A stretch of 32,922 nucleotides of DNA, taken from positions 1 through 32,922 of the forward strand of contig JAPJNA010000019.1 in NCBI GenBank assembly GCA_026461395.1, given 5' to 3'. Below the pieces are notes generated by a model. It was not told the origin of the DNA. It did not search any database and was given only the letters and a program-made list of their open reading frames with translations. This document shows, in pieces, positions 1-32,922 of the stretch (the stretch's first letter is position 1; each line of letters starts with the position of its first letter). Both the position numbers and the translations under genes were made by a program. This DNA comes from Chthoniobacterales bacterium. Lineage in GTDB: Bacteria; Verrucomicrobiota; Verrucomicrobiia; Chthoniobacterales; UBA6821.

Positions 1-1
1 C

Positions 2-136
2 CACTATGGCAACCATTCTGGAAACTGGGGGAACGGAAACGCCAACAACTACACCTACGGGAATGCCAGCGGCAACTCGACCACGACCGCACTCTACAAC
101 GCGCACTCCCGCTTCCTCGTTATCCGATACCGGTGA
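2..136 (+). CDS. C-terminal end of an Asn/Gly-rich protein (5' truncated by window)
   Basis: An open frame enters from the left edge and ends at the TGA at 134-136. It encodes 44 residues rich in Gly-Asn pairs (YGN, SGN, NGN, YGNASGN) and ends FLVIRYR. The regular Gly-Asn pattern and the coupling to the next gene suggest real coding rather than noise. The next gene begins with GTG inside the GTGA that also carries this stop. The Asn/Gly-rich tail is of the kind seen in exported or surface proteins, but there is no domain here that I recognise. Function unknown; most of the gene lies outside the window. Confidence 0.5.
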   Translation, partial: HYGNHSGNWGNGNANNYTYGNASGNSTTTALYNAHSRFLVIRYR

Positions 137-663
137 GAAGTTTACTTCTCCTGCTCTGCACAGCGGGATGTGCCGTCGCCGCACCCCTACCCCATGTCTC
201 TCTGTGTGATCAAAGGCATCTGCCGGGCTGGCAGGGTGCTCCCGTCGGCAACGTCCTGCTCGAAGGGAAGAACCTGACCTCTGGAGCCACCGCGCAACAA
301 CCCAAGGGGAGTCCCTCCGGGTGGATCGGATGGGTTGATTGCTCCGAGCCTCGTCATCCGAAAACTCTCCGCATTGTGAAGGGAGTCCCCATCGGCTCTA
401 GTCTGATCCTGAGTAATCCTTCGGGCTTCCTGCTCACGATCACTGCTAAAAAACCGATCATTGAGGCATGGGGATTTGATCCTGACGGCCTGCATGTCGT
501 CCTTAAATCAAGAGCACTCCACGGCCCCGCCATGATAGAGCGCTTCTTAATAAAGGATGGATCCCAAGTCGGTTCCAGTCCCGCCTACGGATCACATCTT
601 CCCACTTGGGCATTGCCTTATTCGGATAAGGTAGATCGTTCCGGCCGCGGGAACAATCGCTAG
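133..663 (+). CDS. Small secreted protein of unknown function
   Basis: A 176-residue protein starting with GTG. The first four bases (GTGA, 133-136) overlap the stop of the preceding frame, which implies translational coupling. The N-terminus is a clear export signal: MRSLLLLLCTAGCAVAAP, with a hydrophobic core and a plausible signal peptidase I site after AVA. The TAGC sequence could also be read as a weak lipobox. The mature part has two Cys residues (SLC near residue 24 and VDC near residue 76) that could form a disulfide, and a Trp/Gly-rich middle (GWIGW). No known domain was recognised. The reverse-strand frame over 187-495 is a shadow. Role unknown; presumably periplasmic. Confidence 0.6.
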   Translation: MRSLLLLLCTAGCAVAAPLPHVSLCDQRHLPGWQGAPVGNVLLEGKNLTSGATAQQPKGSPSGWIGWVDCSEPRHPKTLRIVKGVPIGSSLILSNPSGFLLTITAKKPIIEAWGFDPDGLHVVLKSRALHGPAMIERFLIKDGSQVGSSPAYGSHLPTWALPYSDKVDRSGRGNNR

Positions 664-829
664 AACTTCACCCCTGCGGACCAGAAGATGTTTTTGGAAG
701 TGAGAGCGAACCCCCACGCTTAAAAGAGGCGACGGTAATTTGATGCCAGAGTTACGCGGCCAAGCAACGCTGTAGTGAACTACATTAAGTGCAAGCCAAC
801 GCCACCACTATGGCGCAAAGGACCAAGCC

Positions 830-1459
830 CTATTTCTTGACGGGAGTGCCGAGGGAAGCCAGCCACTCGGTCTTCTGCTCGGGCGTCAGCAGATGCAGCA
901 AACTCCGTGCTGTCGTGCGCTGGATACGGTGCAGATCGATCTCCTTGCGAAGAGCGGATTTCTTGCCGGCTAGAAAGGCCTTCTGAACCTCAGAGGCCTT
1001 GGCGGAGTCAACGGAGAGGATTTCAGCGGCCTTATGGCGCTGATCGGGCGTCAGTTTGAGAAGATTCTGTTCGCTCGGTGAGAGGAGAAACAGTCCACCT
1101 TGAAACTGTCGTTCGATCTCACGGAAGCGGATCCTCTGAGCAGGTGTCAGGATCCTGAGCACACGCTGATTGCAGGAGGCGTGATAGGAGGCGAGTTTCT
1201 TCTCCGCCTTACTGTCGAGAGTGGTATCGAGTAGACCGGCAGATGAGACAACGCCAACCTTGGCCCTGTACTCGGCGCGAATCGCATCGATGCGGACCTT
1301 CTGGATGGGGGTGAGTTTCAGATCATTGCAGACGGCAGGTTGGTTCAGCAGGTCAGGCATGTAGGAAATGCTATCGGACGTCGAGGCGGCGGGGATCGTA
1401 GCTGCCAAAGCGGATGCCAGAGTCAGGGCCAGTAGCGGCAGAAAAAGAAAACGTCTCAT
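830..1459 (-). CDS. Exported LTxxQ-repeat protein (Spy/CpxP-like)
   Basis: A 209-residue protein with a Sec signal peptide (MRRFLFLPLLALTLASALAA). The mature part is helical and charged, with four LTPxQ motifs: LTPIQ, LTPAQ, LTPDQ and LTPEQ. LTxxQ motifs mark the Spy/CpxP family of periplasmic chaperone or stress-sensing proteins, and that family is the basis for the call. Spy and CpxP usually carry two motifs, so four is more repetitive than the classical members. The downstream neighbour in transcription order is the secreted protein region; the gene at 1539-2237 is a paralogue on the same strand with the same plan (similar phrases RIREIERQ/RLRQIERQ and LTP.Q spacing). A 79-base gap separates the two. 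The molecular function in this organism is inferred only. Confidence 0.7.
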   Translation of the reverse strand: MRRFLFLPLLALTLASALAATIPAASTSDSISYMPDLLNQPAVCNDLKLTPIQKVRIDAIRAEYRAKVGVVSSAGLLDTTLDSKAEKKLASYHASCNQRVLRILTPAQRIRFREIERQFQGGLFLLSPSEQNLLKLTPDQRHKAAEILSVDSAKASEVQKAFLAGKKSALRKEIDLHRIQRTTARSLLHLLTPEQKTEWLASLGTPVKK

Positions 1460-1538
1460 GGGATATCTGAAAAGTTGGGGTTGCTAGCTTGGGAACGTGC
1501 AGTAAGGGACATCGTTCCAACGATGCCCCGACTGGTGA

Positions 1539-2237
1539 TTAATACCCCTCGAAGAGGGATTTCGTGTCGGCGTTTGGATCACTAAACTTGGGCAGGCCCA
1601 TCTTCTGACCACTCAGAACAAGCCACTGCTTTTTTTGACTCGCGGTCAGCACAGAAAGCATCTGATTGGAGGTGCCGCTCTGGATCTGGTGGCGCTTGAT
1701 GTCGGCCCAGAACGGGGAAAGCTTTCCAGAGGCCGATTGAGCATTGAGGGCGGTGACCTTTGCCGTCGAAGATTGGGCGATCCCGGCAAGTTGCTGCTGC
1801 TGCTGTGGAGTAAGACCGAGCAACTGCTGCTCGGAAGACGAGGTCAGGAGATTGCCCTTGAGCATTTGGCGCTCGATCTGACGGAGGCGATCCTGTTGCG
1901 AGGAACTGAGGACGGCAAGTGCTCGCTGGTTGAAGTTCTTCCTTAAGGACTTCAGGTCCCAGTTGGCACGGATTCCGGCATCCTCGTCAGCCATGCCGAT
2001 CGCGGCGATTTGCTTCGCACGAGACTTGTACTCGGTCCTGAGGGAGTCAAGCAGGGCGCACTGCAAGGAGGAGAGCTTCAGGTCCTGACGGACAGGATCG
2101 AGTCCCAGCAGTACGGGTACCGAGCCGGGATGATCATCGCCCGTTCCCCCCACCGTTGCTGTGGTAGGAATCTGTGCCGTGGCACACCCCGTAAGAGCTG
2201 CGGCCAGGATAAGTGGAAGGAAGCGTTTGATCATCAT
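1539..2237 (-). CDS. LTxxQ-repeat lipoprotein, paralogue of the neighbouring gene
   Basis: A 232-residue protein whose N-terminus MMIKRFLPLILAAALTGC has a good lipobox (LTGC), so it is probably lipid-anchored, unlike its paralogue at 830-1459. Motifs equivalent to LTxxQ recur: LSSLQ, LSSSQ, LTPQQ and LTASQ, with a Gln-rich stretch after LTPQQ. Order and spacing match the neighbour, which points to a tandem duplication followed by divergence in localisation. The start is one of two adjacent ATGs (2237 or 2234). It lies 40 bases downstream of the transaldolase stop on the same strand and may be read through from it. By family analogy it may sense or buffer misfolded periplasmic protein, but this is inference. 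Confidence 0.68.
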   Translation of the reverse strand: MMIKRFLPLILAAALTGCATAQIPTTATVGGTGDDHPGSVPVLLGLDPVRQDLKLSSLQCALLDSLRTEYKSRAKQIAAIGMADEDAGIRANWDLKSLRKNFNQRALAVLSSSQQDRLRQIERQMLKGNLLTSSSEQQLLGLTPQQQQQLAGIAQSSTAKVTALNAQSASGKLSPFWADIKRHQIQSGTSNQMLSVLTASQKKQWLVLSGQKMGLPKFSDPNADTKSLFEGY

Positions 2238-2277
2238 GGGAAGTGTAGGACTCGAAAAGGTGATATAAACTACGTGA

Positions 2278-3237
2278 TCAGCAAGCCTGGGCGATCATGC
2301 CCTCGAGCTTGACGATGTCGGCACCGAACTTGCGGATGCCCTCAGCCAGCTTATCGGTGGCCATGGCATCTTCGTTCAAGAGCCAACGGAAGCTCTTCTC
2401 ATCGACAGGAATCCGCTCGATCTCCATCTCTTTGGCAGCCTCGGGGCTCAGGACGCGGGGCATCGGCTCCGTGGACTGCTCCAGCTTCTCGAGAATGTCG
2501 GGGCTGATGGTGAGGAGATCGCAGCCTGCAAGCGCAACGATTTCGCCAGTGTTGCGGAAGCTGGCACCCATGACCTGGGTCTCATAGCCGAACTTCTTGA
2601 AGTAGTTGTAGATCTTGTGCACCGACTGGACACCAGGGTCCTCCATGCCAACATATTCCTTGCCGGTGGTCGCCTTGTAGTAGTCGTAGATACGACCGAC
2701 AAAGGGAGAGATAAGGCGCGCCTTGGCCTCGGCGCAGGCGACGGCTTGAGGCATCGAGAACATGAGGGTCAGGTTGCAATTGATGCCTTCCTTCTGGAGG
2801 ATTTCGGCGGCACGGATGCCCTCCCATGAGGAGGCGATCTTGATCAGGACACGCTCGCGCTCGATGCCAACGCTCTTGTAGAGGCCGATCAGATAGCGTG
2901 CCTTCTCGAGGGTGGCCTCGGTGTCAAAAGAGAGGCGGGCATCCACTTCGGTGCTGACGCGACCAGGGACAATCTTGAGAATCTCACAGCCGAACAGGAT
3001 AAGCGTGTCGTCGATAATTTTCTTCCAGAGGGCAGAACCGGAGAGGCTGGATCCCTTGTTGTCGGTGATCGCCTTGTCCAGAAGCGTGCGATACTCAGGC
3101 TGGAGAACAGCCTTGAGGATGAGCGAGGGGTTCGTCGTGGCATCCTGGGGCTGGAACTGCTTGATCTCGGCGAAATTGCCCGTGTCGGCGACAACAGTGG
3201 TGAATTGCTTGAGGGCTTCGAGTTGATTCATGCTCAT
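2278..3237 (-). CDS. tal: Transaldolase (TalB type)
   Basis: A cytosolic enzyme of the non-oxidative pentose phosphate pathway. It moves a dihydroxyacetone unit from sedoheptulose 7-phosphate to glyceraldehyde 3-phosphate. The chosen start gives 319 residues, close to the roughly 317 of E. coli TalB; an open frame extends further upstream to 3333 but that extension does not resemble the family. The N-terminus matches TalB closely (FTTVVADTG, then [13 protein letters not shown]). The Schiff-base Lys lies in [11 protein letters not shown] (about residue 133), with Glu in STEVDAR (about 97) and Asp in ADTG (about 18). An alternative ATG at 3231 is nearly as good, and neither has a strong ribosome binding site. 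It lies downstream of pyrG on the same strand with a gap of about 135 bases. Confidence 0.93.
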
Positions 3238-3372
3238 ATCCGACAAGTGATGAGCTTTATCATCACGAAAAGCAATTCCTGAATTGTGAGAAGAATTCAC
3301 TTGGTATCCCTTGGCGTCGCAAATGCCGACCACCCGATCCGGGAAAAAATTCTCACCCTCTCGATCAGCGGG

Positions 3373-4965
3373 TCAGCCGATCGAGGCGCGGATAAACTCG
3401 TCGAAGAGCGGATGAGGGGCCTCAGGCTTGCTCAGGAACTCGGGGTGGAACTGTACGGCGATGAACCAAGGGTGGTCGGGATACTCGATGATCTCGACAA
3501 GTGAACCGTCCGGAGAGGTGCCGGAAATGACCAAACCCTTCTGCTCCATGCGCTCACGGTAGGCGTTGTTGAACTCGTAGCGGTGACGGTGACGCTCGGT
3601 GATCTCAGACTGCCCGTAAATCTTGTGAGCGAGCGAATCGGACTTCAGCAAGGCGGGCCAGGAACCGAGGCGCATCGATCCACCCTTGCCGGTCACTTCC
3701 TTCTGGTCGTCAAGCAGCGCAATGACGGGATGCGGGGTCGCCGGTTCAAACTCCGTACTATTTGCCCCATCCAATCCGCAGACATTTCTGGCAAATTCGA
3801 TCGTCGCGATCTGCATGCCGAGGCAGATGCCGAGGAAAGGAATCTTGTTCTCCCTGGCATACCGGGCGGCGGCGATCTTCCCCTCGGTCCCACGGTCGCC
3901 GAAGCCACCGGGAACAAGGATACCAGAGACACCGCTCAGGAAAATTTCAGCTCCTTCGGCCTCGATCTGCTCGGCATCCACGATCTCCAAGTCGACGCCG
4001 CAGTTGTTGGCGCCTCCCGCATGGCAGAGCGACTCGTAGATACTCTTGTAGGCATCCTGCAACTCCACGTACTTGCCGACCACGGCGATCTTGACCCGTT
4101 GTGACGGATTCACGATCGAATGGACGACCATCTTCCAGCGCTCCATGTCGGCCGGTCGCGTATCCAGATGGAGAAGCTGGCAGACCTTCTCATCCAGACC
4201 CTCCGTCTGCAGCATCAGCGGAAATTCGTAAATAGAGTTCTCAACATCCCTTGCCTCGATCACCGAGCTGATAGGAACGTTGCAATAGAGGGAGAGCTTT
4301 TCGCGGACATCCGCTTCCAGCGGCTTCTCGGTACGGCAGATCAGCACCTCGGGCTGAAGCCCGATCTCGCGCAGCTTGGCGACGCTCTGCTGGGTCGGCT
4401 TGGTCTTCAGCTCACCGGCGGCCTTGATGTAAGGAACGAGGGTCACATGAAGCAGGATCGCATTCTCATGACCTACCTGCAGGATAAACTGACGGATCGC
4501 CTCGAGGAAGGGAAGTCCCTCGATGTCACCGGTGGTGCCTCCTATTTCCGTGATGAGGATGTCGGCTTTGCCGGTCTGCTCGAAGCTGCGAATACGGCTT
4601 TTGATCTCATCGGTGATATGGGGAATTACCTGGACCGTCTTGCCGAGATAGTCGCCGCGGCGTTCCTTCGCGAGGACCGTCTCGTAGACTTGGCCGCTGG
4701 TGAGGTTGTTATCACGGGTAAGCTCGCATTTCGTGAAGCGCTCGTAGTGCCCGAGATCGAGATCCGTTTCAGCTCCGTCGGCAAGGACATAGACCTCGCC
4801 ATGCTGAAGGGGATTCATCGTGCCCGGGTCGACATTAAGGTAGGGATCGAGCTTCTGAAGCGTCACTCGCAGCCCGCGATGCTCCAGCAGAGTACCCAGG
4901 GAAGCGGCCGCGAGGCCCTTTCCGAGAGAACTGACCACACCACCTGTGACGAAAATATACTTCAT
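3373..4965 (-). CDS. pyrG: CTP synthase (glutamine-hydrolysing)
   Basis: Makes CTP from UTP, ATP and glutamine, the last step of pyrimidine nucleotide synthesis. The start at 4965 gives 530 residues beginning [17 protein letters not shown], the conserved CTPS N-terminus and P-loop; a longer frame to 5025 adds an unrelated leader. The synthetase domain carries [34 protein letters not shown] and [10 protein letters not shown]. The class I glutamine amidotransferase domain follows, with PGGFGDRG, the catalytic Cys in LGICLGMQ (about residue 381) and the His-Glu pair in FHPEF near the C-terminus. All catalytic elements look intact and the length is typical. Overlapping long frames on the + strand (for example 4120-5256) are shadows. 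Confidence 0.97.
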
Positions 4966-5062
4966 GGAATAGGGATCATAGGGAGGCCTGTCGGAAAATC
5001 CAGCTCGGCCATCGGCACGGCGCAAAATTTCCCGTCGAGTCCCACTCGGAGAGATCGTTCAC

Positions 5063-5626
5063 CTAGAAAGTCAAACCGAGTACCCTTGCGAAAACTTCCT
5101 TCCGCCGTCCATGTTCCTCATCGCTCAGGACAGAGACCATGGTTCCGAAATCCTGCTCCGGAAGCACCACCCAGGAGCTGCAGCCTCCGAATTCCTTGCT
5201 CAAAGGAAGCGTCGTGGCAGGTTCCAGTCTGTAGACACGCACAAAGGCCACATTGATGCCGTTCCCTCCCAGGGATCCTGAACCCGTATCGTAGACAAAA
5301 CGCTCCTCAATCACCGAGGCATCGAGCACGTGAAGCTCGCTCAGGCGATGAGCGGTCTCCTTGTCGGCAATGCGACCACTCCACTCGAGATGAGCTGCAT
5401 AACTCACAGTCAGCTGATCGGGTGCCTGTTCGGGAAGGGCGACATCAGCTTTGCGGATTTTCTCCACCTGGCCATGGAACCACGTAGGAAAGAGATAAAA
5501 ATCATCGTGATCGAATCCGAATCCACCCTTCCCCTCGGCGATCCCTCCCTTGCGCAGTAGGACACTCTGTTCACCGCTCCCGAGAGCCTCGCAGACAAGG
5601 GCCCATTCTTTGAACGCAATCGCCAT
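5063..5626 (-). CDS. DUF1802 family protein
   Basis: A 187-residue soluble protein with the start of the DUF1802 family: AFKEWALVCEALGSGEQ, LLRKGGI and a region rich in aromatic residues (DDFYLFPTWFHGQ). The family is widespread in cyanobacteria and PVC bacteria and has no established function. The start at 5626 (MAIAFKEW) was chosen because upstream codons to 5749 do not look like the family. An AGGAG lies about 12 bases upstream, a longer spacing than usual. It lies upstream of pyrG on the same strand with roughly 100 bases between them. No signal peptide or membrane segment is visible. Confidence 0.8.
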   Translation of the reverse strand: MAIAFKEWALVCEALGSGEQSVLLRKGGIAEGKGGFGFDHDDFYLFPTWFHGQVEKIRKADVALPEQAPDQLTVSYAAHLEWSGRIADKETAHRLSELHVLDASVIEERFVYDTGSGSLGGNGINVAFVRVYRLEPATTLPLSKEFGGCSSWVVLPEQDFGTMVSVLSDEEHGRRKEVFARVLGLTF

Positions 5627-5910
5627 GCTTCTGGAATACTCCTGCAAGCGACGCTTCAAAAGCAAATTTGATATTCCCGCAGGGGCGTTCAAGTAGAGAG
5701 GTTTAAAAGGAGTAATCGCCACACATTGCACAAGACGCGCACAGGGCAAAAGTTACCCGTATGCAATTCCCCCTTTTGTGTTTTTTTTTCCTTCTGTGGC
5801 TACAAATTTTCTGAGTTCCTTAGAGAGGATCCGTAAGGGAAAATAGAAAAGTTACCCAAACTTGCGTTGGATGCTTGGCATTGGATACGAAGAGTCGCCA
5901 AAATACCCCG

Positions 5911-6606
5911 ATGCGCCACGCTTTCGACCTGCATCTCCATACCCACTACTCGGCGGATGCGTGTGGTTCGCCCGAGGCCATGATCGCTGCAGCGAAACAA
6001 CGAGGCCTGAGCGGCATCGCCGTCACGGATCACAATACCTGCGAAGCCGTCGCTTATCTCACCAAGGCAGGACTGATGCGTGAGGATGGACTTCCGGTCG
6101 ACGGATTTCTCATTATTCCCGGCGTTGAGGTCTCCACAGCCGATGGTCATCTCCTCTGTCTCGGCATCACACTCCCTAACATGAAGGGAGCCCCGGCCCT
6201 TGAGGTAGCAGCGGCCGTCAAACAGCGTGGTGGCATCTGCATTGCCCCTCATGCTTACGACTCGTTCCGCGCCGGTATCCGCGAAGAGATTCTCGATCAG
6301 CTCGACCTTGCGGCTCTCGAGACCTTCAATGCCGCCGTCACCTTTCGTGGCTTCAATGCCAAGGCCGCCGCCTACGCGGCCCGTCGCGGTCTTGCTGGCA
6401 CATCTGCCAGCGATGCGCACCACTCCTCGGCGGCTGGCATCTGCTCTACAGCCTATGAGCTTTCCGAACTCTCAGTCTCGGCCGTGCTCGACGCCATCCC
6501 TCAAGGCGGTGAGCGGACCGAAAACTACCTCTCCTTCTCGGAGGGCATGAAGAAAAACTTCGGAAACTGGTTCCGCATTTTTAACTCATCACCAAAGCAG
6601 ACCTAG
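5911..6606 (+). CDS. PHP-domain metal-dependent phosphoesterase
   Basis: A 231-residue protein with a complete PHP fold signature. It has an HxH metal motif in DLHLHTHYSADA (His 8 and His 10), ITDHN-like VTDHNT, a Glu in PGVEVS, APHAYD, and SDAHH near the C-terminus. These residues build the trinuclear metal site of PHP enzymes such as RNase AM/YciV and histidinol phosphatases, so hydrolysis of a phosphoester (nucleotide or RNA end) is likely, but the substrate cannot be told from sequence. The ATG at 5911 was chosen because the protein then starts just before the HxH strand; a TTG at 5875 would add 12 residues. No clear ribosome binding site. It precedes tex on the same strand by about 90 bases. 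Confidence 0.85.
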   Translation: MRHAFDLHLHTHYSADACGSPEAMIAAAKQRGLSGIAVTDHNTCEAVAYLTKAGLMREDGLPVDGFLIIPGVEVSTADGHLLCLGITLPNMKGAPALEVAAAVKQRGGICIAPHAYDSFRAGIREEILDQLDLAALETFNAAVTFRGFNAKAAAYAARRGLAGTSASDAHHSSAAGICSTAYELSELSVSAVLDAIPQGGERTENYLSFSEGMKKNFGNWFRIFNSSPKQT

Positions 6607-6694
6607 TTTCAGGCTTTTCAGGCTTTATTCGGATTCCCCATCCTTTTCATCCCCTTCATCCCTGTGAGCGTTTAGACTCCACACCTTTTTCCCT

Positions 6695-9013
6695 GTGATC
6701 GAAAAACATCTCGTCCAAATAACAACCGAACTCGGCCTCCAGCCCCGTCAGGTCGCCGCTACTGCCGTCCTACTCGAGGAGGGAGCCACCGTTCCCTTCA
6801 TCGCCCGCTACCGCAAGGAACGCACCGGGGAACTCGACGAGGTGAAGATCACAGCGATCCGCGATCGCCTGGAGCAACTGGAGGTGCTCGATAAGCGGCG
6901 CGAATCGATCATTGCCTCTCTCGAGGAACGCAAACTCCTCACCGAGGAACTCCGCTTCAAGGTGGAGACTGCCTCCAGCCTGAACTCACTCGAAGACATC
7001 TACCTTCCCTTCAAGCCGCGCAAGCGCACCCGTGCGACCATCGCAAAGGAACTCGGTCTGGAACCTCTTTCCGAGATCCTCTGGGCTCAGGATCCCGCGA
7101 CCGATCCGGAGACACTCGCCGCGCCCTATGTCGGCAACTCAGTCACCGTGGATGCCAAGACCTCGACTCTCGATACCGTGGCCGCCGTCCTGGCAGGCGC
7201 CCGAGACATCCTAGCCGAGCGGATCAATGACGACGCCGCGTTGCGCGCCCAACTCCGTAGCCTCTACCTGAACAAGGGAGTCATCAAATCGACCCTCATT
7301 TCCGGTAAAGAAGAGGAGGGAGCCAAGTTCAAAGACTACTTTGACTGGAGCGAACCGGCCGCCACCGCGCCTTCTCACCGCATCCTTGCTATGCGCCGTG
7401 GCGAGACCGAAGGATTCCTCTACTTCCGACTCACACCGCCCGAGAGCGAGGCGCTGGGTATTCTCTTCATGCTCTTTGTGAAAGGGAATTCAAAGGCCTC
7501 CGAACAGGTGAAGCTAGCCTGCGAGGATTGTCTGAAACGACTGGTGGGCTTCGCCATGGAGGTGGAGGCCCGCGGTTTTTACAAAAAGAAGGCCGACGAG
7601 GAGTCGATCCGCGTCTTTGCCGACAATCTCCGCGAGCTCCTGCTAGCCTCCCCGCTCGGGCAGAAGATCACTCTCGGCATCGACCCCGGATTCCGCACGG
7701 GCTGCAAGATTGTCCTGCTCGATCGTCAGGGAAAGCTTCTGGCCAATGAGGTCATCTATCCGGGCCGAAGCCGGGGAGAGGAACTCGAAGCCGCTGAGGC
7801 CATCCTGAATATCGTCCGCCTTCACAAAGTGGAGGCCATCGCCATCGGTAACGGCACCGCCTCGCGCGAGACAGAAACCTTCGTGAAGAAACTCAAACTT
7901 CCCTCATCCATCCAGATTGTCGTGGTCAGCGAGAGCGGGGCATCCATCTACTCGGCAAGCGAGATCGCCCGTGAGGAATTCCCCGACTTGGATCTGACCG
8001 TCCGGGGGGCAGTCTCCATCGGGCGCCGCCTCATGGATCCTCTGGCTGAGCTCGTGAAGCTCGATCCAAAATCGATCGGTGTCGGCCAGTACCAGCACGA
8101 TGTCGATCAAGCCGCACTCAAGCGCTCCCTCGACGATGTCGTCATCTCCTGCGTGAACAAGGTGGGCGTCGAGCTCAACACAGCCTCCCGTCATCTCCTG
8201 GCCTATGTCTCGGGCCTGAACTCCCGCACGGCGGCGAGTCTTGTTAGCCACCGCGATACCAATGGCCCTTTCAAGTCCCGCGCCGAGCTCCTCAAGATCA
8301 GCGGACTGGGGCCGAAGGCCTTCGAACAGGCGGCTGGATTCCTGCGTATCCGCGATGGCGCCCATCCCCTGGATGCCAGCTCCGTCCATCCCGAACGGTA
8401 CGAACTCGTGGATCGCATGGCGGCGGATCTCGGCTGTACAGTGGCCGATCTCCTGCGCGATCCCGCCAAGCGATCAGCAATCAAGCTCGAGAGCTATGCC
8501 ACCCCCGAGGTGGGGCTTCCGACACTCAAGGACATCGTCGCCGAGCTGGCGAAGCCGGGCCGCGATCCCCGCGAGCAATTCGAGGCCTTCAGCTTCGCAG
8601 ATGGTGTCGAGAAAATGGAGGATCTCCAACCGGGCATGAAACTCCCCGGCATCGTGACGAATGTCACCGCCTTCGGGGCCTTTGTTGACATCGGGGTCCA
8701 TCAGGACGGCCTCGTTCATATTAGCCAGATCAGCGACGACTTCGTTCAGAACCCCTCTGAGTTCCTGAAGGTCGGCCAGAAAGTCCAGACGACTGTTATG
8801 GAGGTAGACCTGCCCCGCAAACGCATCGCCCTCTCGCTGAAGACCAAGGTCGACCTCACGCCTCGTGATCCTAAGGGCGGGGGAGCTCCGGGCGGTGATC
8901 GCCGCGGTCAGGGAGGCCGAGGAGAGGACCTCAGCCGTTTTATGCGCAACGATTCAGGAAAACCCGGAACCGGTGGAGACTGGTTTTCCCAGGCTCAGCA
9001 GAAGAAATTCTGA
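6695..9013 (+). CDS. tex: Tex, S1 RNA-binding transcription accessory protein
   Basis: A 772-residue homologue of Tex, a cytosolic nucleic-acid-binding protein linked to transcription and stress tolerance in several bacteria. Domains are in the standard order. An N-terminal helical Tex region comes first (LGLQPRQVAATAVLLEEG, then TVPFIARYRKERTGELDE). A YqgF/RNase H-like domain starts near residue 326 (LGIDPGFRTGCK). Helix-hairpin-helix segments lie near 500-560 (SGLNSRTAASLV, KISGLGPKAFEQAAGFLRI). An S1 domain lies near 647-720 (GIVTNVTAFGAFVDIGVHQDGL). A basic Gly-rich tail follows. Translation starts with GTG at 6695. Length is typical, with no sign of damage. The other-frame ORFs inside it are shadows. 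Confidence 0.96.
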   Translation: MIEKHLVQITTELGLQPRQVAATAVLLEEGATVPFIARYRKERTGELDEVKITAIRDRLEQLEVLDKRRESIIASLEERKLLTEELRFKVETASSLNSLEDIYLPFKPRKRTRATIAKELGLEPLSEILWAQDPATDPETLAAPYVGNSVTVDAKTSTLDTVAAVLAGARDILAERINDDAALRAQLRSLYLNKGVIKSTLISGKEEEGAKFKDYFDWSEPAATAPSHRILAMRRGETEGFLYFRLTPPESEALGILFMLFVKGNSKASEQVKLACEDCLKRLVGFAMEVEARGFYKKKADEESIRVFADNLRELLLASPLGQKITLGIDPGFRTGCKIVLLDRQGKLLANEVIYPGRSRGEELEAAEAILNIVRLHKVEAIAIGNGTASRETETFVKKLKLPSSIQIVVVSESGASIYSASEIAREEFPDLDLTVRGAVSIGRRLMDPLAELVKLDPKSIGVGQYQHDVDQAALKRSLDDVVISCVNKVGVELNTASRHLLAYVSGLNSRTAASLVSHRDTNGPFKSRAELLKISGLGPKAFEQAAGFLRIRDGAHPLDASSVHPERYELVDRMAADLGCTVADLLRDPAKRSAIKLESYATPEVGLPTLKDIVAELAKPGRDPREQFEAFSFADGVEKMEDLQPGMKLPGIVTNVTAFGAFVDIGVHQDGLVHISQISDDFVQNPSEFLKVGQKVQTTVMEVDLPRKRIALSLKTKVDLTPRDPKGGGAPGGDRRGQGGRGEDLSRFMRNDSGKPGTGGDWFSQAQQKKF

Positions 9014-9069
9014 CGTGGTTCTGGGATTCCGTAGTTCCGTTTTTTTTAAAGGCTTAAAAACTCTTAGAC

Positions 9070-10224
9070 TCAGAGACTCAGCGGCCCCGTCCACCTTTCG
9101 GCCTTGGAGCGCCAGTCGGGGAGCAAGGAGATCTTGAGAAGCTCGCGGTTGATCGCTGACAACTGCGGAAGTCCCTGCCTCGTGGCGAAGGCATAAATCA
9201 TCGCTGAGTCGGGAAGCGTGTAGAGATCGCACTTCAAATCAGGGTTGCGGTTCATCATGTATTGCAGTGGCACCACATCTCCGGCAAACGCAGTGATCAG
9301 ACCCATCTCGTCGGCATTTTTGATTTCGTCGTAGGTGTTGAAGCGTTTAGCGGGGATCCCCCGTTCCTGGAGCAGGAAATCCATCCGTGACCCGGCGACA
9401 CACCCAACCTTGAATCGAGGGAGATCGTTGAAACTGACGATGCCCTCTTTCATCTCGGCGCGGGTGAGAGAGGAAGCGACTGTTCCCGTGAACACGGCGA
9501 TGATCAGCACCCCCGCGAGCATCCAAAAAAAGGTGACCACGCGTCCAAGCAGAGAGAGCGGCGTTTTGTCGCCATAACCGACAGTTGTCATGGTAACGGC
9601 TGAGAACCAGAGAGCCGAACCAAAGCCTTTTACCGAGGGGCCGCTAAAATGCCCCTTCTCATGTTTCCTCTCGACGAACATCAGGAGAAGGCTGAAGAAA
9701 ATCATTCCGAGCAACATCGCGAGGAAGATAATGAGCACCTTTTTGTTCATCAGGATCCCGTGGAATGTGGTGAGCGATTGCAATAGGGATTTATGGGGGG
9801 TCAAAACCGCACCATGGCTGAAGAGATACGGTGCGGTGAATTCGATATTACCTGCCTCCTCACCGGAAAGCGCTATGACTGGGCTCAGATCGCACTTGCC
9901 AGTGCGCAGTTGTTTCATGATCTCAACCAGTGGCATCTCGACATACTCGTAGGTGATCCCAAGCTTTCCTGCGATCTGCTCCCAGAGATCAACGCTGAGA
10001 CCGCTCCAGACTCCGACCCCGTCCTTAAAGCTGAACGGAGGGCGATCACAGACCGCCACTTTAAGTTTATGGGAATTTAAAGAACCCTTCGGGGCCGTTT
10101 TCGTCACTGCTGTGACTGCAGCCGATCGAGCTGACGACTCGGCGTGCAAGGGCGTCATGGGAGACAGTGCCAGTCCGCCGGCCAGAAGGAGGAAGAGACA
10201 TCGGGGAAAATCCATCCCTTTCAT
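9070..10224 (-). CDS. Prokaryotic ionotropic glutamate receptor-like potassium channel (GluR0 type)
   Basis: A 384-residue predicted ligand-gated channel. After a signal peptide (CLFLLLAGGLALSP...HAES) comes the first half of a periplasmic solute-binding domain (about 50-150: KVAVCDRPPFSF, SGLSVDLWEQIAGKLGI). A membrane helix (about 162-184), a re-entrant pore loop with the potassium selectivity filter TVGYGD (214-219) and a second helix (about 229-251) follow. The second half of the binding domain ends the protein. This split S1-TM-P-TM-S2 order is that of Synechocystis GluR0. The start at 10224 was chosen because an AGGAG lies six bases upstream; ATGs at 10230 and 10215 are alternatives. 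The usual Arg in the TxxxR motif before FxxPY is absent (ALSGEEAGNIEFTAPY), so the ligand may not be glutamate. It stands alone between tex and the AraC gene, convergent with tex. Confidence 0.88.
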   Translation of the reverse strand: MKGMDFPRCLFLLLAGGLALSPMTPLHAESSARSAAVTAVTKTAPKGSLNSHKLKVAVCDRPPFSFKDGVGVWSGLSVDLWEQIAGKLGITYEYVEMPLVEIMKQLRTGKCDLSPVIALSGEEAGNIEFTAPYLFSHGAVLTPHKSLLQSLTTFHGILMNKKVLIIFLAMLLGMIFFSLLLMFVERKHEKGHFSGPSVKGFGSALWFSAVTMTTVGYGDKTPLSLLGRVVTFFWMLAGVLIIAVFTGTVASSLTRAEMKEGIVSFNDLPRFKVGCVAGSRMDFLLQERGIPAKRFNTYDEIKNADEMGLITAFAGDVVPLQYMMNRNPDLKCDLYTLPDSAMIYAFATRQGLPQLSAINRELLKISLLPDWRSKAERWTGPLSL

Positions 10225-10452
10225 TAACATCTCCTGATATCGGAGAGAACATCTTATCTTGAGGCATCCCCTCCTGAGCGGAAATCCCATGACTCCTCAC
10301 TCCCCAACTATCTCGGCCGTCCCCCCGGGAAATTCAGACGGTCGCGGCGAGCGTGAAGACGAAGCTCGGTCGTGTAGGCGGGGATGAGTAGTTCAACGAA
10401 AAAAACAATTATTCAGAGCAAGACGACAACCAACAATATCTGTTGAGGCGTT

Positions 10453-11265
10453 CTAATGCTTTGTATCCGCATAGACGCTCGGCTGAAGTCCGGTTTGTTT
10501 TTTGAACCATCGCGAAAAGTAGTTCTGATCCAAAAAGCCAAGCTGTGCACATACATTTTTGACCTGAGATTTTTCTCGCAGTAGACGGATGGTCTTCTTG
10601 AGAAGCAGGGCGTCCCGGTATTCGCGGAGCGTTTGCCCGGTGGCCTGCTTAAAGATCCGGTTCAGGTAATCGGTTTGGTATCCCATGCTTCTGGCGAGGT
10701 CTCCAATTTCCGGAAGCGGAGTTTCACTCTGGTTTAAGAGGCGTTCAAATTTCCGGACGAAGGCCGGAGTTTCCCGCTGCTGGGCGGGAAGGCCGCCCGT
10801 GGCCCGGAGCAGAGTGTCCAGAATACGCAGGATGCCTGCGGCGGCCAAAAGCCGGCAACTGGCATGGCCGGGATCAGAAACCTTCGCCAGGGCGGCCAGT
10901 TCCCTCTTGATGTCTCCTGCCTGGGATTGGCTCAGGCGGTTAAGGAAAAAGCCGCGTTTCACTGCGCCCCTCCAATCCACGTCCAGAACGAGGCAAAGGG
11001 GGCGCCGTCCGGATGTTTCCCGGAAGGAATGCAGACAGTGAGGAGGAAGGAATGCGACAGACCCCGGTCGGGTTTCATAGGTTCGTCCGTTCGCCACGAT
11101 TATCCCCGCCCCGCTCAGGTAGCACAGGATCTGAGTGAAGGAGTGGCTGTGTTCGGCGAGTTGATCCACCTCTGGCAGGTGACGGTGCATGCGCAGGCGC
11201 CGCACTCGGAGGCCAGGAAGCCTAACGTCTATCTCCTGAAGAAGCAGGGGACGGTAATTTTTCAT
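10453..11265 (-). CDS. AraC-family transcriptional regulator with cupin sensor
   Basis: A 270-residue regulator. The N-terminal half is a cupin-like sensor (EHSHSFTQILCYLSGAG, GSVAFLPPHCLHSF). The C-terminal half is a double helix-turn-helix of AraC type (IGDLARSMGYQTDYLNRIFKQATGQTLREY, then VKNVCAQLGFLDQNYFSRWFKKQTGLQP). The start at 11265 was chosen because codons upstream to 11379 overlap the promoter region and do not fit the family. It is transcribed away from the SDR-GH88 operon, so it most likely controls that operon and itself from the shared 107-base spacer. The sugar inducer is unknown; a uronate or unsaturated disaccharide would fit the neighbours (inference). Confidence 0.9.
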   Translation of the reverse strand: MKNYRPLLLQEIDVRLPGLRVRRLRMHRHLPEVDQLAEHSHSFTQILCYLSGAGIIVANGRTYETRPGSVAFLPPHCLHSFRETSGRRPLCLVLDVDWRGAVKRGFFLNRLSQSQAGDIKRELAALAKVSDPGHASCRLLAAAGILRILDTLLRATGGLPAQQRETPAFVRKFERLLNQSETPLPEIGDLARSMGYQTDYLNRIFKQATGQTLREYRDALLLKKTIRLLREKSQVKNVCAQLGFLDQNYFSRWFKKQTGLQPSVYADTKH

Positions 11266-11372
11266 GATGATGATAGAAAAACACCAATACGACGAAAAGA
11301 AAGTCGTTTCTGTGCTATAAATGCTCGTGCTTGTCATAACTGCCCTCTCTTTTTTTCGCGTAATTTTTTTTG
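11266..11372. promoter_or_regulatory. Divergent control region between AraC gene and sugar operon
   Basis: The 107 bases between the two divergent starts are AT-rich compared with the flanking genes. They contain an ACGAC...GTCGT inverted pair around 11289-11309 and poly-T tracts next to the SDR start. Promoters for both directions and the AraC binding sites must lie here, but I could not define -35/-10 boxes with confidence. Confidence 0.35.
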
Positions 11373-12158
11373 ATGACACCAGCAGTTCTCGTTACCGGTT
11401 CCAGCCGTGGTCTAGGTCGCGGAGTGGCAGAATCCCTTGCCGCCGCGGGCTACAGCGTGGCGGTGCATTTTGCCAGCAACAGGCAAGCCGCCGAACAGAC
11501 TGCGGAGGAATGCCGTCGCCTGGCTAACACGGCGGAACAAAAGTTCTGCGTTGTGGGTGGCGATATAGGCAACGCGGCTGACCGGCAGAGTCTTTTTGAT
11601 CAGACGCTGGAAGCCTTCGGGCACCTCGATGCCCTAGTGAACAATGCAGGGATCGCTCCGCGTGTGCGGGCGGACATCATGGACGCCACGGAAGAGGTTT
11701 TCGACGAGGTCATGGGGGTCAACCTCAAGGGACCATATTTTCTCTCCCAGTTGGCCGCGAGATACTGGCTTTCCAAGCCCGGTCAGTCCCGGCTCTCCAC
11801 GGGATACAAGCTCATCTTCGTCACCTCGCTTTCGGCGAACACGGCTTCGGTCAACCGCGGGGAGTATTGCATCTCCAAGGCCGGACTCTCGATGGCCGCA
11901 CAGCTCTGGGCTGTACGCCTTGCCGCAGAAGGAATTCAGGTCATGGAACTGCGTCCGGGCATCATGGCCACGGATATGACATCGGGAGTGAAGGAGAAAT
12001 ACGACAAGCTTCTGGCCGACGGGATCGTTCCGCAGAAGCGGTGGGGCGAACCTGCCGATGTTGGACGTGCAGTCGAATCGATTCTGGCCGGACATTTTGC
12101 ATTTTCCACGGGAGACGTCGTTAACATCGACGGTGGATTTCATCTCCGCCGCTTATAA
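11373..12158 (+). CDS. SDR-family NAD(P)-dependent oxidoreductase (3-ketoacyl-ACP reductase-like, sugar cluster)
   Basis: A 261-residue short-chain dehydrogenase with the classical elements: cofactor motif TGSSRGLGRG near the N-terminus, NNAG in LVNNAGIAPRVR, Ser in VTSLSAN, and the YxxxK pair in GEYCISKAGLSMAAQLWA. The RGEYCISKAGLSMAAQL phrase and the end GDVVNIDGGFHLRRL match the subgroup annotated as 3-ketoacyl-ACP reductase, which commonly sits in sugar catabolic loci rather than in fatty acid synthesis. Oxidation or reduction of a sugar acid or polyol is the likely role (inference from context). ATG at 11373; a TTG at 11370 is possible. Six bases separate its stop from the GH88 start, so the two are one operon. 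Confidence 0.88.
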   Translation: MTPAVLVTGSSRGLGRGVAESLAAAGYSVAVHFASNRQAAEQTAEECRRLANTAEQKFCVVGGDIGNAADRQSLFDQTLEAFGHLDALVNNAGIAPRVRADIMDATEEVFDEVMGVNLKGPYFLSQLAARYWLSKPGQSRLSTGYKLIFVTSLSANTASVNRGEYCISKAGLSMAAQLWAVRLAAEGIQVMELRPGIMATDMTSGVKEKYDKLLADGIVPQKRWGEPADVGRAVESILAGHFAFSTGDVVNIDGGFHLRRL

Positions 12159-12164
12159 CCAACC

Positions 12165-13565
12165 ATGATCCACATACGACACGATCTCGCTCCCCAGCAG
12201 CTTTCCTCGAAGCTGGCGACTTTTTGGGAGGCTTCCGCTCCGAAAATCCTTTCTATCGACGCATGCGAAATGCCCGGCGCAGCAACGCCGGTCTTCACGA
12301 TTGGAGGGCGCTACACTGCACGCGGCTGGACAGAGTGGACGCAAGGTTTTGTTTATGGTTCGTCCATCCTGCAATACGATGCCACCGGCGATGAACGCTT
12401 TCTCTCGCTCGGACGTGCCCACACTCGCGACCGCATGGCCCACCATATCACGCACACCGGGGTACATGATCATGGGTTTAACAACGTTTCCACCTATGGA
12501 AATTTGTTGCGCCTCATGGTGGAAGGACGGATTCCGTTTGATGAGCGGGAGAAGGATTTCTACGAACTGGCTCTCAAGTGCTCGGGTGCGGTTCAGGCAA
12601 CCCGCTGGACAAAAACACAGGACGATGGGGGATATATCTATTCCTTCAACGGCCCGCACTCTCTCTTTGCCGATACCATCCGTTCACTGCGAGCCCTGGC
12701 GGTTTCTCATGCGCTCGGCCATGTCTTGATGGGTGAGAAGGATGCGAAAATCTCTCTTCTTGGCCGTCTGCTGGATCATGCAAAGACCACGGCCGATTTT
12801 GCCGTGTATTATGGCGAAGGCAGGGATGCCTACGATCTTCGGGGCCGCGTGGCCCACGAAAGCATCTTCAATACGAACGACGGTAACTTCCGCTGCCCGA
12901 ATTCTCAGCAGGGCTATTCCCCGTTCACTACATGGACGCGCGGGCTTGCGTGGATCATCGCAGGATATCCCGAACAACTTGAGTGGATCGCCACGCTGGA
13001 AGACTCCGACCTCGAACCTTTCGGTGGGCGTGATGCCATCGAGGTCATGCTTTTGCGTCCGGCTCTTGCAGCCTGTGATTTTTACATCGAGCAGACACCG
13101 ACCGATGGAATTCCCTATTGGGATACCGGCGCGCCCGAGTTGCACCGGATCCCGGATTATCTTAACCGCCCGGCGCAGATCGAAAACGACTTCGAGCCGG
13201 TGGACAGCTCGGCAGCGGCCATCGCCGCACAGGGTCTTCTGCGCCTCGGGCGCTATCTTCAGAACAAAGGCGAACCGAGCGGCGATCGCTACTGGCAGGC
13301 TGGTCTGACCGTTGCGGACACCGTCCTCTCGGAGCCCTATCTTTCTACCGATTCGGAACATCAGGGGCTCATCCTGCATTCGATTTATCACCGCCCCAAT
13401 GGTTGGGACCATATTCCCGAAGGTAGCCGGATACCGCGCGGCGAATCGTCGATGTGGGGCGACTACCATGCCCGTGAGCTGGCCCTCTATCTCCAGCGCA
13501 TCATCGAAAACAAACCCTACTACACCTTTTTCACTGGAGTCCGCTCTGCTGAAACTGGACATTGA
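12165..13565 (+). CDS. Glycoside hydrolase family 88-like (unsaturated glucuronyl hydrolase)
   Basis: A 466-residue cytosolic protein without a signal peptide. GH88 hallmarks are visible in order: HDHGFNNVSTYGNLLRL, which matches the HDLGF catalytic region; FNTNDGNFRCPNSQQGYSPFTTWTRGLAWIIAGY, matching the WxRGQAW segment; PVDSSAAAIAAQGLLRL; and a C-terminal MWGDYHARELALYLQR, matching the GDYY.LEAL segment. GH88 enzymes hydrate the 4,5-double bond of unsaturated glucuronyl residues left by polysaccharide lyases, releasing the sugar. Which polysaccharide is involved cannot be read from sequence. No lyase gene is present in the window, so the substrate would be imported as an oligosaccharide. 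It is second gene of the AraC-linked operon. Confidence 0.85.
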   Translation: MIHIRHDLAPQQLSSKLATFWEASAPKILSIDACEMPGAATPVFTIGGRYTARGWTEWTQGFVYGSSILQYDATGDERFLSLGRAHTRDRMAHHITHTGVHDHGFNNVSTYGNLLRLMVEGRIPFDEREKDFYELALKCSGAVQATRWTKTQDDGGYIYSFNGPHSLFADTIRSLRALAVSHALGHVLMGEKDAKISLLGRLLDHAKTTADFAVYYGEGRDAYDLRGRVAHESIFNTNDGNFRCPNSQQGYSPFTTWTRGLAWIIAGYPEQLEWIATLEDSDLEPFGGRDAIEVMLLRPALAACDFYIEQTPTDGIPYWDTGAPELHRIPDYLNRPAQIENDFEPVDSSAAAIAAQGLLRLGRYLQNKGEPSGDRYWQAGLTVADTVLSEPYLSTDSEHQGLILHSIYHRPNGWDHIPEGSRIPRGESSMWGDYHARELALYLQRIIENKPYYTFFTGVRSAETGH

Positions 13566-13576
13566 AAACATCCCTA

Positions 13577-14026
13577 ATGATTATCTCGGATCTCACGCAA
13601 ATCGAAGGCCGACGGTATCCAGCCCGCCGCAGAACCCAAAACCTCGCCGGGGGAGTCGCTCCCATTCAGGCAAAAAACTTCAGCATGGGAAATGTCACGC
13701 TGGACCCCAAAGGTGGGCAGGTTCCGTGGCACAACCAAGAGCAGGAGGAAGTATATTTTGTTATCGAAGGCACTGGAGAAATGTGTCTCGGTTCCGAGCG
13801 TCAAACAGTTACGGCAGGACAGATGGTTTTTATCCCTTCTGGCGTTTTTCATCAGCTTACCAACACCGGCGAAACACCCCTGCGCATGGTCTACTGTTAC
13901 GGTCCGGCGGGGGATGTCGCCCACTGGCGCCAGGAACTCGACGGCACCCTTCCCAAGGCCGGCCTTGAGGCACCGTCTCTGCCTGATGGCGCATGGCCCC
14001 AGTGCACCGAAAAACCCTCCGCATAA
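13577..14026 (+). CDS. Small cupin-domain protein
   Basis: A 149-residue single-domain cupin. Motif 1 is [20 protein letters not shown], with His and Glu metal ligands, and motif 2 is [18 protein letters not shown], with a second His. Such proteins act as sugar isomerases, epimerases or dioxygenases, or bind a ligand without catalysis. In this operon a role in remodelling the sugar released by GH88 is plausible but unproven. The ATG at 13577 was preferred over a TTG at 13562 that overlaps the GH88 stop. It is 11 bases downstream of GH88 and 22 bases upstream of the next gene. Confidence 0.82.
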
Positions 14027-14048
14027 TTTTTTCCAAATACCACACAAT

Positions 14049-15200
14049 ATGAAAATCCACACAGTCGGCATCATCATGAACGGCGTCACCGGACGCATGG
14101 GCACAAACCAGCACCTAATCCGATCGATTGATGCCATCATCAAGCAGGGCGGCGTCAAGATCAGCCCGACCGAAATCATCATGCCCGATCCCGTGCTGGT
14201 GGGACGCAATGAAGTCAAACTGAAGGAGCTCTGCGATCGCACCTCGGTCAATAAATGGACTACCGATCTGGACAGCGTGATGAAGGATCCCGCCTACACG
14301 ATTTACTTCGATGCCCAGAGCACGCTGCGGCGATTCGACGCGGTGAAGCAGGCAGCCGAAGCCGGTAAGCATGTCTATTGCGAGAAGCCGACCGCCATCA
14401 CCACTGAGAACGCCTATGCGCTTTACAAAATCTGCCGCGATGCCGGCGTGAAGAACGGGGTCGTCCAGGACAAGCTCTGGCTCCCGGGTCTCGTCAAGTT
14501 CATGCGTCTGAAAGAAAACGACTTCTTCGGCGACATCCTCTCGGTGCGCGGAGAGTTCGGCTACTGGGTCTTCGAGGGTCACAGCGTTTCTCCCCAGCGT
14601 CCGAGCTGGAACTACCGCAAGGAGGACGGCGGCGGGATGGTTGTGGATATGCTCTGCCACTGGCGTTACGTCATTGACAATCTGTTCGGTGAGGTAAAGC
14701 GCGTTTCCTGCCTGGCCTCAACCCATATTCCCGAGCGCATTGACGAGCAGGGCAAACCCTACAAATGCACCGCCGACGACTCCGCCTACTCGACATTCGA
14801 ACTCGATAACGGCGTGGTATGCCACTTTAACTCGTCGTGGAATGTACGAGTTCGCCGCGATGATCTGCTCACCATGCAGGTCGATGGAACTAAGGGCAGC
14901 GCGATTATTGGGCTGCGTGATGTGTGGATTCAGCACTATGGAAACACGCCGAGGCCGACTTGGAACCCCGATGTGCCTCAACCGATCAACTTCTTTGACG
15001 GCTGGAGTAAGGTGCCCGAGCAGGAAACCTATGACAACGCATTCAAGATCCAGTGGGAGCTCTTCCTCCGGCACGTCGTGCTCGACGAGCCGTTCCGATG
15101 GACTCTTCTCGAAGGGGCCAAGGGAGTGCAACTTGCGGAATTAGGCCTCAAGAGCAGTGACGAACGCCGCTGGCTGGACCTGCCCGAACTTGCTTCCTAA
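14049..15200 (+). CDS. Gfo/Idh/MocA-family sugar oxidoreductase
   Basis: A 383-residue NAD(P)-dependent oxidoreductase. The N-terminal Rossmann domain has [11 protein letters not shown] in place of the usual GxGxxG and the hallmark EKP ([11 protein letters not shown]), whose Lys is the catalytic or cofactor-binding residue of the family. The C-terminal alpha/beta domain includes [23 protein letters not shown], with the usual His. The family oxidises or reduces sugars such as myo-inositol, glucose or uronates. The longer frame to 13692 overlaps the cupin and is not used. It is the last gene of the operon; a GC-rich hairpin follows at 15235-15258. Confidence 0.9.
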
Positions 15201-15234
15201 GAATCCATAACCGCCGCATTTTATTCGGAACTCG

Positions 15235-15258
15235 CTGCCGACATAGCAAGATCGGCAG
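15235..15258. terminator. Possible hairpin after the sugar operon
   Basis: A 7-bp perfect stem (CTGCCGA / TCGGCAG) with a 10-base loop, 34 bases after the oxidoreductase stop. No T-run follows it, so an intrinsic terminator is doubtful; it could instead be an attenuating or mRNA-stabilising structure. Confidence 0.25.
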
Positions 15259-15465
15259 TGTCGCTGAGTTTGAGGCGGATTGTCGCTAGCAATACAACTT
15301 CTTGCACGCGCCTTGCTTGCCGGCGGGGTGAATGCCATCGGACTCAACCTCCGCACCGGGATCCGACACTCCGCCAACCCAGGGCATCTGAGAAGATTGC
15401 TTCCTGAATCAAAGTAATGTGAATGGAACTCAGCCAGAAACAGGGAAAGCCCAACCCGGGCAAGT

Positions 15466-16221
15466 TCACACGCCGCAGAGATCGAGTAGCGTCTTAGCGT
15501 CTTCCTGAAGGCTGGCGGGATCATCACCTCGCACGAACTCCAGAAGAAGAGCCAAGTCCTTTCCCTGCCGCCTAAGCTCAGCAATGTAGGCGCTCCAACG
15601 ATCGCGCCCATTCTCAAGCGGCCATCTGCATGACGAGTCCGGCCACCAGTGGAAAACATGGATGTGTTGAAGGCGTGGGGTCAATGCGCGGAGGCTTGCA
15701 AGGCACTCCTGGGGTGACAACCCATGCGGAGGCTGCCAGAGGGTTTTGATGAAGGGATGATCTGTAGCGCCCAGGAGTTCTAAGGCCGAATCTGTCGAGT
15801 CGGTTAACGTCCCATTGTGGAATTCATACGCGATGGAAATGTTCCTGGCCGCCGCGAGATCGGCGCAGCGGAGAGCATCATCGGCAACCATTTTTTTAAA
15901 ACCGGGACTGGCATCAGACGAACCGCAGTTACCGGCCCAAACCCGGATGACGGGAGCACCGAGGGCAACGGCCGTGGCAAGGACTGATGCAAAATCCGGT
16001 CCATCCGGGCAAGCGAGGCGGTAATATGATCCATAGGCCGCGACCGAGAGCCCTGCGTCACATGTCAAATTGCCAATCACTTCGGCGGTTTTCTCATCGC
16101 CATGAGGCACGTGGACATCGCCCCCCCATTCGATTGACGAAAGTCCGTTCTGTCGACAGAGAGCAACAATCGCGGCAGGGACGAGATTGCGGAAAGTGAT
16201 GGAAACAAGGCCTGGGTTCAT
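15466..16221 (-). CDS. Sugar phosphate isomerase/epimerase (TIM-barrel, xylose isomerase-like)
   Basis: A 251-residue protein of the AP endonuclease 2/xylose isomerase-like TIM-barrel superfamily. It starts MNPGLVSITFRNLVPAAIVALC and continues with barrel strands SSIEWGGDVHVPHG, VIRVWAGNCGS, SIAYEFHNGTLT, HIHVFHWWPD and ALLLEFVRG. The Glu/His metal ligands of the family fall in these strands. It probably isomerises or epimerises a sugar or keto-sugar and could act with the operon on the opposite strand, which it faces convergently. The 265 bases between its stop and the oxidoreductase stop hold the hairpin and no convincing gene. Confidence 0.85.
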   Translation of the reverse strand: MNPGLVSITFRNLVPAAIVALCRQNGLSSIEWGGDVHVPHGDEKTAEVIGNLTCDAGLSVAAYGSYYRLACPDGPDFASVLATAVALGAPVIRVWAGNCGSSDASPGFKKMVADDALRCADLAAARNISIAYEFHNGTLTDSTDSALELLGATDHPFIKTLWQPPHGLSPQECLASLRALTPRLQHIHVFHWWPDSSCRWPLENGRDRWSAYIAELRRQGKDLALLLEFVRGDDPASLQEDAKTLLDLCGV

Positions 16222-16223
16222 CG

Positions 16224-16547
16224 TCAGGCCATCTGGCTAAGTTGATTCTGGCTGATGACATAGCGCAGCGGTTCACCTGACAGAAACCTCCGGAGCTCGT
16301 CCAGCATCCACATTCCCATGCGCGCACATTCCTGCTGCATGCTGCCGTCGATGTGCGGGGTGAGCACGACATTCGGAAGTGACCTGAGCGGAGAATCCTT
16401 CGCAGGGTGTTCTGGATAAGTCACATCCAGAACGGCGGGAAGGTCAGCATGCCGGGAGAGAACCTCGATCATCTCAACCTCGGCCACGACAGCACGGTGC
16501 GTAGTCGGTGGAGGGCAGCTCGCCTTTCGAAAGCTCGTCGCCATCAT
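16224..16547 (-). pseudogene. C-terminal fragment of a D-2-hydroxyacid dehydrogenase
   Basis: A 107-codon frame whose last 90 residues match the C-terminus of the dehydrogenase encoded at 17068-18300 nearly motif for motif: AVLDVTYPEHPAKDSPLRSLPNVVLTPHIDGS here against AILDVTHPEPPLPDSPLFRLPNVFLTPHIAGS there (shown in pieces of a longer match). It keeps the catalytic Glu and His region (YPEHP, LTPHI) but lacks the whole substrate domain and most of the NAD-binding domain, including the Arg of TSRG. The first 17 residues are unrelated to the family. This is a broken paralogue, left after a deletion. It starts directly at the end of the 34-codon frame at 16544-16648. Confidence 0.75.
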
Positions 16548-16648
16548 ACGTGCTTATCCCGAAATGGATGAACCTGCCGAATTTGAGCCTCCCATTTTTG
16601 GAGTAGTTCGAGGGTGAGGCGCTGAGCGCTAGATTCGTTGTTTCTCAT
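16544..16648 (-). pseudogene. 34-codon N-terminal gene fragment
   Basis: A short frame MRNNESSAQRLTLELLQKWE... that ends at TGA 16544-16546, overlapping the ATG of the dehydrogenase fragment. The helical, charged composition looks like a protein N-terminus. It may be the start of a different gene whose body was deleted together with the front of the dehydrogenase. No family recognised; it could be chance. Confidence 0.3.
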
Positions 16649-16677
16649 AGTTTTCTAGATGTCGAATTGTTATTGGT

Positions 16678-16860
16678 TCACGGCATCTCAATCAATGTCT
16701 TTAATCCCCGCTTGTTTTGCACATCCGCCCAGACCTCGGCGAAGCGGTCGAGCGGATACCGCCAGATGATCCAGCCGGTGGCAGTCAAGCTTCCATCGAG
16801 TAGCATCCGGCAGACCTCCTCGTGGGCGGAGAGTTGGTCGGGGTCGATGTCAATGACCCA
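16678..16860 (-). pseudogene. C-terminal fragment of a zinc-type alcohol dehydrogenase
   Basis: Reading the minus strand up to the TGA at 16678-16680 gives about 60 residues without an internal stop. They resemble the end of medium-chain (zinc) alcohol/threonine dehydrogenases: EVCRMLLDGSLTATGWI, then RYPLDRFAEVWADVQNKRG, then LKTLIEMP. The pattern of helix, 'YPLD.F..V' and a final 'K..I' strand is typical of that family's C-terminus. No start codon or upstream domain exists: at about 16860 the similarity stops and an oppositely oriented AraC fragment begins. It is too short to have been called as a gene. Confidence 0.55.
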
Positions 16861-16862
16861 CG

Positions 16863-17045
16863 AACTACGTCTCGGAGATCCGCCTTCAAAAAGCCCGCGC
16901 CCTGCTGATTAACTGTCCGGCTACAATCTTGGAGATCGCAGATCGCGTCGGCTTCACCTCAACCGCCTATTTCTGCCGGATCTTCAAAAAGCGCCGCGGC
17001 ACGAACCCGGGCGCGTGGCGCCGCGCACACCTCGCGGAGGGTTGA
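16863..17045 (+). pseudogene. C-terminal HTH fragment of an AraC-family regulator
   Basis: Sixty residues on the + strand ending at TGA 17043-17045 form the second helix-turn-helix of an AraC protein: YVSEIRLQKARALLINCPAT, then ILEIADRVGFTSTAYFCRIF, then KKRRGTNPGAWRR. The phrase IADRVGF...YFCRIFKK is diagnostic. A stop lies three codons upstream and no start codon serves the frame, so sensor domain and first HTH are gone. It abuts the dehydrogenase fragment on its left and the stop of the 2-hydroxyacid dehydrogenase is 23 bases to the right. Confidence 0.7.
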
Positions 17046-17067
17046 TGCGCGGAGTAGTTCCCGCTGG

Positions 17068-18300
17068 TCACGCCATCGTGCCAAGCATTTCCTGGGTGAC
17101 GCGGTGTTGCAACGGGCTTCCCTCCAGATAGCGGGCGAACTCATCGACCATCCAGCGCCCCATGCGCTCCACCTCCCCATCTATGCTTCCTGCGATGTGG
17201 GGAGTGAGGAAGACATTGGGCAATCGGAAAAGAGGAGAATCAGGGAGTGGCGGCTCGGGGTGCGTGACATCGAGGATCGCCGTGAGATCAGGGCGGGATT
17301 TCAGAATCCGGCAAAGGGCCGGTTCGTCGATGACCACGCCCCGCGACGTATTGAGCAGAGTCGCTCCCTCCTTCATCGAGGAGATGAGATCGGCCCCGAT
17401 CATCCCTTCGGTCTCCGGGAGATGCGGGGTGTGGATACTGACGACCTCGCATTCGGCAAATAGTTCCGTGAGGTCGACAAGGCGGACCCCAAGGTCCGCA
17501 GCGGTTTCGCTTGTGGCAAACGGATCATAGGCCAGAACCTCGACTTCGAGGGATCGAAGCTTCCGGGCAGTCAACTGCGCGATAACTCCCAAGGAGACCA
17601 GGCCAACGCGCGTCTTGTAGCTGCCGGGCACCGGCATCCTGCAAAACGTGCGATGATCGCGGGCCGCGCGCATGTGCGGGAAGACTCGCTTTAACGCGAG
17701 CAGGATCGTAGCAGCGGAGAACTCCGCGACAGGGATCGCGTTGGCACTCGCTGCACTCGAAAAGACGATGCCCCGCTGGAACGCTTCCGGGGTGGCAAAG
17801 CCTTTGACGCTCCCCGCTGCGTAAAACACGGCACGAAGCGAGGGAAGGCGGTTCAACAGCTCAGCATCGAGTGTCGGCATTCCCCATGTGGAGAAGATGA
17901 TTTCCGTGCGATCCAGCCGGGCGAATTGCGCCAACTCATCCGAACTCGTCTCGCCGAGGATCGTTGCGATTCCGGAAACCTCGGCACGCAGGTCGGGAGG
18001 GAAGACACAGCCAAGATACTCGCGCATCCCAAGAAATAGCACTTGAGGGCCTGCTTGCGGGTATTCGCTGCGAGTGCCAATGGCGGAGTGAGTTGGTCGG
18101 GGAGTGCACAGAGTTTGAGGCCCAGACCGCTGGTCGCTCTCTCTGGAATTAGGAACCAGAATGTCGGCATTGCGCTGGGTATTGATGACAACCGATGTCG
18201 CGTCGAGGACGGCCTGCGCGCTCGGGAGAGCGTCAAGCCGGTCGATGGGCGAGTAGGAACCGACAGTGGTAGTGAGGATTTCGGGTTGATTCGTTTTCAT
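17068..18300 (-). CDS. D-2-hydroxyacid dehydrogenase, fused in frame to a MetE-like N-terminal fragment
   Basis: The frame encodes 410 residues. From about residue 86 onward (VLFLGMREYLGCVFPPDL) it is a complete NAD-dependent D-isomer-specific 2-hydroxyacid dehydrogenase. It has the Rossmann loop VGLVSLGVIAQ, where one Gly of GxGxxG is Ser, then VVSIHTPHLPET, the Arg of LLNTSRGVVIDE, the Glu of VTHPEPP and the His of LTPHIAGS. Such enzymes interconvert 2-keto and 2-hydroxy acids. The first 50 residues instead resemble the start of cobalamin-independent methionine synthase-like proteins, and residues 52-85 match nothing. ATG at 18027 would give a dehydrogenase of about 319 residues, close to family length. 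Whether it is still made, and from which start, is unclear. A paralogous fragment lies at 16224-16547. Confidence 0.75.
   Translation of the reverse strand: MKTNQPEILTTTVGSYSPIDRLDALPSAQAVLDATSVVINTQRNADILVPNSRESDQRSGPQTLCTPRPTHSAIGTRSEYPQAGPQVLFLGMREYLGCVFPPDLRAEVSGIATILGETSSDELAQFARLDRTEIIFSTWGMPTLDAELLNRLPSLRAVFYAAGSVKGFATPEAFQRGIVFSSAASANAIPVAEFSAATILLALKRVFPHMRAARDHRTFCRMPVPGSYKTRVGLVSLGVIAQLTARKLRSLEVEVLAYDPFATSETAADLGVRLVDLTELFAECEVVSIHTPHLPETEGMIGADLISSMKEGATLLNTSRGVVIDEPALCRILKSRPDLTAILDVTHPEPPLPDSPLFRLPNVFLTPHIAGSIDGEVERMGRWMVDEFARYLEGSPLQHRVTQEMLGTMA
18145..18300 (-). pseudogene. N-terminal fragment of a MetE-like (cobalamin-independent methionine synthase II) protein
   Basis: The first 52 codons read ILTTTVGSYSPIDRLDALP, then SAQAVLDATSVVINTQRNAD. 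This matches the N-terminus of MetE-like proteins, which begin with TTTVGSYP followed by a short helix, DA...VV..TQ..AG. In that family the rest of the barrel binds zinc and substrate; here the similarity ends abruptly near residue 52, and the frame runs on into the dehydrogenase. It has its own ATG and lies at the 5' end of the transcript, so it may now only supply translation initiation. Confidence 0.5.
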
Positions 18301-18921
18301 TCTATTTATTGAAAGGAAGGTTGGCGTCCTTCGACACCACAGAGGGATTCTCCCCGATCAGCGCCGCCGAATGCTAGTAAATACCCCCGGGACAAAGTCA
18401 AAACTTGCTTTCTTGGCGGGGCTATTCACTAGAAAAAAACCCGGAGGAGAGCCAGCGGCGAAAAGCTTCTTGAAACGTATTGGCCAGGGTGTCACCGGGT
18501 TTACCGGGCCCCCGCGGGGTGATTGATTTCCGCACATCTCGTGGTCCTCGTCGAGCACCCGGATTGCAAATTCGATTTGTGACTCCGCAGAAGGACCATC
18601 AAATCCGGTGGAGATGGCACGCGCTCGAGCCGCGGCGGCGAAGATCACAGTTCATTAATGAGTTGTTGCTGATCTGAATCTTCCACGTGATGTCCGTAAG
18701 GCTGGGGCTTCCCGATTTTTCACGCAATCAATAGGCCGCTTCCCGACCGCTCGTAATAAAATGATCGCGGGAGCATCGTTGGAACCTTACCTTTTTTGAC
18801 CATCACCCCAATCAACACATGAACGGCCGTCTACTGCTCACCCTGCCACCTCAACCAGGAAGCGCTCTATACGTAAATATTTGGCCGGTGATGAGGGCAG
18901 TTCGCGCTTTTAAGGCATGAT
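18301..18921. other. 621-base stretch without an intact gene
   Basis: This spacer separates the fused dehydrogenase frame from the MFS transporter. It contains the possible oxygenase remnant at 18422-18648. Further right, a 33-codon frame at 18819-18920 starts MNGRLLLTLPP and stops two bases before the transporter ATG; it might be a leader peptide or chance. I saw no RNA gene, insertion sequence or clear promoter in the rest. Confidence 0.5.
18422..18648 (-). pseudogene. Possible decayed C-terminus of a Rieske-type ring-hydroxylating oxygenase
   Basis: The minus strand reads FDGPSAESQIEFAIRVLDED, then HEMCGNQSPRG. After a shift of frame it reads GDTLANTFQEAFRRWLSS and ends at TAG 18422-18424. 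The order 'GPS...F...VL.ED.E.C.NQ..G' followed by 'F...F..WL' is that of the C-terminal helices of ring-hydroxylating dioxygenase alpha subunits. A frameshift splits it, and no Rieske or iron-site region is present. The match is by eye and moderate. Confidence 0.3.
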
Positions 18922-20241
18922 ATGATGAAACCAGTATCCGATAATAACCATTCGCACTCCGCTAATTCGGCGACAAGAATCCTGCTCGCCAGCCTTGCCG
19001 GGACGGCTATCGAGTTCTTCGACTTCTACATCTACGCCACGGCTGCGGTTCTCGTTTTCCCGAAACTCTTTTTTCCCCAGGGTGATCCCACGGCAGCCAC
19101 ACTCCAATCACTAGCGACTTTCTCTCTGGCCTTCTTTGCAAGACCCTTCGGATCGATCTTTTTCGGCCATTTTGGCGACCGGATCGGAAGAAAAACAACC
19201 TTGGTTGCGGCCCTCCTGACGATGGGACTCTCCACGGTCTTGATCGGCCTTCTACCCACCTACGCTTCGATTGGTTTGGCTGCGCCTATCCTTCTCGCCC
19301 TCTGCCGTTTCGGACAGGGCTTTGGTCTTGGCGGGGAATGGGGCGGAGCGGTCCTGCTCGCCACCGAGAATGCTCCTCCCGGAAAACGCGACTGGTACGG
19401 AATGTTTCCCCAGCTTGGCGCGCCCATCGGCTTCATCTTCTCCGGCGCGATCTTCCTCCTGCTCAGCAAAAATCTTGATGCCACAAGCTTCCTGACATGG
19501 GGCTGGCGGGTCCCTTTTCTCGCCAGCAGTGTGCTGGTGCTCGTCGGACTCTATGTCCGACTCAACATCACCGAGACACCTGCTTTTCTGGAAGCATCCG
19601 CGCGCAGGAGCCCTGTCGCCCTGCCGATGATCGATCTCCTGCGGAACCATCTTCGCGTCGTGATCCTGGGAACCTTCGCCGCGGTCGCGACCTTTGTGAT
19701 CTTTTACATCCTGATTGTCTTCTCGCTCTCCTGGGGCACAACGCAGCTTGGCTATTCCAGAGAAACCTTCCTGATCATACAGCTTGCCGGCGTAGTCTTC
19801 TTCGCTCTTTCAATTCCCTGCACCGCATGGATCTCCTCGCGAATCGGGCGCCGGAATATGCTCCTTCTAGCCACCGTGGCGATCCTGATTTTCGGACTAC
19901 TCTTCGGACGCATCTTCTCGGCGGGAACTCCGGGTGTGGTGGCAACGCTCGTGATTGGCTTTCTGCTCATGGGGGTCACTTACGCACCGCTCGGGACCTT
20001 CCTCTCCGAACTCTTCCCTGTGGAGGTGCGGTACACAGGAGCCTCGATCTCCTTCAATATCGCTGGGATTCTTGGAGCCTCGCTGACTCCCTATTTGGCG
20101 ACCTCGCTGGCCATGAGTCATGGACTGGGATCCGTTGGATTCTATCTCGCCGCAATGGCCCTGATCAGTCTGGTCGCCCTGCTGTTGTCGCCAGCAAATC
20201 AGATTACGGAAGGCGTCGGTAATAGCGCAGGGCCTCGATAG
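18922..20241 (+). CDS. MFS transporter, metabolite:H+ symporter (MHS) family
   Basis: A 439-residue inner-membrane protein with 12 predicted helices. The N-terminal signature GTAIEFFDFYIYATAAVLVFPKLFF is that of the MHS family (ShiA, KgtP, ProP, CitA). The loop 2-3 motif GHFGDRIGRKTTL, the helix 4 region LCRFGQGFGLGGEWGGAVLL and the second-half SELFPVEVRYTGASISFNI are also typical. MHS proteins take up organic acids, shikimate or osmolytes with protons. Substrate is not deducible; the neighbouring 2-hydroxyacid dehydrogenase makes a carboxylate plausible. ATGs at 18922 and 18925 are both possible; AAGG lies upstream. The 3' end overlaps the convergent peptidase gene by 38 bases. Confidence 0.9.
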   Translation: MMKPVSDNNHSHSANSATRILLASLAGTAIEFFDFYIYATAAVLVFPKLFFPQGDPTAATLQSLATFSLAFFARPFGSIFFGHFGDRIGRKTTLVAALLTMGLSTVLIGLLPTYASIGLAAPILLALCRFGQGFGLGGEWGGAVLLATENAPPGKRDWYGMFPQLGAPIGFIFSGAIFLLLSKNLDATSFLTWGWRVPFLASSVLVLVGLYVRLNITETPAFLEASARRSPVALPMIDLLRNHLRVVILGTFAAVATFVIFYILIVFSLSWGTTQLGYSRETFLIIQLAGVVFFALSIPCTAWISSRIGRRNMLLLATVAILIFGLLFGRIFSAGTPGVVATLVIGFLLMGVTYAPLGTFLSELFPVEVRYTGASISFNIAGILGASLTPYLATSLAMSHGLGSVGFYLAAMALISLVALLLSPANQITEGVGNSAGPR

Positions 20242-20878
20242 GAACCCCAAGTTCCTTCAGGAGATAGATCTTCCCCTCTCCATGCGAGGAGGGATCACGC
20301 ATCAGATAGTCGAATCCCCTCTTCCCGACGATCACGACAAAGTGGGTGATGCCGCTGGGCAGCCTGAGACGAACGATCACGGGATTTCCTCTCAAGAGAT
20401 TCCAATCGATCAGGGCATAAGAGGGGAGATCTTCGTAAGCCTTCTCGATCAGGCCGGGAGTGAACTCAGCCGCTGATTCCCAGCGAAGCCATCCGGCACC
20501 CTCGTAGCCGTGGCGTTCCTTGAGAAAAATGTTTAGCCGTCCCGGATCGACATCCATTCCGTAATGGGAGAGCACCATTGAAGCGGAAGCAACCGCACAG
20601 CCCTCGGCTCCCAGAGTGCCGGGAGTATTACCGAGCAATTGATCATTCCACCTTGAGTCACCCTGAAAGAACTGTGGAACGGAAATTACGATCTCCCCGG
20701 GAACCGGCAGACCACCCACTCCGTCTAACGGCCGCCGCCAACACCAGAAAATAACCAAAAACAGCAGGAGGGTTCCCGCCGCGATGATCCACCTTGCGAA
20801 GGCAGGTCTTTTGACCTTGGTTGGAGGCAATGATGTCACGACTTCTGTTCTGTTTGTTTTCCAATCTCCTTCTTTCAA
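20204..20878 (-). CDS. Membrane-anchored C39-like cysteine peptidase
   Basis: A 224-residue protein with one N-terminal membrane helix (ARWIIAAGTLLLFLVIFWCW) and an extracytoplasmic C39-like papain fold: VPQFFQGDSRWNDQLLG, the catalytic Cys in GAEGCAVASASMVLSHYG, and the His in GITHFVVIVGKRG followed by an Asp (MRDPSS). The peptidase_C39_2 family of secreted or anchored proteins shares this order. Its target is unknown. The call uses a TTG at 20878; a GTG at 20839 or TTG at 20830 would shorten the cytosolic end. With the TTG start, the first 46 bases overlap the start of the divergent gene. Confidence 0.75.
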   Translation of the reverse strand: MKEGDWKTNRTEVVTSLPPTKVKRPAFARWIIAAGTLLLFLVIFWCWRRPLDGVGGLPVPGEIVISVPQFFQGDSRWNDQLLGNTPGTLGAEGCAVASASMVLSHYGMDVDPGRLNIFLKERHGYEGAGWLRWESAAEFTPGLIEKAYEDLPSYALIDWNLLRGNPVIVRLRLPSGITHFVVIVGKRGFDYLMRDPSSHGEGKIYLLKELGVPIEALRYYRRLP

Positions 20879-21603
20879 TGACTTCCGTGCACGCGGAAGA
20901 CAACAACTCTCTTCCCCCTGTCAACCGTCTCATCCTGAATGAGATCTCCTCGATGCCGTCCGGCGGCCGATATTCCACCTCTGCTGCGGCCAATCACGCA
21001 CTCCAGGGCGCGGTCACCACCTCCAGTGAGATACTCCGGGTGGATGGCTTCCATGCCGTACCCAGCTATTGTTCCGGCGCCACCTACCTTGTGTTTCTGA
21101 AGACCCTTTCGGCCCTTCAATCAAATCATCAACTCTCCCTCACGCCAGAGACTGTCACCGCCCTGAAGCCAACAGGACAACCAGACGGTAGAGGCATCTG
21201 GGGACGCTGGAATGCCAACGGCCCTGGCACAGCGCGCCTCTTTTACGAACTCGGACTTGGACCGAATTTCACCGATCTCCAGCGAGCCCTTCCGGGAGAT
21301 TTCCTGAAGATCTTCTGGAACGATGGAATCGGGGCGACCGAGCATGGACACTCTGTCATCTTCCTCGGAACTGAGGAGAAGAACGGAATAAAATACCTCA
21401 AGTTCTGGTCGAGCAACATACCGGGAGGATACGGCGAGAAAGTCGTCCCCCAGAGCCGAGCGCATCGGATGCTCTTCTCCCGCCTGGAACATCCCGAGAA
21501 CATCAACCGTCCCCTTCCCCGCACCGACAGCTATCTCTCCTCCATGGAGCATCGCTCCTCCTCCCCTGCCGAGATGGCGGAGAAGTGCGGCATCCTGCGG
21601 TAG
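20833..21603 (+). CDS. Secreted papain-fold (NlpC/P60-like) protein
   Basis: A 256-residue exported protein with signal peptide MSRLLFCLFSNLLLSMTSVHAE. The mature part has Cys in VPSYCSGATYLVFL and, about 130 residues later, His in EHGHSVIFLGTEEKNG, followed by a strand with Ser/Asn (FWSSN). This Cys-then-His order and the phrase LPGDFLKIFWND suggest the NlpC/P60-CHAP papain-like fold of cell-wall amidases, though it is not a textbook member. ATG at 20833 was chosen because GGAGG lies five bases upstream. It is divergent from the C39-like gene and its 3' end overlaps the convergent MFS gene by 73 bases. A cell-envelope role is inferred. Confidence 0.65.
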   Translation: MSRLLFCLFSNLLLSMTSVHAEDNNSLPPVNRLILNEISSMPSGGRYSTSAAANHALQGAVTTSSEILRVDGFHAVPSYCSGATYLVFLKTLSALQSNHQLSLTPETVTALKPTGQPDGRGIWGRWNANGPGTARLFYELGLGPNFTDLQRALPGDFLKIFWNDGIGATEHGHSVIFLGTEEKNGIKYLKFWSSNIPGGYGEKVVPQSRAHRMLFSRLEHPENINRPLPRTDSYLSSMEHRSSSPAEMAEKCGILR

Positions 21604-22838
21604 ATCCTGAGACTCGCGAGAATGAGCGCGGCGGCTAGCACATAAGCAACTCCGCTCCAGGCGATCGATCCGCTCATCCGCTCCATCGGGGTTCCCGAGC
21701 CGTAGGTGGAAAAGAGTCCAACCATGAGAGGACCCAGCGCACCGCCACCCCATCCGATGAAATTCATCAGGCCCGCCACCGAGGCGCGCTGGCCCGGTTC
21801 CACAAACTCGAAGACCGAAGCGAAGATCCCTCCGTCATAGGCTCCCTTGCAGAGTCCGAAGCAGATCATAGCAGTCATCAGCGATTCCATACTTGGTGCC
21901 CATGCGACGGCCACCACGCAGAACGTTCCGGCTATCAACCCTACGGCCTGAACCATCATCCTGGCTCCGCGAAGATTCATCGAAAGCCTGTCAGCGATCA
22001 CTCCCGAGAGGGGAGCACTTACCGCGCTTGCTAGCTGGATCGACGCCACTGCCGAGACTCCCGCCGCCACCAAACCGAGATGGAACTTCTCGAACAGAAA
22101 TGTGGGCGCCCAAATCAGGAAGATTGATCCGACAGCATTCGCACAGGCGAAGGCCAACATCAGCAGGAGCACGCCAGGCTGAGAAAACAGTATCCGCAGC
22201 GTTGGTATGAAACCGGGCAATTCTGTCTTCTCCTGGAATGAGAGATCTTCCGAAGCACCTCTCCCCGGCTCCCGCAGCCTCAGGAGAAGGAGCAGAGAGA
22301 TAACTATTCCAGCGCCCCCGAATCCGTAGAATGCCCAGCGCCATCCGTAGCGCTCCGCAAGCAGTGCACCGATCCCTCCCCCCGCGATCGTGCCGATGTA
22401 GACTGCGGACTGGTGGAGCGAAAGTGCCGTCGAGCGCGTCCTCGGACCATGGTACTCGGAGAGCATCGAGGTGGCCGACGGGAAATAGACGGATTCACCG
22501 AGGCCTATCAGCGCGCGTGCTGTGACGAACTGCCAGAGCTTGCCACACCATCCCGTCAGCCCTGTCATGACGCTCCAGAACAGACACCCTCCCAGGATCA
22601 ATCCCTTGCGTGAGAGGCGATCACCTGCAAATCCGGCGAACGGCGCCGAGGCCGCATAGACCCACATAAAGGCGCTCCCGATCAGCCCCAGCTGAGCCTT
22701 CGTGAATCCAAACTCTTTTTCTAATAGGGGAAAGAGGCTACTGATCGCCTGACGGTCAGCGTAGTTCAGCATGCAGACTAGCCAGAGCAGACCGAGCACG
22801 ATCCATTTTTCACGGTTGAAGGGTACCTTTGTACTCAT
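21531..22838 (-). CDS. MFS transporter (anion:cation symporter/Spns-like)
   Basis: A 435-residue, 12-helix major facilitator. The opening NYADRQAISSLFPLLEKEFGFTKAQLGLIGSAFMWVYAASAPFAG has the 'NY.DR' of ACS and Spns-type carriers. The loop 2-3 motif is GDRLSRKGLIL, and helix 4 has ALIGLGESVYFPSATSML. ACS members import hexuronates, glucarate and similar anions, so sugar-acid uptake is possible. The hexuronate idea fits the GH88 cluster 8 kb away, but the distance makes the link weak. It is transcribed away from bioA; the 240-base spacer between them has no gene. Confidence 0.88.
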   Translation of the reverse strand: MSTKVPFNREKWIVLGLLWLVCMLNYADRQAISSLFPLLEKEFGFTKAQLGLIGSAFMWVYAASAPFAGFAGDRLSRKGLILGGCLFWSVMTGLTGWCGKLWQFVTARALIGLGESVYFPSATSMLSEYHGPRTRSTALSLHQSAVYIGTIAGGGIGALLAERYGWRWAFYGFGGAGIVISLLLLLRLREPGRGASEDLSFQEKTELPGFIPTLRILFSQPGVLLLMLAFACANAVGSIFLIWAPTFLFEKFHLGLVAAGVSAVASIQLASAVSAPLSGVIADRLSMNLRGARMMVQAVGLIAGTFCVVAVAWAPSMESLMTAMICFGLCKGAYDGGIFASVFEFVEPGQRASVAGLMNFIGWGGGALGPLMVGLFSTYGSGTPMERMSGSIAWSGVAYVLAAALILASLRIYRRMPHFSAISAGEEERCSMEER

Positions 22839-23080
22839 GCCGTCATGAATTGATCATCCGTCTTTGCCAAAATGCTTTATCCCGCTGAGGCGCTGACGAA
22901 ACCGGAAGGGCCGGAAAGGCCGAATTTGGGAGCAATCCACACATCTGCACAGCAATCTCTGCGCCCCTGCGCCTCTGCGCGAGGCTATTTTTCCATTTAG
23001 AATCGAATCAAAACAGACACTCAAAACCTTATTTACCGATTCCAAATCGAGACTGATTCCGTTGTGATGTCACTTCTTTC

Positions 23081-24433
23081 ATGGATCATTCGGATACTCC
23101 CGCCACTCCTGACTCTCTTTTAACCCGTGATGCCGCCGCGGTCTGGCATCCCTTCACCCAGCACGGCCTGGGGAGGGAACTGATTCCGATTGCCAGTGGA
23201 TCGAGAGCTGTTCTTCGGGATGCCGGAGGCCGCGAATACCTCGACATGATCTCCTCCTGGTGGGTGAACCTCCACGGACATGGTCGCCCCGAACTGGCAC
23301 AGGCCGTTTCCGAGCAGATTCTCAAGCTGGACCATGTCCAGTTCGCCGGAGCAACCCATGAACCCGCGGTACGACTTGCCGAACGCCTGTTGGAGAAAGC
23401 GGGGCTCACAGGTAGCGCCAAGGTCTTCTACTCCGACAACGGCTCCACCGCTGTCGAGGCCGCGCTCAAGATTGCACACCAACACTGGACAAACCTCGGG
23501 ACCCCCAGACGCCTCTTCGCCACGCTACGCGGGAGCTATCATGGCGACACCGTCGGTGCGATGAGCGTGGGTCGGAGCTCCGGTTTCTTCGATGCCTTCC
23601 ACGGAATGCTCTTTGAGACTCTTGCCTTGCCCGTTCCCCTGGTCTGGGATGGATTTCCCAATGAAGAGGGAGAGCGAGAGGCACTAAAAGAAATTGCACG
23701 GTTGCTTGCAAGCGACGGGGATCAAATCGCCGCCCTCATCATGGAACCGCTAGTGCAGGGTGCCGGAGGGATGCGATTTCACTCGCCCGGATTCCTGTTG
23801 GAGCTCTGCCGTCTCTTCCGAGAACGGGGCATCCCAGTGATTTTCGACGAAGTGATGACCGGCTTCGGTCGGACAGGCAGCTTCTTTGCGTTTCAGCAGA
23901 CAGGGTTCATTCCCGACCTGATCTGCCTCTCCAAGGGGATTACCGGAGGGATTTTGCCCCTGGCTGTCACGATCGCCTCGAATGATCTCTTTGATTCCTT
24001 CCTAGGCAACGACTTCTCCACGGCCCTCGCGCACGGGCACAGCTACACAGCCAATCCTGTGGCCTGCGCCGCAGCCCTAGCCAGCCTTGACCTCCATGCA
24101 TCCACAGATTCCTTGGGTCAGGTTGCTCGCATTCATGAGCAGTTGCGGCGACGTCTTGTTCAGCTATCAAGCCATCCCCTGATCGAACACACACGTTTAC
24201 TGGGAGGGATCGCTGCCTTCGACCTTGCTGGCACGGAAGCGGGATACACTGCGGAATCGGGAAAGCAGCTAGCTGGTTACGCTCAGGAACATGGCGTTCT
24301 CCTCAGACCACTCGGAAATGTCATCTATCTGATACCACCGTACTGCATCACGAATGAAGAGATCGACCGCGCTTTTGATGTGATCGAAGCCTTTTTCAGC
24401 AATACTACCCGGGGAAGTCAGGGCGTTGCATGA
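23081..24433 (+). CDS. bioA: Adenosylmethionine-8-amino-7-oxononanoate aminotransferase
   Basis: A PLP enzyme of biotin synthesis that transfers an amino group from S-adenosylmethionine to KAPA, giving DAPA. The 450 residues carry BioA markers: VWHPFTQHG, ISSWWVNLHGHGRPEL, NGSTAVEAALKIAHQ, IFDEVMTGFGRTG, and the PLP Lys in ICLSKGITGG (about residue 285). SWWVN distinguishes BioA from most other class III aminotransferases. No other bio gene is in the window. Its stop overlaps the mlaE start by four bases (ATGA, 24430-24433), so it leads the Mla operon, an unusual arrangement. Cytosolic. Confidence 0.93.
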   Translation: MDHSDTPATPDSLLTRDAAAVWHPFTQHGLGRELIPIASGSRAVLRDAGGREYLDMISSWWVNLHGHGRPELAQAVSEQILKLDHVQFAGATHEPAVRLAERLLEKAGLTGSAKVFYSDNGSTAVEAALKIAHQHWTNLGTPRRLFATLRGSYHGDTVGAMSVGRSSGFFDAFHGMLFETLALPVPLVWDGFPNEEGEREALKEIARLLASDGDQIAALIMEPLVQGAGGMRFHSPGFLLELCRLFRERGIPVIFDEVMTGFGRTGSFFAFQQTGFIPDLICLSKGITGGILPLAVTIASNDLFDSFLGNDFSTALAHGHSYTANPVACAAALASLDLHASTDSLGQVARIHEQLRRRLVQLSSHPLIEHTRLLGGIAAFDLAGTEAGYTAESGKQLAGYAQEHGVLLRPLGNVIYLIPPYCITNEEIDRAFDVIEAFFSNTTRGSQGVA

Positions 24434-25239
24434 CCAGAACCTTTCTGGCAAAATCATCCTTCATGATCTTCGCTCTCGGACGAGAAACTATTCGGATTGT
24501 TTCGGGATTCGGCGACTTCGCCCTATTCACCGGCAAATCGTTCAGTGCCGCGTTCACCACAAAGCGCCTCTTCCGCAGGGTCATCCGTGCCATCTATGAG
24601 CAGGGGACGGTCTGCCTTCCCGTGATACTCATTGTCGGCCTCTTCACGGGACTTGTACTTGGCCTGCAGGGCTACCATATCCTGAACCGCTTCGGATCGG
24701 TGGGCCTCTTGGGGGCGATGGTCTCCCTGAGCCTGATTAGGGAAATGGCTCCGGTACTTGCCGGCCTGATGCTCATCGGCCAGTCGGGATCTGCTCTGGC
24801 TGCGGAACTCGGCATCCAGCGCAATAGCGAGCAGATCGTCGCGTTAGAGACCATGGGTGTAGAGAGTCACGGCTATCTTGTAACCCCGCGGCTCCTCGCA
24901 GCATTGCTAGTCTACCCCTTCCAGACCGCCCTCTTCGTGGTTATTGGCTTCTGGGGAGGGAGTCTCTCCGGGTCAGCGCTTCTTGGAGTCGATTCTGGTG
25001 TCTATTGGTCCTCCATCCAGAGAGCGGTGGAATCGCGCGACCTTCGGGAATGCTTCATCAAGGCGGCTGTCTTCGGCCTCCTCTCGGTCACCATCTGCGC
25101 CTACCAGGGCTTCCATGCTGATAGGAACCACTCCGCTACCGGAGCACGTGCCGTCAGCGCAGCCACCACGCGGGCCGTGGTGATCTCCAGCATCATGGTC
25201 CTCGTAGCCGACTATGTGGTGAGTTCCTTTTTCATCTGA
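24430..25239 (+). CDS. mlaE: Mla-type phospholipid ABC transporter permease
   Basis: A 269-residue inner-membrane permease of the MlaE family with an N-terminal amphipathic segment and about five helices. Typical phrases are VILIVGLFTGLVLGLQGYHIL, LSLIREMAPVLAGLMLIGQSG, and the conserved coupling loop GSALAAELGIQRNSEQIVALETMG. The C-terminal GARAVSAATTRAVVISSIMVLVADY also fits. With MlaF and MlaD it forms the transporter that moves phospholipid between inner membrane and periplasmic carrier. The start codon overlaps the bioA stop and its own stop overlaps the mlaF start, so translation is coupled along the operon. Confidence 0.94.
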   Translation: MTRTFLAKSSFMIFALGRETIRIVSGFGDFALFTGKSFSAAFTTKRLFRRVIRAIYEQGTVCLPVILIVGLFTGLVLGLQGYHILNRFGSVGLLGAMVSLSLIREMAPVLAGLMLIGQSGSALAAELGIQRNSEQIVALETMGVESHGYLVTPRLLAALLVYPFQTALFVVIGFWGGSLSGSALLGVDSGVYWSSIQRAVESRDLRECFIKAAVFGLLSVTICAYQGFHADRNHSATGARAVSAATTRAVVISSIMVLVADYVVSSFFI

Positions 25240-26039
25240 TGAATTCTCTTTCAACAGACACCCCGCTGCTTCAGGTAGAGCAACTTGCGAAGAGCTTCGA
25301 CGAACGCCATGTCCTCACCGGGGTGGATCTCAACATTCCACGCGGAAGCATTTTCACCGTGCTTGGCCCGAGTGGTACGGGCAAATCGGTTTTCCTCAAG
25401 TGTTTGGCCGGCGTCATGCAGCCCGACTCGGGACGGATCTGCTTCGATGGGCGCCCGCTGGTTGCCTCGGATCACGGGATCTACGCGGAATTCCGCCGTC
25501 GCTGCAGCTTTCTCTTTCAGAGCAACGCCCTCTTCGACTCTCTATCCGCCTTGGAGAATGTTGCTCTGCCGCTCGAACAGACCACCGATCTTGATTCGCG
25601 CGAGATCCAGAATCGCAGCATGGATGCTCTAGCCCAGCTGGAGCTCGAAAGCTACCGCGACCGTTTCCCCAGTCAACTGTCCGGAGGAATGCAAAAACGA
25701 CTCGCTCTAGCCCGCGCCATCGTGACCCGTCCAGAACTTGTGCTCTTCGACGAGCCAACAGCGGGGCTTGACCCGCTGCGTCGTAATGCCGTTTTCTCAA
25801 TGATCGTGAAATACCAGCGGCGCTTCAACTTCACCGCCCTCATCGTCACCCACGATGTGCCGGAGGCTTTGGTGGCAAGTAACCGCGTGGCACTCCTGAA
25901 CGGAGGCCGAATTTGCTTCGAGGGAACACCCGGTGATTTCTCCTCATCATCCGATCCCGTCGTGACCGGATTCCGGGACAGCACCGAGGCACTGCGCGAA
26001 TCCCTCTCCTCGATCCGGAACGAATTCCAGAACAGCTGA
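25239..26039 (+). CDS. mlaF: Mla-type ABC transporter ATPase
   Basis: A 266-residue ABC ATPase. Walker A is GPSGTGKS (43-50), the Q-loop is in FLFQSNALFDSLSALENVALPL, the signature is LSGGMQKRLALARA, Walker B is LVLFDEPTAGLDP, and the switch His is in VTHDVPEA. FQSNALFDSLSALENVALPL and GGMQKR are characteristic of MlaF/Ttg2A. It powers the MlaE permease on the cytosolic face. Its start overlaps the mlaE stop (TGATG). No MlaB (STAS) subunit gene is found in the operon. Confidence 0.95.
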   Translation: MNSLSTDTPLLQVEQLAKSFDERHVLTGVDLNIPRGSIFTVLGPSGTGKSVFLKCLAGVMQPDSGRICFDGRPLVASDHGIYAEFRRRCSFLFQSNALFDSLSALENVALPLEQTTDLDSREIQNRSMDALAQLELESYRDRFPSQLSGGMQKRLALARAIVTRPELVLFDEPTAGLDPLRRNAVFSMIVKYQRRFNFTALIVTHDVPEALVASNRVALLNGGRICFEGTPGDFSSSSDPVVTGFRDSTEALRESLSSIRNEFQNS

Positions 26040-26046
26040 ACATTCT

Positions 26047-26538
26047 ATGAAAAACACCAAACTCCAATTCCTGGTCGGACTCTTTGTGCTGCTGGGAATC
26101 GGTGCCATCACCTACCTCACACTCAAGGTCGGGACTGGCTCCCTGATCCAGGGAGACACCTACCAGATCGAGTCCCGATTCGCGAATGCTGGCGGCCTTC
26201 ACTCCGGAAGCAGCGTCCTCATGTCGGGCGTTACCGTGGGAAGGGTTGAAGCCGTCAGGATGGAGCCCTCCGACTTCAGTGCGATCATCACCATGAAGAT
26301 CACTTCAGCACTTCATCTGCCGACAGACTCCATGGCCTCCATTAAGACCTCCGGACTCATCGGGGACAAGTATGTCGCCCTCTCCCCAGGAGCCGATGAA
26401 ACCAACATGAAACCGGGAGAAAGGATCACACTGACCGAGTCTGCAGTGGACCTCGAGTCCCTGATCGGTAAAATGGCATTCGGCTCCGTTGACAAAAAGA
26501 AGGATAACCTAGAGAAAGAGAGTAAGACAAACCAATGA
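26047..26538 (+). CDS. mlaD: MlaD-like MCE-domain protein
   Basis: A 163-residue protein with one N-terminal membrane helix (LQFLVGLFVLLGIGAITYLTL) and a single MCE domain in the periplasm: YQIESRFANAGGLHSGSSVLMSGVTVGRV, then the conserved GDKYVALSPG. MlaD hexamers bind phospholipid and sit on MlaE. The family signature 'F.n.GGL..Gs.V..aGv.vG.V' is intact. The C-terminus is charged and short. Eight bases follow the mlaF stop, and its own stop overlaps the mlaC start by four bases (ATGA). Confidence 0.93.
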   Translation: MKNTKLQFLVGLFVLLGIGAITYLTLKVGTGSLIQGDTYQIESRFANAGGLHSGSSVLMSGVTVGRVEAVRMEPSDFSAIITMKITSALHLPTDSMASIKTSGLIGDKYVALSPGADETNMKPGERITLTESAVDLESLIGKMAFGSVDKKKDNLEKESKTNQ

Positions 26539-27116
26539 AATCACCTCGTTTTCTTCTAGCCTGCCTGTTTTCACTCATGGCGGGATCCGTCATGGCCTCG
26601 AACGAGGCTGCCGAGAGTCGTCTGAAGTCCTCCGTTGATCAGGTTGTCGCGATCGCCAAAGCGTCAAAAGACCGTCCAAGCCTTATTGCGAAAGTGCAGC
26701 CTGTCTTGGAGAAAATCCTGGATTTTCAGATCATGACCCGCCGCGCCGTCGGTCCGGGATGGCGGCAGTTCACACCTCAACAGCAGAAAGAGGCTACCAG
26801 TCTCTTCACCACCCTGATCCTTCGCACCTACACCGCCAAGTTCACACCGGGCGAGTATCCCGACGTTATCTACAAGTCCTCCTCATCCCAGGCACCGGGG
26901 CGCGTGGAAATTCCCACCACAGCGCAGTACAAGGGAAGCCGTTATGACGTGGTATACCGTATGGAGGACAAGGAAGGTTGGTTGATCACCGATGTCATGA
27001 TCGAAGGCGTCAGTCTCGTGGCGAACTACCGTTCCCAGTTTGATTCCGAGTTTAAGCAAGGGGGCGTTAACGCTGTGCTCCAAGCACTCCAACGATCTGT
27101 GGCCGAATCAAAATAG
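26535..27116 (+). CDS. mlaC: MlaC-like periplasmic phospholipid-binding protein
   Basis: A 193-residue protein with a signal peptide (FLLACLFSLMAGSVMASN) and the MlaC/Ttg2D fold: VQPVLEKILDFQIMTRRAVGPGWRQFTPQQQKEATSLFTTLILRTYTAKF, then VVYRMEDKEGWLITDVMIEGVSLVANYRSQF. MlaC ferries phospholipid through the periplasm between MlaFED and MlaA. Length is slightly below that of E. coli MlaC (about 211). Start codon overlaps the mlaD stop. A 13-bp tandem repeat follows at 27137-27162. Confidence 0.93.
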   Translation: MKSPRFLLACLFSLMAGSVMASNEAAESRLKSSVDQVVAIAKASKDRPSLIAKVQPVLEKILDFQIMTRRAVGPGWRQFTPQQQKEATSLFTTLILRTYTAKFTPGEYPDVIYKSSSSQAPGRVEIPTTAQYKGSRYDVVYRMEDKEGWLITDVMIEGVSLVANYRSQFDSEFKQGGVNAVLQALQRSVAESK

Positions 27117-27136
27117 GAAATCACTAGAGCTAAAAA

Positions 27137-27162
27137 CAAGAGCCTTAACCAAGAGCCTTAAC
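27137..27162. repeat. 13-bp tandem repeat between mlaC and the first mlaA
   Basis: CAAGAGCCTTAAC occurs twice in perfect head-to-tail order, and the following CTAAG begins to repeat a third time. It fills the short spacer between the two genes. It could affect spacing or expression but no known motif fits. Confidence 0.75.
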
Positions 27163-27177
27163 TAAGCGCCCCCCGGA

Positions 27178-28233
27178 ATGAGCTCCCTCCATTTGGCTCC
27201 TCGAAATCGTTTATCCCTCAGGTCTGCCATGCTGGCATTGGCCGCGCTTTTCCTTTTTTTAGCACAGGTGGTCTTAGCCACCGATACCAATATCGCCCCT
27301 TACTGTGTGATCGTTGGTGGTCAGATCATTCCCGTTCAGAGCAACTCATCTCTTCCTAAAAAATATGGAGGAGAGACTCTTTACCTCCAGAGCGGCGTGT
27401 CACCCAATCACCGCCCCCCCACTCCTAAGCCCACTCCTAAGCCCAAAATAGCAATTACCCCTGTTCCAGCCCCTGCCATTCCCGCACCGATCACGGTTAA
27501 AAAGCCTGCCAAGGAGCACTCCTCTCACAAAACTGTTCAATCCCCATCATCAACGTCCGATAACAAATCCAATAAGGATCTCGGTGATGACTACGGCAAT
27601 GCCAAGTCCATCTCCGATCCCTTGGAGCCCATGAACCGCGGCACCTTCTGGTTCAACCACCAACTTTACCACTACGTCTTCATTCCGTTGAGCAAGACCT
27701 ATAAGTTTATCTTCCCTCAACTGGTGCGCACCGGAATCTCCAACTTTTTTCTGAACGCTGAGTATCCGACCCGATTCGTCAACAACCTGCTGCAGGGGAA
27801 GCCCGGACGGGCAGGGCTTGAGACCGAAAAGTTCCTCTACAACTCCACGGTAGGGGTGGCAGGCATCATGAAGCCCTCCGCAAAAGTTCCTTGGCTCGCA
27901 GATCTCCCATCGACCGATACCGACGCCACCTTGGCTCATTGGAAAATCCCTTCCGGTTGCTACATCGTCTGGCCGATCCTTGGACCCAAGAGTCTCCGTG
28001 ACACCGTGGGATTTGTCGGGGACATCGCCCTCGATCCAGTCACTTGGCCTACCTACGGAACCCTGGGTGGCGTCGCGGGAGCCACCACGCTGGCTGTATC
28101 AGCACCCAAGACAACCACCAAGACCTCCGAAAAACTCGACACCTACGAGGCCCTCACCCGCACTTCTATCGACCGTTATTCCGCCGTCCGAAGCGCCTAC
28201 ACTCAAAATAGAAAAAAAGTCTCGGAGCAGTAA
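27178..28233 (+). CDS. mlaA: MlaA family outer-membrane lipid-removal protein with long linker
   Basis: A 351-residue protein: a signal peptide or anchor (AMLALAALFLFLAQVVLATD), a Pro/Lys-rich and Ser-rich linker to about residue 135, then the MlaA/VacJ domain. The domain opens with DPLEPMNRGTFWFNHQLYHY and contains FFLNAEYPTRFVNNLLQGK, FLYNSTVGVAGIM, and GCYIVWPILGPKSLRDTVGF. MlaA removes phospholipid from the outer leaflet and passes it to MlaC. E. coli MlaA is a lipoprotein; no Cys lipobox is visible here, so anchoring may differ. The first of two tandem copies. Confidence 0.88.
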   Translation: MSSLHLAPRNRLSLRSAMLALAALFLFLAQVVLATDTNIAPYCVIVGGQIIPVQSNSSLPKKYGGETLYLQSGVSPNHRPPTPKPTPKPKIAITPVPAPAIPAPITVKKPAKEHSSHKTVQSPSSTSDNKSNKDLGDDYGNAKSISDPLEPMNRGTFWFNHQLYHYVFIPLSKTYKFIFPQLVRTGISNFFLNAEYPTRFVNNLLQGKPGRAGLETEKFLYNSTVGVAGIMKPSAKVPWLADLPSTDTDATLAHWKIPSGCYIVWPILGPKSLRDTVGFVGDIALDPVTWPTYGTLGGVAGATTLAVSAPKTTTKTSEKLDTYEALTRTSIDRYSAVRSAYTQNRKKVSEQ

Positions 28234-28347
28234 AACATTCCCATTCTTGCCTCTTCCAAGGAGAGTGAGGGAGTTACATTACGGATATTCACGGCTCATT
28301 CGTGATTCAGTCCCTAAGCAACTTAATCACTCAGCAAACGAGACCCA

Positions 28348-29133
28348 GTGAGCATCCGCAAACTCCATCTCTTCCCCATGCTTCTGCTGGGGGCGCTGGC
28401 TCTTTCGAGTGCTGCCAATTGCTCCGCATCGATTCCGAAATCAAGAATTTCTGACGGGAAGTCCGTTGTTTCCTCGGACTCAGATAACGACCTAGACGAA
28501 TACAAGAACACTGGAGCGATTCCCGATCCCATTCAGCCCGTCAATCGCGGCACCTTCTGGGTGAACCATCAATTGTACAGGTACATCCTCAAGCCGATCT
28601 CGAGGACCTATGACACCCTCGTTCCCAAGCCAGTCAGGACCGGTATTTACAACGTCTGCGACAACCTAGAGTTTCCTCTCCGCTTCGTGAACGACACCTT
28701 ACAGTTGGACTTGAAACGCGCTGGCGGAGAGGCCGAGAAATTCGGAATCAATAGCACTGTCGGACTCCTCGGCATCTTCCGCATCTCCGACCGATTTCCA
28801 TCACTGGCTAACATCCCTGCCGCCGATACCAGCCAGACCTTCGCGAAGTGGGGAATCCCACACGGTTGCTACGTAGTACTTCCCTTCTACGGTCCGAAAA
28901 GCATCCGTGACACCGTCGGTCTTGCGGGAGACTATGCCTTGAGTCCCGTTTTCTGGGTTTCAATCTGGCTGACCCATATCCCCTGGGTTCCAGCAATAAC
29001 CGCGCCAACCTCCGTGCGCACCCTGCATGATAAACTCGCCACCTACGAGTCGCTCACTAACAACTCCATGGATCGCTACCTCGCAGTACGCAATGCTTGG
29101 GTGCAGTACCGCAAGAAGGTAGCCGATCAGTAG
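28348..29133 (+). CDS. mlaA: MlaA family protein, second copy
   Basis: A 261-residue MlaA paralogue starting with GTG. A signal peptide (HLFPMLLLGALALSSAANC) precedes a short linker and the domain opening DPIQPVNRGTFWVNHQLYRY, then FPLRFVNDTLQ, FGINSTVGLLGIF, and GCYVVLPFYGPKSIRDTVGLAG. The Cys of SAANC lacks the small-residue pattern of a lipobox, so a lipoprotein is unlikely. It lacks the long Pro-rich linker of the first copy. It shares RYLAVRNAWVQYRKKV/RYSAVRSAYTQNRKKV at the C-terminus with copy 1, which shows a recent tandem duplication. The last gene of the bioA-mla operon. Confidence 0.88.
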   Translation: MSIRKLHLFPMLLLGALALSSAANCSASIPKSRISDGKSVVSSDSDNDLDEYKNTGAIPDPIQPVNRGTFWVNHQLYRYILKPISRTYDTLVPKPVRTGIYNVCDNLEFPLRFVNDTLQLDLKRAGGEAEKFGINSTVGLLGIFRISDRFPSLANIPAADTSQTFAKWGIPHGCYVVLPFYGPKSIRDTVGLAGDYALSPVFWVSIWLTHIPWVPAITAPTSVRTLHDKLATYESLTNNSMDRYLAVRNAWVQYRKKVADQ

Positions 29134-29178
29134 GCGGCCACAGAAACTCTTCGCGTGTTTCAAATCCCTAAAAAACAT

Positions 29179-29199
29179 CACTTCCTAAAGAAGGAAGTG
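29179..29199 (-). terminator. Hairpin downstream of tRNA-Gly and mla operon
   Basis: A perfect 8-bp stem (CACTTCCT / AGGAAGTG) with a 5-base loop. Read on the minus strand it is followed by ATGTTTTTT, so it could end transcripts from the tRNA side. On the + strand no T-run follows. Confidence 0.45.
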
Positions 29200-29216
29200 G
29201 AGCGGGCGAAGGGATT
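29197..29216 (-). repeat. Copy of the tRNA-Gly 3' end (att-like direct repeat)
   Basis: These 20 bases are identical to 29426-29445. They equal the tRNA-Gly 3' end: CCA tail, discriminator base, full 3' acceptor strand and part of the T-arm. The identity stops exactly after GGGATT. The 229-base offset and direct orientation are what a tRNA-targeted integration or a duplication would leave. Confidence 0.75.
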
Positions 29217-29219
29217 GTA

Positions 29220-29243
29220 TTCACCTCACTCCCGTGAGGTGAA
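29220..29243. other. 10-bp perfect hairpin in the tRNA-flanking segment
   Basis: TTCACCTCAC and GTGAGGTGAA form a perfect 10-bp stem around a TCCC loop, just inside the left att-like repeat. A smaller CCTCC-TTC-GGAGG hairpin follows. No T-run follows it. It may be a palindromic element or the remnant of one. Confidence 0.6.
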
Positions 29244-29323
29244 CCCTACGGGTCCTCCTTCGGAGGCTACTACTCGGCCTTCCCAGGTCTCGTTTCGAAC
29301 CAACAACTCGGGTTCTCATCACT

Positions 29324-29347
29324 CCTCTATTACAAGAGGCTATTTTT
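29324..29347 (+). terminator. Weak terminator-like hairpin
   Basis: A 5-bp stem CCTCT / AGAGG with a 6-base loop is followed by CTA and five T residues. It is a possible, weak intrinsic terminator for transcripts leaving the mla operon. Confidence 0.25.
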
Positions 29348-29426
29348 GATGGGGAGTAAGGCGCGTGAGCGATGCCGTAGTAGGCCTACAGCGAGCGAAC
29401 AGCAATGCAGCTCCACGCAAAAAGAG

Positions 29427-29502
<76 letters not shown>

Positions 29503-29520
29503 ATCGACTAGCGATTCCGA

Positions 29521-29549
29521 AGGCTACAAAAGAGATGGCGAAGCGTCAA
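29521..29549 (-). promoter_or_regulatory. Sigma70-type promoter of tRNA-Gly
   Basis: On the minus strand TTGACG (29549-29544) and TAGCCT (29526-29521) are separated by exactly 17 bases. The -10 box ends 19 bases before the tRNA 5' end, leaving room for a short leader. The -35 box fits consensus at five of six bases and the -10 at fewer. Confidence 0.55.
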
Positions 29550-29628
29550 GGGGCTTTTTCCCATCAACACCTCTCCACCCTGAATGGGTGGTGCTTGGGG
29601 GGCTATGGCTCTCTATAGAATTTTGAAG

Positions 29629-29649
29629 TGGCAACCAATTCTGGCAACC
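29629..29649 (+). repeat. Pair of TGGCAACC boxes, left of the terminator
   Basis: Two direct copies of TGGCAACC (29629-29636 and 29642-29649), 13 bases apart start to start. A matching pair lies at 29781-29800. Paired short direct repeats beside an integrase gene suggest arm-type recombinase sites. Confidence 0.6.
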
Positions 29650-29689
29650 AGAAAAAGAGTAGAAAAACATGCTAGAGTTGCCCAAAAAG

Positions 29690-29723
29690 AAAAAGAGCAG
29701 GGACACAACCCCCTGCTCTTTTT
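29690..29723. terminator. Strong bidirectional intrinsic terminator
   Basis: A perfect 13-bp inverted repeat (AAAAAGAGCAGGG / CCCTGCTCTTTTT) around an 8-base loop. The GC core is flanked by A-runs and T-runs, so it works in both directions. It lies about 90 bases past the integrase stop and would isolate the integrase transcript from the tRNA side. Confidence 0.85.
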
Positions 29724-29780
29724 CGCATACTGAACGAGAACACACCACTCGTTCTTTTACCGGAACCAAACGGAAATTTA

Positions 29781-29800
29781 TGGCAACCGAGATGGCAACC
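29781..29800 (+). repeat. Pair of TGGCAACC boxes, next to the integrase stop
   Basis: Two direct copies of TGGCAACC (29781-29788 and 29793-29800), 12 bases apart start to start. With the pair at 29629-29649 they bracket the terminator hairpin, all four in the same orientation. Confidence 0.6.
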
Positions 29801-29812
29801 GCATCGCTGGAA

Positions 29813-30940
29813 TCAAAGGCTCATTACCTCCTTTGACTTCGGAGTAAAAGTGAACCCTCCTCCAACTTTCATTCGGTTGATCGTATCGACCGATGGAATG
29901 TACCGAGCGTAGTGCTTCTCAGTTGTCCGGATGGAGTCCCCAATCATATCTGCAATATCACCGATATTGACTCCATCAACCGCCAGATTTGTCCCAAACG
30001 ATCTTCTGAACATATGACTCGCTATGAATCTCTCAGCTTTACTGAATTCAGCCGCATAGACCTTCTTGAGAAAGCTTTTATATTTTTTCTCGTAGTTGTA
30101 GCGATATGGAGATTTCCCCTTTCGACTATCAGGGGCAATGCAGTACTGATCCTTCGAAGAAACGTAATTCTTCAGCCACTCAAGAACGTAGCTATGGATA
30201 AGAACTCTTCTTTCCTTTCCATTTTTGATCCGAAATGGATCAAGCCCCAACTTCTCCGCTCTTACCTTGTCGAGATTTTGAATGAAGCAATCAGGCTTTC
30301 CAAAATCAAACCAATCCTTTCTTGAATGGATGATTTCGTTTTTTCTCATCCCAAGAAATGCCGAGCAGATAATGATGTAGGTAATTTCGTCATCATCACT
30401 TTGAGTTAGAGCTCTATCTATATCCATTGGATTAAAGAATCCTGTTCTGGCAACAGTTCTGAATTTGTACTTTTTAAGTGCTGATCGACAGTCATGCAGA
30501 TGAAGATTTTTTTCATCGATGCACCAAGTAATGAAGCTGCTCAAAATAGTCTTGTAGCCAGCCTTTGTATCTTCCGAGACACCCTGTTTTAGATCAAAAA
30601 ATGAATGAATGTGTCTTGGTGCAAGAGCAGATAAGGGGAGTCCTTCAGCACAACTTCTAGCAAACCGCTTCAAATCCCCTCTTTTATTTCTTTCACTGAA
30701 TTCAGTGAATTTGCCGTGTCTTTTTTTAAAGACAAAAAATTCCTCAACCGCATTAACAAGGCTACCTTTACACGCAAATGGTTTACTCTGCCTTATAATT
30801 AGAGCTTTGGATCTCGCTTCCTCGAAATTTTGGGTGTGCAGGGTATAATTCTTTCTTTTCCCCCTCCCAAGGGATACACGGCAGTACCACCAGCCCTTTT
30901 TCTCCCACAATCCTAGTGATTGTCTCTTTCTCACCTTCAT
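29813..30940 (-). CDS. Tyrosine recombinase (phage/island integrase)
   Basis: A 375-residue site-specific recombinase. A basic N-terminal arm-binding segment (KVRKRQSLGLWEKKGWWYCRV) and a core-binding domain (about 60-160) precede the catalytic domain. Catalytic residues are Arg 199 in FLGMRKNEI, Lys near 240, His 309 and Arg 312 in SHMFRRSFG, and the nucleophile Tyr 344 in EKHYARY. The second His of the usual LGHxxxxTTxxY is Asp here (MIGDSIRTTEKHY), a variant seen in some related integrases. It would insert or excise the element to the right. It starts directly after the stop of the HTH gene (TAG then ATG). Confidence 0.9.
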   Translation of the reverse strand: MKVRKRQSLGLWEKKGWWYCRVSLGRGKRKNYTLHTQNFEEARSKALIIRQSKPFACKGSLVNAVEEFFVFKKRHGKFTEFSERNKRGDLKRFARSCAEGLPLSALAPRHIHSFFDLKQGVSEDTKAGYKTILSSFITWCIDEKNLHLHDCRSALKKYKFRTVARTGFFNPMDIDRALTQSDDDEITYIIICSAFLGMRKNEIIHSRKDWFDFGKPDCFIQNLDKVRAEKLGLDPFRIKNGKERRVLIHSYVLEWLKNYVSSKDQYCIAPDSRKGKSPYRYNYEKKYKSFLKKVYAAEFSKAERFIASHMFRRSFGTNLAVDGVNIGDIADMIGDSIRTTEKHYARYIPSVDTINRMKVGGGFTFTPKSKEVMSL

Positions 30941-31360
30941 CTACGCAGCAATATTGAGTTCAAACATGCGGCACTTCTCATCGACCTGTTGAAAACAGTA
31001 GATGTTGCATTTGTGTTCAGTGCGAATGGGTTTTAGCCCATACTCATCTACTAATATCCAAAATATTTTTTTGTGCCCAAGATAAGATATAACTTCCGTC
31101 TGATTTAAATATCTTGGCTTTTCAGCTACGTTATAATCAAGTTCATATTTTGTTTTTTGCTTGCTATAGTTTGTATTACTATCACGTTTTATTAGTTCTT
31201 TAAGAGACCTAAACTCAGAAAATAAAAGGGATATTACATTACTTGTAAGTATAGCATTGTCGCTACCTGATGTTTGGAGTAGACTCAAATCTGTTATAAT
31301 AGGATTATCAAGCAATGAATTGCTTTTTTTATATTCACTATTATCGTTTAAATTCTTCAT
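30941..31360 (-). CDS. Small excisionase-like HTH protein
   Basis: A 139-residue AT-rich gene directly upstream of the integrase; its TAG touches the integrase ATG, so the two are cotranscribed. The N-terminal 80 residues are polar and Asn/Ser-rich. The C-terminal part RYLNQTEVISYLGHKKIFWI...YGLKPIR resembles the winged HTH (MerR/excisionase-like HTH_17) used by recombination directionality factors, which bend DNA to favour excision. Line 31081-31140 has 18 G/C in 60 bases against 39 in 60 at 7201-7260 in tex, so the gene is compositionally foreign. The excisionase assignment is inference from position and the HTH. Confidence 0.6.
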   Translation of the reverse strand: MKNLNDNSEYKKSNSLLDNPIITDLSLLQTSGSDNAILTSNVISLLFSEFRSLKELIKRDSNTNYSKQKTKYELDYNVAEKPRYLNQTEVISYLGHKKIFWILVDEYGLKPIRTEHKCNIYCFQQVDEKCRMFELNIAA

Positions 31361-31391
31361 GACTTTTTCAATATGTCGAGTATTATAGGAT

Positions 31392-31405
31392 TTATTTCCT
31401 GAAAT
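31392..31405. promoter_or_regulatory. Operator-like palindrome, copy 1
   Basis: TTATTTCCTGAAAT is the exact reverse complement of 31486-31499. Its core ATTTC-CT-GAAAT is itself a dyad, the form of a dimer-binding operator. It lies 32 bases upstream of the HTH gene start in the divergent spacer. Confidence 0.55.
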
Positions 31406-31485
31406 GACGAGCTCAAAATTTTCTGACAGAGTAAAATTGCCTCGACAGGGTGCTTTTTGATTATCCCCAGCACTTCATTCTTGAT

Positions 31486-31499
31486 ATTTCAGGAAATAA
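31486..31499. promoter_or_regulatory. Operator-like palindrome, copy 2
   Basis: ATTTCAGGAAATAA mirrors copy 1 with 80 bases between. It lies 34 bases upstream of the DUF3987 start. Two sites placed symmetrically between divergent genes fit a regulator of both directions, for example the HTH protein or a repressor outside the window. Confidence 0.55.
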
Positions 31500-31533
31500 T
31501 AACTACCATAATGACAAACTAATTAGGACCATT

Positions 31534-32847
31534 ATGAAGAAGCCAAATACTCCAGAAACGAGTCATAATGACTCAGAAGCCTCCCCTAAGAGAGGCGAAT
31601 TAAGCGAATCAAGTAACGCCCCACTTAATTCGCCAAATTCGCTGGAGCCTCTTCGAGTTCCGGAGCCCAATCTTGATATCAGAGCACTTCACGGTCCCTT
31701 AGGGACCATTGTGGATACCATACAGCCAGATACAGAGGCACACCCGGCTGCGATTCTTATCCAAGCCATGACAGGTCTGGGAAACATCATCGGCAGAGGC
31801 CCCTATTGCCAGATTCAGGAAAATCGACACTATGCCAATCTCTTCACAATTGTTGTTGGGGCATCTTCTGTCGCTAGAAAAGGTACAGCTTGGGGGATAG
31901 CCAAAACCCTTCTGAATCAGATAGCTCCCTCATGGGTCTCTTCAAATATCAAAAATGGCCTGCAATCGGGGGAGGCTATTGTTGGCCACCTTCAAGACTT
32001 CCCGATTTCAGACACCTCCCTGCTATTGGATAAACGACTGTGTTTGGTTGAGGACGAGTTTTCTCAAGTCCTTCAGGCAGGTAAACGCAATGGGAGCAAG
32101 GTTTCCTCAATCATGCGTTTGGGCTGGGATCATGGAAACCTCCATCTGCTTACCAAAAAGAACCCCCTCACCGCTACCGGATGTCACATTTCAGTGATCG
32201 GTCACATTACCCGTAAGGAACTCAGAAAGCTCCTGTCATCAAACGATACCTCAAATGGCTTTGCCAACCGCTTTCTCTGGATCTTCTCCAAGAGAACCAA
32301 GCTGTTGTCTCAAGCACCCTCTTTGGACCTCAATTCCATCACAAAAGAGCTTCAGATGCTCGAAAATGCTGTTTTCAAGGCTTCAAGAATGGGTGAAGTC
32401 GAAATCAAGCGATCAGCCAGAGCAGATCTTCTTTGGAACGATCTCTACAAGGAACTCAATGACATCCCTGAAGGGTTATGGGGGGATACAACCAGTCGAG
32501 GACCAGCCCAAGTGATGCGACTAGCCTTACTGTACTGCCTCTTAGACGGAGAGAAGACAATAGAGCCTCATCATCTACTGGCAGCAAAAGCACTTTGGAA
32601 CTACAGCAGGGACTCTGCACGTTGGGTCTTCGAGGAATACACCGTATCCGATCCCGCCCTACGAATCCTCAAGGCCTTGGAGGACGGAAAAACTCTTTCA
32701 GGAGCCGATATCCATAGAATAAACCACAACAAACTCTCTGCAGAGGAAAAGAATGCTGCCCTTGAAGAAATCAAGGATGAGATTGACCTAGAGGTTCGCA
32801 AAACAAGAGGGCGTGATAAGGTAACAGTGAGAAGAAAGGCAGCATGA
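31534..32847 (+). CDS. DUF3987 family protein (mobile-element ATPase, primase-associated)
   Basis: A 437-residue protein of the DUF3987 family, found on phages and genomic islands, often beside or fused to primases. The N-terminal 50 residues are polar. The core has HPAAILIQAMTGLGNIIGRGPYC, a P-loop-like VVGASSVARKGTA (the family form GxSxxxRKGTS), LVEDEFSQVL as a Walker B-like acidic strand, and NGFANRFLWIF. The C-terminus is helical and basic. It may act in replication of the element. ATG at 31534 was chosen because AGGA lies six bases upstream; the frame is open to 31450. It is divergent from the HTH gene. Confidence 0.8.
   Translation: MKKPNTPETSHNDSEASPKRGELSESSNAPLNSPNSLEPLRVPEPNLDIRALHGPLGTIVDTIQPDTEAHPAAILIQAMTGLGNIIGRGPYCQIQENRHYANLFTIVVGASSVARKGTAWGIAKTLLNQIAPSWVSSNIKNGLQSGEAIVGHLQDFPISDTSLLLDKRLCLVEDEFSQVLQAGKRNGSKVSSIMRLGWDHGNLHLLTKKNPLTATGCHISVIGHITRKELRKLLSSNDTSNGFANRFLWIFSKRTKLLSQAPSLDLNSITKELQMLENAVFKASRMGEVEIKRSARADLLWNDLYKELNDIPEGLWGDTTSRGPAQVMRLALLYCLLDGEKTIEPHHLLAAKALWNYSRDSARWVFEEYTVSDPALRILKALEDGKTLSGADIHRINHNKLSAEEKNAALEEIKDEIDLEVRKTRGRDKVTVRRKAA
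31594..31634. repeat. 11-bp inverted repeat inside the DUF3987 coding region
   Basis: GGCGAATTAAG and CTTAATTCGCC are perfect inverted copies with a 19-base spacer, near codon 20-34 of the DUF3987 gene. GCGAATT motifs also recur just after it. The region encodes a low-complexity Ser/Asn/Pro stretch. It could be a binding site or an mRNA hairpin near the start. Confidence 0.6.
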
Positions 32848-32922
32848 TGCTGTAAAAACACCCTGTTTTGAGGAAAAAGCGGGCGTTTTTTGGCAAAAAG
32901 TTGGGTTTATTGACCTGACCCC
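32848..32922. other. Right edge, start of next region of the element
   Basis: After the DUF3987 stop the last 75 bases are AT-rich with runs of A and T (AAAAACACCC, GCGTTTTTTGG). They may hold a terminator or the start of another element gene; nothing definite is visible. Confidence 0.3.

Follow-up and report, generated by a model that had tools for sequence, protein, structure and literature searches.

A putative GluR0-like potassium channel of Chthoniobacterales without the ligand-anchoring arginine of glutamate receptors

GluR0 is the main model for the origin of ionotropic glutamate receptors (iGluRs), in which a potassium pore and a binding protein were brought together. It is a K+ channel of the plasma membrane with a topology opposite to that of canonical K+ channels, and its loss alters the volume response of the cells to KCl (PMC13099474). 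The Group 1 prokaryotic glutamate receptor channels, surveyed as 12 proteins that were termed putative glutamate-sensitive, likewise have a binding domain that flanks a pair of helices with a K+ filter (Ger et al. 2010, PMC2950845). The ligand-binding roles of R485 and E705 have been described for GluA2 (PMC5766834), and Arg77 of LAO and Arg102 of NocT are the equivalent arginines that bind the ligand carboxylate in binding proteins (PMC4192606). Most insect ionotropic receptors (IRs) have lost the same arginine of the S1 lobe along with other glutamate contacts and sense other ligands, a minority having kept it (PMC7882480).

Here, we analysed a stretch of 32,922 nucleotides (the window) from a Chthoniobacterales bacterium. 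With moderate confidence, we read one of its genes as encoding a putative periplasm-facing, ligand-gated K+ channel, the ligand of which would no longer be anchored as in glutamate receptors.

Gene and architecture of the channel

The channel gene reads on the minus strand at 9070-10224 (384 codons plus stop), within a longest ORF of 406 codons at 9070-10290 (minus strand); the plus strand across 9070-10224 is broken by stops. The initial annotation had these coordinates right and left the strand unstated. Its start codon, the ATG at 10224 (residue 23 of the longest ORF), is also the one preferred here over the ATG at 10290, because an AGGAG at 10235-10231 sits 6 bases ahead of it, because a relative with 94% identity has Leu in place of Met at residue 21, and because two stop codons interrupt the corresponding upstream stretch of the orthologue with 78% identity. 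Residues are numbered from the ATG at 10290 throughout; 22 is to be subtracted for the shorter start. Purifying selection acts on the gene (dN/dS ~0.14-0.29 against its orthologues), and the genome that hosts it, a 2.03-Mb assembly with 95% completeness, has a single clear channel copy. The features of the gene are as follows.

9070-10224, minus strand: predicted gene of a GluR0-like ligand-gated K+ channel (ORF, Pfam, AlphaFold2 model, orthologues)
10231-10235, minus strand: Shine-Dalgarno-like AGGAG (the sequence itself)
10141-10224, minus strand: signal-peptide-like N terminus (MKGMDFPRCLFLLLAGGLALSPMTPLHA; sequence judged by eye, in a low-confidence region of the model)
9787-10068, minus strand: S1 lobe of the SBP_bac_3 clamshell, residues 75-168 (Pfam, AlphaFold2 model, VIA-align)
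9670-9744, minus strand: M1 transmembrane helix, residues 183-207 (AlphaFold2 secondary structure, Ion_trans_2)
9589-9636, minus strand: pore helix, residues 219-234 (AlphaFold2 secondary structure)
9568-9585, minus strand: selectivity filter of the potassium type, TVGYGD, residues 236-241 (the sequence itself and an alignment of 27 relatives)
9445-9552, minus strand: M2 helix, the equivalent of iGluR M3, residues 247-282 (AlphaFold2, Lig_chan match)
9085-9444, minus strand: S2 lobe of the clamshell, residues 283-402 (Pfam, AlphaFold2, VIA-align)

The protein thus runs from a signal-peptide-like start through S1, M1, a pore with TVGYGD and M2 to S2. The Pfam match to SBP_bac_3 at residues 76-312 is split by those to Ion_trans_2 and Lig_chan at residues 190-293, all above the curated cut-offs, and the order of these domains agrees with the elements of the AlphaFold2 model, in support of the GluR0 plan proposed initially, namely a binding domain split by two membrane helices with a potassium filter between them. 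That filter reads TTVGYGD in the window protein and its orthologues. The FTGTVASSLT of M2 lies at what we take to be the position of the gating motif of eukaryotic iGluRs.

The AlphaFold2 model, built from a 27-sequence alignment, has a mean pLDDT of 74.9, with both lobes mostly at 84-95, the block of the Arg loop (residues 141-150) at a lower 75, and residues 1-71 unreliable. When VIA-align was applied to the 1000 best Foldseek chains, the model matched 1ii5 best, in which the ligand core of GluR0 is bound to glutamate (25% identity; Z 26.1 and 2.1 A over 215 of 221 residues). NpGluR0 ranked fifth (Z 25.7), and as a number of amino-acid binding proteins lie no more than one Z unit away, these matches are effectively tied. 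Whole-chain Foldseek matches were LBD-TMD chains of AMPA, delta, kainate and NMDA receptors. In the model, S1S2 takes a GluR0-like clamshell fold, which speaks against the possibility, named by the initial annotation as one that would refute it, that the S1 and S2 halves do not build such a domain. A generic K+ channel of the voltage-gated type with a separate, adjoining binding protein was ruled out, as there is one frame, the Lig_chan match is above cut-off and the clamshell is split by the pore.

GluR0 (Synechocystis slr1257; 1ii5, 1iit) and NpGluR0 (Nostoc punctiforme, 2pyy) share with the window protein the S1-M1-P-M2-S2 order, the lack of an N-terminal domain and of M4, the same predicted clamshell and the Asp on the amine side, and the potassium-type filter is common to the window protein and GluR0. 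The window protein differs from both in having Glu145 for the S1 Arg, Ala140 for the S1 Ser and Arg302 for the Thr of helix F, and in a one-residue deletion of the Arg loop, at a domain identity of ~25%. The binding domain around two helices and the K+ filter likewise match the Group 1 proteins (PMC2950845), whereas the glutamate anchor is missing. The SBP_bac_3 amino-acid binding proteins (GlnH, LAO, ArtJ, NocT) share the fold of the ligand domain (Z ~24-26) but are soluble transport proteins without a pore, and LAO, HisJ and NocT, unlike the window protein, retain the carboxylate Arg (PMC4192606).

In the mechanism that we propose, S1 and S2 of the exported subunit would assemble a periplasmic clamshell, and M1, the pore loop and M2 of four subunits would, by analogy with GluR0, together make up a potassium pore of inverted orientation. 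When a small molecule shuts the clamshell, M2 would be pulled and the pore opened, again by analogy. What we infer is a tetramer, potassium conduction, gating by ligand, and a ligand that is not glutamate in its standard hold.

The altered ligand pocket

Three codons are central to the pocket.

9856-9858, minus strand: Glu145, at the site of the Arg that binds the ligand carboxylate (GluA2 R485, LAO Arg77, NocT Arg102; alignments)
9277-9279, minus strand: Asp338, at the site of the amine-binding acid (Asp of GluR0 FDRP, GluA2 E705; alignment)
9385-9387, minus strand: Arg302, at the start of helix F in S2 (alignment, register checked against NpGluR0 and AncQR)

The S1 segment of the window protein is CDLSPVIALSGEEAGNIEFTAPY. 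In the alignments, including that of 100 relatives, Glu145 is aligned with the Arg of GluR0 and GluA2; the GluR0 sequence used is identical to 1ii5 and 1iit, and the GluA2 sequence was also checked. We also looked for an Arg shifted to another place in the S1 loop; this is ruled out for the window protein, the loop of which contains neither Arg nor Lys. A sequencing error does not account for the loss, because all three orthologues (94, 86 and 78% identical) carry an acid at residue 145 (E, E and D, respectively), and on this ground, together with the dN/dS values, a pseudogene was rejected as well. The absence of the S1 Arg reported by the initial annotation is thus real, and it follows, as had been suggested, that binding of the ligand probably differs from that in glutamate receptors.

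Other parts of the pocket are altered or retained. Across the whole clade of the window protein, the Arg loop is shorter by one residue. Further pairings with GluA2 are Ala140 with T480, Val138 with P478 and Phe86 with Y450, and residue 86 has stayed aromatic. Asp338 is conserved in all eight clade members; it was assigned through the Asp column of GluR0, because the automatic alignment with GluA2 was one residue out of register at E705.

These residues suggest that an alpha-amino acid bound in the standard pose is probably not the ligand. Because Asp338 is kept and an acid has taken the place of the Arg, the molecule most likely to bind would carry an amine or another positive group and have no alpha-carboxylate at the usual site. 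Since the S1 Arg is missing, the protein should not, judging by its pocket residues, be classed as a glutamate receptor by ligand; its architecture is that of a GluR0-like channel.

The same clade carries a second charge change, on lobe 2. A scan for clade-specific charges showed that residue 302 is Arg (Lys in L035) in 8 of 8 clade members and in 0% of the other potassium-filter relatives. Arg302 aligns with the second Thr of GluR0, with the Thr of AGSTAAT in NpGluR0 and with S654 of GluA2, for which the register may be off by one; the backbone of S654 holds the gamma-carboxylate of the ligand in GluA2 (PMC5766834). From its motifs, Arg302 would also correspond to Ser169 of NocT, the NH of which contacts the ligand carboxyl (PMC4192606). 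Three clade members are informative at residue 145: L009 and L011 have both arginines (Arg145 and Arg302), and L010 has Met145 with Arg302. The presence of both in L009 and L011 fits an Arg302 older than the loss of Arg145. According to the alignment, Arg302 may substitute for the lost S1 Arg or pair with Glu145, and the two main alternatives to our reading start from these options. The first would make Arg302 a candidate for the Arg elsewhere in the pocket that, in the view of the initial annotation, would refute its reading.

If Arg302 replaces the S1 Arg, a carboxylate would still be bound, from the other lobe, and an amino acid or dicarboxylate would perhaps be sensed, possibly turned round within the cleft. 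We regard this as unlikely, though not negligible. It agrees with the confinement of Arg302 to the clade, with its alignment to sites where the backbone touches the ligand carboxylate, with the two arginines of L009 and L011, which would be expected if Arg302 came first, and with the inverted glutamate poses seen in simulations of GluA2 (PMC5766834). However, the contacts at this site are largely made by backbone NH groups, and the Arg302 side chain need not point at the ligand, because the residue of the relatives varies freely there (Leu, Val, Glu, Met, among others). Moreover, the acidic Glu145 at the former Arg site would be expected to repel a carboxylate.

Alternatively, Glu145 and Arg302 would form a salt bridge between the lobes and no ligand would be bound, leaving a K+ leak or another form of gating, for example by ionic strength. 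The altered pocket may indeed mean that there is no ligand at all, the facing positions are oppositely charged in all four orthologues (E/D145 with R302), and the known role of GluR0 is in the response to KCl (PMC13099474). The bridge rests on alignment, however, and Asp338 has been kept in the whole clade, residue 86 is still aromatic, and the same Arg302 accompanies Met145 in L010 and Arg145 in L009 and L011, which makes this reading improbable. That the gene is decaying or not expressed, with an incidental loss of the Arg, is very improbable: residues of the pocket vary widely among relatives and one relative in the genus is a fragment only, though at a contig end, but the dN/dS values largely refute decay, there is a third-position excess, frames are intact and the position beside tex is kept. 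A ligand-gated channel with a ligand anchored differently is the reading that we retain.

Genomic neighbourhood

Two neighbours of the channel gene recur in related genomes.

6695-9013, plus strand: Tex-like RNA-binding protein with an S1 domain, convergent neighbour (S1 domain; conserved synteny in seven other species of the genus)
18922-20241, plus strand: metabolite:H+ symporter of the MHS type (MFS), 8.6 kb from the channel here (synteny)

The channel and Tex-like genes lie tail to tail in the window and in G004, G008, G015, G011, G009 and G001, and they are near each other in G010, where the channel is a fragment. A phage or mobile origin of the channel was rejected, as one scan of viral contigs yielded no relative and the tex neighbour is conserved.

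The symporter belongs to the ProP/ShiA/TcuC group, with a match to TIGR00883 just below cut-off. It is the direct divergent neighbour of the channel in G004 and G009, one SnoaL-like ORF lies between the two in G001, and the second channel copy of G008 (41% identical) has another transporter of that family as its divergent neighbour. Symporter loci beside channels were recorded at L080:8319-9581, L076:4700-6019 and L084:3212-3751. This link is suggestive, no more, of a shared metabolite that would be both substrate and ligand.

In the window, a cluster at 10453-18300 separates the two genes and encodes an AraC-type regulator, an SDR, a Gfo/Idh/MocA protein, a xylose-isomerase-like TIM barrel and a 2-hydroxyacid dehydrogenase. 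It is not present in G004, G009 and G001, so an operon with this sugar cluster was ruled out as conserved context, and the cluster seems to have been either inserted here or lost in the relatives. A further product of the window, 466 aa long and encoded at 12165-13565, has no NCBIfam match and matches glycosyl hydrolase family 88 only below threshold.

Relatives and recurrent loss of the arginine

A scan of genome contigs matched two loci, both from uncultured Spartobacteria, the nearest named relatives. Within the genus, some match was found in 16 of 16 genomes, and clear orthologues or close potassium-type relatives in 8 of them, one of which holds only the fragment that lies at a contig end. 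The 27-row profile (E up to 1e-20) has a match in 81 of the 384 genomes of the class, and the narrower Lig_chan model matches 26 of 289 genomes of the phylum and 0 of 14 named control genomes. From the counts of 81/384 and 0/14, the rarity that the initial annotation had ascribed to this plan therefore holds for bacteria at large and not for this class.

The relatives compared comprise 100 non-identical sequences, 60 with a potassium-type filter and 40 with other pores (GGADN, GGCEN, MTGKSNH, TQIGGAAAGG and further ones). The S1 Arg is retained in 38 of the 40 relatives without the potassium signature and in 32 of the 60 with the filter, so that the missing Arg, regarded at first as an oddity, is a true absence shared with 28 of 60 potassium-filter relatives and no one-off. 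On a tree of 71 sequences, from which the Arg column was left out, the Arg/non-Arg state requires 6 changes, or 8 losses without regain, counts that are less certain at the long branches L130, L133 and L026. Because shuffled labels average 22 changes against these 6, the states are inherited by clades.

Some relatives carry an Arg two residues downstream of the S1 Arg site, namely eight sequences of f20/f17 and L027; the displaced Arg occurs in seven f20 sequences with TPExAREV and variants of it, and also in L133. These cases are less clean than that of the window protein, because this downstream position is often basic in Arg-bearing relatives too. Of the 60 potassium-type relatives, 18 lack the acid on the amine side, and this lack is not clearly associated with the state of the Arg.

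A second set of proteins with the GluR0 plan occurs in the same genus, order and class, with pores that lack a potassium signature (MTGKSNH, GGADN, GGCEN and TQIGGAAAGG) and with the S1 Arg nearly always kept. It includes L038, L050, L052, L059 and L065-L067 from the same genus, L041, L048, L033 and others from the order, and L037 and L042. In L037 (G090:C5:4000-7600), two GluR0-like genes lie in tandem, with the filters TQAGAAAGE and TQIGGAAAGG as against the TTVGYGD of the relatives.

In the literature searched, which was thin in subscription journals, no paper was found that describes the variant or a repeated loss of the anchor, and the matches for iGluRs of Verrucomicrobia were gut-brain reviews or transcriptome papers, apparently by chance co-occurrence. 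Insect IRs are likewise iGluR relatives that mostly lack the S1 Arg (PMC7882480), but they are eukaryotic three-helix cation channels, and no link by descent to the window clade is claimed. We suggest tentatively, with more doubt than conviction, that the GluR0-like K+ channels of the class may be a bacterial counterpart of the IR radiation, having repeatedly shed the Arg and become sensors of other chemicals, each lineage with pocket residues of its own; the window clade would have gained the lobe-2 Arg before the loss on lobe 1, which would amount to a charge moved across the cleft.

The repeated loss of the anchor in potassium-type bacterial relatives of iGluRs lifts this channel beyond a routine new member of the family. 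A large bacterial set that retains the potassium-type pore and has repeatedly lost the glutamate anchor represents a series of natural variants, which could be used to test what the bacterial relatives of iGluRs sense, how ligands are switched within the fold and whether glutamate sensing was original. The subunits, small, with two helices and encoded by a single gene, are tractable for both structure and physiology. As the Arg has been lost many times, the channels of this class that lack it probably sense chemicals other than glutamate.
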